DNA of 47,090 bases from a virus, in IMG/VR virus record IMGVR_UViG_3300048589_000486, positions 1 through 47,090 of that record, one strand, 5' to 3'. Below, in pieces: positions 1 through 47,090 of the stretch. The position numbers and the translations under genes are program-made. Position 1 is the stretch's first letter; the number at the start of each line of letters is the position of its first letter. The notes below the pieces were generated by a model. It did no database searches. It was not told the origin of the DNA and saw only the letters and a list, made by a program, of their open reading frames with translations.

Positions 1-257
1 GTTGCACCGGTCGCACCAGCCGGCCCTTCCGGGCCCGTGGCGCCCGTCGCACCGGTAGAACCCGCCGGCCCCTGGGCGCCGGTCGCGCCCGCGGGCCCGG
101 CGTCGCCCTGCGGGCCCGTCGCTCCGGTAGCTCCAGTCGCCCCGGTCGCCCCGGTGTCGCCGGCATCCCCCTGCGGCCCGCGGTCACCCTTCACGCGGAC
201 GACGACCGTCTCCTCCTCGATCACCTTGATGATCGGCCGGGTGTCCTGCGTCGCCAT
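1..257 (-). CDS. Collagen-like virion protein (partial)
   Basis: The first 24 residues ([20 protein letters not shown]...) form a short beta-type head. From about residue 25 the protein is an unbroken Gly-X-Y series ([19 protein letters not shown]...) to the edge of the window. Collagen-like repeats of this kind form triple helices in phage fibres and head decorations. Its start overlaps the stop of the upstream gene (TGATG). Its place just after the capsid gene and a beta-sandwich protein suggests a head fibre or fibre stalk. If base 1 is joined to base 47090 the frame reads only a few more codons before a TGA, giving a protein of about 89 residues. Otherwise the C-terminus is missing. Confidence 0.85.
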
Positions 258-625
258 CAGTACGTCACCTGCGGCACGAACTGCACACGACCCTCGATCA
301 GCCGCACGACGAAGCCCGCCCCGTCGTCCAGCTCGATGTCGTACACGCCGCGGCAGACGTCGTCCTCGACCGCCGACGTGTCGTCGGCGTCCACCTCGAC
401 CGTGATCTCGCCGGCCTCGGCGTCGATCGTGATCCCGCCAGGGCTCGCGTCGCTCGAAAGATCGAAGCCGGGAACGACATCGCCCTGCCAGTCCGGCGCG
501 CGCACCTTCATCCGCGCACTCCATCCGGTCAGGTCGATCGCGTTCTCGTCCGCGTCCAGGTACTGGAACGTGCGGCGGAAGGTCGCCCCCAGCTCGACGA
601 CGATGTCGTAGCGTCCAGCCGGCAT
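257..625 (-). CDS. Small beta-sandwich phage structural protein
   Basis: The product has 122 residues. The start ATG at 625 is chosen because a GGAGGGG ribosome site lies 6 bases upstream; an in-frame codon 18 bases earlier is less likely. The pattern ([18 protein letters not shown], then [12 protein letters not shown], then [10 protein letters not shown], then RLIEGRV) is typical of small proteins found before fibre genes in siphophages and resembles the N-terminal domain of BppU-type baseplate proteins. It overlaps the collagen-like gene by one base. It is probably an adaptor or anchor for that fibre, which is an inference from position; the exact role is unknown. Confidence 0.7.
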
Positions 626-643
626 CGCAATCCCCTCCGTCAA

Positions 644-659
644 CGATTCACGTGAAACG
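644..659. promoter_or_regulatory. parS-like palindrome (site 1)
   Basis: The 16-mer CGATTCACGTGAAACG matches the widely conserved ParB-binding parS consensus TGTTTCACGTGAAACA at 13 of 16 positions, with the CACGTG core intact. It lies in the short non-coding gap between the capsid gene terminator and the next gene. A second, closer match is at 27619-27634. ParB binding is an inference. Confidence 0.4.
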
Positions 660-690
660 AAACGCCGGGGCCCCCCACGAGCCCCGGCGT
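654..690 (-). terminator. Terminator after the major capsid gene
   Basis: On the minus strand a 10-bp perfect stem (ACGCCGGGGC with GCCCCGGCGT, positions 690-681 and 671-662) encloses a 9-base loop. It is followed by TTCGTTT. It begins 26 bases after the capsid stop codon. It would uncouple abundant capsid expression from the fibre genes downstream. Confidence 0.7.
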
Positions 691-716
691 CCGCCGCATC
701 ACCTGATCCCGCCTGA

Positions 717-1730
717 TCAGGTCCGCTTGCCCTGCACCAGCACCTTCGGCCGCGTGCAGTACGACAGGCCGTTCATCTGCACCTCGAGATGCACGCCCTT
801 GCCGTTGTGCATCGGGTACTGGCGCGCGTACCGCGGCCGGCCCAGCGTGTTGACCGTCTCCGTCCAGTCGCCCGGTGAGTACACCGTGCGGAACAGGCCC
901 GAGACGCCGACCGGGAAGAAGTGCGCCTTGTCGGTGTTGACGAACGCCGACCCGCCCACCGCGCCGCGGTAGTTCTCGAACGTGATCCCGCCGAAGTTCA
1001 CGGACTCGTACGCGAGCCCGTTGCGCAGCTGCGACGCCTCGACCTGGGCGAGGTACGACGCGCGGAATTCCGCGTGCGCGGTCAGGTCGTCCCAGAACGC
1101 ATCGCCGCACAGGGCGTAGACGCCCGAGTACGGCGCGCCGCCCAGGTTGTTGGCGATCAGCCGCACGACGCTCGTGCACTTCTTGCGCAGCGCGCCCGAC
1201 GCCGGCGTCGCGTTGTCGAGGTCGAAGTCGACTTCCGACTCCTGCGACACGCCGAACTCCGTGAACAGGTTGTAGAGCGTCGAGCCGTCACCGTTGAGGA
1301 TCGTGCCCTTGATCGCCCCGATCCGCTGGTATTCGAGCGTCGGGTCGAGCTTGAGCTGCACGTGGTCGCCCATGCGCTGGCTCACGAGCGCCTGCACCGC
1401 CTCCACCGCCGACTCTTCGCCGAAGGCGCGGATGCCCTGCACCTCGTCGGCGTTGATGCCGTCGTCGATCTGGTAGTGCGGCACGATCAGGTTGCGCACG
1501 GTGCGCTTGTCCTTCGCGACGACCGCGCCCGGCGAGCCGCGCGGGCTCGGGTTGACGAGCGCGAGCGTGCCGTCGACTTCCTCGATCATGATCGAGGTCG
1601 TCGTGACGCCGCTCTCCTGCCAGCCAGCGACCTGACCGGCGCGGCCCGGGATGAACGGGCGCTTGTTGATCGCGTCCGTCAGGGAGGTGACGCTGAACGC
1701 GTCCGAGGTGAAAACGTCGAGCACCGGCAT
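717..1730 (-). CDS. E: Major capsid protein (lambda gpE family)
   Basis: The 337-residue product has the usual gpE-family size. It begins MPVLDVFTSDAFSVTSLTDA, followed by the conserved block KRPFIPGRAG and later PRGSPGAVV and RNLIVPHYQIDD. The start at 1730 has AGGAGATC just upstream; longer in-frame extensions upstream are not protein-like. It lies between the gpD-like decoration gene and a terminator, as in lambda. It forms the icosahedral shell. Confidence 0.93.
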   Translation of the reverse strand: MPVLDVFTSDAFSVTSLTDAINKRPFIPGRAGQVAGWQESGVTTTSIMIEEVDGTLALVNPSPRGSPGAVVAKDKRTVRNLIVPHYQIDDGINADEVQGIRAFGEESAVEAVQALVSQRMGDHVQLKLDPTLEYQRIGAIKGTILNGDGSTLYNLFTEFGVSQESEVDFDLDNATPASGALRKKCTSVVRLIANNLGGAPYSGVYALCGDAFWDDLTAHAEFRASYLAQVEASQLRNGLAYESVNFGGITFENYRGAVGGSAFVNTDKAHFFPVGVSGLFRTVYSPGDWTETVNTLGRPRYARQYPMHNGKGVHLEVQMNGLSYCTRPKVLVQGKRT

Positions 1731-1773
1731 GGTGATCTCCTGTCTGGGGAATGTGTGAGAGCGCCGCGGCCGG

Positions 1774-2133
1774 TCAGCTGCGGACGATGATGCCCACGCC
1801 GGCGAGGTCCACGACCGCGCCCGCCTCGTCGACACCGGAGGCGAAGACGATCTCCTCGCCGTTGACCTCGGCATCGCGCGCGACGATCGTGGCCTGCGTG
1901 TCGCCGCCCGACGCGTCGCAGTCGGCGTAGAGCACCGCGACCGCGGTCTGCTCGCCGGTGCCGGCGCCGTCGTCGTACGCGGTGTACTTGCCGCTCTCGG
2001 AGATCTTGCCGAGCACTGCGCCCGCGCCGAGGTTCTGGCCGGAGACGATCGTCGCCTCCTCGCGGCTGCGGTTGCCGTTGGCCTCGGACAGGATGAATCC
2101 GCCCGCGTGGCCCGTTTCGGTGATGCTGGTCAT
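1774..2133 (-). CDS. D: Head decoration protein (lambda gpD family)
   Basis: The 119-residue product is close to lambda gpD in length and has the family's features: a Thr/Glu-rich N-terminus (MTSITETGHAGGFILSEANG), then SREEATI, AVLGKI and a C-terminal segment EIVFASGVDEAG. A GGGAG site precedes the ATG. Trimers of this family stabilise the expanded capsid. It lies between protease and capsid genes, as in lambda. Confidence 0.9.
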   Translation of the reverse strand: MTSITETGHAGGFILSEANGNRSREEATIVSGQNLGAGAVLGKISESGKYTAYDDGAGTGEQTAVAVLYADCDASGGDTQATIVARDAEVNGEEIVFASGVDEAGAVVDLAGVGIIVRS

Positions 2134-2198
2134 GGTTCGTCTCCCAGGGGAGTTTCAGGGTTTGGCGTGCGGGACCGCGCGCCGACGTGACGCGCCGC

Positions 2199-2630
2199 TT
2201 ACGCGCCGTGCGCCTTCGAGCGGATGTCGTAGATCGTCGCCGCGCTGATCCGCGACTTGGCCGGCGCGGCCACCGGCTCTCCGTCCGCGCCCACCTTCGG
2301 GTTCGTGCCGCGCATCGCCGCGTCGAGCATGTTCGCCGGCTTCGCCTGGCCCTCCGGCGCAGCCTTCGCGAGCATCGCCTGGGCGGCCTCGGCCGTCATG
2401 TCGGTCTCGAACGCGATGTGCGCCGCGAGCGCCGGGCGATCCTTCGCGGCCTCGCACGTCGTGATCACCTTCACGCGCTCGCGCTCCGCGGCGACGCCGT
2501 CGGCGCGCACCTTCGGCGCCAGGTCCTTCTCGGCCTGCGCGTAGCCGGCCGCGCGTTCGGCGGCGAGCTGGTCCACGGTGGCGGTCGTCGTCGCCGGCGC
2601 CGCGGGCGTTTCCTTCGCTTGCTGGCTCAT
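2199..2630 (-). CDS. Nested scaffold protein (Nu3-like internal start)
   Basis: An in-frame ATG at 2630 begins MSQQAKETPAAPA and has a strong GAGGAG site 6 bases upstream. It would give a 143-residue protein identical to the protease C-terminus. Lambda makes its scaffold Nu3 in exactly this way from within gene C. The Ala/Glu-rich helical composition fits a scaffold. Internal initiation is an inference from the ribosome site and the lambda precedent. Confidence 0.65.
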   Translation of the reverse strand: MSQQAKETPAAPATTTATVDQLAAERAAGYAQAEKDLAPKVRADGVAAERERVKVITTCEAAKDRPALAAHIAFETDMTAEAAQAMLAKAAPEGQAKPANMLDAAMRGTNPKVGADGEPVAAPAKSRISAATIYDIRSKAHGA

Positions 2631-3539
2631 CGTGAGCTCCTCTTCGAATGCGCGCGACGCGCGCGGCTGAAACCGGTATCCGTGCTGCGCAACCTCGGCC
2701 TGCATCGCCGAGATCGCGTCGGTGAGCGTTCCCATCTCGTCGGCGAATCCGTCGGCGATCGCGCGCTCCGTCGAGAGCATCCCGCCCTCGGTGGCGCGCA
2801 CCGCCGCGGCCTTGAGCCCGCGGTGCCCGACAACCGCGTCGACGAAGAGCGCGTAGACCTCGTCCACGCGCCCCTGCAGGTCCAGCCGCGCGCCCTCGGA
2901 CAGCGGCATGAGGCTCGTCCCGTCGATCTTCTTCGCGCCCGCGTAGATCGGCGTGTAGCGCACACCCGACTTCGCGATGCTCTCGGACCGGTCCTGGTGC
3001 AGCATGACCACGCCGACCGAGCCGACCTGCGCGCTCGAGGGCATGTACAGGCGCTCGGCCGCCGACGCGATCAGGTACGCCGCCGACGCCGCGAGCTCGT
3101 TGGCGACCGCCCACACCGGCTTGGTCGCCTGGGCGATGTAGTCAGCGAGCTGGAACGCGCCCGCGACCTCGCCGCCAGGCGAATCGATGTCGAGGACGAT
3201 CCCGCGGACCATCGGATCGCGCAGAGCCGCGTCGATCCGCTGCGTCACCATGTTGTAGCCGGTGAGCCCGGAGAGCGCGTCGAGGCCGCCGGCGCGCTGC
3301 ACGAGCGAGCCCATCACCGAGACGATAGCCACGCCGCGGTCGGTCACCGAGTAGCCATTCTCCGTGCGCCGCGCCGGGATCAGCAGCGCCGCGTGCTCGC
3401 GCTCGACCTCGTGACGCGGGAGATCGCCCTGCTTGCCCTCCTCGTAGGACGCGAACACGCGCTCGATCACGAACGCCTTGTCCGGCATCAGCAGTAGCGG
3501 AGTGCCATAGAGCCGCTCGGCCAGGCGAGGATGCTGCAT
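2199..3539 (-). CDS. S49-family capsid protease with C-terminal scaffold (gpC-like)
   Basis: The 446-residue product starts at ATG 3539, preceded by GGGAG; a TTG two codons earlier is less likely. Residues about 65-280 are a SppA/ClpP-like S49 domain with IVLDIDSPGGEV at about 114-125, the nucleophile candidate Ser152 in NELAASAAYL, and Lys203/204 in YAGAKKIDG as the general base. From about residue 300 it becomes Ala/Glu/Lys-rich and helical, as in the lambda gpC C-terminus, which doubles as scaffold. It acts inside the prohead on scaffold and portal. Confidence 0.92.
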   Translation of the reverse strand: MQHPRLAERLYGTPLLLMPDKAFVIERVFASYEEGKQGDLPRHEVEREHAALLIPARRTENGYSVTDRGVAIVSVMGSLVQRAGGLDALSGLTGYNMVTQRIDAALRDPMVRGIVLDIDSPGGEVAGAFQLADYIAQATKPVWAVANELAASAAYLIASAAERLYMPSSAQVGSVGVVMLHQDRSESIAKSGVRYTPIYAGAKKIDGTSLMPLSEGARLDLQGRVDEVYALFVDAVVGHRGLKAAAVRATEGGMLSTERAIADGFADEMGTLTDAISAMQAEVAQHGYRFQPRASRAFEEELTMSQQAKETPAAPATTTATVDQLAAERAAGYAQAEKDLAPKVRADGVAAERERVKVITTCEAAKDRPALAAHIAFETDMTAEAAQAMLAKAAPEGQAKPANMLDAAMRGTNPKVGADGEPVAAPAKSRISAATIYDIRSKAHGA

Positions 3540-3559
3540 GGTCAACGTCTCCCGGAAGG

Positions 3560-3584
3560 AAAAAGGGCGGCCCGAAGGCCGCCC
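3560..3584 (-). terminator. UUCG-loop terminator between portal and protease genes
   Basis: On the minus strand, GGGCGGCC, loop TTCG, GGCCGCCC and then TTTTT form a near-ideal intrinsic terminator. It lies in the 79-base gap between the portal stop (3619) and the protease start (3539), inside the head operon. It could lower expression of downstream genes or be overridden by an antiterminated polymerase. Confidence 0.8.
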
Positions 3585-3618
3585 AAGGACAACTCACGGC
3601 AGGAGGAGTAGCCGAGAG

Positions 3619-5247
3619 TCATCGCCCACCCACACTGTTGTCGTCCGGCGAGACGGCTTCTCCGTCCTCGTCGTCCGACTCGTCGTCGTCCTTCACGCGT
3701 CTCGCGTCGTCGTCGCGCTCCGGCATCGGCGGCTCCTGGTCGCCGGCCGCAGCGGGATCAGGCGCGCGCGCCGTGAGCCCCAGTTCGCGGTAGCGCGCTT
3801 CCTCGGTCGCGAGCTGCTCGGCGACCTCGACCCAGTCGCGCCCGAGTTCCGCGCACTCGTCCTCGCGCGTCGAGAGCCCCGCGTCGATCCGCGCCTGCGC
3901 GGCCGTCGCCTCCTTGACTGGGTCGAGCGTCCCGCGCCCCGGCCCGATCACGCGGATGCGCTGCCAGGCGGTGGCCGTCGCGTAGTAGTCCGGCGCGTCT
4001 ACCTTCCCCGCGCTGACCGCTTCCTCGAGCCACAGCCGGTAGAACGGCTCGATCCACGCGGTCGTGAGCCAATCGCGTCGGCGCATGAACGAGCGCCACG
4101 CCTCGGCCAGCATCGCCCGCGCCGTCACGTAGTTGAGGCGGCTGAAATCCTTCATCAGCAGCTCGTACGGCAGGTCGTACCCGAGCCCGATATAGCGCTC
4201 GAGGTGCGTCATGAATGAGTCGAACGCGGTCGCGGGCCTCGACGGGATGAACGGCTCGAGCTTGTCGCCCGGGAACAGCGTCGCGAGCATCCCGCTTTGC
4301 AGCCGCACCGCATGCTCCTCGCGCGCCTTGAGCATCGCGGTGCGGTCCTGGCCGTAGAGCTCGACGATGTCCTCGGCCCCGAGTGGGGTTGTGATGACCG
4401 CCGCGACCATGGCGTTGACCACCGCCGCCTGCAGCTCGGCCTGCTGGTAGCGGTCCAGGTTCTTGAACGTCGGCAGCACCGAGGTCAGCAGCGGCTTGCC
4501 GCGCGACTGCCCTGAGCGCTTGCTGTCGAACACGTGCAGCACCTTCATCCGTCCGTGCGCTGCGCGCCGCGGGATGCGCTCCCAGCGAGCGAAGCCGGCC
4601 TCGTCCGACACGAGCACCGTGTCGCCCGGGTGCGTCGTGCGGATGTGGTAGGCGATCGGCGCGCCGTAGGCGTCGAACTCGATCCCGCCGCGGAATCCCT
4701 GCCGCTCGGCCTGGCCGTACGGGTTCGACAGCCGGTCCGCCTCGATCGTCTGGATCTTCGTCGACCAGCCGTCACGCCGCTCGGGCAGCCACAGCGGCAG
4801 CGCGAGCGCGTCTCCGTTGAGCATCGCCGCGCGCGCGATCTGCGTGGTGATGCCGTCGCCGGTCAGCGTGTCCCCGGCGTGGCAGGCCGTCGTCCAGTAG
4901 TAGCTCTCCCACAGCGCGCGCGTCTCGCGCGCCCAGCCGTCCGCCCAACTCTTCGTCTTGCCGAGCGCGACGTAGTCCGGCCGTGGCGACACGCGCAGCC
5001 CCGAGCCCAGGACGTTGTCGATGATCGTTTGGAAGCCGCTCTCGGCGATCCCGTTGTTCCGGTCGATGTCGCGCGAGCGCGAGACCAGTGCCCCCAGCTC
5101 CGGCAGGATCTCCGCATCCACCGACAGCCGGCTCGGCGCCCACGCGAGCACGTCGCGCTCGGTGTACGACGCACCTTTGTGCGCCGTGGCGAGCGCGCGC
5201 GGCTGCCCGCCCGCGGCGTCCATGCGAGGACGGCGAGATTGCCTCAT
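3619..5247 (-). CDS. B: Portal protein (lambda gpB family)
   Basis: The 542-residue product matches the usual length. Conserved segments include ARDIDRNNGIAESGFQT-like text near residue 60 (SRDIDRNNGIAESG), NVLGSGLRVSPRP, VLHVFDSKRSGQSRGKPLL, DRYQQAELQAA and FSRLNYVTARAMLAEAWR, all typical of lambda-type portals. The last 60 residues are acidic and low in complexity. The dodecameric portal is the DNA entry point and the terminase docking site. It follows gpW with an 11-base gap. Confidence 0.95.
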   Translation of the reverse strand: MRQSRRPRMDAAGGQPRALATAHKGASYTERDVLAWAPSRLSVDAEILPELGALVSRSRDIDRNNGIAESGFQTIIDNVLGSGLRVSPRPDYVALGKTKSWADGWARETRALWESYYWTTACHAGDTLTGDGITTQIARAAMLNGDALALPLWLPERRDGWSTKIQTIEADRLSNPYGQAERQGFRGGIEFDAYGAPIAYHIRTTHPGDTVLVSDEAGFARWERIPRRAAHGRMKVLHVFDSKRSGQSRGKPLLTSVLPTFKNLDRYQQAELQAAVVNAMVAAVITTPLGAEDIVELYGQDRTAMLKAREEHAVRLQSGMLATLFPGDKLEPFIPSRPATAFDSFMTHLERYIGLGYDLPYELLMKDFSRLNYVTARAMLAEAWRSFMRRRDWLTTAWIEPFYRLWLEEAVSAGKVDAPDYYATATAWQRIRVIGPGRGTLDPVKEATAAQARIDAGLSTREDECAELGRDWVEVAEQLATEEARYRELGLTARAPDPAAAGDQEPPMPERDDDARRVKDDDESDDEDGEAVSPDDNSVGGR

Positions 5248-5259
5248 GTCGTCCCCTGG

Positions 5260-5508
5260 TCAGTTCGTCGGAATGACGCCGATCATGCGCGACTTGACGC
5301 TCTTCCCGTCGCACGCGTCGACCTTCGTCTTCAGGTAAGCGACGTAGCGCTGCAGCTCGCCCACGCTCGCGCGCGTGTACATCACCTGCTTCTCGCCCAT
5401 CCTGACCGACTCCGACTTCGACCCGGTGAGCAGCGCGTGGAGCGCCTGGTCGGCCTCGTCGTACCACGTCCGGTACGTCGTGCACTCGGTCGCGGTCGGT
5501 CGGCTCAT
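5260..5508 (-). CDS. W: Head-tail joining protein gpW
   Basis: The 82-residue product is close to lambda gpW (68 residues) in size and place, between the terminase large subunit and the portal. The text YDEADQALHALLTGSKSES followed by VMYTRASVGELQRYVAYL matches the gpW pattern of two helices around a beta hairpin. It is preceded by GGAG. gpW stabilises packaged DNA and prepares the head for tail joining. Confidence 0.88.
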   Translation of the reverse strand: MSRPTATECTTYRTWYDEADQALHALLTGSKSESVRMGEKQVMYTRASVGELQRYVAYLKTKVDACDGKSVKSRMIGVIPTN

Positions 5509-5518
5509 CAGCTCCTCG

Positions 5519-7450
5519 TCAGGTTGGTTTCACTCTCGGCACCATCGCCCGCACGGCGTCCAGCGAGACGCCATGCGGCGCCGCCGGCGCCGTCACATCG
5601 GCCACCGGCTTCGCGCCGCCCTTCGGTTCGTAGAGCTGCTCCATGCGATCCCAGTCGGCGTCGCGCCAGCGATGGATCCCCACCGCGTGGTGCATCGCCG
5701 CCGCGAATGCGTAGACCATCGTGTCGAGCGCCTCGTTGCGCTCGCGCGTCGGCAGCCACTTCTTGAGCGTCGTGTCGAACACCTCGGCGACGACCTGCCG
5801 GTAGTACTCGTCGGGCAGCTCGTCGCTGAAGCGCACGTAGCGCCCCGCCGGCGTGGCCGCCGCCTCGTCCGCCTCCGTGCCGTCCGCCTTGAGCCGGGCA
5901 AAAATGAGCTTCTTGAGCTCGCTCACGCCCAGCCAGTAGAGCCGCGCGCCACGCTTGTCCAGGGCGCCCCGCACCCGCACGTCCGGATACGCCGGCTTGC
6001 CGATCGCCGGCTTCGTGAGCACCGGCGACCCGCGGCTCGCGTAGATGTTCCGCGCCCGCAGCGTGCGCGTGAAGCTCAGCACCTGGTGCTGCCAGTTGCC
6101 CGCGTCCACCAGCGCGCAGGCGATCCCCATCTCGACGCCGAACGAGTTCCGGATCCGCAGCGCCAGGTACTCGTCGATCGCCCGGTACAAGTCCTCGCCG
6201 GCTGGATCGCCCGGGATCACGTGGTAGTCGATCACCGTCGCTCGCTCGCCGCGCGACCAGCCGAGGATCTGCGCCTCCGCCCGGTCCACCTGTAGGTCGA
6301 TCCCGCAGGTGAGCGCCAGCACGCCGGGCGGGATCGTGCGCAGCGGGTACGGCTCCGCGCGCCCCCGCAGCACCTCCCAGTCGAGCCGCACCTTCCCCTC
6401 GCGGTGCACCTCACCCAGCCGCGTATTGACGAAGACCTGCTTCTTCGCCGGGTCCTGCAGCGCCCACTCCCACTCGACTGCGTTCTGCCCCCACGAGTCG
6501 CCAAGTCCCGGCGGCGTGTACAGGCAGTTCACGTGGAACCCGATGTGCTCGTCGACGAGCTCGGGCCGCTCGTGGCGCCACTGCCCCGCCGCCAGCATCG
6601 CGCCCTTGTGCGCCTCGTCGATCAGCGCCCCGCAGTGCTCGCACGCGTAGCGCGCCTCGCGCGGCCGCCCCTGCGGCCAGGTGAGCTGGCCCCAGCGCAG
6701 CACCTGGTGCTCGCCACACTCCGGGCACGGCACCCAGTACCGCCCCCGCGAAGAGGCCTGGTAGTCCGCGTCGATCGGCGACCCGTCGTCCGTCGGGGTC
6801 GAGATCTCGAAGATCTTCGAGCGTCCCTGGTACGTCGCGATCCGCCGCTTCGCGAGCTCGATCGGATTGCCCTCGCCGTCGATCAGCCGCGGCATCCGGT
6901 CGACCTCGTCGAGCAGCAGGTACTGCGCCGGGACGCTCGACAGGTCGGACGGCACGTTCGCGCTTCCCAGGTAGATCACGCCGCCCGAAAAGTGCAGCTC
7001 GTTCAGCGTGCCGCCCCCCGACTTCGACTGCCGGCCCAGCCGGATCTTCCCGGCCAGCACCCGCGATTCCAGGATCATCGGCCGCAGCCGCCCGCGTACC
7101 CAGCGCAGCCCCAGCTTCTCGGTGGGCATCAGCACCAGCATGGGCCCTGGCGCCTGGTCGACGACCCAGCCCAGCCAGTTCAAGCCCGCCTCGCTCCCGC
7201 CCACCTGGGACGACTTCGCGAACGTCACCTGCCGCGCCGGGTGCTGCGGGTCGAGCGCGTCCATGATCGCGTTCAGGAACGGGATCCGGTCCGGATTCCA
7301 CGGCCCCGGTATCGCGCTCGCGCGGCTGGACAGCCGCCGGTGCTTCGCCGCCCACGCCGACGGCGTCAGGCGCTCCGGGATGCGCAGCCCGCGCGACGCC
7401 GCCCGCAGCGCCGAGATCCGCGATCGCTCCTGCAGCGTGAGCTCGCTCAC
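5519..7450 (-). CDS. A: Terminase large subunit (GpA family)
   Basis: The 643-residue product matches the gpA length. The ATPase part has a Walker A-like loop KSSQVGGSEAG at about 79-89 and Walker B LLLDEVDRMP at about 178-187. Paired Cys motifs (CPECG and CEHCG, about 240-275) form a zinc ribbon. The C-terminal nuclease part includes LTCGIDLQVDRAEAQILGW and CALVDAGNW. It starts with GTG overlapping the small subunit stop (GTGA). It translocates and cuts DNA at cos sites in lambda relatives; no cos site could be assigned here. Confidence 0.95.
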   Translation of the reverse strand: MSELTLQERSRISALRAASRGLRIPERLTPSAWAAKHRRLSSRASAIPGPWNPDRIPFLNAIMDALDPQHPARQVTFAKSSQVGGSEAGLNWLGWVVDQAPGPMLVLMPTEKLGLRWVRGRLRPMILESRVLAGKIRLGRQSKSGGGTLNELHFSGGVIYLGSANVPSDLSSVPAQYLLLDEVDRMPRLIDGEGNPIELAKRRIATYQGRSKIFEISTPTDDGSPIDADYQASSRGRYWVPCPECGEHQVLRWGQLTWPQGRPREARYACEHCGALIDEAHKGAMLAAGQWRHERPELVDEHIGFHVNCLYTPPGLGDSWGQNAVEWEWALQDPAKKQVFVNTRLGEVHREGKVRLDWEVLRGRAEPYPLRTIPPGVLALTCGIDLQVDRAEAQILGWSRGERATVIDYHVIPGDPAGEDLYRAIDEYLALRIRNSFGVEMGIACALVDAGNWQHQVLSFTRTLRARNIYASRGSPVLTKPAIGKPAYPDVRVRGALDKRGARLYWLGVSELKKLIFARLKADGTEADEAAATPAGRYVRFSDELPDEYYRQVVAEVFDTTLKKWLPTRERNEALDTMVYAFAAAMHHAVGIHRWRDADWDRMEQLYEPKGGAKPVADVTAPAAPHGVSLDAVRAMVPRVKPT

Positions 7451-8058
7451 TGCCTCGTCGATCCGACCTGGTCGGCCATCCCGTCGATTGCCTCGGATAG
7501 CTCGCTCGCGATCCGCCGCGCCTCTCGCTCGACGATCGGCAGCACCTTCCGCGGGTCGATCCCGAGCGCCGTCGCCAGGTCCGCACCGATCCGCGCGTGC
7601 AGATTCGCGAGTCCGTCGCGCACCAGCGCGAAGGCCGCCTCCGTCCCGGCGTCGTGCTCGCCGCGGTCGACCAGCCGACCGAGCTCCCGGTCGAGCTTCG
7701 CCCGCTTCAGCTCCGCCGACGCCCGCTTGTCCTCGACCGTCGCCGTGACGATCGCCGGCGTCGGCTCAGGTTCACGCCCGGGCGACGCGCCACCCGCCGC
7801 CCGGGCCCCACCATTTCCCTGACGCACGTATCCCATGCCGGGGCCGCCGCCCCTGCCGCCGCTTCCGCGGTCCTGCACCTGGTTGAGCAGCGCGTCCGTC
7901 CGCGAGACGTCGACGCGGTCGCCGACCATCACCAACCGGCCGGCATTCTTCCACTTCGTCACCATCGGCCCCGAGACGCCGCGGTGCCTGGCGTACTCCG
8001 CTTTCGTCAGGAGCTCACCAGTGCCAGTCGCCACCCGCGGGGGCTTAACCGGCTTCAC
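7447..8058 (-). CDS. Terminase small subunit (Nu1-like)
   Basis: The 203-residue product, starting at GTG 8058, has an N-terminal winged/HTH segment (LTKAEYARHRGVSGPMVTKWKN, about 15-36) for cos DNA recognition. A Gly-rich linker follows. The C-terminal helical half contains RASAELKRAKLDRELGRL, typical of Nu1-type small subunits. It is translationally coupled to the large subunit by GTGA. The start is uncertain: no ATG is available, and a TTG at 8127 would add 23 Arg/Pro-rich residues that do not look natural. Confidence 0.8.
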   Translation of the reverse strand: MKPVKPPRVATGTGELLTKAEYARHRGVSGPMVTKWKNAGRLVMVGDRVDVSRTDALLNQVQDRGSGGRGGGPGMGYVRQGNGGARAAGGASPGREPEPTPAIVTATVEDKRASAELKRAKLDRELGRLVDRGEHDAGTEAAFALVRDGLANLHARIGADLATALGIDPRKVLPIVEREARRIASELSEAIDGMADQVGSTRQ

Positions 8059-8142
8059 CCGCCCGGACCGAGGTAAAACCCGGGGTGCTCGCGCCCGCCC
8101 GGGCCGACGAGCCCGCGGAGGACCCAAGGACTTGAATCCGCA

Positions 8143-8733
8143 TTAGAATCCGCGCCCGATCGCCCTCATCTCGCGCTCGATTACGCTGGCCATTCTCTCC
8201 TCGATCCTGGCCTGCATGATCGAGCTCACGGTCTCGTTGGCCAGCGTCTCTGGTGGCCCGAACGTGTAGAGCTGGTTGATCGGGTGGCGCGTCTTGCTGA
8301 ACACGAAGCGGCCGAAGGTCTCGCCTGTTGCCTTGCCACCTCTCAGCGATCCGTACGCACCACGCGCGAACACGCGCTTGTTGAAGCGCTTGACCATGAA
8401 CGCGTGGGGAATGGTGACCCTGCGCCCCTTAATCCTCACGCTCACGCCCTTGGGCCCTGGTACGGGATCGAACAGGGACAGGGGGAAGCCTGCCCCCTTG
8501 GCGTTGATGCTGGCCTCGAGCTCGCCCCGTACTGCGGCGTCCTCGTGCCAGCTCACAGCTATATCTCCCACGCGCATGCCGTATAGCCTGGCCGCCTCGC
8601 GGGTGCCTGCCGTCTTGGCCTGCCTCATGAGCTCGTTGATCGATCGCGGCACGACCCTCTCGAGCACAGCCCCCACGAAGGAGTCGAGCTCGCGGTTGAC
8701 CTGGTCGGCGTTGGTGGTGATGGACATCCGCAC
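8143..8733 (-). CDS. Minor tail protein Z-like (lambda gpZ family)
   Basis: The 196-residue product has a GTG start at 8733 (GGAGG 5 bases upstream) or ATG 8727. The Ser/Arg N-terminus, VVPRSINELMRQAKTAGTREAARLYG, and a basic middle containing RVTIPHAFMVKRFNKRVFAR, followed by INQLYTFGP, resemble prophage minor tail protein Z. In lambda gpZ acts late in tail maturation and is encoded between FII and U. Here it is the first gene of the late operon, before terminase, which is unusual. Confidence 0.7.
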   Translation of the reverse strand: MRMSITTNADQVNRELDSFVGAVLERVVPRSINELMRQAKTAGTREAARLYGMRVGDIAVSWHEDAAVRGELEASINAKGAGFPLSLFDPVPGPKGVSVRIKGRRVTIPHAFMVKRFNKRVFARGAYGSLRGGKATGETFGRFVFSKTRHPINQLYTFGPPETLANETVSSIMQARIEERMASVIEREMRAIGRGF

Positions 8734-8750
8734 TTCGGCCTCCGGAATGC

Positions 8751-8782
8751 AAAACGCCCCGGGCGATCTGCTCCGGGGCGTT
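8751..8782 (-). terminator. Leader hairpin / terminator before the late genes
   Basis: A perfect 10-bp stem AACGCCCCGG with CCGGGGCGTT and a 10-base loop ends in TTTT on the minus strand. It lies between the candidate late promoter (8812-8841) and the first late gene (8733). It may end transcripts from the early operon, or act like lambda tR', which is passed only with the Q antiterminator. Confidence 0.6.
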
Positions 8783-8811
8783 CTCTGGTCGCACTTGTGG
8801 CAACGTCGCGG

Positions 8812-8841
8812 ACTGTACAGAGTCGTGAATCACGGTGTCAA
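8812..8841 (-). promoter_or_regulatory. Candidate late promoter (pR'-like)
   Basis: On the minus strand a perfect -35 TTGACA (8841-8836) is followed by an 18-base spacer and -10 TACAGT (8817-8812). The predicted start is near 8805, about 70 bases before the first late gene. It lies just downstream of the candidate Q gene, which ends at 8860. This is the lambda layout of Q, then pR', then a leader terminator, then late genes. Confidence 0.6.
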
Positions 8842-8859
8842 GGGCCTCGTCATCTGGGG

Positions 8860-9210
8860 CTACAGAATCCCGCGGGCGAGCAGCCCGTTGCGGACGTGCT
8901 CCCGGGCCCTCGAATAGGCCTCCTCGACGCACTGGCCGAGCCTGGGGAAGCGGAAGACGGCGTAGAGGTGGAGGTGGTGCACGGCGTTGCGTTCGAGCGC
9001 TGTGCAGCCGTCCAGGAGGGCCTCGACGGCCTTCGCGCATCGCTTGTCGGCGACGGCCACCAACTCGTCGAACCGCTGGCCGTGGCTCCGTCCCATGCCG
9101 CTCGAGGCCTGGCTGGGGTAGCCATGGGCGAGCGTGTACTCGGCTCGCTGCCATGACGCCCAGTTGGCGAAGTGCCAGTCGAGGCGATCGTCGGTCATGG
9201 TCTGGGTCAT
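8860..9210 (-). CDS. Candidate late antiterminator (Q-like)
   Basis: The 116-residue product begins MTQTMTDDRLDWHFANWASWQR. Its C-terminal half (ERNAVHHLHLYAVFRFPRL followed by AYSRAREHVRNGLL) resembles the sigma-4-like helical end of small phage Q proteins, including the N-terminal W-x-x-W motif and length. Support from position is stronger than from sequence: it is the last gene of the early operon, directly before a promoter and leader hairpin for the late genes. It overlaps the upstream gene by TGATG. The family call is tentative. Confidence 0.5.
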   Translation of the reverse strand: MTQTMTDDRLDWHFANWASWQRAEYTLAHGYPSQASSGMGRSHGQRFDELVAVADKRCAKAVEALLDGCTALERNAVHHLHLYAVFRFPRLGQCVEEAYSRAREHVRNGLLARGIL

Positions 9211-9503
9211 GAGCTCGCTCCGCGGATGATGGTTCGGCAGCGCCGGCAGCTTGGCCAGGTGCCCGGCTCGAGCAGATCGCCGGGGACGATCGCGATCCCG
9301 TCGCACAGCCGTCGCATGGCCGGCACGCGGTTGATGGTGATCGGATCCAACCAGTGCGCCCGGTCGCAGTCGCCGATCGGCAGGAACCATCCGGCGCGAA
9401 TGCGCTCGATCGGACGGCCGGACACCATGCCGTGCCGCGCGATGCCGTCTCCGAGGTTGACGGAGGCCTGGGATGGGTCCGCGCGATCGGTGCGCCTGGT
9501 CAT
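9207..9503 (-). CDS. Small putative zinc-binding protein
   Basis: The 98-residue product is of unknown function. Its second half reads GDCDRAHWLDPITINRV, then RRLCDGIAIVPGD, then WPSCRRCRTI. The spaced His/Cys residues and final CxxC suggest one zinc site. Similar short Cys/His proteins occur in phage ninR-like regions. It overlaps both neighbours by one start/stop pair, so it belongs to the early operon between the glycosyltransferase and the Q-like gene. Confidence 0.65.
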   Translation of the reverse strand: MTRRTDRADPSQASVNLGDGIARHGMVSGRPIERIRAGWFLPIGDCDRAHWLDPITINRVPAMRRLCDGIAIVPGDLLEPGTWPSCRRCRTIIRGASS

Positions 9504-10540
9504 GCGCGGGAGCGGTAGAAGTCGAGCACGCGAGACGGGTCGACGGTGAGGCGCACGAGCGCGTCGGGGTCGGACAGGCGCATCGAGTACCGGTGCTCGA
9601 GGAACGAGAGGCGATCGGCGATTCGCGCCATGTCCGGTGGACGCTCACCCCAGCAGTCGAGTTGGGGTATGAGGTTCGCGGCGTCCTCCGGCCGGGTGAT
9701 CCTGGGCAGGAGCCCGGCGAGTGCGTGATGCCCGCCGGTGGCGACCTTCGCGCCGCGCATGACCGCCTCGATGATCACGGTCGACGAATACGCGGCGGCG
9801 TAGGGGTACGCCTCGAGGAGCGAGAGGGTGTCGTAATCGCCGATCTCGACCAGGTTCGGGTACGTGCCGAGCTCGGTGCGCGCGCGAGGATGGTGCTTGA
9901 ACAGGAATCTCGTCTCGGGGTTGAGCCGGACGATCGCGTCGATCCACTCCTCGTAGGGCATGCCACCCGACGTGTCGGCGAGCGCCATGTCGCCGGGGAC
10001 TTGGCCGTAGATCACGACGGCGTACTCGGATGGGCCGAGCAGCTCGTGCAGCTCCGCTGGACTCAGCGCCTCCGGTTGGTCGAACTTCGAGCGCTGGCGA
10101 TGGCGGACCCCGCGTGATATGCACTTGCTCGCGTACCGGATCACCTCGTTGTCTGCCATGTAGGGGCAGCCGACCTCGTCGAGAAACGCGCGCTCGAAGT
10201 AGCTCTCGAGCCAGAAGATGCGAGGGAAGAAGGCGTCTCCCTCCAGGAGTCCGTCGCGGGCCTCGTTCGAGTACCAGTGCAGCGGCTGCGCGATGATTGC
10301 GTGGGTGACGCAGCAGCTGTCCCTGATCGCGCGATAGAGCGCGTGCGTGGCCTCCCGCGCGCCTTCGTGCGGCCAGTCGCGCAGGTAGTTGATCGCCTTC
10401 CCGTCGGCGGCGAACCGGATCTCGGCCTCGTCGTGCTGCCCGATCGCCAGGATGTTGAAGCGGTCGCGGATGCCGGGGCATGCGTGCAGGTCGGCCAGCA
10501 TCGTCGGCGGGAGCCGCACCGCGAGCAGCGTCGTCTTCAT
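9500..10540 (-). CDS. Capsule-polysaccharide-type glycosyltransferase
   Basis: The 346-residue product starts at ATG 10540, which overlaps the NinB stop (ATGA). Motifs match the capsule biosynthesis family that includes KpsS/LipB-like Kdo transferases: VVIYGQVPGDMAL at about 180-192, RFLFKHHPRA (nucleotide-sugar binding HP motif) at about 217-226, and AYSSTVIIEAVMRGAKVA at about 253-270. No signal peptide or membrane segment is seen. A sugar transferase in a phage replication operon points to modification of host surface glycan, or of another phage-encoded target. The substrate is unknown. Confidence 0.72.
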   Translation of the reverse strand: MKTTLLAVRLPPTMLADLHACPGIRDRFNILAIGQHDEAEIRFAADGKAINYLRDWPHEGAREATHALYRAIRDSCCVTHAIIAQPLHWYSNEARDGLLEGDAFFPRIFWLESYFERAFLDEVGCPYMADNEVIRYASKCISRGVRHRQRSKFDQPEALSPAELHELLGPSEYAVVIYGQVPGDMALADTSGGMPYEEWIDAIVRLNPETRFLFKHHPRARTELGTYPNLVEIGDYDTLSLLEAYPYAAAYSSTVIIEAVMRGAKVATGGHHALAGLLPRITRPEDAANLIPQLDCWGERPPDMARIADRLSFLEHRYSMRLSDPDALVRLTVDPSRVLDFYRSRA

Positions 10541-10953
10541 GTCCACCCCTTCGGCGCCGAGAACTTGACCCCGCGCGTCGCGCCCCAGGCCTCGACGAAG
10601 CCGATCACGTCCGACATCTCGGATCGGGTCGCCCCCGACGTGCTGCCGCCGACGATCACGACGACGTCACCCTCGCGTACCATCATCTCGCCACGGTGCA
10701 GGCCGACCAAGAACGACTTCCAGTCCTCGGCCTTCGCCCGTCCGCCGGCCGGAAACGGGAGCTGGCGGGCGATGTCGCCACACAGCGCGAAGAGCAGTGC
10801 CCGTTGCGCGCTCGTGTGCGGGGCCTCGATGCGGGATATGCGGACCTCGATCCCCCACGACCCCGACCTGGGCAGTGCGTCGACGAGGATCTGGTTCACG
10901 TGCGCCACGTCGGCGCCGTCCCTAACGATCACGGTTTGCGCGTCGCCGCTCAT
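10537..10953 (-). CDS. ninB: NinB-like recombination mediator
   Basis: The 138-residue product has the NinB/YbcN pattern: HTSAQRALLFALCGDIARQL at about 46-65, then AKAEDWKSFLVGLHRG, then TRSEMSDVIGFVEAWGATRGV near the C-terminus. In lambda NinB (Orf) binds single-stranded DNA and SSB and substitutes for RecFOR in Red recombination. It overlaps both neighbours by short start/stop pairs. Its presence in the replication operon, together with RusA, mirrors the lambda ninR region. Confidence 0.88.
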   Translation of the reverse strand: MSGDAQTVIVRDGADVAHVNQILVDALPRSGSWGIEVRISRIEAPHTSAQRALLFALCGDIARQLPFPAGGRAKAEDWKSFLVGLHRGEMMVREGDVVVIVGGSTSGATRSEMSDVIGFVEAWGATRGVKFSAPKGWT

Positions 10954-11252
10954 TCGGTGGCCTCGTCCTCGATCACCTGCTGGCGCTCGATGATGTCCTC
11001 GAGCACGTCGTCGAAGTTCGCTCCGTCGTTGTAGACGCCGACCAGGGCCTCCGGCGCTCGCTCGATCATTCCGGCGCACGCATGCGTGCTGGCGGTCGAG
11101 ATCGTGTACTGCCGGTTCGCGAAGATCAGCAGCGCGACGCGGCCGCGGTACATGATCGCGCTCAGGACTTCGCGGGCGATGTCGGCTGCGTCGTCGGCCT
11201 TCCGCGCCTCCCGGTAGACGCCTGGGACCCAGTAGCCGCGGCGCGCTCTCAT
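10950..11252 (-). CDS. Hypothetical early protein
   Basis: The 100-residue product (MRARRGYWVPGVYREARKAD...) is not recognised. It contains a helical N-terminal half, a beta-type segment MYRGRVALLIFANRQYTI, and an acidic C-terminus (FDDVLEDIIERQQVIEDEATE). ATG 11252 is used; a GTG two codons upstream overlaps the previous stop (GTGA) and may be the real start. It lies between a zinc-ribbon gene and ninB and may share in replication or recombination, which is inferred only from the operon. Confidence 0.6.
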   Translation of the reverse strand: MRARRGYWVPGVYREARKADDAADIAREVLSAIMYRGRVALLIFANRQYTISTASTHACAGMIERAPEALVGVYNDGANFDDVLEDIIERQQVIEDEATE

Positions 11253-11254
11253 GG

Positions 11255-11725
11255 TCACGCGGCACGCTCGTCGAGGTTGGTCAGCGCAGTGGTCGTGCGG
11301 TCCAGCGCTCCACGCAGCTCGCTCGGCGTGATCCGCTTGCCGTAGGCCCCGCTCGCGACGAGGTCGTGGTGCCACTTCGCGACGATCGCGGCGGCGCGCG
11401 CCACGCTCGAGTAGTCGGGCCGGCTCCCGCGCTCCGCGATCGACTCGTCGACGATCTGGCCACCGACGATCGGGTCGCGGCAGGCCAGGTGAGCGGCGCA
11501 GTACCAGGGCCCGCCGCCGAGCGTGCTGTGCGCCACCGTGCCCGGATGCCGGCATCGCTCGCCGCCTGAGCGCCAGGAGCACCAGCCGTATTCGACGTCG
11601 ACTGAGGGTGGAGCCTGGTGACTGCCGGCCCTCGCGGCGGCGGTCGGCACGACCCAGCCGCATGAGCATTTCCGGGCGCGCGGCTTGAGGTCGTCGCCAC
11701 AGTCGGGGCAGATCGACGGGGTCAC
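11255..11725 (-). CDS. Zinc-ribbon protein of the replication operon
   Basis: The 156-residue product starts at GTG 11725, overlapping the initiator stop (GTGA). The N-terminus reads TPSICPDCGDDLKPRARKC followed by SCGW, a four-Cys zinc ribbon. A second Cys/His cluster (WCSWRSGGERCRHPG ... WYCAAHLAC, about 55-90) is like the short zinc modules in phage replication accessory proteins. The C-terminal part is helical (VARAAAIVAKWHHDLV). Its role is unknown; coupling to the initiator suggests DNA replication. Confidence 0.68.
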   Translation of the reverse strand: MTPSICPDCGDDLKPRARKCSCGWVVPTAAARAGSHQAPPSVDVEYGWCSWRSGGERCRHPGTVAHSTLGGGPWYCAAHLACRDPIVGGQIVDESIAERGSRPDYSSVARAAAIVAKWHHDLVASGAYGKRITPSELRGALDRTTTALTNLDERAA

Positions 11726-12639
11726 GTTGCGGCCTCCGATTGCGGTTCGTGGGCGAGGTCCGCGGGAAGATTGGGCGGCGGATCGCTGTCGATGACCTCG
11801 ACCAGCTCGCCGACGTAGTTCGAGAATTTCTGTCGACCGAAGAGTGTCTCGGGGCGCAGGTACGCGGCCATCTTCTCGTCGGCGCGCCACTGCCGGACCT
11901 TCATCGCTATGACCTGCCGGATCTGCGTCGGCGTGAACCCCTCACGGAATCGGGCGACGATGATCCCGACGTTCGAGTCGGTGTCCGGGAACCGCTTTCC
12001 CGCCTTCGCGTTCAGGAAGGCGATGAGTTCCCGGGCGTCCTGGGCGAGGTTCTGGCCCTCCGTCTTCCGGGGATGGCCGTTGGCCTTCTGCCGGCGGGGT
12101 CGGTCTGGGACGTCCGGCGGAACTTTGCCGGACAAGGGGGCGATAGCCCCCTCTTCTTTTTGGGTCGTGGGTCGTGGGTCGTGGGTCGTGGGTGGTACAC
12201 GCGGGCTCGCTGCGCTGCTATGCGTTCGTACTGCGTCCGTAGCGTTTTCTGCATACGTTCGTATTACGTCCGTATGCTCGTCGTCCTGCTGTTGGTGCCT
12301 CGCGCGGATCGCCTCTCTGGCCCTGCTATGCCTCAGATTGACCGCAGATCTGGCGCCGTCCGACTTGATGCGCTGGCGCTCGATCTCGGCATCACAACGG
12401 CCCTGGTGCCACCCGTCTGCATGGAGCTGGAAGAACTCCCGCAGCACCGACTCGACCGCTCGCCTTGTAGCCGGCGTCGTGGCACGCACCAGCCTGCAGC
12501 ACGCCGGAATATCAGCGGGGAGCGGCGCCTCGCGCGCGTAGTAGGCATCGAGCAGCCGGCGATAGGCCAGGTCCTCCGCGTCGGACAGGTGGATGGTCGC
12601 TGCGGCGTAATCGCCGACGTTGAAAGCGTAGTGCCTCAC
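11722..12639 (-). CDS. DUF1376-type replication initiator
   Basis: The 305-residue product starts at GTG 12639. Residues about 1-90 are a DUF1376 (YdaU-like) domain (VGDYAAATIHLSDAEDLAYRR ... LLDAYYAREAPLP). Residues about 200-290 match the phage C-terminal domain often seen on initiators: LIAFLNAKAGKRFPDTDSN, then REGFTPTQIRQVI, then MAAYLRPETLFGRQKF. A disordered, repeat-bearing linker joins them. Such proteins take the place of lambda O or a helicase loader. The linker DNA carries iteron-like repeats (12162-12274), so the origin may lie inside the gene, as in lambda. Confidence 0.82.
   Translation of the reverse strand: MRHYAFNVGDYAAATIHLSDAEDLAYRRLLDAYYAREAPLPADIPACCRLVRATTPATRRAVESVLREFFQLHADGWHQGRCDAEIERQRIKSDGARSAVNLRHSRAREAIRARHQQQDDEHTDVIRTYAENATDAVRTHSSAASPRVPPTTHDPRPTTQKEEGAIAPLSGKVPPDVPDRPRRQKANGHPRKTEGQNLAQDARELIAFLNAKAGKRFPDTDSNVGIIVARFREGFTPTQIRQVIAMKVRQWRADEKMAAYLRPETLFGRQKFSNYVGELVEVIDSDPPPNLPADLAHEPQSEAAT
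12162..12274. repeat. Iteron-like repeats, candidate replication origin
   Basis: Positions 12162-12196 hold five head-to-tail copies of the 7-mer GGGTCGT (the last with one change). Positions 12223-12241 and 12256-12274 hold a 19-bp direct repeat (CGTTCGTA...CGTCCGTA, two differences) with a 33-bp period, about three helical turns. The stretch between them (GCGTTTTCTGCATA) is less GC-rich than its surroundings. All of it lies inside the initiator gene, as ori does in lambda gene O. Function as an origin is an inference. Confidence 0.5.
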
Positions 12640-13091
12640 TCACCACCCCCGAAGATCGCCTGCTCCACCACGTCAATCCCCGGCGTCGGCTTCGGCGCCT
12701 GCATGCGCTGCCAGACCTCGCGGCTCTTCGCCGCCGCCTTCTTGCGGTACGAGGCGCTGCGCTGGGTGCGGATCTGCGCGGAGTACATCGCCTGCGCCTT
12801 CTGCGGGTCGGCGCGCATCGCGCGCATGCGCTCTGCCTGTGCCTTGCGCCGCTCCGGCGTCCATGAGGCGCTGAGAGCCTCGCAGCGCGCCGCGCGGATC
12901 TTCTTGTCCTTCCATGCCGCCTTGCTCCCTGCGGAGGCCCTGGCGCGCCCGATCGGATCGCGGCGGGCCTCGGCGGACAGCTCGGCGCGACGGATGCCGC
13001 GCAACCGGTAGAGCTCGAGCTCCATCTTCGCGATCTCGTCGTCGAGACGATGCGGACGCTTCGACCGGCCGCGGTGAGGCTTGAGTCTCAT
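12636..13091 (-). CDS. Basic repeat protein with IFGG C-terminus
   Basis: The 151-residue product starts at ATG 13091, overlapping the upstream stop (ATGA). A short N-terminal helix (LDDEIAKMELELYRLRGIRR) is followed by an Arg/Lys/Ala-rich region with loosely repeated 'Ser/Ala-x-x-trp-x-x-x-ARR' units that resemble NUMOD3-type DNA-binding helices. The C-terminus ends VVEQAIFGGGE. The same plan (helix, basic repeats, hydrophobic-FGG end) is seen in the gene at 14522-14899, so the two look like paralogues. DNA binding is likely; the role is unknown. Confidence 0.6.
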   Translation of the reverse strand: MRLKPHRGRSKRPHRLDDEIAKMELELYRLRGIRRAELSAEARRDPIGRARASAGSKAAWKDKKIRAARCEALSASWTPERRKAQAERMRAMRADPQKAQAMYSAQIRTQRSASYRKKAAAKSREVWQRMQAPKPTPGIDVVEQAIFGGGE

Positions 13092-13864
13092 GCCGCACGT
13101 CCGGTGAGCAGCTCGATGAACCACGTGCGAGAGCTGTCGGGGATCTTCCTGAGCTCGACCCGCAGCGGGTTGGCGGCGATGAACGCCCGCAGGCTGCGGT
13201 CAGCGATCCACCAGTGATCGCCGCCCTGGTCGGTGGTGCGATCCGATCCGCGCTTCTTGGCGTTCAACTCGCCGATCCCGATCCAGCGCGTCACTGTCTT
13301 GTTGTCGACGCCGAGCAGGCGCGCGACCTGCAGGGCGGTGCGCATGCCGTTGTCGCCCGGGCGCGCCTCGTGGCGCTTGCGCTGGACCATGATCGCGGTG
13401 TCCGACCGGGCGAACCCGGCAGATACGAATCGACGGCGCGCGGCACCGAGCGCCATATGCGCCGTCTCATGGAGCAGCTCGATCTCCTCCTCGGACCATG
13501 GCGGCTCTTTGAATCGCGGCGTCTTGAGCCCAAGCTCGCGTGCTCGTCGGGAAACCCACCAACGCGGGCGGTCCAGCTCGGCGGCGAGCATCGCGATGCC
13601 ACCCTTTTCGATCGGCCTTTGGTGGGCCAGGCGGATCGCCTCGTCGATGCGCTCGGTGTTCGGCCACGACTTGTACGGTGAGGCGCCGGCCGGCGTCTTG
13701 AGGCCGAGCGAGCGCGCCTTCTGGTAGACCGATCCAACGGGCCGGCCGATCTCGCGCGCGATCGCGACCGCACCACCGTCTGCGTATCGCTCGCGGAGAA
13801 TCGCGATGTCGCGCACGGTCCAGAAATGCCGCGTGGGGCGCAGAGGAAGATCATGAAGGCTCAT
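13088..13864 (-). CDS. Multi-HTH DNA-binding protein
   Basis: The 258-residue product starts at ATG 13864 with GGGAGAGGA upstream. It has repeated SANT/GcrA-like HTH segments: WTVRDIAILRERYADGG ... GSVYQKARSLGLKTP (about 15-60), then IAMLAAELDRPRWWVSRRA ... RELGLKTPRFKEPPWSEEE (about 90-130). A third HTH near the C-terminus (TALQVARLLGVDNKTVTRWI) follows. It is probably a transcription or replication regulator of the early operon; the target is unknown. Confidence 0.72.
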   Translation of the reverse strand: MSLHDLPLRPTRHFWTVRDIAILRERYADGGAVAIAREIGRPVGSVYQKARSLGLKTPAGASPYKSWPNTERIDEAIRLAHQRPIEKGGIAMLAAELDRPRWWVSRRARELGLKTPRFKEPPWSEEEIELLHETAHMALGAARRRFVSAGFARSDTAIMVQRKRHEARPGDNGMRTALQVARLLGVDNKTVTRWIGIGELNAKKRGSDRTTDQGGDHWWIADRSLRAFIAANPLRVELRKIPDSSRTWFIELLTGRAA

Positions 13865-14196
13865 CCGATCCTCTCCCACAGGGCGCACTGCCGCCCGCTC
13901 GGGCTCGGCCTGGTCGCGTAGCGAAGCGTGCCGTCGTCGTCGGCCCCGATCACACGGCGCCGCGCGATGGCGGCATCCTCGAGGTCGGGCATCCGGCGCG
14001 CCACCTGGACGTGCGTGAGGCCTGCGCGCTCGGCAATCTCGTAGATGGTGAGTCCGCGGTCGAGCACGTCAAGAATCCGCCGATAGTGCTCACCGACAAC
14101 ATCCCCGGCGCCGCTCGCGGCCTCGCGTGAGGTGTGCGGGTCGCTGCGCCGCGCGCGACGGCGCGGCACGAAGCAGAGCGCGAGCTGCTCGGTCAT
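13861..14196 (-). CDS. Winged-helix phage regulator
   Basis: The 111-residue product begins MTEQLALCFVPRRRARRSDP. It contains DPHTSREAASGAG followed by a winged helix: YRRILDVLDRGLTIYEIAE, RAGLTHVQVARRMPDLEDA, and a wing ending near GTLRYA. Small proteins with this HTS-x-x-AA lead and MarR/HTH fold are common in phage replication regions. It overlaps both neighbours by ATGA. Confidence 0.72.
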   Translation of the reverse strand: MTEQLALCFVPRRRARRSDPHTSREAASGAGDVVGEHYRRILDVLDRGLTIYEIAERAGLTHVQVARRMPDLEDAAIARRRVIGADDDGTLRYATRPSPSGRQCALWERIG

Positions 14197-14525
14197 CGCG
14201 CGGCCCCCAACTCGTGGCGCTTCTTCTGCTCCCTGGCGATTGCGGCCGCGCGCATCTTCGCTCGCGTTTCCTCCGATCGCGGACCATGCCGGCCGTCCCT
14301 TGTGGGCGGCCGTCCGGCCTTCGCCGCCGGCGCCGCGGCCGACTTCCTCACCACCACGCCGGCCTCGACGTTCCGCGTGCGGATCAGCGCCTGCAGGAAC
14401 ACGTAGAGCGAGTCGATCAACTCGTCGTACTCGTGCGCACCACCGGGCAGCGGTGCCAGGCGGCGCAGCGGCGTCCCGGGGTCCGCGCCGCCGCGCAGGA
14501 ACGTGTCGATCGCGTCCACGTTCAT
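14193..14525 (-). CDS. Small basic protein with NUMOD-like tail
   Basis: The 110-residue product has an N-terminal helical part (DAIDTFLRGG ... YDELIDSLYVFLQALIRT) and a basic C-terminus with GPRSEETRAKMRAAAIAREQ. That last motif resembles the NUMOD3 DNA-binding helix found in homing endonucleases and related phage proteins. No nuclease motif is visible. It overlaps both neighbours, and the next gene also carries NUMOD-like repeats. The function is unknown; sequence-specific DNA binding is plausible. Confidence 0.6.
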   Translation of the reverse strand: MNVDAIDTFLRGGADPGTPLRRLAPLPGGAHEYDELIDSLYVFLQALIRTRNVEAGVVVRKSAAAPAAKAGRPPTRDGRHGPRSEETRAKMRAAAIAREQKKRHELGAAR

Positions 14526-14899
14526 CGCCGGCCGCCGAACAACGCAACTTCCAGTGCGTCGGTTGGGACGTCGCGCAGTTTTTCCGCTGATCGCGTTTCG
14601 CGCGACTGACGTGGGCGCATGTCCGCCTCATACTTTTCGGCCCACGCCGCCTTGCGCGCTGCGCTCATCTTGGCGCGCACCGCCGGGTCGGCCCACGCCG
14701 CCTTGCGCGCTGCGCTCATCTTGGCGCGCACCGCCGGGTCGGCCCACGCCGCCTTGCGCGCTGCGCTCATCTTGGCGCGCACCGCCGGGTCGGCCAACGC
14801 CGCCTTGCTCGCTGCGCTCTTTCGCTGACTACCACGGATCTTTTTCAGATGCCGCAGCGCCGCCTCGACTTCAGTAATCTCCAGGTCAATCTCGCTCAC
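14522..14899 (-). CDS. Tandem-repeat basic protein with LFGG C-terminus
   Basis: The 125-residue product starts at GTG 14899, overlapping the RusA stop (GTGA). After an N-terminal helix (EIDLEITEVEAALRHLKKIR) come three exact copies of the 17-residue unit ADPAVRAKMSAARKAAW and a degenerate fourth. The C-terminus reads DALEVALFGGRR. The repeated K-M-S-A-A-R-K-A-A-W helix is NUMOD3-like. Head and tail match the plan of the gene at 12636-13091. It is likely a DNA-binding protein whose reach can change by repeat number. Confidence 0.65.
   Translation of the reverse strand: MSEIDLEITEVEAALRHLKKIRGSQRKSAASKAALADPAVRAKMSAARKAAWADPAVRAKMSAARKAAWADPAVRAKMSAARKAAWAEKYEADMRPRQSRETRSAEKLRDVPTDALEVALFGGRR
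14640..14792. repeat. Three exact 51-bp tandem repeats
   Basis: Units at 14640-14690, 14691-14741 and 14742-14792 are identical; a degenerate fourth copy starts at 14793. The unit is 17 codons, so copy-number change keeps the frame of the gene that contains it. Exact identity points to recent expansion. Confidence 0.9.
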
Positions 14900-15474
14900 G
14901 AGAGGGCCTCCCACTGGGCGCGCGTCGTAGGTATGTCGCGCCAGGTCAGGACGAGATCCACGCGCGGGTTCTCGTCGTAGCGCTTCGCGGTGCGTTCCTC
15001 GACGATCAGCGAATCGTCGGCGAAGACGACGCCGGTCATGCCGTCGACGCACGCCTTGACCAGGTTGTCGAGGTCGGGGCGGCCGACGGGGACCACGTCG
15101 CCGGCGCGCGCAGCGGCGACGCGCCAGGCGGGCCAAGACGTCGGCACCGGCATGTAGAAGACCGCGAGCAGCGACACGGCCACCGCCTGCAGCGGCGAGC
15201 CGCGCCAGTCGCGCAACGCGGTCTTGCGGACCAGGTCCTCGTACCGGCGCGTCGTCGCGGGCGTGTAGATGCGCGCCTGGCCGTTCACGACGGCCGCACG
15301 AGGACGCGCCTTCGGGACTGGGGCGCTGTGAATCGTGAGCCGGAAGAGCTGCCCGCTCGTGCGAGCAGGTGCCGCCGACGCCGCGGGCGTTTCCGGCCCC
15401 GGTCTTGCACGCAGGCCCGCGTCCTCGCGGATGGCAGCGCCCGTGGCGTCAGCGGCGTAGACGGTGTCGCTCAT
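14896..15474 (-). CDS. rusA: RusA-family Holliday junction resolvase
   Basis: The 192-residue product has about 40 extra residues at the N-terminus (Ala/Pro-rich). The RusA core follows: IHSAPVPKARPRAAVVNG, then YTPATTRRYE. The metal-binding acidic cluster is VGRPDLDNLVKACVDGMTG and VVFADDSLIVEE. RusA dimers cut four-way junctions made during phage recombination and replication. It follows the RHH gene and overlaps the repeat protein gene by GTGA. Confidence 0.93.
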   Translation of the reverse strand: MSDTVYAADATGAAIREDAGLRARPGPETPAASAAPARTSGQLFRLTIHSAPVPKARPRAAVVNGQARIYTPATTRRYEDLVRKTALRDWRGSPLQAVAVSLLAVFYMPVPTSWPAWRVAAARAGDVVPVGRPDLDNLVKACVDGMTGVVFADDSLIVEERTAKRYDENPRVDLVLTWRDIPTTRAQWEALS

Positions 15475-15495
15475 GCCGGGGTGGACGATGCGGGC

Positions 15496-15690
15496 CTATT
15501 CGGCCCTATTCGGCCCTTCCATCTCGTCGCTCAGGCGCGGAACATGGCCCCAGACGTGCCGGCGCAGGACGGTGCCGATGTAGTCGGAGAGCTTCCGGTC
15601 ATCGCGGTCGGCGAGACGCCGCAGCTCGAGCTCGAGCGGCTCGGAGACCCACACCTTGATGCAGCCGGTCTTCTTGTCGTCAGTCGACAT
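15496..15690 (-). CDS. Small ribbon-helix-helix protein
   Basis: The 64-residue product (MSTDDKKTGCIKVWVSEPLE...) has the RHH order: beta strand CIKVWVSE, helix PLELELRRLADRDDR, helix KLSDYIGTVLRRHVWG. It is the second gene of the early minus operon and overlaps the Cro-like gene by 11 bases. By position it resembles lambda cII or an Arc-like auxiliary repressor; the RHH fold favours the latter. Confidence 0.72.
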   Translation of the reverse strand: MSTDDKKTGCIKVWVSEPLELELRRLADRDDRKLSDYIGTVLRRHVWGHVPRLSDEMEGPNRAE

Positions 15691-15904
15691 TGGCTGGCGC
15701 GACGAGATCAGGGGATGGCCCGAACAGGTCTGGGCGAAGCACGTGGCGACTGAGCTTCCCCCCGGAAGCGACCTCGATGGCGAGCACCCGCTCTGCTGGG
15801 ACGCCGTTCTTGATCCACTGGAGGACTGCCGAATGCGTGATGCCGAGCGCTCGACCCATTTCCGTGGCTGCGCCACGGCGGGAGAGGTAGGTTTCGAGGT
15901 CCAT
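15680..15904 (-). CDS. Cro-like repressor (YdaS-type HTH)
   Basis: The 74-residue product starts MDLETYLSRRGAATEMGRAL, then ITHSAVLQWIKNGVPAERVL and SRHVLRPDLFG. This is the YdaS/Cro-type single HTH seen opposite CI genes in lambdoid phages. It is the first gene of the minus-strand early operon, divergent from CI. Its ATG lies only about 8 bases after the -10 element, so the message may be leaderless. Confidence 0.82.
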   Translation of the reverse strand: MDLETYLSRRGAATEMGRALGITHSAVLQWIKNGVPAERVLAIEVASGGKLSRHVLRPDLFGPSPDLVAPANVD

Positions 15905-15911
15905 GCGGGCA

Positions 15912-15940
15912 ATGGTAGCCGGACTCCCAATGTAATGCAA
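15912..15940 (-). promoter_or_regulatory. Early minus-strand promoter (pR-like)
   Basis: The -35 TTGCAT (15940-15935), a 17-base spacer and -10 TACCAT (15917-15912) drive the Cro-like gene. The blocks CTTGCATTAC and GGCTACCATT are shared with the plus-strand promoter at 17023-17051, so both probably carry operators for the same repressor. The CI promoter should lie on the opposite strand in the same 81-base gap, but no clear -35/-10 pair could be picked for it. Confidence 0.7.
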
Positions 15941-15985
15941 GGCCCGCTTCCACTATCCGACAAACGGCGCCGCGAGAATGTGCGG

Positions 15986-16459
15986 ATGACGGATACCCTC
16001 CAGCAGGCGCTCGGGCGCAGGTTGCGTGAGGCCCGCAAGCGGGCGCGGCTCACGCAGGAAAAGGTCGGCGAGCAACTCGACCTTTCGAGTCATAGCGCCG
16101 TCGGCCAGTGGGAACGCGGGAAGACGCTGCCCGACCTCCTCAACCTGATCTACTGCGCCGAGATCTACTCGGCCTCACTCGACTGGCTGGTGTGGAACAT
16201 GGGGAACGGGATCGACGCACGGGTCAAGAAGCTGCCGGACGTACTGCGCAAGCCGCTGATCGAGCGGATGATGCGGGACATCGAAGATGCCGAGCGCCTG
16301 GCGGCGCGCCTGCCGAAGGCATTCGGGGCAGAGCCGGTGCTCGACGACGACCAGCGCCTGCGGCTGTGGTCGGCCGAGGAGAAGCTGCGCCAGATGCGCG
16401 AGCGATACGGTCAGCCCAAATCGGCCAAGCGCGGCCGCGAGGGCGGCGGCACCCAGTAG
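15986..16459 (+). CDS. cI: CI-like repressor without peptidase domain
   Basis: The 157-residue product has an N-terminal HTH_3 domain: ALGRRLREARKRARLTQEKV, then LDLSSHSAVGQWERGKTLPD, then LIYCAEIYSASLDWLVW (about 8-70). The C-terminal half is helical and charged. There is no S24 LexA-like peptidase region, so RecA-driven self-cleavage is not expected; induction may need an antirepressor or another signal. It is divergent from the Cro-like gene. A second plus-strand gene follows after 9 bases. Confidence 0.85.
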   Translation: MTDTLQQALGRRLREARKRARLTQEKVGEQLDLSSHSAVGQWERGKTLPDLLNLIYCAEIYSASLDWLVWNMGNGIDARVKKLPDVLRKPLIERMMRDIEDAERLAARLPKAFGAEPVLDDDQRLRLWSAEEKLRQMRERYGQPKSAKRGREGGGTQ

Positions 16460-16468
16460 CCGTAGCCA

Positions 16469-16963
16469 GTGCGCGCGATCGCGGTCGCCGTCATTGCCGG
16501 CGCGATAGTCGTCGGAACGGCCACGACCATCGCCGTGTGGCAAAAGGGCGCGTCCGAGCGGCGGCAACAGCAGCAAGAGGCAGAGCGCGAGGACCGTGCG
16601 CACCGCGCACGCCTTGAGCACTCCCGGGCGCTGCGCGAGAAGCCGATCGACCAGATCGTCGCGGAGGCGCGCGCACGCGAGCAGGTCGCCGCCGATCAAC
16701 AGCAGGCCCAGGAGAAAGCACGGGCGCGCGAGATCGAGCTGAGCAGTATGGATGCGCTCTGCAGGGAGGCAATCCGCACGAAGATGGGCCACCTCGAGCC
16801 AGAGGACCACCGCATCCCGCCCGCGAATGTCGAGCACGGGAGGACGAAGCTCGTCTACCTGGTGCGGCTGTCGAACAGCTTCCGGGCCGCCGCGGTTGGG
16901 GCCGTCGAGTGCTCCATCCGCTCCCCCTCCGGCCCCGCCGTACTCACCCGCATCCGCCTGTAG
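16469..16963 (+). CDS. Membrane-anchored coiled-coil protein in the lysogenic operon
   Basis: The 164-residue product starts at GTG 16469. An N-terminal hydrophobic segment (AIAVAVIAGAIVVGTATTIAVW) is followed by a long Glu/Arg/Gln coiled coil (about 25-95) and a small C-terminal domain with Cys residues (MDALCREAIRTKMG ... VGAVECSIRSPSG). It most likely faces the periplasm. Directly behind CI, it is a candidate for expression in the lysogen and so for superinfection exclusion or conversion. That role is inferred from place only. Confidence 0.65.
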   Translation: MRAIAVAVIAGAIVVGTATTIAVWQKGASERRQQQQEAEREDRAHRARLEHSRALREKPIDQIVAEARAREQVAADQQQAQEKARAREIELSSMDALCREAIRTKMGHLEPEDHRIPPANVEHGRTKLVYLVRLSNSFRAAAVGAVECSIRSPSGPAVLTRIRL

Positions 16964-17022
16964 TCCCGGCGCGCCAGAAACGGCCTGCGCGCGTACCGTT
17001 CGTCGGGAAATGGTAGGGGGGC

Positions 17023-17051
17023 TTGCATTACGCTGAAAGTGTGGCTACCAT
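17023..17051 (+). promoter_or_regulatory. Early plus-strand promoter (pL-like)
   Basis: The -35 TTGCAT (17023-17028), a 17-base spacer and -10 TACCAT (17046-17051) precede the operon starting at 17092. The -35 and -10 hexamers, the spacer length and much flanking sequence match the Cro-side promoter. An inverted pair AATGGTAG (17009-17016) and CTACCATT (17045-17052) could be operator half-sites. Confidence 0.7.
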
Positions 17052-17091
17052 TTACCCATCGGTCGCATCCGGCGGCCGGCAGGAGGGGCAA

Positions 17092-17331
17092 ATGAACCAG
17101 TCGATCAGCAACACCGCGAACCCCGCAGGGGCCTGCGCGATCCTGACCCGGATGGCCGGGCGCATCGCGGCTCACGCGGCCGACGTGCGGCGCGAGTACG
17201 TGTCGAGCGCTCAAGCCTGCCGCCTGATCGCGCGGCACCGCGTCACCATGTTCGAGGACGCCGTGCGCCAAGAGGCGCGGCAGCGCGCGCTGCGCGAGGG
17301 CTGGGCCGAGACCACGCGGGAGGCGGCGTGA
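17092..17331 (+). CDS. First gene of the plus-strand early operon, unknown
   Basis: The 79-residue product (MNQSISNTANPAGACAILTR...) starts at ATG 17092 with AGGAGG 5 bases upstream, the strongest ribosome site of this operon. It is mostly helical and Arg/Ala-rich (MAGRIAAHAADVRREYVSS, then FEDAVRQEARQRALREGW), with no recognised domain. Position mirrors lambda N, the first gene of pL. A role as an antiterminator cannot be shown: it lacks a clear Arg-rich N-terminal RNA-binding motif. Confidence 0.6.
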   Translation: MNQSISNTANPAGACAILTRMAGRIAAHAADVRREYVSSAQACRLIARHRVTMFEDAVRQEARQRALREGWAETTREAA

Positions 17332-17546
17332 GCACCGTCGTCCTCGACCGGCCCGGGCTCGTGCACGAGGTCTGCCCGTGCTGCCGCGGCGACGGCCAGA
17401 GCGAAGCGTGGTTCGGCGACACCTGCCGCGTGACCCGGTGCGGCTACTGCGCCGGACGCGGCTACGTCGTGACCGAGGAGCCGGACGGGTCTGACGACGG
17501 GCTGTGCACGCGCTTCTACCCGTCGGTCGAGGGGGAAGCGGCATGA
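17328..17546 (+). CDS. Small DnaJ-type zinc-finger protein
   Basis: The 72-residue product starts at GTG 17328 (overlap GTGA). It holds two CxxC knuckles in DnaJ-like context: EVCPCCRGDGQS and RCGYCAGRGYVV. Short proteins of this kind are frequent in phage early operons; their targets are not known. It overlaps the next gene by four bases. Confidence 0.7.
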   Translation: MSTVVLDRPGLVHEVCPCCRGDGQSEAWFGDTCRVTRCGYCAGRGYVVTEEPDGSDDGLCTRFYPSVEGEAA

Positions 17547-17764
17547 CGCTGCACCGCTACCCGATGGGCGCCGTCGTCTACGTCGCCGGGCACCGCGCGA
17601 CGGTCTGCGGGCTGGAGGCGCCGCGATCCGCCGCCGACTGGCGCGACCCGATCTACGTGCTGGCCGTCGAGGCGATCTCCGACCTCCCGGAGACGATGAA
17701 CTGGACCGCGCGCGTACCCGTGCGCCAGTCCGAGATCGCCCGCCTCGAGGAGGCTCCCCAGTGA
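17543..17764 (+). CDS. Hypothetical early protein
   Basis: The 73-residue product (MTLHRYPMGAVVYVAGHRAT...) begins like a small beta barrel (VVYVAGHRATVCGLEA) and has IYVLAVEAISDLPETMNW in the middle. No family is recognised. It is coupled by ATGA to the gene before and by GTGA to the gene after. Confidence 0.6.
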   Translation: MTLHRYPMGAVVYVAGHRATVCGLEAPRSAADWRDPIYVLAVEAISDLPETMNWTARVPVRQSEIARLEEAPQ

Positions 17765-17877
17765 TCGCCAACGGATACCGCCGCGAGGCCCTCAAGCGCG
17801 CCATCGTGCTCGTCGCGTTCGGCGCGCTGTGGGGTGCGCTCATCGCCGCGATCCTGGTCACGTGGAGGCTGCTGTGA
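17761..17877 (+). CDS. 38-residue single-pass membrane peptide
   Basis: The product (M/V)IANGYRREALKRAI followed by VLVAFGALWGALIAAIL and a short basic end is a positively charged N-terminus plus one membrane span. It is translationally coupled on both sides by GTGA overlaps, which supports it as a real gene despite its size. The role is unknown. Confidence 0.5.
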   Translation: MIANGYRREALKRAIVLVAFGALWGALIAAILVTWRLL

Positions 17878-18071
17878 TCGAGCGCGCGTCCAACGTGGCC
17901 GAGATCCTCGCCTATCCGATGGAGCGCACGCCGTGCCCGTTGTGCACGAGCCCGCGCCCCCGGCTACCGGCCGGCGTCGCCACCATCGGCCACTGCACCA
18001 GGTGCAACGGCGCGGGCGTCGTCTACCGCTCACCCCGCCCCGAGATCATCAACCACCCGACGGAGGAGTGA
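17874..18071 (+). CDS. Second small zinc-knuckle protein
   Basis: The 65-residue product starts at GTG 17874. Two CxxC pairs (RTPCPLCTSPRP and GHCTRCNGAGVVY) form one likely zinc site of the DnaJ type, like the gene at 17328-17546. It overlaps the membrane peptide gene by GTGA and the next gene by one base (TGATG). Confidence 0.62.
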   Translation: MIERASNVAEILAYPMERTPCPLCTSPRPRLPAGVATIGHCTRCNGAGVVYRSPRPEIINHPTEE

Positions 18072-18277
18072 TGTCCTACCTCGACCGCACGTGGCACTAC
18101 CACACCCACGCGTCCCACGACGACGCGAGCGCCTTCCGGCGCCGGCAGCGCGAGCGCGCACGCGCAGCGGAGGCCGCCCGCGCCCAAGCGGCCGTCCAGG
18201 CCGAGCAGACGAAGCAGGAAGCGGCCGAGAAGGTGCGCCAGATCGACGGGCGCGGCAGCCGGCGGGCGGCGGCATGA
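18071..18277 (+). CDS. Short coiled-coil protein
   Basis: The 68-residue product (MSYLDRTWHYHTHASHDDAS...) has a His-rich beginning and then a charged helix (RERARAAEAARAQAAVQAE). No family is recognised. An AGGAG site and a TGATG overlap support the start. It is coupled to a membrane peptide gene that follows by ATGA. Confidence 0.55.
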   Translation: MSYLDRTWHYHTHASHDDASAFRRRQRERARAAEAARAQAAVQAEQTKQEAAEKVRQIDGRGSRRAAA

Positions 18278-18378
18278 ACCGCTACGACCTGGACGACCTG
18301 GCAGTGATCGGCGACCGCGTCGTGCTCCTGGTCGTCGTGGCCGCGCTCACCGCGATCGCGATGGGCTGGATCGGATGA
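18274..18378 (+). CDS. 34-residue membrane peptide
   Basis: The product MNRYDLDDLAVIGDR followed by VVLLVVVAALTAIAMGWIG is an acidic N-terminus plus one membrane span. ATGA overlaps on both sides support translation. The role is unknown. It is the second tiny membrane protein within 600 bases. Confidence 0.5.
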   Translation: MNRYDLDDLAVIGDRVVLLVVVAALTAIAMGWIG

Positions 18379-18710
18379 GCTTCGACATCGCCCTCGATGG
18401 CGTCGTGCGTCCCGGCTTCGCGCCGGTGCCGTACCGCTCGCTGCAGCGCGGTCCGCGGCTGCTCGTCGTCCCGCACGGCTGGCCGTCCGGGCAGCACGTC
18501 GCCGAGGTCAACCCGTTCCGCGAGGACGCCCAGGAACTCGCCGCCGGCCTGTGCGCAGCGGCCAACGGGCACCGCGAGCTGCTGTCGGCGCTGCGCATCA
18601 CCGCCTCGGCACTCAATGAGCTCGTGCGCCGCCCGTACCCGATCGCGGTGCAGGACGCCATCAACGCGCTCGAGGTGGCTCATGCCGCGCTCGGGCGAAA
18701 CGCCAGGTGA
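18375..18710 (+). CDS. Hypothetical early protein
   Basis: The 111-residue product begins MSFDIALDGVVRPGFAPVPY and has a helical C-terminal half (EDAQELAAGLCAAANGHREL, then AVQDAINALEVAHAALG). No family is recognised. It overlaps the previous gene by ATGA. Confidence 0.6.
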   Translation: MSFDIALDGVVRPGFAPVPYRSLQRGPRLLVVPHGWPSGQHVAEVNPFREDAQELAAGLCAAANGHRELLSALRITASALNELVRRPYPIAVQDAINALEVAHAALGRNAR

Positions 18711-18717
18711 TGCACCT

Positions 18718-18987
18718 ATGCCCTTCATCCGTCGCGTGCGAGCTCTCGACTTCGAGCTGCCGGACGACCCGATCGAGCGCGCGTACCTGCAGCTCGATGT
18801 GCTTCGGGCGTACGTGCATGCCGGGATCGAAATTCGCGCCCAAGAAGAACGAGCGATGACGCGGATCGCGGTCTACAAGGCGCTCGCGTGGATCGACGTG
18901 CTGCACAGCCGCGCCCGGCGCGAAATCGCGATGGACTCCCTCATCGCCCGCATCCGATACGACAACCCCCACGAACCCACGCCATGA
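18718..18987 (+). CDS. Hypothetical early protein
   Basis: The 89-residue product (MPFIRRVRALDFELPDDPIE...) is helical (RAYLQLDVLRAYVHAGIEI, then AVYKALAWIDVLHSRARREI). No family is recognised. It starts 8 bases after the previous stop and overlaps the coiled-coil gene by ATGA. Confidence 0.58.
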   Translation: MPFIRRVRALDFELPDDPIERAYLQLDVLRAYVHAGIEIRAQEERAMTRIAVYKALAWIDVLHSRARREIAMDSLIARIRYDNPHEPTP

Positions 18988-20864
18988 ACGCACCCGCCAC
19001 CCACGAGGCCGTCGCCTCGCCGATCGTCGAATACTCGAACACCGCCGCGGCGCTGAGCGAGCTCCGCACCCGATATTCGGGAGCGACCTACGCCGTGCAG
19101 ACCACCGTCGGCATGCGCGAGGCGCGCGCCGCCCGCGCGACGCTGCGCGATCTGCGCACCTCGCTCGAGGCGAAGCGGCAGGAGCTCAAGGCGCCGATCC
19201 TCGACCGCGGGCGACTGCTTGACAGCGAGGCGAAGCGCATCACCGCCGAGCTGGTCGCCCTCGAGGACCCGATCGACGCGCAGATCCGGGCCGAAGAGGA
19301 CCGCAAGGCGCAGGAGAGGGTCCGCGCGGAGCAGGCCGAACGCGAGCGCGTCGCCGCGATCGACAAGCGGATCGACTGGATTCGCGGCCGGACTTCCGAG
19401 GCGGTGCGCATGCGGACCGCCGCCGAGGTCGAGGTGATCGTGCGGCAGCTCGCGGAGGTCCCGCTCACCGAGGAGCTGTACGCCGAGAAGCTGCCCATCG
19501 CTACCGAGCTGCACGCTTCCGAACTCGCGTGGCTGCGTGGCCACGCCGCTGCTCTGGTGGAGCGCGAGGCCGAAGTCGCCCGGATTGCGCAGGAGCGTGA
19601 GCAAATCGAAGCGGAGAAGCGCGCCGAGCAGGAACGTCGCGATCGTGAGGACCAGGCGCGACGCGAAGAACAAGCCAGACAGGACGCGGAACGGGCCGCG
19701 AAGATCGCCCAGGAGGATGCCGAACGGCAGGCCCGGCAGCGCGTCGAGGACGAAGCGCGCGCCGTGGCCACCCGCGCGAACGGGGATCGCCTCGCGGAAG
19801 CGCTCGTCGCCCGGGAGAAGGAAGCGCAGGAAGCGCGCGAGGCCGACGATCGTGCCGCGAAGGCGGTGGCAGAGGAGCGGGCCGAGATCCGCGCCCAAGC
19901 CGAGGAGGAAGCGGACCCATGGGCCGCACTCGAAAAGATCAGCACGATCGTCGAGCGCCTCCGCTCCGGTTGGAACAAAGCCCCGAGCGATAACCCGAGC
20001 GTGCTGTACGCGGAGATTGCCCGCGTGATCGATGCGGTCGTGCTCGCGCGTAACACGATCGACGCGCAGATCCGGGCCGAAGAGGACCGCAAGGCGCAGG
20101 AGAGGGTCCGCGCGGAGCAGGCCGAACGCGAGCGCGTCGCCGCGATCGACAAGCGGATCGACTGGATTCGCGGCCGGACTTCCGAGGCGGTGCGCATGCG
20201 GACCGCCGCCGAGGTCGAGGTGATCGTGCGGCAGCTCGCGGAGGTCCCGCTCACCGAGGAGCTGTACGCCGAGAAGCTGCCCATCGCTACCGAGCTGCAC
20301 GCTTCCGAACTCGCGTGGCTGCGTGGCCACGCCGCTGCTCTGGTGGAGCGCGAGGCCGAAGTCGCCCGGATTGCGCAGGAGCGTGAGCAAATCGAAGCGG
20401 AGAAGCGCGCCGAGCAGGAACGTCGCGATCGTGAGGACCAGGCGCGACGCGAAGAACAAGCCAGACAGGACGCGGAACGGGCCGCGAAGATCGCCCAGGA
20501 GGATGCCGAACGGCAGGCCCGGCAGCGCGTCGAGGACGAAGCGCGCGCCGTGGCCACCCGCGCGAACGGGGATCGCCTCGCGGAAGCGCTCGTCGCCCGG
20601 GAGAAGGAAGCGCAGGAAGCGCGCGAGGCCGACGATCGTGCCGCGAAGGCGGTGGCAGAGGAGCGGGCCGAGATCCGCGCCCAAGCCGAGGAGGAAGCGG
20701 ACCCATGGGCCGCACTCGAAAAGATCAGCACGATCGTCGAGCGCCTCCGCTCCGGTTGGAACAAAGCCCCGAGCGATAACCCGAGCGTGCTGTACGCGGA
20801 GATTGCCCGCGTGATCGATGCGGTCGTGCTCGCGCGTAACACGATCGACGCTCTCGACGCATGA
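18984..20864 (+). CDS. DUF1351-like coiled-coil protein with internal duplication
   Basis: The 626-residue product begins with about 95 residues resembling DUF1351-type phage proteins found beside RecT/Bet genes (VGMREARAARATLRDLRTSLEAKRQELKAP..., EDPIDAQIRAEEDRK). The rest is charged coiled coil. Residues about 96-357 and 358-619 are encoded by two identical 786-bp units, so the unduplicated protein would be about 364 residues. It overlaps RecE by ATGA. It is probably a partner of the recombination module; the role is not established. Confidence 0.75.
   Translation: MNAPATHEAVASPIVEYSNTAAALSELRTRYSGATYAVQTTVGMREARAARATLRDLRTSLEAKRQELKAPILDRGRLLDSEAKRITAELVALEDPIDAQIRAEEDRKAQERVRAEQAERERVAAIDKRIDWIRGRTSEAVRMRTAAEVEVIVRQLAEVPLTEELYAEKLPIATELHASELAWLRGHAAALVEREAEVARIAQEREQIEAEKRAEQERRDREDQARREEQARQDAERAAKIAQEDAERQARQRVEDEARAVATRANGDRLAEALVAREKEAQEAREADDRAAKAVAEERAEIRAQAEEEADPWAALEKISTIVERLRSGWNKAPSDNPSVLYAEIARVIDAVVLARNTIDAQIRAEEDRKAQERVRAEQAERERVAAIDKRIDWIRGRTSEAVRMRTAAEVEVIVRQLAEVPLTEELYAEKLPIATELHASELAWLRGHAAALVEREAEVARIAQEREQIEAEKRAEQERRDREDQARREEQARQDAERAAKIAQEDAERQARQRVEDEARAVATRANGDRLAEALVAREKEAQEAREADDRAAKAVAEERAEIRAQAEEEADPWAALEKISTIVERLRSGWNKAPSDNPSVLYAEIARVIDAVVLARNTIDALDA
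19271..20842. repeat. Exact 786-bp tandem duplication
   Basis: Copies at 19271-20056 and 20057-20842 appear identical throughout. The 9-mer GATCGACGC starts each copy and recurs at 20843-20851, so it could be the microhomology at which the duplication arose. The unit is 262 codons and keeps the frame. It could be a real recent duplication or an assembly error. Confidence 0.92.
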
Positions 20865-21784
20865 GCAGCGTCCCCGACTTCATGACGGAGGCGCTCGCCT
20901 CGGCCGTAGAGCAGCCGTTGCTGCTCCCGCCCGCCCAGATCGCGCCAGCCAACGAGCCCGCGGCCGAGCCGCCGCCGTTCGCCGCCGGCGTCTTCAGCGA
21001 CATGCCGACCGAGACCTACTTCGCGATCGACGCGATGAGCCAGTCCGGGGCGAAGGAAATCCTGCGCTCGCCCGCCCACTTCCGCTACGCCCGCGAGAAC
21101 CCGCGCCAGCCGACGCCCGCGATGCGGTTCGGGACCGCCGTGCATGCCGGCATCCTCGAGCCCGAGACATTCGAGACGACCGTCGTGTGCGCGCCGGCAG
21201 TGAACGCCCGGACTACCGCCGGCCGCGAGCAGCGCGACGCATTCCTGGCGGCGAACGCCGGCCGTCTCGTACTCTCGGCCGACGACTACGACCGCGCCCG
21301 CCGGTGCATCGAGGCCGTGCAGCGCCACCCGGCAGCCCGCGCCCTGCTGGCTGGGGCCGAGGTCGAGACGTCGCTCTTCTGGCTCGACGCGCGGCACAAG
21401 GCCCCGTGCAAGGGGCGCGTCGACGCCCGCAATCACGGCGGCCTCGTCGACGTAAAGACGACGCAGGACGCAAGCGCCGAGGAGTACGCCCGCACGATCG
21501 CGAGCTACGGCTACCACCTGCAGGCGGCCCACTATTTCAGCGGCTTCGAGCACCTGCTCGACGCGACCCCCCAGTTTTTCGCGCACGTCGTCGTGGAGAC
21601 CGAGGCTCCGCACGGCGTCGCGGTCTACGCGCTGCCAGGAAACGCGATCATGGCCGGAGCGGCGCGCATGAACGAGGCGCTGCGCCGATACGCCCAGGCG
21701 CGCGAGACGGGCCGCTGGCCCTGCTACCCGGACACCATCGAGTCGATCCAGCTCCCCCGCTGGGCGACGCGGTTCGACCACTGA
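20861..21784 (+). CDS. recE: RecE-like exonuclease (PD-(D/E)XK)
   Basis: The 307-residue product contains the RecE C-terminal nuclease pattern: DAMSQSGAKEILRSPAHFRY, MRFGTAVHAGILEPETF, then EVETSLFW, KGRVDA and VDVKTTQDASAEEYAR, holding the D...(E/D)xK core. A 5'-3' exonuclease of this type makes 3' single strands for the Bet annealase downstream, 16 bases away. The N-terminal 45 residues are Pro/Ala-rich. The start overlaps the previous stop (ATGA). Confidence 0.9.
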   Translation: MSSVPDFMTEALASAVEQPLLLPPAQIAPANEPAAEPPPFAAGVFSDMPTETYFAIDAMSQSGAKEILRSPAHFRYARENPRQPTPAMRFGTAVHAGILEPETFETTVVCAPAVNARTTAGREQRDAFLAANAGRLVLSADDYDRARRCIEAVQRHPAARALLAGAEVETSLFWLDARHKAPCKGRVDARNHGGLVDVKTTQDASAEEYARTIASYGYHLQAAHYFSGFEHLLDATPQFFAHVVVETEAPHGVAVYALPGNAIMAGAARMNEALRRYAQARETGRWPCYPDTIESIQLPRWATRFDH

Positions 21785-21800
21785 GAGGAGGAGTACCGCC

Positions 21801-22811
21801 ATGCCGAACGAACCCGCCACGGCCGTCCAGGCCGCTACCGTTCAACCGCTGCCGCGACCGGCGCCAAACGCGCAGCGCTCGCTCGTCGTCAAGCTCGCCG
21901 GGCGCTTCAACGTCGACCCGGACAAACTGCTCACGACGCTCAAGGCGACCGCCTTCCGGCAGCGCCCGGACCGCCAGGGCAACGTCCGCGAGCCCACGAA
22001 CGAGGAGATGATGGCGCTGCTCGTGATCGCGGACCAGTACTCCCTGAACCCGTTCACGAAGGAGCTCTTCGCGTTCCTCGACCCGAAGAGCGGCGCCGTC
22101 GTGCCCGTCGTGTCGGTCGACGGCTGGATCCGGATCATCAACGACCGCCCCGAGCTCCGGTCGGTCTCGTTCACCTCGTCGCCCGAGACGATCGAGCACA
22201 AGGGCAAGACGTGCCACGCGTGGATGGAGTGCGAGATCGTGCGCTCCGACCGCGACAAGCCGATGGTGATCCGCGAGTACTTCGACGAGGTTGCGCGGAA
22301 GGTCGACTTCTCGACGCCCTGGGACTCGCACCCCAACCGGATGCACCGGCACAAGGTGCTGATCCAGTGCGCGCGCGTCGCGTTCGGCTTCGGCGGCATC
22401 TTCGATGAGGACGAGGCCGGGAGAATCATCGACGCCGAGGCGCAGCGCGTCCTGATGCCCGAGACCGCCCCGAGCATCGCCGCGATCAACGCGACGATCG
22501 CCCCGCCGAAGCCGGCGCCCGCGATCGAGCACCAGCCGATCGACGTGGTGCCTACCCAGGTGCTGCAGGAGCCCGAGCCGGTCGCCGCAGAGGCGCCACC
22601 GCCCGCACGCCCGGCGAAGGCCGGCAAGGCCAAGGCCGCCGCCCCAACGTTCACCTACGCTGAGATCGCCGACCGGCTCCAGAAGGCCGGCGACGCCGAC
22701 CAGCTCGCGGAGGCGATGTCGCTGATCGACGCGATCGCGGAGGAGCCCCTGCGGGTCGAGCTGCAGCAGCTCGCCGAGCACCGCGAACGCACGCTGATGG
22801 GGGAGAGCTGA
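21801..22811 (+). CDS. bet: Bet-like single-strand annealing protein
   Basis: The 336-residue product starts after a GAGGAGG-type site. Residues about 45-215 follow lambda Bet closely: ALLVIADQYSLNPFTKELFA, VVPVVSVDGWIRIINDRPE, CHAWMECEIVRSDRDKP, then SHPNRMHRHKVLIQCARVAF and GFGGIFDEDEAGRII. The C-terminal 110 residues are a Pro/Ala-rich linker plus a helical end. It anneals ssDNA made by the adjacent exonuclease. A RecE-type nuclease paired with a Bet-type annealase is a mixed set. Confidence 0.93.
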   Translation: MPNEPATAVQAATVQPLPRPAPNAQRSLVVKLAGRFNVDPDKLLTTLKATAFRQRPDRQGNVREPTNEEMMALLVIADQYSLNPFTKELFAFLDPKSGAVVPVVSVDGWIRIINDRPELRSVSFTSSPETIEHKGKTCHAWMECEIVRSDRDKPMVIREYFDEVARKVDFSTPWDSHPNRMHRHKVLIQCARVAFGFGGIFDEDEAGRIIDAEAQRVLMPETAPSIAAINATIAPPKPAPAIEHQPIDVVPTQVLQEPEPVAAEAPPPARPAKAGKAKAAAPTFTYAEIADRLQKAGDADQLAEAMSLIDAIAEEPLRVELQQLAEHRERTLMGES

Positions 22812-22812
22812 C

Positions 22813-23592
22813 ATGGCGAAGCGCAGCGACCAGGGCAAGGCCGTCGAGACGGCGGTCACCGACGCGATTCTGCGCGGCGACTACGACGAGGCTGCGCGCC
22901 TGGCCGCCGGTCACCCGGACCCGGCCGGGCACCTGCGGCTGATGGAGAAGATCCGCGACGCGACGATCGAGCACGCGAAGGACGCGGGCGCTGGTCGCGC
23001 CGATCCGCCCGACGTGACCCACGAGACGCTGCTCGTGATGGGCGCCGCACGCCGCCCGTCGAAGATGTTCAAGATCCACCGCAAGGCAGCGAAGCTCGTG
23101 TCGGTGAACCTGCGTGCCGAGAAGCACGGCGAGGACACGCAGCCGGCCGCGGACATCAAGCTGCAGGCGAACCTCGAAGCCTCGGCGCTCGACGCATTCG
23201 ACCCGTCGCTGCGCGGCTGGCTGTTCGGGAAGGACGCCGACGCGGGCAATGACCTGGCCGACCAGGCGCACGACGCACCGAATCTGCGGCAGCCGCGGAT
23301 CGCGCAACAGTTCGACTGGGTGCCGCGCTACGCCGGATACGAGCTCACGATCCACGACTTGGGTATTTCGCAGGCCGGCGGCGAGCTGCGCATCGGTGGG
23401 TGCGAGTTCAACAAGATCCGCTTCGCGCCCCAGGAGGGCGGGACCGTGATCGTGACCTGGCGGCTGCAGTTCCACCCGACGGAGGCGCAGGCCGGGAAGC
23501 TCTCGACGCTGATCCAGGAGACGGTCGACGTGTCACTGCTCGCGCCCGAGGGTGCAGCGGAGGTCGACGACGACGCGGACAGCGAGGACTGA
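22813..23592 (+). CDS. Conserved-looking phage protein next to Bet, unknown
   Basis: The 259-residue product (MAKRSDQGKAVETAVTDAIL...) starts one base after the Bet stop. The N-terminal third is helical; the C-terminal half is beta-rich (PRYAGYELTIHDLGISQ, GGELRIGGCEFNKIRF, GGTVIVTWRLQFHPTEAQ) and ends in an acidic tail (EVDDDADSED), as in some ssDNA-binding or DNA-mimic proteins. No family is assigned. Its place suggests a recombination accessory, possibly SSB-like. Confidence 0.65.
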   Translation: MAKRSDQGKAVETAVTDAILRGDYDEAARLAAGHPDPAGHLRLMEKIRDATIEHAKDAGAGRADPPDVTHETLLVMGAARRPSKMFKIHRKAAKLVSVNLRAEKHGEDTQPAADIKLQANLEASALDAFDPSLRGWLFGKDADAGNDLADQAHDAPNLRQPRIAQQFDWVPRYAGYELTIHDLGISQAGGELRIGGCEFNKIRFAPQEGGTVIVTWRLQFHPTEAQAGKLSTLIQETVDVSLLAPEGAAEVDDDADSED

Positions 23593-23765
23593 TGGCGCTA
23601 CGAGCGAAGCGTCAGCCGTACCGCCGGCCCGAGCCGGTCGTCTTCCGCGTGCGTCCGCTCGTGGCCGCGCTCGCGCGGGCCGGCATTGCGCGGATCACGC
23701 TGCCGCGCGGCGCGCAGACGTACCGCGACGCGACCGGTCGGCTCTACGTCGTGGTGAACGCGTGA
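23592..23765 (+). CDS. Small basic protein
   Basis: The 57-residue product (MALRAKRQPYRRPEPVVFRV...) is Arg-rich and ends in a beta hairpin (AQTYRDATGRLYVVVNA). Its start overlaps the previous stop (TGATG) and its stop overlaps the next start (GTGA). The function is unknown. Confidence 0.55.
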   Translation: MALRAKRQPYRRPEPVVFRVRPLVAALARAGIARITLPRGAQTYRDATGRLYVVVNA

Positions 23766-24025
23766 ACGAGCTCGTGCTATTCGCGTCGCAGTTCGTCTGT
23801 GTGACGCTACTCGTCGTGCAGTCGGTAAACAACAATCACGGGAGAGTGTTGCTCGGCGCGATCACGTCACTCGGCATCGGTGTCGCGCAGATCGCGACGT
23901 TCAAGCTCCTGCCCGGCGCGGGATGGAGCGAAATGCTCGCGTGGATCGCCGCCGGCCCGGTGGCGAACCTCGCGGCGCAGTGGATCAAGCGTCACGACAT
24001 CGCCAAGATCAGGAGGCTTCGCTGA
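23762..24025 (+). CDS. Small two- or three-span membrane protein
   Basis: The 87-residue product starts at GTG 23762. Hydrophobic spans are LVLFASQFVCVTLLVVQS, VLLGAITSLGIGVAQIATF and LAWIAAGPVANLAAQW, followed by a basic end (IKRHDIAKIRRLR). The layout resembles a holin, but it lies in the early operon far from the endolysin. This makes a host-membrane or exclusion role as likely. Confidence 0.6.
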   Translation: MNELVLFASQFVCVTLLVVQSVNNNHGRVLLGAITSLGIGVAQIATFKLLPGAGWSEMLAWIAAGPVANLAAQWIKRHDIAKIRRLR

Positions 24026-24240
24026 TGACTACCCCTGCCGTTCACCTTGTGCCGCTCGCCGATCAGATCGCGTGCATCGAGCGCGAGATCGGATACCGGC
24101 TGCGCGTGTACCCGCGCCGGGTGGAGGACAAGAAGATGACGCAGCAGCTCGCCGACCGCGAGCTCGACCGGATGCGCGCGGTGCTCGCGACGCTCAAGCG
24201 GGCGGCGGAGAGCGAGCCGATTCTCGGGGGCATGGCATGA
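24025..24240 (+). CDS. Small helical phage protein
   Basis: The 71-residue product contains ADQIACIEREIGYRLRVYPR and then MTQQLADRELDRMRAVLATL, a pattern common in short phage early proteins of unknown function. An AGGAGG-type site precedes it. It overlaps the next gene by ATGA. Confidence 0.62.
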   Translation: MTTPAVHLVPLADQIACIEREIGYRLRVYPRRVEDKKMTQQLADRELDRMRAVLATLKRAAESEPILGGMA

Positions 24241-24422
24241 GCGTCGCCGACCGCGTTGCCCGGATCGAGGCCGAGATCAGCGGCGTCGCCGCGCAGTACG
24301 ACGTCACCGACTGGGAGCGGCAATTTCTGCGGTCGGTCGCGCTGCGGTCGATGGTGTCGCCGAAGCAGGAGGCGATCCTCGTCAAGATCGAGGCGAAGGT
24401 GTTCGGGGAGGGGGAGGAATGA
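24237..24422 (+). CDS. Small helical phage protein
   Basis: The 61-residue product (MSVADRVARIEAEISGVAAQ...) is helical with DWERQFLRSVALRSMVSPKQ and a C-terminal EAILVKIEAKVFGEGEE. No family is recognised. It is coupled by ATGA on both sides. Confidence 0.58.
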   Translation: MSVADRVARIEAEISGVAAQYDVTDWERQFLRSVALRSMVSPKQEAILVKIEAKVFGEGEE

Positions 24423-24586
24423 GCGGGGACGGCGCATCGGTACTGCTGCTCGGCATCGGCGCGTTTGGCGCGCTACTTTTCGGCGTACTTCTGGACCCAC
24501 CCCGCCCCAAGACGGCGCTTGCCGTCGGTTTGGTGTTCGCGTTTCCCGCGCTCGTGCGCCTTTGGATCGCGGCGGTGGCGTCATGA
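24419..24586 (+). CDS. 55-residue membrane peptide
   Basis: The product has two hydrophobic spans (SVLLLGIGAFGALLFGVLL and LAVGLVFAFPALVRLWIAA) around a DPPRPK turn, a hairpin topology. ATGA overlaps with both neighbours support it as real. The role is unknown. Confidence 0.52.
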   Translation: MSGDGASVLLLGIGAFGALLFGVLLDPPRPKTALAVGLVFAFPALVRLWIAAVAS

Positions 24587-24936
24587 ACCGCCATGCGCTG
24601 CCGTGGACGCCAGAGGAAACCGCGCGACGCCTCCACAACGCTTGCGAGGCTCTGGCGCCGATGTTCGGCTACGCCACGCGCACCGTGCCGCGACCGTGGG
24701 AGGAATTACCTGACAACCTTCGCGCGCTGCTGATCGCCACCGTGCGGGCCGTGCTGATCGAGCAGGCGAGCGACGCGCGGGTGTACGCAGAGCGGCTACG
24801 GAATGAGCTGCGCATCATCCGCGACGCGAAGCCGAGTGAGTGGGGCGCCGATATGCGCGACCAGTTCCGTGAGTGGGCGCAGAACCGCGCCCGCGCCATC
24901 CTCGCTGAAACGGATCGCGACGCGTCCGTCGAGTAG
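24583..24936 (+). CDS. Hypothetical early protein
   Basis: The 117-residue product (MNRHALPWTPEETARRLHNA...) is helical: WEELPDNLRALLIATVRAVL, then ARVYAERLRNELRIIRDAK, then MRDQFREWAQNRARAILAE. No family is recognised. It overlaps the membrane peptide gene by ATGA and precedes a conserved phage gene by 14 bases that hold an AAAGGA site. Confidence 0.58.
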   Translation: MNRHALPWTPEETARRLHNACEALAPMFGYATRTVPRPWEELPDNLRALLIATVRAVLIEQASDARVYAERLRNELRIIRDAKPSEWGADMRDQFREWAQNRARAILAETDRDASVE

Positions 24937-24950
24937 AAAGGAACCGCAGG

Positions 24951-25250
24951 ATGAGCACCGCAATGCAAGATGTGATGAACGAGCGGGCGCGGCAGATAGA
25001 CGTCGAAGGATGGACAACCGAACAGGACGACGCGCTCGAATTCGAGGAACTACCGATCGCGGCCGTCTGTTACATCATCGCGGACGCTTACGATTCGGTC
25101 CCCGAACCTTGGCCTTTTGCGGCGGGTTGGTGGAAACCGAAGGACCGTCGCCGCAACCTCGTCCGCGCCGCCGCGCTGCTCATCGCGGAGATCGAGCGCA
25201 TAGATCGAGAGGCCGAGCGCGCCGCGTCCGACGAGCCGCCCGCCGCATGA
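24951..25250 (+). CDS. Conserved phage early protein (WWKPKDRRRNLVRA type)
   Basis: The 99-residue product has a pattern seen in many phages: VMNERARQIDVEGWTTEQDD, AAVCYIIADAY, WPFAAGWWKPKDRRRNLVRA, AALLIAEIERIDREA. It is mostly helical and resembles the MazG/NTP-PPase-like helical group only loosely. The biochemical role has not been identified to my knowledge. It overlaps the AlpA-like gene by ATGA. Confidence 0.72.
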   Translation: MSTAMQDVMNERARQIDVEGWTTEQDDALEFEELPIAAVCYIIADAYDSVPEPWPFAAGWWKPKDRRRNLVRAAALLIAEIERIDREAERAASDEPPAA

Positions 25251-25450
25251 CCGCGCTGCCGCTCGCCGCCATGTGGCTCGACGCCGATGCGGTCGGGCGG
25301 ATGCTCTCGCTATCCGGCCGCGTCGTCCGCGAGCGCATCGCGCTGCGGCCCGACTTCCCCCGCCCGGCGCGGCCCGGCGGCACCGGGCATCCGCGATGGA
25401 ACGCGGCCGAGGTCGATGCGTGGATGCGGCGGCAGCGGGAGGCGGCTTGA
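25247..25450 (+). CDS. AlpA/excisionase-like HTH protein
   Basis: The 67-residue product is an HTH_17-type protein: LDADAVGRMLSLSGRVVRER, then FPRPARPGGTGHPRWNAAEV, then DAWMRRQREAA. This fold includes AlpA activators and Xis-type directionality factors. It is the only such gene near the integrase (about 1 kb away), which makes it the best excisionase candidate. It overlaps the methyltransferase start (TTGA). Confidence 0.7.
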   Translation: MTALPLAAMWLDADAVGRMLSLSGRVVRERIALRPDFPRPARPGGTGHPRWNAAEVDAWMRRQREAA

Positions 25451-26466
25451 TCGACTCCTGCTATCTCGGCGATGTGCGCGACGGCCTGCGCGCGATCACC
25501 GCCGCAGGGATTCGCCCGCGCACTTGCGTGACTTCGCCGCCTTATTGGGGCCTGCGCGACTACGGGGTCGCGGGGCAGATCGGCCTTGAGCCGACGCCCG
25601 ACGAGTACGTCGCCAACATGGTCGCCGTCTTTCGCCTGGTGCGCGATGCGCTCGCGGACGACGGAACGTGCTGGCTAAACCTGGGCGACAGTTACGCGAC
25701 CGGCGGCGGCGTCGTCGGCGAGTGCCCCGGCGGCGGCAAGCAGGGCGAGTCGTGGAAGATGCGCGGCAAGATGACGCCGCCGAACCGTATGCCGCTGCCA
25801 GGCTTGAAGCCGAAGGACTTGATCGGGGTGCCGTGGCGCGTCGCGCTCGCGTTGCAAGCTGACGGTTGGTGGTTGCGCTCTGACATTATCTGGCACAAAC
25901 CGAACCCGATGCCCGAGTCGGTCACCGACCGGCCGACAAAGGCGCACGAGTACCTGTTCCTGCTGTCGAAGCGCGGGCGGTACTACTGGAACGCGGAAGC
26001 TATGAGGGAAAATGTAACGGGCGGCGCTCACGCCAGGAAAAGCAGCTACAAGACGCCGGACGGATGGGACACGCGAACTGGTCGCGGCGGGCATGGTAGC
26101 TTTCATTCCCTCGGACGCGAAAAGGGCGGAAAAGTCGCCCCCGCAGGGTGTGGCATTAAGAATAACGCCAGCATTGACGCAGCGCTCGGGCACCTGGTTG
26201 GATTTCGTAATCGTCGCTCGGTGTGGACTATCCCATCCGAACCATTCCACGAAGCACACTTCGCTACGTTCCCGGCGGCGCTCGTCGAGCCGTGCATCCT
26301 CGCCGGAAGCGAGTCGGGCGACGTTGTCCTTGACCCGTTCATGGGCTCGGGCACGGTCGCGCAGGTCGCGCAAGCACTCGGCCGGAGGTGGGTCGGCTGC
26401 GAGCTCAACCCCGCGTATCACGCGATGATACGCGCCCGCATCGCACAAACCGGAATGGTGTTCTAG
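25447..26466 (+). CDS. Beta-class DNA N4/N6 methyltransferase
   Basis: The 339-residue product starts at a TTG that overlaps the previous stop. Catalytic motif TSPPYWGLRDYG is at about 29-40 and the SAM-binding DPFMGSGT at about 296-303, followed by RRWVGCELNPAYHAMI. The order (catalytic motif before SAM motif) defines the beta class. TSPPYW is usual for N4-cytosine enzymes, but N6-adenine is possible. No restriction enzyme is next to it, so it probably protects phage DNA from host restriction. Its stop codon overlaps the integrase stop on the other strand. Confidence 0.9.
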   Translation: MIDSCYLGDVRDGLRAITAAGIRPRTCVTSPPYWGLRDYGVAGQIGLEPTPDEYVANMVAVFRLVRDALADDGTCWLNLGDSYATGGGVVGECPGGGKQGESWKMRGKMTPPNRMPLPGLKPKDLIGVPWRVALALQADGWWLRSDIIWHKPNPMPESVTDRPTKAHEYLFLLSKRGRYYWNAEAMRENVTGGAHARKSSYKTPDGWDTRTGRGGHGSFHSLGREKGGKVAPAGCGIKNNASIDAALGHLVGFRNRRSVWTIPSEPFHEAHFATFPAALVEPCILAGSESGDVVLDPFMGSGTVAQVAQALGRRWVGCELNPAYHAMIRARIAQTGMVF

Positions 26467-27449
26467 CCGTCGAGCCGCGCCGCGATCTCTGCCGGCGTGG
26501 GGTTGTAGTAGATCTGCAGCGAGCGCAGATCCCGGTGTCCGATCATCCGGGCGAGGTCGAGCAGCGGCAGCCGCTGCGCAAGCCGCGTGATCGCCTCATG
26601 CCGCGAGTCGTGCCAGTGCAGATCGACGATCCCCGTCCGATCGCGCGCCCGCCGGAACGCCACGTCGAGCGCCTGCGGCGACAGCCCGAGCAGCGTCGCT
26701 CCCGCCGGCAGCAGGTCCACCAGGTCGAGCGCCGCGCGCGACAGCGGCACCCGCCGCCGGTCGCCGTTCTTGGTGGCGGCCAACGTCGCCGCCCGGCCCG
26801 CCCGGTCTACGTCGGCCGGCGTGAGCCCGCATAGCTCCCCGGCGCGCATGGCCGTTTCGAGCGCGAGCAGCAGCGCGATCGCAACCCGATGCGAGGCGCG
26901 CGTCGGCGCGGTCCCCCGGTCGTAGCCGAGCGCGAGCAGCAGCTGGTCGAGTTCGTCGTCGCTGATCCGCCGGTCGCGCGGGCGGCCCGCCGCGGGCCAG
27001 CGCAGGCCGGACATGGGGTTCTCGCGCAGCCAGCCCCATTCCCTGCGCGCGGCCTCGAGCACGCCGCGCAGCAGCACGAGCTCGCGCCGGACGGTCGCAG
27101 GAGCCAGCCCTCCGGCGATCGCCGAATCCCGCCATGCCGCTACGTCGGCCGTCCGGACCTCGGCGAGCAGCCGGTCGATGAACGGGAGCGAGCGCGCAAG
27201 CTTGGCGAGCCGGATCTGCTCCCATCGCGCGCCGCGGTGCGCCGGCGACACCTCGAGAGCGTACCGGGAGAGGGCCTGCCGCACGCTACGGGCGACGATC
27301 CGGCCTTGGCGGTGCGCGAGTATGTCCGCCTCGCGCTCGCGCGCCCAGGCGGCCGCCTCGGCCTTCGTGGCGCGTGTGGCCGACTCGCGCACCCCGGCGA
27401 GGTAGACTTCCGCACGCCACTTCGCCCCGCGCTTCCTGAACGTCGCCAC
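26463..27449 (-). CDS. int: Tyrosine-type integrase
   Basis: The 328-residue product starts at GTG 27449 with GGGAGGGGG just upstream, giving (M)ATFRKRGAKWRAEV, a typical integrase arm-binding start; GTG 27473 is an alternative. The catalytic set is Arg202 (ETAMRAGELCGL), Lys227, His280-x-x-Arg283 (LHWHDSRHEAIT), His305 (MIGHRDLRS) and Tyr314 (LQIYYNP). It would recombine attP with a host attB site. It converges with the methyltransferase gene. Confidence 0.95.
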   Translation of the reverse strand: MATFRKRGAKWRAEVYLAGVRESATRATKAEAAAWAREREADILAHRQGRIVARSVRQALSRYALEVSPAHRGARWEQIRLAKLARSLPFIDRLLAEVRTADVAAWRDSAIAGGLAPATVRRELVLLRGVLEAARREWGWLRENPMSGLRWPAAGRPRDRRISDDELDQLLLALGYDRGTAPTRASHRVAIALLLALETAMRAGELCGLTPADVDRAGRAATLAATKNGDRRRVPLSRAALDLVDLLPAGATLLGLSPQALDVAFRRARDRTGIVDLHWHDSRHEAITRLAQRLPLLDLARMIGHRDLRSLQIYYNPTPAEIAARLDG

Positions 27450-27551
27450 TACCCCCTCCCGCTTGGCGTGCACCGGGCGTGCGCCGGAACGGGATTATGC
27501 GGTGAATAGTGGTGAGTCGTGTATGTCGTTTGGCGCGCGGCGAGAATGAAA

Positions 27552-27581
27552 ACGGGACCAAACGGCGAACCGTGGTCCCGT
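27552..27581 (-). terminator. Terminator at the end of the late operon
   Basis: On the minus strand ACGGGACCA pairs with TGGTCCCGT (9 bp), with an inner CGG-TTCG-CCG hairpin extending the stem, followed by TTTT. It follows the last late gene (27682) and lies upstream of the integrase, so it should keep late transcription out of int. Confidence 0.75.
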
Positions 27582-27618
27582 AGGAAAAACCGTCGTGGTG
27601 CCCAGAAGAGGACGCCGA

Positions 27619-27634
27619 CGTTTCATGTGAAACA
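27619..27634. promoter_or_regulatory. parS-like palindrome (site 2)
   Basis: The 16-mer CGTTTCATGTGAAACA matches the parS consensus TGTTTCACGTGAAACA at 14 of 16 positions. Six-base arms GTTTCA and TGAAAC are perfect. It is in non-coding DNA, where such an AT-rich palindrome stands out. A related site is at 644-659. Binding by host ParB is an inference. Confidence 0.5.
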
Positions 27635-27681
27635 ATGGCTTGCCGTCGACGCGGCGTGATGGCGGCGTGTGCGCGGCGGCC

Positions 27682-27903
27682 CTACTCTCCCAGGCACCGC
27701 CTGAACAGCGCCCCGAATTCGGCGTAGCCCACCGCCTGGTCGTCGGTGACGATCACGCAGTCCGTCCCGTTGCGCTGGACCTCGCCGGGCGAGCCGTGAA
27801 CCTTGATCCAGGTCAAACGCACAACCACCGGGGGCGCCATCGCGCAACCAGCCAGCACCGCCACGCCGATCAGCGCTGCCAGTCGCAGGGGCTGGATATC
27901 CAC
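27682..27903 (-). CDS. Small outer-membrane lipoprotein
   Basis: The 73-residue product has a lipoprotein signal (MDIQPLRLAALIGVAVLAGC) with lipobox VLAGC and the acylated Cys at 20. Residues after it are AMAPPVVVRLTWIKVHGSP, then two more Cys (TDCVIVTDD and FRRCLGE). It is the last late gene. It may be an Rz1-type outer spanin partner, but it is not Pro-rich as Rz1 proteins often are. It overlaps the secreted HExxH gene by 34 bases. Confidence 0.7.
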   Translation of the reverse strand: MDIQPLRLAALIGVAVLAGCAMAPPVVVRLTWIKVHGSPGEVQRNGTDCVIVTDDQAVGYAEFGALFRRCLGE

Positions 27904-28244
27904 GGCAGCAGGTAGGGGTGCGAGTGCGGTGGCGGGAAGGCGTGCCGCAGCTCGTGCCCCAGCACCGCGTCATCGGTCGCCGCCGGGTCGAGGTAGAGCG
28001 TCGCCCGCTCGTGCCCCGTCGCCGCGCACACCGGCATGACGGCGCCGACGAGCAGCAGGGCCGCCGGCCGTAGATCGCCCAGGCGGGCCGCGGCCACCAC
28101 GCAGTCGATCGGGCCGAAGCCGGCCACCACCTCGACGCGCGCGTACTGGGGCGCGCTCACGCAGACCGGGAAAGTCCCGACCCACGCGAGCGCGACACCG
28201 GGCCGCAGCAGCGCGAGCGCTACAGCGGCCGCGAGGCGGATCAC
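27870..28244 (-). CDS. Secreted protein with HExxH motif
   Basis: The 124-residue product starts with a signal peptide (MIRLAAAVALALLRPGVALA, cleavage near AWV). The mature part has Cys residues (FPVCVSAP, IDCVVAAARL, MPVCAATG, SPCDWQR) and LGHELRHAF with HELRH, the zincin HExxH motif, followed by HSHP. It could be a small periplasmic metalloprotease made at lysis. The domain is too short for a classical family, so activity is unproven. Confidence 0.65.
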   Translation of the reverse strand: MIRLAAAVALALLRPGVALAWVGTFPVCVSAPQYARVEVVAGFGPIDCVVAAARLGDLRPAALLLVGAVMPVCAATGHERATLYLDPAATDDAVLGHELRHAFPPPHSHPYLLPWISSPCDWQR

Positions 28245-28570
28245 GCCTCGGGCAGCGGCGGATCTTCGCTCGGCGTGTTCGCCGTGACGGCCGCGGCGAG
28301 CTGGCCCGCCTTGGCGTCGAGCTCGGCCGCCAGCGCTTCGAGCGCCTCCGGGTCGGTCTTGAGATCGCGGATCTGCGCCGCGAGACCGCCGATCAGCACG
28401 ATCGCCGAGTCGACGACGTCGCCCATCTCCTGCACCTCGCGCGCGAGGCTGTCCAGTTGCTCCGACATGGCGTTCACCCTTCCGAGAAGCGCGGCGATGT
28501 AGGTCTCGATCCGGTCGAGCTGCCGCAGGAGCTCGGGATCGGGCTGCAGGTAGATGCGCAGGAATGGCAC
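28241..28570 (-). CDS. Coiled-coil protein of the lysis region
   Basis: The 109-residue product starts at GTG 28570: (M)PFLRIYLQPDPELLRQLDR, then a coiled coil (IETYIAALLGRVNAMSEQLD, SLAREVQEMG), a short hydrophobic stretch SAIVLIGGLAAQI, and a helical end (LEALAAELDAKAGQLAAAV). Similar proteins occur late in phages without a known role. It overlaps the signal-peptide gene downstream by ATGA. Confidence 0.62.
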   Translation of the reverse strand: MPFLRIYLQPDPELLRQLDRIETYIAALLGRVNAMSEQLDSLAREVQEMGDVVDSAIVLIGGLAAQIRDLKTDPEALEALAAELDAKAGQLAAAVTANTPSEDPPLPEA

Positions 28571-28583
28571 GGCGCGGCCTCCG

Positions 28584-28829
28584 TCAGGAGCAGTCCTTCT
28601 GCGCGCGAAGCCGCGCGAGCTCCCGCTGCTGCGCCTCGAGCATCGCCTGGCGCTCGGTGACGGCCTCCTGCAGCGCGACCAGGTGCGCCTCGATCCGCGC
28701 GACCTCGTCCATCGTGAGCACGAGCACCGCCTTCCCGCTGCGCGTCTCCTCCGACCAGGACCACACGCGCTCGGCGACGAGCAGGGTGACGCAGGCGAGC
28801 AGCATCGACACCAGGACCGCGAGGCGCAT
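28584..28829 (-). CDS. Membrane-anchored coiled-coil protein, i-spanin candidate
   Basis: The 81-residue product has an N-terminal membrane anchor (LAVLVSMLLACVTLLVAERVW) and a long periplasmic coiled coil (IEAHLVALQEAVTERQAML, EAQQRELARLRAQKD). This is the Rz-type inner spanin topology, although shorter than lambda Rz. The lipoprotein at 27682-27903 could be the outer partner. It has no overlap with its neighbours. Confidence 0.55.
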   Translation of the reverse strand: MRLAVLVSMLLACVTLLVAERVWSWSEETRSGKAVLVLTMDEVARIEAHLVALQEAVTERQAMLEAQQRELARLRAQKDCS

Positions 28830-28875
28830 GGCGAGACCTCCAGGGGATGGCGGCGATGCGCGCCGCCGGCGCTTG

Positions 28876-30042
28876 TCAGGTCGCGACGCGGGGCCCGCGC
28901 TCGCGGATCCACGTGAGGTAGTCGGCGGCGTGCTCGACGTCGTTGTAGAACGCCCGCACCAGGTTCGGGTCGTTGTCGGCGCGCGATGGGTCGATGATCG
29001 TGACGACGTTGCAGAACACGTTCTGGTCGGGCAGCCCCTCCTCGTGGGCGTAGCGGTCGTACGTCTTGTACGACGCGACCCGGTAGATGTGGCTGATGAG
29101 GCCGGTTGACGGGTCCTTCTCCAGCGCGATCCCGCTCACGTGGGTATGCCCGCACGTGAGGATGTGGTCGCGCCAGCCCATCTTCGCGGCCTTCATCGGG
29201 CCGTGCGCCGGGTTCCACATGCTGTGGCCGCGGAAGTCGTGGCGCGCGTTGATCCGCACCTCGCGCCCGTTCGGGAACATGAGGGCGACGCGCGCGCCGT
29301 AGTTGTCGAAGATGGTCTGGCCGTGATCGATGATCCAGCGGACCGGGTCTCCGGTCCCGGACCATGCGCCGTGGTTCCCGCCCAGGATCACGAGCCAGTC
29401 GATCTCGCGCAGGAACCACTCGACGAGCTGCCACGCCTCCGGGCCGGAGGTCGACTGCTGCTCCCACAGGCGCGCGAGGCGCCCCACCCAGTTGTTCGAG
29501 GTGTCGCCGCAGTTCATGGCGTACATGCCGCGCGTGCGCTTGACGACGTCGACGTCCTTTCGCAGCAGCGATATATCGCATCCGTCGTCGTCGATGTGCG
29601 GGTCGCCGAAGTGCGCGATGGCGATCGGCCCGTCGATCTTGACCGGGATCCGGATCAGCTTCCGCGCCTCCTTCGCCGCCTTGTGCTGGGCGAACTTGCG
29701 CTCCCGCTCGTCGAGCAGCTGCTCGACCGGGCGCAGCTCCTGCGGAAGCAGCGGCACCTCGACGCCGCGCGAGAGCGAGGCCGGCGGAAGCGGGCGCGGC
29801 GGCACGTACGGCGTCGGCGGAACGCGCGATGCCGCCGAATTGGCGTGCACGAGGTCCGCCGCGGAGTAGGCGCGCGCCTCGACTCTCGGGACCAGGCCGC
29901 GTGCGAGCGCGAGCTGCACGCGACTCACCAGCGTCTGCCGGTGGATCCCGCTCGCCGCCGAAGCCGCGACCGGTGAGCCGTGCTCGGTCAGCAGATCGAG
30001 GGCCTCCTGCACCACCTCATCGGACAGCCTGGGCGTCGGCAT
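28876..30042 (-). CDS. HTH plus metallophosphoesterase protein
   Basis: The 388-residue product has an N-terminal HTH (LSDEVVQEALDLLTEHGSPV, AASAASGIHRQTLVSRVQLA) and a C-terminal calcineurin-like phosphoesterase with all metal motifs: AHFGDPHID (about 145), NCGDTSNNW, ILGGNHGAWSG, NARHDFRGH and LTCGHTHVSG. The HTH probably targets the enzyme to DNA. Similar fusions occur in phage late regions; the substrate is unknown. It overlaps the upstream gene by TGATG. Confidence 0.85.
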   Translation of the reverse strand: MPTPRLSDEVVQEALDLLTEHGSPVAASAASGIHRQTLVSRVQLALARGLVPRVEARAYSAADLVHANSAASRVPPTPYVPPRPLPPASLSRGVEVPLLPQELRPVEQLLDERERKFAQHKAAKEARKLIRIPVKIDGPIAIAHFGDPHIDDDGCDISLLRKDVDVVKRTRGMYAMNCGDTSNNWVGRLARLWEQQSTSGPEAWQLVEWFLREIDWLVILGGNHGAWSGTGDPVRWIIDHGQTIFDNYGARVALMFPNGREVRINARHDFRGHSMWNPAHGPMKAAKMGWRDHILTCGHTHVSGIALEKDPSTGLISHIYRVASYKTYDRYAHEEGLPDQNVFCNVVTIIDPSRADNDPNLVRAFYNDVEHAADYLTWIRERGPRVAT

Positions 30043-30287
30043 CAGTTCATCCCCCGGATGTTGATCGCGGCCAGATCGGCGACGATCTCGCTGTCCTCGA
30101 CCAGCCGAGGATGCGCGATCGCGATCAGCGCCACGAGCGCGGAGAGCAGCGTGATGGCCTCCCCGCAGTTCATCAGGTCGCGCGGGATCGCGCTGCCCGG
30201 CTTGCGTTCTCGCTCCTCGATTTGCGAAATGATCGTGACCGACGACTGTAGGAACGTCTCCGCTTCCTCGGGCGTGATCGCGGTCAC
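30042..30287 (-). CDS. Hypothetical late protein
   Basis: The 81-residue product starts at GTG 30287 (overlap GTGA with the previous stop). It is helical (TPEEAETFLQSSVTIISQIE, then GEAITLLSALVALIAIAHPR) and ends DLAAINIRGMN. No family is recognised. It lies between the DUF6378 gene and the phosphoesterase. Confidence 0.58.
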   Translation of the reverse strand: MTAITPEEAETFLQSSVTIISQIEERERKPGSAIPRDLMNCGEAITLLSALVALIAIAHPRLVEDSEIVADLAAINIRGMN

Positions 30288-30637
30288 GGCACGATCATCC
30301 CGGCGCGGCGCATTGCCCGCTCGCGCCTCGCGCGTTCCTCGACCACGCGGTCGACCGTCGCGAAGTAGCCGGCGCCGTCGACGCGGTTGTCCCGCTTGGG
30401 CCGGTTGATCTCGCGCGAGACCTTGACGCAGACCATGATGAGACCGAACTCCTCCGGCGTGAGCGGGGAGCGGAGCTTGTGCGCGAGCATCGCCGAGATC
30501 ATCCCGGCGGTGCGCGTGAAGTCGTCCATCGGGTGCCCGTAGTCGTGCTCGCGGTCGCCGTAGACCAGGCGCGCGGCTTCCTCGAGGATCGACTCGTGGC
30601 CGGATGGTTGGATCTGGGCGGGAATCTCGGCGGTCAT
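30284..30637 (-). CDS. DUF6378-like phage protein
   Basis: The 117-residue product follows the DUF6378 pattern: SILEEAARLVYGDREHDYGH, PMDDFTRTAGMISAMLAHKL, LTPEEFGLIMVCVKVSREIN, and RPKRDNRVDGAGYFATVDRV. The helical, acidic/His-rich core resembles MazG-like all-alpha NTP hydrolases, but activity is not established. It overlaps the methyltransferase stop (ATGA). Confidence 0.8.
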   Translation of the reverse strand: MTAEIPAQIQPSGHESILEEAARLVYGDREHDYGHPMDDFTRTAGMISAMLAHKLRSPLTPEEFGLIMVCVKVSREINRPKRDNRVDGAGYFATVDRVVEERARRERAMRRAGMIVP

Positions 30638-31302
30638 CGGTCCCTCCGGAAGACGAACGACAGGATGTCCTCGCGCCCGATCCGCGTCTCGTCGTCGGTG
30701 ACCTCGACGAGCCGGAATCCGTGCGCGTCCATAAACGCGACGAAGCCGCGCTCCGTGAAATACCAGGCGTGCTCGTCGGGGCGGAAGTGCTTCGACCCGA
30801 GCGCGTGGGGCATGTCGCGGAAGATCGGCAGGGCAACGAAGGCGATGTCCCGGATGTTCGCGAGCAGCGGCGCCGGGTCGGCGATGTGCTCGAGCGAGTC
30901 CCAGAAGCAGGCCGCGCGCACCTCCTGCGCGTAGGGGTCGCACCACAGGTCGCGCCCGTTGAGCCAGGCGATGCCGGCTGGGTTCACGTCGTACCCCAGC
31001 GCCAGCGGGCGCGAGGCGACGAACTGGCCGCAGCCGATGCCCACGTCGACGAGCGGTCCGTCCCAGTGGCGCGCGACGAGCGCCAGGCGCGCAGCGTTCA
31101 GGCGACGCCCGATCTCCGTCTCGGCGTAGCCCTCGTACTTCGCGAAGTAGCTCTCGTCGTAGGGCTGCGCGCCCGCGAGCTGCAGGTAGCCGAAGCCGGG
31201 GTCGGCAACCCAGACGAGCGAGCGCGCCGCGAGCGCCCTACAGGCCGCGTTCCCACCGAAAAGCCGCCCACTGCTCGGTAAGGTGAGAATTGGTCTTCGC
31301 AC
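30634..31302 (-). CDS. SAM-dependent methyltransferase (class I)
   Basis: The recognisable domain starts with PYDESYFAKYEGYAETEIGR and has the SAM motif LVDVGIGCGQFVASRP, followed by YDVNPAGIAWL, ACFWDSLEHIADPAPLLANI and a C-terminal domain with RPDEHAWYFTERGFVAFMDA, typical of Methyltransf_23 small-molecule or sugar methylases. The start is uncertain: no ATG/GTG lies close, so GTG 31302 (222 residues) is given, overlapping the glycosyltransferase end by 65 bases; ATG 31359 is an alternative. It is the third gene of a glycan-type module. Confidence 0.78.
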   Translation of the reverse strand: MRRPILTLPSSGRLFGGNAACRALAARSLVWVADPGFGYLQLAGAQPYDESYFAKYEGYAETEIGRRLNAARLALVARHWDGPLVDVGIGCGQFVASRPLALGYDVNPAGIAWLNGRDLWCDPYAQEVRAACFWDSLEHIADPAPLLANIRDIAFVALPIFRDMPHALGSKHFRPDEHAWYFTERGFVAFMDAHGFRLVEVTDDETRIGREDILSFVFRRDR

Positions 31303-32110
31303 ACGCGTGCCGCATCTGATCGCACCGGCAGAAGTGGTCGGGCTCAGCGAATACGACATGGGACAGGTCCATCCGTGCGTCAGTGATGCGCTCGCGCGCG
31401 TTGTGGCCCCCGTGTCCGCCATGGATCACGAAGGCCGGTGTCCTGGCCGCGATTGCCGCCGGCACGATCCAGCCGACGCCGCCCACCACCACCGCGGCCG
31501 ACCGGACAAGGCCCAGCAGCTCGCGCACCGGCAGCTCGCCGGCGTGGAACCGCTCGTGCGCTGGCGGTGGCTCACCCACGAGCCACTCGGCACCGCCCGC
31601 GACGTCGGCGACGCTGACCACGTGGTAGTCCCGCATCAGTTCGGCGGCGACCTGGGCGACGTACGCCGGCAGCGGGTTACGCGCCGAGTTGTGCCACTCG
31701 GTGCGCTCGGTGACCGGTCGCACCAGGGCAACCGGCCGATCGCGCACGAACGGCGGGAACGCCGGCAGATCCCACCCCTCGGGCGCGACACGGAAGCACG
31801 ACTCCATCGCCTGCACGATCGACCCGTTGCGCAGACACGACGCCCCGTACGACACGCGGATCGTGCGGGCGAACCGCGCCGGCCGTGTCGACCAGCGCTC
31901 GGCGCCCTGCTTCGCCAGGTTCGCCGCCTGGGTGCGCAGGTTCGTGCCGGCGTACAGGAAGCGCACCGGCAGGTCGTCGAAGATCTCCGGCCACGGCGTC
32001 TCGATGTAGACGCTGTGACCGCTATCGCGCGCGAGCGCCTTGACGAACGCCCGCTCGTAGATGTTGTCGCCAAGGCCCTTCATGCCCTGGACGACGACCG
32101 CAGGCTTCAC
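31238..32110 (-). CDS. GT9/heptosyltransferase-like glycosyltransferase
   Basis: The 290-residue product starts at GTG 32110 (GTGA overlap): (M)KPAVVVQGMKGLGDNIYERA, the GT9-type glycine loop, then HSVYIETPWPEIFDDLP. The C-terminal half has LLGLVRSAAVVVGGVGWIVP and TPAFVIHGGHGGHN, equivalent to the GT-B donor site of ADP-heptose transferases, and a Cys/His tail (PDHFCRCDQMRHAC). It probably transfers a sugar to a surface glycan. Donor and acceptor are unknown. Confidence 0.7.
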   Translation of the reverse strand: MKPAVVVQGMKGLGDNIYERAFVKALARDSGHSVYIETPWPEIFDDLPVRFLYAGTNLRTQAANLAKQGAERWSTRPARFARTIRVSYGASCLRNGSIVQAMESCFRVAPEGWDLPAFPPFVRDRPVALVRPVTERTEWHNSARNPLPAYVAQVAAELMRDYHVVSVADVAGGAEWLVGEPPPAHERFHAGELPVRELLGLVRSAAVVVGGVGWIVPAAIAARTPAFVIHGGHGGHNARERITDARMDLSHVVFAEPDHFCRCDQMRHACAKTNSHLTEQWAAFRWERGL

Positions 32111-32751
32111 GCGCTGGCAGCGTAGAGAGCGCGATCGAGCGGCTCGCGCCGGAAACACCGCAGCGCCGTCTCCGTGGTCGCGTTGACCACGTCGATGCCT
32201 TCGGCCCTCAGGTCGCGCGCGAGGTCGCCGAACTGGCCGATCCAGTGCGAGAAGGGCAGATTGCGGTCAAGCTCCTTGTGGGCGTGCCGTCCGAACCAGT
32301 GCAGCGTCCCGCCGGTCGGCTGCATGTCGTAGCCGACCAGGATGATCCGGCGCGCGCCGAACAGGTACGCGAGGTTGATCGCCTGGTAACCGCTGTTGCC
32401 GCCACCGTGCACGGTGTTCGCCGTCTTCGTGAGCCCAGGGCGGCGCACGTGCCGGATGAGCTTCAGCCCGAAGCGCTTCGCCGCGGGCGCGTCCTGCGTC
32501 CAGAGCTCGCCGCCGAATCCGGAGAGCGCGATGTCGGCGAAGTGCGCGCCCCACCACCGCCCATCGCACGCGTAGAGCACGTCGGCGGCCTGGACACGCT
32601 TCCAGTTATCGTTCGCGACGATGACCTTGCATCGGTCATTCGCGCGCGCCACCGCGACGACGGCCGCTTGCTGCTCGCTGAAGCTCGGGCCGCTCGCGCA
32701 GCAGACGACGACCTCCCAGCCCGGGCGAACCAGGCCGGGAGGTGCGGACAT
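32107..32751 (-). CDS. DUF115/MptE-like glycan-associated protein
   Basis: The 214-residue product has VVVCCASGPSFSEQQAAVVA at the N-terminus, VLYACDGRWWGAHF, and the signature HGGGNSGYQAINLAYLFGAR followed by RIILVGYDMQ. This Rossmann-like fold occurs in DUF115 proteins, which include motility-accessory glycosylation factors and sialyltransferase-like enzymes, and in phage proteins of unknown role. Its coupling (GTGA) to a GT9-like gene supports a sugar-linked job. The exact reaction is not known. Confidence 0.68.
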   Translation of the reverse strand: MSAPPGLVRPGWEVVVCCASGPSFSEQQAAVVAVARANDRCKVIVANDNWKRVQAADVLYACDGRWWGAHFADIALSGFGGELWTQDAPAAKRFGLKLIRHVRRPGLTKTANTVHGGGNSGYQAINLAYLFGARRIILVGYDMQPTGGTLHWFGRHAHKELDRNLPFSHWIGQFGDLARDLRAEGIDVVNATTETALRCFRREPLDRALYAASA

Positions 32752-32763
32752 CGTGAAGCGGGA

Positions 32764-33303
32764 TCAGCGACGACGACGGCGCCCGCCGCTCGGCCACGGC
32801 CAGCCCGCGTTCGCGCGCTCTGGGATCGACAGCCGCCCCCACGCGACGACGTCCGCCGGCTTGCCACCATCGGCCCAGTCGCCGTAGGCGTTGCGCTTCG
32901 GGCAGCCGGCCTGCTCCCAGGCGGCCATGTTGATGCCGACGTCGCGCGCCCCGCCGATGTACCGGTAGATCGCGCCCAGCGGATTCCAGCCAAGGGTCCC
33001 GGGGCTCGTCATCGTCTCGTTCCACAGCTTGGCTGGATCGTCCGGGCCCATCACGTAGTTGTGGATCGTGCGGCCGTTGCCGTCACCGACGTCGTCCGCA
33101 TCGTCGCCGTCGTAGCTGAAGAAGCCGCCGCGCCCGAGGATCACGAGCGCCTGCACGTAGTCTCGGGTGCTCGCGCCGGCTTGCGCGCCCATGCGGTTGT
33201 GCATCCAGAAGTCCTTGGCGAAGTGCGTCCCGGCCTCGTTGAGGTACGGAGCGATCGCATCGCCGGCGAGGGCCGACGGGTTCGGGTCGTTTTCGAGTTG
33301 CAT
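32764..33303 (-). CDS. Unknown late protein
   Basis: The 179-residue product (MQLENDPNPSALAGDAIAPY...) includes FAKDFWMHNRMGAQAGASTR, LGRGGFFSYDGDDADDVGDG and a C-terminus NAGWPWPSGGRRRRR. No family is recognised. The acidic DGDDADDVGDGNG run could bind divalent metal. It starts 2 bases after the endolysin ORF stop and precedes the glycan module, so it may be linked to either. Confidence 0.65.
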   Translation of the reverse strand: MQLENDPNPSALAGDAIAPYLNEAGTHFAKDFWMHNRMGAQAGASTRDYVQALVILGRGGFFSYDGDDADDVGDGNGRTIHNYVMGPDDPAKLWNETMTSPGTLGWNPLGAIYRYIGGARDVGINMAAWEQAGCPKRNAYGDWADGGKPADVVAWGRLSIPERANAGWPWPSGGRRRRR

Positions 33304-33305
33304 GT

Positions 33306-33881
33306 TCAATTCTCCTGGCGCGTGAGCGCGTTGATTCCGCTCTGCTGATCGTTCGAGCGGCGGTTGTTCTGCTGGTAGGTCTGGCCCATCCAGAAGCCCA
33401 TGATCCCGCCCAACACGAGGCCGATGACGGTCCCGATCGTCTGGGCGATCACGTCGGACGACACCTTGCTCATGTGCTCGACCAGCTTGACCACGATGAT
33501 GTAGACCAGGGGCAGCACCATCATCGTTACCAGGAGCACCGGGTTCAGCACCAGCTTCCACCACTTATCGGCCGAAGCGATAAGCGTGGTATTCGCCTCG
33601 CGCGCCTCCTTGATGCCGGTGGGCCCGATCGCGAGCATCGATTCGAGGACCGGGTGCGAGATCACGGCAGCCGCGGCGGCGGCTCGCACGGCCGGATCGG
33701 CCTGCGCCATCTCGACCGCCTGCTGCGCGTTGACCGCGCCCGGGACCGCCTTGGTGAAGGTGTCGACCACGATCTGCGCGGCCTTCGTGTTGCGCTCGCC
33801 CTTCTCGCCCTTGCCGAACAGGCCCATGAGCGCTGGGATCATTTCGAGAATCGCGGGCAGGAACATCAGGACTGGTGCCAT
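33306..33881 (-). CDS. Internal in-frame start: holin-like membrane protein
   Basis: An ATG at 33881 with GAGGAGGAG 4 bases upstream starts (M)APVLMFLPAILEMIPALMG, giving a 191-residue product. It has an N-terminal hydrophobic segment, a helical central part and two C-terminal spans (VLLVTMMVLPLVYIIVV and TIGTVIGLVLGGIMGFW), followed by a polar tail. It is similar in style to phage holins of the large TM type. Separate translation is an inference from the ribosome site. Confidence 0.6.
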   Translation of the reverse strand: MAPVLMFLPAILEMIPALMGLFGKGEKGERNTKAAQIVVDTFTKAVPGAVNAQQAVEMAQADPAVRAAAAAAVISHPVLESMLAIGPTGIKEAREANTTLIASADKWWKLVLNPVLLVTMMVLPLVYIIVVKLVEHMSKVSSDVIAQTIGTVIGLVLGGIMGFWMGQTYQQNNRRSNDQQSGINALTRQEN

Positions 33882-34430
33882 CGTCTCCTCCTCAATCGGT
33901 TGGTACGGCACGCTGCGGTCCTCGATCGGAGCAGCGGGTTGCGTGTCGGACTCTCCCGCGGCGAGACGCCCGCCGTGGCGACGGTAGACGTCGAGCGCGC
34001 GGGCCATCGTGTAGCGCCCGGAGTTCTCGCTCGCCCCTGGCAGGCTCGTCCAGGTCGGGCGCAGCTTGGTGATCGCCGTCTCGATGCGCCCGGCCATCAC
34101 GTCGTCGAGCGCGCCGCGGTCGTGGATCAGGAGCACCGCCCCTGCGTCCTGCGAGCGTGGCGAGAAGTCGGGCAGCGCCCACGGGTAACGACGGCGCAGG
34201 TCCGCCCAGGTCGTCGGCAGGAACTGGTGGGCGCCCGATGCCCGCCCGCCGCGCGTGGTCGGCAGCTCGCCGAACGGGTGGGCCGCGAACGACGCGAAGT
34301 GCGCGCCCCCGTTGATGAGCGTGTAGGCGTCATCGGTCTGGTTGCTCTCGCCCTCGCGCAGCACGCGCAGGAACGCGCCGACGTTCGCGTGCGAGAGAGC
34401 TACCGCGAGGCGGGTGGCGTCCATGGTCAT
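33306..34430 (-). CDS. Endolysin (GH104, lambda R-like) fused to a membrane domain
   Basis: The 374-residue product has two parts. Residues about 15-165 align with lambda R transglycosylase: NVGAFLRVLREGES (catalytic Glu26), GGAHFASFAAHPF, ASGAHQFLPTTWADL, DFSPRSQDAGAVLLI, TWTSLPGASENSG. Residues 184-374 contain hydrophobic spans (about 185-203, 291-312, 330-350) with no stop in between. Lambda R has only the first part. Either a membrane-tethered lysin is made, or the second half is also translated alone from its own start at 33881. Confidence 0.88.
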   Translation of the reverse strand: MTMDATRLAVALSHANVGAFLRVLREGESNQTDDAYTLINGGAHFASFAAHPFGELPTTRGGRASGAHQFLPTTWADLRRRYPWALPDFSPRSQDAGAVLLIHDRGALDDVMAGRIETAITKLRPTWTSLPGASENSGRYTMARALDVYRRHGGRLAAGESDTQPAAPIEDRSVPYQPIEEETMAPVLMFLPAILEMIPALMGLFGKGEKGERNTKAAQIVVDTFTKAVPGAVNAQQAVEMAQADPAVRAAAAAAVISHPVLESMLAIGPTGIKEAREANTTLIASADKWWKLVLNPVLLVTMMVLPLVYIIVVKLVEHMSKVSSDVIAQTIGTVIGLVLGGIMGFWMGQTYQQNNRRSNDQQSGINALTRQEN

Positions 34431-34446
34431 CGGTCAGCTCGCGCGA

Positions 34447-34740
34447 TCACTTCGGGCCCACGCTGCCCCCGCGCAGGATGTACTGCTGAATGTCCCGCAT
34501 CGCGGTCTCGATGCGGGCGACCGAGTCGCGCACGAGGGCGTCCTGCGCGGCGTCGATGCGTTGCTGCACCTTCTGCGATTCCTCGACGACCGCGAGCCGC
34601 GTCTCGATCCGCTGCCCCCACAAGAACATCCCGAGCAGCATCGACACCGCGATCAAGATGTCCCCGGTGGAGACCTCGCGTTTGAGCTTCCAGGGGTCCG
34701 GCTTGCGCGCCCCCCAGCCATCGCCGTCTTGCATGGTCAC
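34447..34740 (-). CDS. Membrane protein of the lysis region (holin or anchor)
   Basis: The 97-residue product has a single span (STGDILIAVSMLLGMFLWG, about 24-42) followed by a coiled coil (ETRLAVVEESQKVQQRIDAA, LVRDSVARIETAMRDI). The topology and its place directly before the endolysin resemble class III holins or DUF2730-like phage membrane proteins. The role is a position-based guess. Confidence 0.6.
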   Translation of the reverse strand: MTMQDGDGWGARKPDPWKLKREVSTGDILIAVSMLLGMFLWGQRIETRLAVVEESQKVQQRIDAAQDALVRDSVARIETAMRDIQQYILRGGSVGPK

Positions 34741-34776
34741 GCCTCCAGGTGGTTGGACAGAGATACGCGCCGCCAG

Positions 34777-35562
34777 TCATGGCGACACTGTGTGCGGCCC
34801 GCCGGCCGGATCGCCGAGGTACGTCGGCGCAATCGTCACCGTTTCGTTCGCCGTGCACATATCCTCCGGGGTGGCCGACCCGTTCTGCGTGATCGTGATG
34901 CGCGGTCTGCCGAAACCGTCTGTGTCCTCGGTGAGGTCGAATCCCGCGCCCGTCTGCGACGCGTTCCAGGCAAAGTCGCCGATGTTGTATCCACCAACGT
35001 CTGGCGTTGTGAGGATTATCGAGCTCCCACCCCACAATCCGTCGCACGGATAGTTGAGCAGGATGAATTCCTCGTCGACGTATGCCTCGTCCTCGGTCGA
35101 ATAAAGCCACCCTGCCGGCACCTCACCGAACGGTCCAAGCACGACGGGATCGCCGAACGCCGACCCGTTGAGCGTCGCCGTGAGCGTGAGCGTGCATCCA
35201 CTCACCGCGCCCTCCGTGTCGTCGATTTCTACGATCGCGCCAACGCAATCCTCTCCCGCGGTGAGCGTGTAGCTCGGGTCTGCGCCCGGACACCCGGACC
35301 ACTGCGCCGCCCACTCCAGGCAGTCGCCGTCGCACAGCACCGAGTCGGACGCCGGCCACACGTAGTAGGTAAACAGGGCGCCCAACACGATCGGGTCCGG
35401 GATCGCCTGCACCTGCCACGACGACCACGACGCGACGCATGGCGGCCCGAACGTGCGCCTCCCGCGAGCGTCCGACTCGGACTCCCGCTGCATCCGCACA
35501 CCGAGCTTCACGTCGCGCGGCATCTCGTCCTGCGGGACGAGGTCGAGCTTGATGTGCCCCAC
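34777..35562 (-). CDS. Cys-rich virion-associated protein, unknown
   Basis: The 261-residue product begins MGHIKLDLVPQDEMPRDVKL, then becomes beta-rich with many Gly/Asp/Thr and about ten Cys (SVLCDGDCLEW, SGCPGADP, GEDCVGAIV, SGCTLTLTATLNG, LLNYPCDGLWGG, DMCTANETVTI). It lacks a signal peptide. Its place between tail-tip and lysis genes suggests a tail-tip or receptor-binding component. No family is recognised. Confidence 0.62.
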   Translation of the reverse strand: MGHIKLDLVPQDEMPRDVKLGVRMQRESESDARGRRTFGPPCVASWSSWQVQAIPDPIVLGALFTYYVWPASDSVLCDGDCLEWAAQWSGCPGADPSYTLTAGEDCVGAIVEIDDTEGAVSGCTLTLTATLNGSAFGDPVVLGPFGEVPAGWLYSTEDEAYVDEEFILLNYPCDGLWGGSSIILTTPDVGGYNIGDFAWNASQTGAGFDLTEDTDGFGRPRITITQNGSATPEDMCTANETVTIAPTYLGDPAGGPHTVSP

Positions 35563-35565
35563 GGC

Positions 35566-37149
35566 TCAGAGCTCGAACTCGATGCGCTGCGTCGCGTAGC
35601 CGGGCACCTCGACCAACAGCTCGTGCGGTCCCTGCGTCGTGGCGAAGCTCACCTGGCCACGGTCGTCCGTCGTGCGAGGTGCGCTGCCGTCGAGCGTCAC
35701 CCGGGCGGCGGCGAGCGGCCGACCGTCGTCGTCGCGCACCGTGAACGTCGCGACGCCGTTGCGGAACGCCACGTCGAGCCCGCCCTCCGACGTGTCGGGC
35801 AGCGCCACGCTGTGCGCCACGACCTCGACCGTCGGCGTCGACATCAGCGCCTCGCCCGCGATCCGCGTCGCCCCAGCGTCCGCCTCGACGTCGACCTCGA
35901 GCACCATCACCGTCGGGTCGCCGCCCGGCACGAGCCAACCGGGATTGTCGGTGAGCAGCACCTGGTCGGTCGGCCGCAGGTCGTGCCGGTCGACGTCAAA
36001 CTCGACCCGGTAGCGCCGCGCCGCCATGCGCCGCAGGAGCCGCGCACCGATCGTCTCGGCATTGGCCGGCAGGTACACCCACGGCAGCTCGATCTCGGCC
36101 ACCGTCCCGCCGTAGAGCGCCGGGGAGGCGGCGAGTTCGATGTGGTGCTGCGACCGACCCGCCGCGTCCGAGTGATCGTACCCGACCCGCAGCACGTCGG
36201 CCGTGTCTTCGAGATCCATGTACGGGTCCTCGAGTCCACCCGCCACATGGGCGTCGAGCTCGTGCACCGGCCCGCTGGCGCCAACCGGCGCCGGGTAGAG
36301 CCGCGCTGCCTCGGTGGTCCAGAGCGCGCCGGCCGAGTAGGCGATCTCGTCGACCAGCTCGAGCACCGAGCGCGCCTGCGTGATCGACCCGGCGAGCCGG
36401 ATGCCTTCCTGCGCGCACTGCGCCCGCAGCTCCGGCAGCAGCGCATCGATCCCGGCGAGCGAGAGCACGTACTCGATCAGGTCGGCCGGGTTCTCGATCA
36501 GCTCGCCCGTATCCGGGTCGCGCATCCCGCGGCCGGTCGCGCTCACCGCCTGGTCGTCGCCGATCGGGGCGGCGAAGCGCACGAGCTGCCACACGTTGCC
36601 ATCGTCATCGGACCCGAGAGCTGCCTCCCAGGCATCGGTATGCTCGGCGTCGACGAACACCCGGGCGATCTCCATCGGGTGCGCCGCCGCCAGGTACTCG
36701 GTGGGCGAGAGCCGGACCAGGCGGAAGCGCCGTCCGGTGAGGTCGCCGAATCGCAGCGGCTGGGCGCGGTCCTCGGCGAAGTCGCCGATGTCGCGTGTGG
36801 TCCGCAGCGGCAGATCCTCGGTGAGCAGGAGCCCGGCGCCGCCAGACTCGATCGTGAGCTCGATGGTGCGACCCACGCGCATGCGCTGGACCGTGCCGCG
36901 GAAGAACAGGTCTCCGGCGTCGTCGTAGACGATCGCCTGCCGCCGCAGCGGCACGTCCAGGATGCGCGCCGCCTGTTGACCGGCGTTGTCCAGCGTGCAG
37001 GCGATTGCGGCCGTCTCCGAGGCGCCGGCGCGGCCCGCCCGCGCGACCATGCGCAGCCCACCAACCGAGGTGAGCCAGGGGAAGGCACCCGTCGACCCGG
37101 CCGCGTCGAACTCGACCTGCGCCGACCCGATGGAAATCGAGAGCCGCAT
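35566..37149 (-). CDS. Tail-tip / hub protein with C-terminal Ig-like domain
   Basis: The 527-residue product starts MRLSISIGSAQVEFDAAGST, with a beta-rich first part (CTLDNAGQQAARILDVPLRR, VYDDAGDLFFRGTVQRM) of the phage hub/baseplate type. The middle reads GIDALLPELRAQCAQEG. The last 95 residues (FTVRDDDGRPLAAARVTLDG, TTDDRGQVSFATTQGPHEL, VEVPGYATQRIEFEL) match a carboxypeptidase-regulatory/CarboxypepD-like domain often found on phage adhesins. It is probably a minor tail protein. Confidence 0.7.
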   Translation of the reverse strand: MRLSISIGSAQVEFDAAGSTGAFPWLTSVGGLRMVARAGRAGASETAAIACTLDNAGQQAARILDVPLRRQAIVYDDAGDLFFRGTVQRMRVGRTIELTIESGGAGLLLTEDLPLRTTRDIGDFAEDRAQPLRFGDLTGRRFRLVRLSPTEYLAAAHPMEIARVFVDAEHTDAWEAALGSDDDGNVWQLVRFAAPIGDDQAVSATGRGMRDPDTGELIENPADLIEYVLSLAGIDALLPELRAQCAQEGIRLAGSITQARSVLELVDEIAYSAGALWTTEAARLYPAPVGASGPVHELDAHVAGGLEDPYMDLEDTADVLRVGYDHSDAAGRSQHHIELAASPALYGGTVAEIELPWVYLPANAETIGARLLRRMAARRYRVEFDVDRHDLRPTDQVLLTDNPGWLVPGGDPTVMVLEVDVEADAGATRIAGEALMSTPTVEVVAHSVALPDTSEGGLDVAFRNGVATFTVRDDDGRPLAAARVTLDGSAPRTTDDRGQVSFATTQGPHELLVEVPGYATQRIEFEL

Positions 37150-37155
37150 CGTGGA

Positions 37156-37245
37156 TCAGGCCGCGCTGACGGACACCGTCATCGTCGCGGCGATGTAGCG
37201 GATGTCCTTGTCGTTCTGGATCTCGAAATCGTCGCCGATTGCCAT
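37156..37245 (-). CDS. 29-residue mini-gene between tail-tip genes
   Basis: The product MAIGDDFEIQNDKDIRYIAA followed by TMTVSVSAA has a good AGGGGG site upstream. Its form resembles the first 30 residues of larger phage structural proteins (MAIG-DF...DIRY...TV). It may be a truncated relic or a genuine short virion peptide. It lies 19 bases after the gene before it and 6 bases before the hub gene. Confidence 0.55.
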   Translation of the reverse strand: MAIGDDFEIQNDKDIRYIAATMTVSVSAA

Positions 37246-37264
37246 GTCGTCCCCCTGAAATCGG

Positions 37265-40200
37265 TCAGCGCTGCCAGACGCCGGCGACCGTGAACTGCGT
37301 CGCGTAGCGCCGGCTCGAAGTGGTGTTCCGGTTCTGCCCGGAGACCTCGGTGAACTCGAGCTCGTCCTCGATGATCCGGCCGAGCACGGCGTCCTCCGAC
37401 CGCGAGAAGTGCGGGACGAGCACGATCGGCTCGTCGTCGTTGCCCTTGACGTGCTCGAACAGGGCGATCAGGTCCTGCGCGTCGTCCTCCGAGAGCGCAC
37501 CCTCGGACCAGGAGACGACTGCCGAGCGCGTCCGGCCCAGCGTCGCGCCGCCCTGGTAGAGCGGGCCGTCGCCGCCACGCGCGACCTTGAACGCGCCGCG
37601 CAGCTGCACGTCCGCCGAGAGTGAGGTCGCCAGCGCCTCGCCGACCCACAGCCAGCCGATCGAACCGTCGGCGCCGTCGTCGATGGTGAGCGTCAGATAG
37701 CGCGCCGTGCGCGCCACCGATAGCGTCTGCACGATCACGCCGGCGCGCCAGGTGACCGGCTCGGTCCATTCGTTCGGCGCGGCGTCGCCACCGTCGAGTG
37801 TGATCGTCGTGCCGGTCGGAATGGTGTGCAGCGCGATCGCGATCGTGTCGAGGTCCTGCACGCTGCCGAGATCCACGTCGAGCGTCGCTGGGCCCGATTC
37901 GTCGGCCCAGCGCCAGCGCTCTGGGCGCGGGGTCTGGACGTTGGACACCGCCCACGGCTGCAGCGCGCGGAACTGGTAGGTGTCGCCCGCCGCGAACGAC
38001 GGCGCCGCGCCGGCCACGAACGCGACGGACAGGCCGGCGTCGAGCGCCACCGGGGATGTCGGGATGTCGGCAGACGCGGACCAGGCGCCGGCGTCCTTCC
38101 GCCAGCGGAAGTGACCGCCCTCGACCGCGAACGCGAAGCGGTCACCCTTCTGGTTGTCGATCCCGCCTGGCTCGATGTCCCACGAGAGCCCGGCGTCCGA
38201 GTAGGCAGTGGGCGATGCGCCGGGCGTGAACTGCCACGGCGCGAAGGGGCCGTCGACAGACCCCGTGACCGACCACGTCTGCTCGCTGTCGTCGTCCCGA
38301 CCGCCGGCGAGGTAGAGCGGCGCGGCGGCGATGACCGGCAGCGTGAGCACGTCGCCCACCTGGTAGGTCGACGGCCACCCGGCATCGCCGATCGCGAGCG
38401 TGATGGTGTCGCCCTCCTCGAGCTGCTCGGGACAGGCGACGTTGATCTGGAATCCGAACTCGTGCGTCGCGAAGTAGCGCCCCTCGTCCGAGGCGCGACG
38501 CGACGAGTAGTACGGGGAGTTGGCGAACGCGGGCGCGTATCCGCCATTGACCGAACCATCGACCGACCAGTAGTACGCGTCCCCCTCATCTCGCCAGCAC
38601 CCGTCGCCCGATTGCAGGGTGCTGGCATCAGTTTTTCCCAGGGGGGATATCCCGGCGGTGATGAGGACGAGATCGAGGCGCGCGCGGTAGCGTTCGTTCG
38701 CGATCGACAGCAGCGAGTCCCCGGTCGCGAGCGCGTCGAGATCGTCCTGCAGCTCCTGGAGCGCGGCATCCCACTCGGTTTCGCCGGCGCCGCGAAGGTC
38801 CGGAGAGGCCCCCTCTTCCAGCTCCTCGAGGGAGGCGATCGTCTGCTCGAACCAGCCGACGACCGTCTTGAGCGACTCGTTCGCCGCGCCGGTCGGGAAC
38901 CGGATCGCCGAGTCCTCGATCGCCGACAGTTGCCCGGTGGGCGAGCCGCCGTTGTCGAAAATCGTCGTGTTCGATCGGACGAAGCCCCAATACCACTCGT
39001 AGAGCCCGACCAGTCGCGCCCGATTGGCGCTCGAGTAGCCCATGTCCTCACCTCCCTCCGAGAATGACCCGAGGCACGGCCCGCCGATGCGGGGCACGGC
39101 CATGCCTGAGCAGGCGCATTCGCCGCTCGGGCGCTTCGTCCACTTGAGCGTGATCGTCTGGTCGACGGCCGCCGTGCCGAGCGTGAGCGCCACCGGGCAC
39201 ACCGGCGGCGGCTCGATGTCTCCGGTGCGCCCGACGTACGAGACGCTCACGTACGAGAAGCGCCCCTTCTGGACGCCGTAGCCAGGCGGCAGCCGGCGCG
39301 GAATCGTGAAGCCGAACCGCAGGGCGTCCGGGTCGACGAATGGCTCAGCCGTCACCGCCTCGCCGATCACCCCGCCGAGCGAGGACGACACCTGCCAGCG
39401 CTCGAGGCCCAGGCGCGCGAGCGGGTGATCCTTGCCGGTCACCGCGAAGCAGCGCGCGGTCACGAGCTCGGTGCGCGCGTTCGCGTTGGCGAAGGCGGCA
39501 TCGAACTCCCTCGCGGACTCCGATCCGGTCCCGGTCGACGGCTCGACGTGCGCATCCGTGCGCGCGAGCAGCTCGAGCGCGGCCTGCCCGGTCGGGCTGC
39601 GGTCGTTCGCCACGACGCCGTCGACCGTCACGAGCTGGGAGGCGGAACGGATTTGCGAGAGCAGGTCGTAGACGGTGGCAATGCCGGTGTACGTCTCGTC
39701 GGGCGAGGCCCCATCGGAGATCGTCACGGTGCGCCCGCCGGTCACGAACAGCACCGGCGCCCCCTTGGGGATCGCCCGCTTGATCTCGGGGACGAAGTGG
39801 TAGAGCCAGCGATTGTCGGCGTAGCGCTTGTACGCCAGGTAGATCGTGGAGCGGTCCTCGCCGAACACGATCCGGTGCGCCGTCGCCGGGATCAGGTTGT
39901 CCGCTCCGAGCACCGCCGTGTCCCAGTCGAATCCGGCGCCCTCGAGCCCGCCCGACGGGCTGCCCTGGCCGGCCTGCAGATCGGTGAGCAGCGCGTAGTC
40001 GGTTTCCTCGAAGACGAGGCTGGACTGGTCGATCTCGATGCGCAGGTCGTTCCCGGCCGCGCCCTCGTCCCGCGCCTTGATCGACACGCCCTCGAGGCTC
40101 ACCGCCGCGTAGGTCGCCGGCTTCCCGGCGTCGGTGAGCTCGACGATGATGTCCTGCGCCGCCACGCCGGTCGCCGCGAGATCGACGAGCCGCGCAGAGC

Positions 40201-40447
40201 CCGCTCCCGCGAACACCGGCGCGGAGACGCGCGCGACCGCCGCCGTCGTGTCGACGATCTCGATCTCGTATTCCGCCTCTTCCGGGCCGTCGAACGATCC
40301 GGTGAGCCGCGCCTCGGCGGAGCCCGCCCTGGCGGTCGGGATCGCGATCACCAGGTCCTCGACCGGATAGACCGACGACGGGGTGAGCGTTGCCTCGAGC
40401 ACGAGGTTGCGATCGTTCGCGAGGAACCGCTGGGGGGCGCAGGTCAT
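37265..40447 (-). CDS. Large distal tail protein with discoidin-like domain
   Basis: The 1060-residue product starts at ATG 40447, 4 bases after the tape measure stop. It has multiple beta domains. A segment at about 845-945 (ATLDVDLGSVQDLDTIAIAL, TARYLTLTIDDG, GWLWVGEALA) resembles a discoidin/F5-8C carbohydrate-binding fold. The C-terminus (SVVSWSEGALSEDDAQDLI-like text and EPIVLVPHFSRSEDAVLG) resembles distal tail proteins. Repeated WSVDGSVNGGYAP/WSVTGSVDGPFAP segments lie in the middle. It is probably a tail-tip adhesin or hub. Confidence 0.72.
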   Translation of the reverse strand: MTCAPQRFLANDRNLVLEATLTPSSVYPVEDLVIAIPTARAGSAEARLTGSFDGPEEAEYEIEIVDTTAAVARVSAPVFAGAGSARLVDLAATGVAAQDIIVELTDAGKPATYAAVSLEGVSIKARDEGAAGNDLRIEIDQSSLVFEETDYALLTDLQAGQGSPSGGLEGAGFDWDTAVLGADNLIPATAHRIVFGEDRSTIYLAYKRYADNRWLYHFVPEIKRAIPKGAPVLFVTGGRTVTISDGASPDETYTGIATVYDLLSQIRSASQLVTVDGVVANDRSPTGQAALELLARTDAHVEPSTGTGSESAREFDAAFANANARTELVTARCFAVTGKDHPLARLGLERWQVSSSLGGVIGEAVTAEPFVDPDALRFGFTIPRRLPPGYGVQKGRFSYVSVSYVGRTGDIEPPPVCPVALTLGTAAVDQTITLKWTKRPSGECACSGMAVPRIGGPCLGSFSEGGEDMGYSSANRARLVGLYEWYWGFVRSNTTIFDNGGSPTGQLSAIEDSAIRFPTGAANESLKTVVGWFEQTIASLEELEEGASPDLRGAGETEWDAALQELQDDLDALATGDSLLSIANERYRARLDLVLITAGISPLGKTDASTLQSGDGCWRDEGDAYYWSVDGSVNGGYAPAFANSPYYSSRRASDEGRYFATHEFGFQINVACPEQLEEGDTITLAIGDAGWPSTYQVGDVLTLPVIAAAPLYLAGGRDDDSEQTWSVTGSVDGPFAPWQFTPGASPTAYSDAGLSWDIEPGGIDNQKGDRFAFAVEGGHFRWRKDAGAWSASADIPTSPVALDAGLSVAFVAGAAPSFAAGDTYQFRALQPWAVSNVQTPRPERWRWADESGPATLDVDLGSVQDLDTIAIALHTIPTGTTITLDGGDAAPNEWTEPVTWRAGVIVQTLSVARTARYLTLTIDDGADGSIGWLWVGEALATSLSADVQLRGAFKVARGGDGPLYQGGATLGRTRSAVVSWSEGALSEDDAQDLIALFEHVKGNDDEPIVLVPHFSRSEDAVLGRIIEDELEFTEVSGQNRNTTSSRRYATQFTVAGVWQR

Positions 40448-40451
40448 GGGA

Positions 40452-43400
40452 TCAGCGTGAGGATCGGCGGTCGATGTCGCGGAGCACCGGCACGAGGAAC
40501 CGGCGCACGTTTTCCTGCGAGAAGATGTCCTCGGCCGACGCGTTGAGGTTGACCGTGATCGCCGCGGCGCCGCTCGCCATCGGCGCGACGGCCACGCCAC
40601 CGCCGGCCCCCGCCGTCACCTGCCCGCCGTCGGCGTAGTAGCGCGGCCTCTCCGGCGCCGCCGGACCGCGCAGCATCGCGGCGAGCGATTCGCGCGAGAA
40701 GCGCATGCTGTTGACCGCGTGCAGGAAGCCAGCGCCGAGCTGATCGACGCGCGACCTGTTCACGACGAACTCGCCCGGCGTGAGCATCGCGGGAACGGTA
40801 TCCGTGCCGCGCTCCGGCGCCTGGCCGCCACGCCGCAGGAACAGGTAGCCCAGCAATTGCTGACTGACCACCGAAGGCACGCGCCAGTCGCGCGCCGTCT
40901 GGATCCCGCTCAGGAATCCCTCGAAGGACTCCTCGAGCATGTCGGCGACGATCTTGACCTTCTCGTCCTTCAGGTACGGTAGCTTGTTCAGGATCGCCGA
41001 CGCCCACAGCCCGATGTCCAGGCCGGTCGAACTCCGCGGCAGGCCGCGCGCCGCCTCGACGATCGTGGTGAGCTGCCGCAGAATCTTCTGGTAGTCGAGC
41101 CCCGGCACCTGGCGCCCGCTGCCGCCGGCGCCGAGCGTGATCGGTCCGGACTTCCCGCCCAGGGCCGGCAGCGATCCGACGGGCCCGCCGAGCGCGAACC
41201 GCTGCACGCCGCGCGCAGCGAGCGAGCGCATCATCCCGTCGCCGTAGTAGCGGCTCGCCGCCTTCTTGACGACGAACGATCCGGCCTGCAGCGCCGCCGG
41301 CACGGTGTCGCCGTTGCCGACGCCGGGCACCTTCGACCACCCCGGGCGCCGGAAGACGCCGCCGCCGTTCGCGAAGTGCTGCACCGTGCGCCTGGCGGTG
41401 GGCCACGCGCGCGTGAGCGCCGCGAGCTTCTCGCCCACGATGCCGCCGGCCGCATTGGCCTCGACCGTCTTGACGGTGACCGTATGCGTGGACGAGGTGT
41501 CTCGCCCCTGCAGGCTGTCGATCTCCGCCTTCGCCTTCGTCACCGACGCCGTGTCGGTCTCGATTGTGATCGAGATGCCCTTGGCGATGATGGCGTTGAC
41601 CGCGTCGAGCTCCTTGCGCAGATTCTCGAGCTGCACCCGCGACGACTCGAGGTTCTGCTGCGTCGCCTTCGCGCCGGCCTCCTCCGCCTTGACGCGCTCG
41701 TCGATGACGTCGTTGAGCACTTCCTGGGCGAGCTTGAGCTTCGAGACTGCGGTCTCCTGGGCGCGGAACTGGGAGACGATCGTCTCGCCGTTCTTCTCGA
41801 CCTTGGACGCGATGCCAGCGGTGAGCTCGACCGCCTTCTTGGCGTACTCCTCGGCCGCCTTGAAGTCGCCCTCGGCGAAAGCCCGGCGCGCCTTGCTGAT
41901 GTTCTCGTCGATCTGCCGGACCTTGTCGTAGTACTGGTCGTAGTCCGACAGGTTCGTCCGCCGCAGCTCGCGGATCCTCTCCTCGATCGTCTCGTTGACG
42001 GTGATGCGCTGCTTGTTGAGCTCGGCGATCTTGTTGAGGTGCGAGGTCTCGATCCCGATCAGCGTCGCGACGTGCGCCTCGTACTGCTGGACGATGCCGG
42101 TCAGCGCGGCCTGCTTCGACTTCGCGACCTGCGCCTCGGCCTTCGTGACCTCTTCCGCGGTCCGGCCCGCCGCGCTGGTGCGCGCGAGCGCCTCCGCGTC
42201 GGCCGCCTTGATCGCCTCGGCGCTCGCCTTCTGCAGGATCGCGAGCCGGTCGTCGGCCGCCTTCTTCTGGATCGCGACGAGCGCCGTCGCGTTGTCCGCC
42301 TCGCTCTGCCGCAGCTTGTCGAGCCCTGCCGCCTGCGTTGCCGCCTGCTGATTGATCGCCTGGATCGCCGCCGACGAAGCGGACTGGATCGCCTTGCCGG
42401 CCGACTCGAGCTCGGGGATCAGTGCCGAGAGTTCGGCGCGCAGCGCGGCGAGTCGCACGCGCGAGGCCTCGGCCTGCGCCGCGGCGGCCTGCGCGATCGC
42501 GGTCTCGGCATCGCCCACCGTCTGCGCCGTCGCCGCGACCTGCTGCCCGGTGTCGAAGAGGTCCTTCGTCACCTTCGTCGCCGCATCCGAGACGGCCTGC
42601 AGCGCGACGGGGACGAGGCTCAGTGGGTTGGTGAGCTGCCCGACGGTGCGCGACAGCAGATCCGTCGCCCGTCCGATCCCGCTCGTCGACCCCTGCGCGT
42701 CGCGCGCCGCGCGCGCGAGTCGATCCACGACCTGCACCAGATTCGCGAGCGAGTTGATCGTCGCGGTCGACGGCGTAGCGATCTGGCCGAGAGTCGTGAC
42801 CAGGTTCTTGAGGGAAGCGGTCAGGCGCTCCACCGCCTCGGCGTTCAGTCGATTCAGGGAGTCGGACGCCTTGTCGAGCGCGCCGGCAGACCCGCCGATC
42901 TGCTCCATCGCCCTGGCGAGCGCGGTCGAGTCGTTGGTGAGCGCCGCGACGCCAGCGGCCGCGCGCTTCGACGAGACGCCGAGCTGCAGGATCTCGTCGA
43001 GGCCGAGCCCACGCTCCGAGATCTGCTGCAGCGTGCCCACGAGCCCGCGCGACTCGATGCCGAGGTCCTTGAGGCCTTTGACCGTGTCGGCCGACGAGAG
43101 CCGCGTCATGATCTGGGTGAGCTGGCCGATCGCGCCGGGCGCGTCCAGGCCCGCCTTGGTCATCACCTGGATGGCTGCCGCGACCTCCTCGATCGGCGTT
43201 CCGGTCGCCTTCGCGATGGGCGCGAGCTCCCCGAGGCCCTGCGCCAGCTCCCCGAACGTCGCCCCTCCGTTCTGCATCGACACGAAGAGCGCATCGAGCG
43301 TCGGCTTGAGCTCCTGCGCGTCGAGCCCGAAGCCGCGGATCAGCACGCCGGAGAGCTTCGCCGCCTCACCGAGCGAGGCCACGCCGGCCTTCGCCGCATC

Positions 43401-44330
43401 GTCGGCGGTTGCCAGGACCTCGAGCACGTTGCCGGCGGGAACGCCTGCGCGCAGCAGGTCGTAGACCGCCTTGAGGCCTTCCTGCAGGTCGAAGCCCAGC
43501 GTCTGCGACAAGTCGCGCACGCCCTGGCCGAGCTCGCCCAGTTGCTCCTCGGTGAGGTTCGCCACCGTGCCGATGCGCGCCGTCGCGATCTCGTACTCGC
43601 GCGCCGCAGCGACGGCGGCATTCACGGCTGCCACCACCCCACCGATCGCCGCGGCTGTCGCCAGGGCGCCGGCGCGGGCCGTCGCGAACGATTGCGCGAG
43701 CCCACCCTGCTCCCGCGCCAGCTCGCTCGTCCGCTGCACGAGCGCGCGGTGCGCCTGCGCGAGCTCGGTCACCGACGCACCGCTGTTGCGCAGGGTCGCG
43801 TACGCGGCGTTGAGCTTCGCGATCTCGGCCGCGGTATCCTTCGCCGACTTGACGCCAAGCGTCAGGCGCGCCTGTTGCTCGGCCTGCGCCTTCGTCGCCT
43901 TGACAATCTCGGCCGCGAGCCTCTTCTCTTCGGCCGCGAGCCTCGAGGTGTCGACGCCCGCCTTCTCCAGTTGGCCCGAGAGGCGCTTGAGTGCGTCGGC
44001 CTGGCGGTTGTACTCCTTCGATGTAGCGGCGATCTGCTTCTCGGTCAGCTTGAGCGCCTCGGTGAGCTCCTTCCCCACCTTCCCGCCGCTGCCCTCGATC
44101 TGCGCGATCTGCTGCCGGAACTCCGCCGCGCGCGCCGACAGGTCGTCGAACTTCTTGGCCGCCGCCGCCGCCTGCGCCTCCGTGTTTTTGAAGAGCTCGA
44201 CCTTCCCGGTCGTGCGCTCGAGCTCCGTCGTCGCGCTCTGGACCTTGCCCTTCAGCCGCGCCAGTACCGCCGCGATGTCGCTGTCGTCTCCGTTGAAGGC
44301 TATCCGGAACGACGATTCGCGCTCGGCCAT
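40452..44330 (-). CDS. Tape measure protein
   Basis: The 1292-residue product starts MAERESSFRIAFNGDDSDIA. The N-terminal 260 residues are coiled coil. A PhageMin_Tail (TP901-type) core follows at about 270-480 (IATARIGTVANLTEEQLGEL, LKAVYDLLRAGVPAGNVLEV, LIRGFGLDAQELKPTLDALF). The C-terminus has lambda-like motifs GNGDTVPAALQAGSFVVKKA and GTDTVPAMLTPGEFVVNRS. It sets tail length; a long flexible siphovirus tail is expected. It follows the G/GT chaperones. Confidence 0.95.
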   Translation of the reverse strand: MAERESSFRIAFNGDDSDIAAVLARLKGKVQSATTELERTTGKVELFKNTEAQAAAAAKKFDDLSARAAEFRQQIAQIEGSGGKVGKELTEALKLTEKQIAATSKEYNRQADALKRLSGQLEKAGVDTSRLAAEEKRLAAEIVKATKAQAEQQARLTLGVKSAKDTAAEIAKLNAAYATLRNSGASVTELAQAHRALVQRTSELAREQGGLAQSFATARAGALATAAAIGGVVAAVNAAVAAAREYEIATARIGTVANLTEEQLGELGQGVRDLSQTLGFDLQEGLKAVYDLLRAGVPAGNVLEVLATADDAAKAGVASLGEAAKLSGVLIRGFGLDAQELKPTLDALFVSMQNGGATFGELAQGLGELAPIAKATGTPIEEVAAAIQVMTKAGLDAPGAIGQLTQIMTRLSSADTVKGLKDLGIESRGLVGTLQQISERGLGLDEILQLGVSSKRAAAGVAALTNDSTALARAMEQIGGSAGALDKASDSLNRLNAEAVERLTASLKNLVTTLGQIATPSTATINSLANLVQVVDRLARAARDAQGSTSGIGRATDLLSRTVGQLTNPLSLVPVALQAVSDAATKVTKDLFDTGQQVAATAQTVGDAETAIAQAAAAQAEASRVRLAALRAELSALIPELESAGKAIQSASSAAIQAINQQAATQAAGLDKLRQSEADNATALVAIQKKAADDRLAILQKASAEAIKAADAEALARTSAAGRTAEEVTKAEAQVAKSKQAALTGIVQQYEAHVATLIGIETSHLNKIAELNKQRITVNETIEERIRELRRTNLSDYDQYYDKVRQIDENISKARRAFAEGDFKAAEEYAKKAVELTAGIASKVEKNGETIVSQFRAQETAVSKLKLAQEVLNDVIDERVKAEEAGAKATQQNLESSRVQLENLRKELDAVNAIIAKGISITIETDTASVTKAKAEIDSLQGRDTSSTHTVTVKTVEANAAGGIVGEKLAALTRAWPTARRTVQHFANGGGVFRRPGWSKVPGVGNGDTVPAALQAGSFVVKKAASRYYGDGMMRSLAARGVQRFALGGPVGSLPALGGKSGPITLGAGGSGRQVPGLDYQKILRQLTTIVEAARGLPRSSTGLDIGLWASAILNKLPYLKDEKVKIVADMLEESFEGFLSGIQTARDWRVPSVVSQQLLGYLFLRRGGQAPERGTDTVPAMLTPGEFVVNRSRVDQLGAGFLHAVNSMRFSRESLAAMLRGPAAPERPRYYADGGQVTAGAGGGVAVAPMASGAAAITVNLNASAEDIFSQENVRRFLVPVLRDIDRRSSR

Positions 44331-44333
44331 GGC

Positions 44334-44944
44334 TCAGTCCCGATCGAGGGCGCGCAGCAGCTTGTCGAACGACTTCGCGTCCGCATGCGCCGCCATGCGC
44401 GCGTCGAGCAGGCGCTCGGCGCGGCGGCGTTGGTCTTCTCGCATGGCGGCCTCGAGGTAGGAGTGGAAGGCGCGGGACGTGTAGCTCAGGGGGTCGGCGT
44501 GCCCGGCGCGGACGAGGTAGCCGACGGCGTCGACCCATCGCCAGGCGCTTCCCCCGCCAGCGCGCCGAGAATCGCCCCCAGCCCGACGCACTGGACGAAA
44601 AAATCCGCGTTGACCTCGGCGGCAGCCGTGAGGACGGCGATCAGCTTTCCGGCGCCGGCCTTGCGCCAGGTGCCGGCCGGGATGCCCGTCACCGCAGCGG
44701 CGACGCTCGACGTCTCGGCCGGGTGGCGCTGCACGAAGTCGAGCACGTCAGCGTCGGCGACCTTCATCGCCGCGAGCACGCTGCGGAACTGCTCGACCAG
44801 GGGCGCGATCTCGTTGATCGGCAGCTCGCGCACGTGCACGACCGTTGACCCGAACGTGATCGTGCGGACCTTCGGCATGAGGCCGGCGAGTCCGTCGTCC
44901 AGGTCGGCGTCGGTCACAGCATGGTCCTTCGGGGGAGGGGGCAT
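44334..44944 (-). CDS. Tail assembly chaperone GT fusion (-1 frameshift product)
   Basis: If ribosomes slip by -1 at T-TTT-TTC (44603-44597), codons 1-116 of the G frame join 87 residues of the overlapping frame ending at 44334, giving about 203 residues. The extension reads GGGSAWRWVDAVGYLVRAGH, DPLSYTSRAFHSYLEAAMRE, DQRRRAERLLDARMAAHADA. This is the lambda G/GT arrangement placed directly before the tape measure gene. The chaperones coat the tape measure during tail assembly. Confidence 0.7.
44486..44944 (-). CDS. Tail assembly chaperone (G-like)
   Basis: The 152-residue product starts MPPPPKDHAVTDADLDDGLA (a GTG ten codons in is an alternative). Its middle RTITFGSTVVHVRELPINEI, APLVEQFRSVLAAMKV fits the gpG family of short tail chaperones. 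It ends in a Ser/Pro/Thr-rich tail produced when no frameshift takes place. It lies between the tube and tape measure genes. Confidence 0.75.
   Translation of the reverse strand: MPPPPKDHAVTDADLDDGLAGLMPKVRTITFGSTVVHVRELPINEIAPLVEQFRSVLAAMKVADADVLDFVQRHPAETSSVAAAVTGIPAGTWRKAGAGKLIAVLTAAAEVNADFFVQCVGLGAILGALAGEAPGDGSTPSATSSAPGTPTP
44597..44603 (-). promoter_or_regulatory. Programmed -1 frameshift site T TTT TTC
   Basis: Reading the G frame as GAT TTT TTC GTC, the heptamer T-TTT-TTC fits the X-XXY-YYZ slippery rule. After a -1 slip the reading continues CGT CCA GTG CGT, the frame that is open to 44334. The overlap of the two frames spans this site, and downstream sequence is GC-rich enough for a stimulatory structure. 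Confidence 0.7.
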
Positions 44945-44954
44945 GGGGCAATCG

Positions 44955-45119
44955 TCAGGTGGCGGCGATGAGCGCGGCCGTGATGGCCGCGCCGCAGAGG
45001 AGGCCGAGGACGAATCCCCGGTAGAAGGAGCAGCAGGGGCAGCCGGAGGCGCGGCCCGCGAGCGCGAGGAACGCGCGCGCCGCGGGCCGGTCCGGGGTGT
45101 CGCAGACGCCTGGGATCAC
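44955..45119 (-). CDS. 54-residue membrane peptide with Cys cluster
   Basis: A GTG at 45119 opens a frame reading (M)IPGVCDTPDRPAARAFLALA, then SGCPCCSFYRGFVLGLLCG and AAITAALIAAT: a Cys-rich middle and one C-terminal membrane span. It fills the gap between the tube and G-like genes. The start codon has only a weak GGGGC upstream, so it is a moderate candidate. Confidence 0.45.
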   Translation of the reverse strand: MIPGVCDTPDRPAARAFLALAGRASGCPCCSFYRGFVLGLLCGAAITAALIAAT

Positions 45120-45130
45120 GCCCCGGGCGA

Positions 45131-45883
45131 TCAGTCGAGCAGCGTCATGCGGCCGAACTGGCCGAGGTCGGAGGACTCCGACTTGTTCGCGTCGACCAGC
45201 ACGGCGCCCGAGAGCTCCATGAGCGCGAGCTCATCGGAGAGCAGGTCGAGGTTCTGCGCCGGGTTGAACTGGACCTTGTAGAGGTCCACGAGCACCGGCG
45301 CGTCGCCGTCGGCCTTGTTGACGCCGTCGAACCGCAGCCAGAAGTCCTTCTGCCCGGCCCGGAACATCGACGCGTACGGCAGGTCGTCGTACGTGTAGTC
45401 GGCCGTGACGGCGCCGGTCGGCGCGAGGAGGAACGTGATCGCGCCGGTGTCCGCGTTGAGGGTGTAGTCCGTGTCGAGCACGAGGGCGCCGCCGCCGTCG
45501 TCGACCGAGACGGCCGAGACGTTGGTGCGCGGCACGCCGTTGATCGCGCCCAGCAGGTAGACGTCGCCGGCCTCGAAGCCGGTCCCGCACGCCTCGTTCG
45601 ACACGCTGCCCGACGTGGCGTCGGGCACTTCGATCGCGCGGAGCGCGAGCAGGATGTTCGCCTTCACCCACTCGGACAGCGTCATCGACACCTCGGCGGA
45701 CTGCGTCTTCGTGCCCTGGTAGTCCAGCGCGTCCGCGCTCGTGCACTTCGAGTAGTGCTGGATCGTCTCGACCGACAGCGCGACGTTGAACGCGTCGGCG
45801 CACCCGACGAACTTGAAGATGCCGGGGATGCCGGCGTTGTTGCGCTCGGCGATGTAGATCCGGCCGCGACCCTGGAATTTCAT
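45131..45883 (-). CDS. Major tail tube protein
   Basis: The 250-residue product starts MKFQGRGRIYIAERNNAGIP after an AAAGGA site. It has the siphovirus tube features ADAFNVALSVETIQHYSKCT, VSMTLSEWVKANILLALRAI and ending SSDLGQFGRMTLLD. It lies between gpU-type and chaperone genes, as gpV does in lambda. Confidence 0.88.
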   Translation of the reverse strand: MKFQGRGRIYIAERNNAGIPGIFKFVGCADAFNVALSVETIQHYSKCTSADALDYQGTKTQSAEVSMTLSEWVKANILLALRAIEVPDATSGSVSNEACGTGFEAGDVYLLGAINGVPRTNVSAVSVDDGGGALVLDTDYTLNADTGAITFLLAPTGAVTADYTYDDLPYASMFRAGQKDFWLRFDGVNKADGDAPVLVDLYKVQFNPAQNLDLLSDELALMELSGAVLVDANKSESSDLGQFGRMTLLD

Positions 45884-45916
45884 GATCGTCCTTTCATGCG
45901 CTCGCGCGCGTGGTGG

Positions 45917-46177
45917 TTACCAACGACCCCCGCAGCACCCACCGGTGCGCATGGGAACCTTCGTGATCGGTGTGGCTGGTGAGGCGAGCTCCGTCTCCTC
46001 GACCGCCGGGGCGGACAGCTCGGCCGCCGGTCGCGGCGCGCCGAGCCCGCTGGCGACGCCCTGGGCGATGAGCCAGTCGGCGAGCTTCTTGGTGATCGAG
46101 AGCTGCGCGCCAGGCTCGTATGTCCGCCCGGCGTGCGTGTGCCTCCGGACGAGCCGGACGGTGCGCATTTCCATCAT
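45917..46177 (-). CDS. Small tail-region protein (DUF7210-like)
   Basis: The 86-residue product begins MMEMRTVRLVRRHTHAGRTY, EPGAQLSITKKLADWLIAQG, a short beta/helix domain common in tail gene clusters. It ends in an Ala/Pro-rich linker and TGGCCGGRW. The role is unknown; its place beside the tube gene suggests a tail assembly accessory. Confidence 0.65.
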   Translation of the reverse strand: MMEMRTVRLVRRHTHAGRTYEPGAQLSITKKLADWLIAQGVASGLGAPRPAAELSAPAVEETELASPATPITKVPMRTGGCCGGRW

Positions 46178-46187
46178 TCCCCCGCGT

Positions 46188-46637
46188 CTACGCTTCGAGC
46201 GACCACTCGGCGACGTCGTAGGTCGCCTCGAACGTGATTTCCGCGACCGCGACGTCCTCGTCGGCGAGCTCCTCGTCGAACCGGATGCGGCCGGGCGGCT
46301 TCAGGCGCACGCCGGTCGGGTACGGGATCGGGTCGGCGCGCGTCGGCTTGAGCCGCGCGAGCACGTCGATCAGGGCCTGGTCGAGCGCCTCTACTCCGCC
46401 GTCGTCGCGCCCGATGATCTGCACCGAGAAGCGCAGCCGGCGGGCGATGCATTCGCCCTTCCCGCTGCCGGAGTTGTCGTCCTCGATCGGGACCACGCGG
46501 ATCGACGGCGAGTTCTCGCGCGTGATCGGCGTGCGGTGCGCGATGCGGATGCGTTCGGTTGGCTTCGCCACGATCGCCGGCGAGGCGCGCAGCCGGTCCA
46601 CGACCGCATCGAGGATGCGGCGCTGAACCGTGCTCAT
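46188..46637 (-). CDS. U: Tail terminator / minor tail protein (gpU-like)
   Basis: The 149-residue product (MSTVQRRILDAVVDRLRASP...) fits the gpU-like family in size, in a helix-then-beta order (SPSIRVVPIEDDNSGSG, RRLRFSVQIIGRDDGGVE) and in place before the tube gene. The C-terminus AVAEITFEATYDVAEWSLEA is a typical final strand pair. It caps the tail during assembly. Confidence 0.75.
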   Translation of the reverse strand: MSTVQRRILDAVVDRLRASPAIVAKPTERIRIAHRTPITRENSPSIRVVPIEDDNSGSGKGECIARRLRFSVQIIGRDDGGVEALDQALIDVLARLKPTRADPIPYPTGVRLKPPGRIRFDEELADEDVAVAEITFEATYDVAEWSLEA

Positions 46638-46641
46638 GGTG

Positions 46642-46995
46642 CTATTCGCAGTCCGTCGTGGCGCGCGTCAGGAGCGCCCGCTTGAACGTTCCATCCACCC
46701 CGCCCACGCCGGCCGGCGGGACGTAGGGCGCGCGGCGCACGCGGTACACGACCTCGTCGATCTCGACCTCATCGCCCTCGGCGAGCAGCGGCGCGTCCTC
46801 GGTGACGTACTCGATCTCCCAGTCCGACGACTGCGCGTTCGCATTCGTGAACACGTCGGGGCGCTCGAATGCCACGTCGAGCGCGTACGAGCGCACGGCG
46901 CAGTCGGTGGGCCGCACCTTCGCCTCGACGCGGAATCCCGCCTCGTCGGCGGCTTCGGCGAACGCCTCGGCGAAGTCGGCGGAGAAGTCGGACAT
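46642..46995 (-). CDS. Head-tail joining protein (gpFII-like)
   Basis: The 117-residue product is exactly the lambda gpFII length. MSDFSADFAEAFAEAADEAG, then LLAEGDEVEIDEVVYRVRRA follow the gpFII layout of an N-terminal helix and a beta barrel. It is placed next to gpU-type and tube genes. It joins the packaged head to the tail. Confidence 0.75.
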   Translation of the reverse strand: MSDFSADFAEAFAEAADEAGFRVEAKVRPTDCAVRSYALDVAFERPDVFTNANAQSSDWEIEYVTEDAPLLAEGDEVEIDEVVYRVRRAPYVPPAGVGGVDGTFKRALLTRATTDCE

Positions 46996-47000
46996 GCCGA

Positions 47001-47090
47001 TCAGCCGTCCAGCATCCCGAAGCAGCGGCCGACGATCATGGTCGTGCAGACCGCGCCGATGCGCTCGCGAATGACGCTCACCTGCTCGGG
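47001..47090 (-). CDS. C-terminus of an unknown small protein (partial or 26 residues)
   Basis: The frame is open to the right edge and ends VSVIRERIGAVCTTMIVGRC, FGMLDG. If base 47090 joins base 1, a GTG at 47081 overlaps the collagen gene stop as GTGA and would give a 26-residue product. Without circular joining it is the end of a longer gene between capsid and gpFII genes. No function is assigned. Confidence 0.45.
   Translation of the reverse strand, partial: PEQVSVIRERIGAVCTTMIVGRCFGMLDG

Follow-up and report, generated by a model that had tools for sequence, protein, structure and literature searches.

We identified a putative phage lysis gene in which an endolysin continues in frame, through a linker, into a complete holin domain, and in which a start codon with its own ribosome site is retained inside the reading frame at the first residue of the holin part. 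At the level of sequence comparison, this fusion recurs with three enzyme types, the internal start and its ribosome site are conserved, and the membrane part is homologous to the holin TeaA of Vibrio phage ICP1. We consider it likely that this is a dual-start lysis gene providing both a tethered endolysin-holin and a free holin. The two would co-assemble in the membrane, and the enzyme would be delivered upon triggering.

The analysed stretch of DNA, hereafter called the window, is a tailed-phage record of 47,090 bases. It carries genes for terminase, portal, major head protein, tape measure and integrase, and on account of this gene content the phage is probably temperate. The fusion gene is located on the minus strand downstream of the tail genes (tape measure gene at 40452-44330), and lysis genes commonly sit after tail genes. 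Its frame starts with an ATG at 34430 and extends over 374 codons without an internal stop to a stop codon ending at 33306. Thereby, the in-frame fusion of an endolysin and a membrane protein proposed in the original prediction was confirmed to the base at 33306-34430, with the strand, unstated there, now added. The frame comprises a GH104 endolysin, a linker and a TeaA-type holin domain (374 aa in total), and homologous fusions occur in 46 other distinct genes.

The lysozyme domain of the lambda R / P2 gpK type covers residues 6-158 (33957-34415, minus strand). The enzyme half matches phrog_90 (E 2e-27) and the PDB entries 1am7/3d3d (E 6e-13) and shares 38.6% identity with P2 gpK; by this homology across the enzyme fold it is a GH104 endolysin of the lambda R / P2 gpK family. 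The predicted catalytic Glu26, encoded by the codon at 34353-34355 (minus strand), is invariant in 18 aligned GH104 fusions, and we take its catalytic role from what is known of the lambda R family. Both the family assignment and this residue had been anticipated from the sequence, and both agree with the family matches and the alignment. The enzyme of the fusion bears no signal peptide. It is followed by a linker at residues 159-183 (33882-33956, minus strand), which was predicted with low structural confidence (pLDDT <50 at residues 160-184 of a 372-residue model) and whose length varies widely in relatives.

The membrane domain, together with the internal start ATG, occupies 33306-33881 (minus strand) and corresponds to a predicted free holin of 191 aa. 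An hhalign comparison of the fused family with ICP1 TeaA gave a probability of 98.2% over 167 columns, from Met to Met, and a comparison with TeaA plus unfused relatives gave 99.1%, the hhalign E-values being those of single comparisons. TeaA itself matches phrog_1544 (2e-53), as do 38 of the 46 aligned domain members, and the distant unfused relative L157 matches ICP1 teaA by tblastn. The window's own membrane domain matches phrog_1544 at an E-value of only 5e-4; a tblastn search of it against cultured phages returned nothing, and TeaA was reached only through L157. Pfam and NCBIfam gave no meaningful match for the membrane domain, and weak matches to ACP and DUF2613 were discarded as noise. 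A fold search of the domain against BFVD and PDB also gave no significant match. TeaA is experimentally supported as a holin, with DNP (dinitrophenol) as a trigger and a collapse of the proton motive force as its effect (PMC7182436). Its authors linked it to GTA_holin_3TM (PF11351) (PMC7182436); this family was absent among the 25 families listed for 46 members of our set, so membership of the membrane domain in PF11351 is not claimed and the link is left to the TeaA paper (PMC7182436). By profile comparison, the membrane domain is homologous to TeaA from its Met onward, which turns the earlier label "holin-like" into homology with an experimentally supported holin.

The AlphaFold2 model of the membrane domain (pLDDT 82) consists of an N-terminal helix, a helical middle part and a two-helix hairpin. 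The hairpin comprises holin-domain helices 114-139 and 142-165 (33387-33542, minus strand), which the model and the charge pattern mark as transmembrane. The N-terminal helix (holin-domain residues 2-21; 33819-33878, minus strand) is amphipathic or hydrophobic according to the model, hydropathy and moment: the family means are 1.4 for hydropathy and 0.45 for the moment, and the helix of the window is more hydrophobic (1.9). Of the three hydrophobic spans described originally, two therefore stand as clear transmembrane spans, whereas the third is an amphipathic helix in the family, which may rest on the membrane surface without crossing it. At the family level, the loop between the spans is acidic (0.08 K/R, 1.8 D/E) and the tail is basic (2.6 K/R), which places the loop outside and both ends as well as the enzyme in the cytoplasm, so that the topology would be that of an N-in/C-in hairpin. 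Transmembrane spans, a short loop and a basic C-tail, as expected for a TeaA-type holin, are all present in the predicted structure.

Profile searches with the membrane domain alone as query, against IMG/VR contigs and Burkholderiales genomes, yielded 47 distinct in-frame fusions, including that of the window. The enzymes preceding the domain belong to three unrelated types, namely GH104 (25 fusions), GH19 (14) and GH24 (8). As only the membrane half was used as query, sampling does not account for the predominance of fusions. In the first relative (L001), the membrane domain follows a GH24 lysozyme instead, and the junction again has a Met and AAGGAG. Matches in genomes include Acidovorax, Pelomonas and Methylibium; 10 of 400 Acidovorax-family genomes were positive, in some cases with distant unfused relatives as the only match, and none was found among the plasmids searched. 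The search for the fusion among other phage lysins that had been suggested thus revealed recurrence, and the proposed counter-case, that close relatives would have separate proteins only, does not apply, since 47 distinct fusions recur. Also, a sequencing error or missed stop codon near residue 183 is excluded by the 46 further fusions.

Residue 184 of the fusion is a Met encoded by the ATG at 33881-33879. The ribosome site GAGGAGGAG is located at 33893-33885 (minus strand), 3 nt upstream, where it encodes EEE of the linker, and its pairing energy with the anti-SD sequence (-11.2) is the strongest among the 47 homologues, in agreement with the internal start first noticed in the window. A start codon was found at the junction in all 47 fusions (45 ATG, 2 GTG). 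Both GTG junctions, caggaggctccc GTG in L128 and aaggagaagatt GTG in L133, have AGGAGG or AAGGAG upstream; here, Met is replaced by a valine codon that still serves as a bacterial start. The SD energy had a median of -7.2 at the junctions and of -2.8 at the remaining in-frame ATG/GTG codons of these ORFs (n = 843; Mann-Whitney p 3e-21), a statistic which ignores relatedness, so that significance values from these related sequences are optimistic. A start codon combined with an SD energy <= -6 was present at 39 of 47 junctions vs 9.6% of random 13-codon windows from the same ORFs. After clustering at 50% identity, all 11 clusters had the start and 9 of 11 an SD energy <= -6. Synonymous recoding of the seven upstream codons weakened the pairing, with an observed mean of -7.39 vs -5.93 for the recoded sequences (sd 0.32; 0 of 300 as low), which indicates selection on the nucleotides beyond that on the amino acids. 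The amino acids over the SD site differ (KE, QE, EE, GG, EV, KG) and the purine motif is kept. A few junctions have weak ribosome sites (L093, -2.6; L123, -3.5). Of 45 genes compared, 30 pair more strongly at the internal site than at the best candidate for the first start (-11.2 vs -3.5 in the window), which predicts more free holin than fusion. Judged by the start in 47 of 47 fusions and the SD statistics, the gene has the conserved in-frame start with a ribosome site of an internal-start endolysin gene. The comparative evidence supports this well, and two polypeptides are probably produced from the one gene.

Only three members of the same domain clade are unfused (L085, L095 and L131, vs 47 fusions). 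Their lysin gene overlaps the start of the holin gene by about 16-46 bases in the -1 frame, and inspection of these overlaps by eye revealed no clear slippery site for programmed -1 frameshifting. Unfused relatives at a greater distance are Polaromonas phage Tiera_017, located directly behind a lysin-like gene with a short gap, and Edwardsiella phage ZHX_gp27, where the overlap with a GH108 gene is 1 base. Two ORFs beginning within the domain (L151 and L152) turned out to be contig-end truncations. Among the fusions, at least 34 distinct linker lengths occur, all in frame (multiples of three bases), and the membrane-domain tree shows at least 15 changes of enzyme type among fused genes. Supported sister pairs with different enzymes are L119 (GH19) and L128 (GH104), whose holin domains are almost identical, L121 (GH104) and L138 (GH19), and L106 (GH104) and L111 (GH24). 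The window's own branch on this tree is long and its placement uncertain. Retention of the fusion through so many linker and enzyme changes suggests that the fused product matters. However, swaps among already fused genes keep the frame automatically, which explains part of the pattern and weakens the argument from the frame.

The lysins of the three unfused clade members (L085:4219-4989, L095:4240-5043 and L131:2441-3010) end in short cationic, aromatic and amphipathic tails (FQRIAKWFRS, WLRSLQQQFRRLFN and SWFHSLLRLFRS), whose coding sequence runs into the holin start in the -1 frame. The amphipathic moment of these tails was clearly above that of shuffled sequences only for L095. Such tails could be an alternative membrane tether.

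Further observations concern the neighbourhood of the gene. The upstream neighbour (34447-34740, minus strand) encodes 97 aa with one transmembrane span and a probable coiled coil, as judged from ORF and hydropathy; it had no significant family match and is a possible accessory lysis protein. Unrelated small one-span proteins, possibly accessory lysis proteins as well, occupy the same upstream place in many relatives. Upstream of the fused lysin-holin, L112 and L106 encode a phrog_2359 holin-like protein and another small multi-span protein, which may give these phages two holin systems. On the other side, the next gene of the window (33303 and below, minus strand) begins two bases past the fusion stop, and its GGAG ribosome site sits within the final codons of the holin domain; gene packing as tight as this may favour fusions. 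A cluster at 30634-32751 (minus strand), a short distance past the lysis gene, comprises a methyltransferase, a phrog_6804 protein and a sialyltransferase-like protein (phrog_4603).

According to the reading we prefer, translation from the first ATG (34430) would give an endolysin with a complete TeaA-type holin as its C-terminus. With this C-terminus and without a signal peptide, the enzyme would stay on the inner face of the membrane, anchored there by the holin hairpin. The internal ATG (33881), with its strong Shine-Dalgarno site, would yield the free 191-aa holin, which is probably in excess and would build the lesion. Both forms would co-assemble in the membrane, and upon triggering the fused lysin, being already at the lesion, would reach the peptidoglycan; until then, the tether may keep the enzyme inactive, as envisaged from the start. 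Some observations do not sit easily with this dual-start, tethered arrangement. The phrog_2359 holin encoded upstream in L112 and L106 means that these phages may have a holin besides the fused domain, the three unfused clade members show that fusion is not strictly required, some junction ribosome sites are weak, and the match of the window's domain to phrog_1544 is a distant one.

Other explanations for the fused frame were weighed against it. Cleavage in the linker could release a soluble endolysin, in which case the fusion would be a polyprotein that just co-expresses lysin and holin. The variable length and predicted disorder of the linkers fit such processing, but no conserved cleavage motif is apparent in them, a holin released by cleavage would leave no need for the conserved internal start, and adjacent genes in the unfused relatives already achieve co-expression, so we regard a polyprotein as unlikely. 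Chance loss of a stop codon between adjacent or overlapping genes, leaving a free holin and a harmlessly extended enzyme, finds its possible starting points in the 1-nt overlap of ZHX, the short gap of Tiera and the -1-frame overlaps of L085, L095 and L131. A neutral origin is nevertheless quite unlikely in view of 47 fusions against three unfused genes, with all the linker lengths and enzyme changes in frame. As the fusion contains all parts, the full-length protein might function alone with a vestigial internal start; the start codon kept in every fusion (twice as GTG) and the selection on the SD site at the nucleotide level make this very unlikely. Least credible is a virion-associated lysozyme whose membrane domain serves genome entry instead of host lysis. 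The position downstream of the tail genes would suit it, but this is a common place for lysis genes too, the domain is homologous to the TeaA holin, and the enzymes belong to the endolysin families phrog_90 and phrog_7.

Alternative starts in the lambda S gene give the active holin S105 and the N-terminally extended form S107. The gene described here resembles this pair, as its alternative starts would also give a holin and an extended form, and differs from it in that the extension of S107 consists of two residues and here comprises a whole endolysin. By this analogy, the full-length fusion might be an antiholin, in which the bulky cytoplasmic enzyme blocks insertion or flipping of the N-terminal helix; the ratio of fusion to free holin would set the lysis time, and depolarisation would convert both forms. 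Such a built-in brake is a serious possibility, if short of probable. In its favour are the two starts, the internal one strong and conserved, and the conserved, amphipathic N-terminal helix, which the fusion would keep on the cytoplasmic face. Antiholins also often arise from alternative starts in holin genes (PMC7182436). The idea is weakened by the possibility that the N-terminal helix does not span the membrane in TeaA-type holins. A brake is compatible with the dual-start, tethered reading, and the two are not exclusive. Combining them, we tentatively suggest that the endolysin could be a subunit of the hole assembly and at the same time its brake, the fused form delaying triggering and then being carried to the peptidoglycan while still attached. 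If this is true, a single modular gene, with an enzyme cassette that phages exchange, would provide enzyme, tether, timer and hole.

Several known systems share single features with this gene. The domain is homologous to ICP1 TeaA over nearly its whole length, from Met to Met, and is of similar length; TeaA, however, is encoded by a separate gene without a fused enzyme, as is its regulator ArrA, whereas here an endolysin precedes the holin in frame. A TpeE-family protein of Clostridium sporogenes likewise combines holin and endolysin in one polypeptide, but its holin belongs to another family and is N-terminal, with the enzyme C-terminal (PMC9527704). The window fusion has the reverse order. 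The Clostridium fusion was described from six isolates of one species, and the section describing it mentions no internal start (PMC9527704). In Gram-positive two-polypeptide endolysins, an in-frame start inside the gene has a ribosome site of its own, and the two products have a common C-terminus (PMC9430671; PMC4777826; PMC3111421). The short product of LysP7951 (PMC9430671) and CTP1L (PMC4777826) is a C-terminal lysin polypeptide and no membrane holin, that of CTP1L being a wall-binding domain (PMC4777826); for Ms6 lysA it is a second lysin, again not a membrane holin (PMC3111421). In the open-access literature, we found no report of a TeaA-type holin at the C-terminus of an endolysin together with a conserved internal start, and PMC9527704 was the sole true precedent found for an endolysin-holin fusion. 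Holin-endolysin fusions and internal-start endolysins are hence already known; the order, the parts and the short product are what is new here.

In the canonical model, endolysin and holin are separate proteins, and the enzyme diffuses through holes made by the holin. The occurrence of three unrelated enzymes on one holin, together with a conserved start for the free holin, implies selection for a physical coupling of enzyme and hole. The gene thus offers a natural system for asking whether an endolysin must diffuse freely or can be delivered by the holin. It would also add Gram-negative hosts to the range of dual-start endolysin genes, and its short product is of a new kind. The unannotated family phrog_1544 gains a lead to its function, and annotation pipelines would miss a holin that is embedded in this way.
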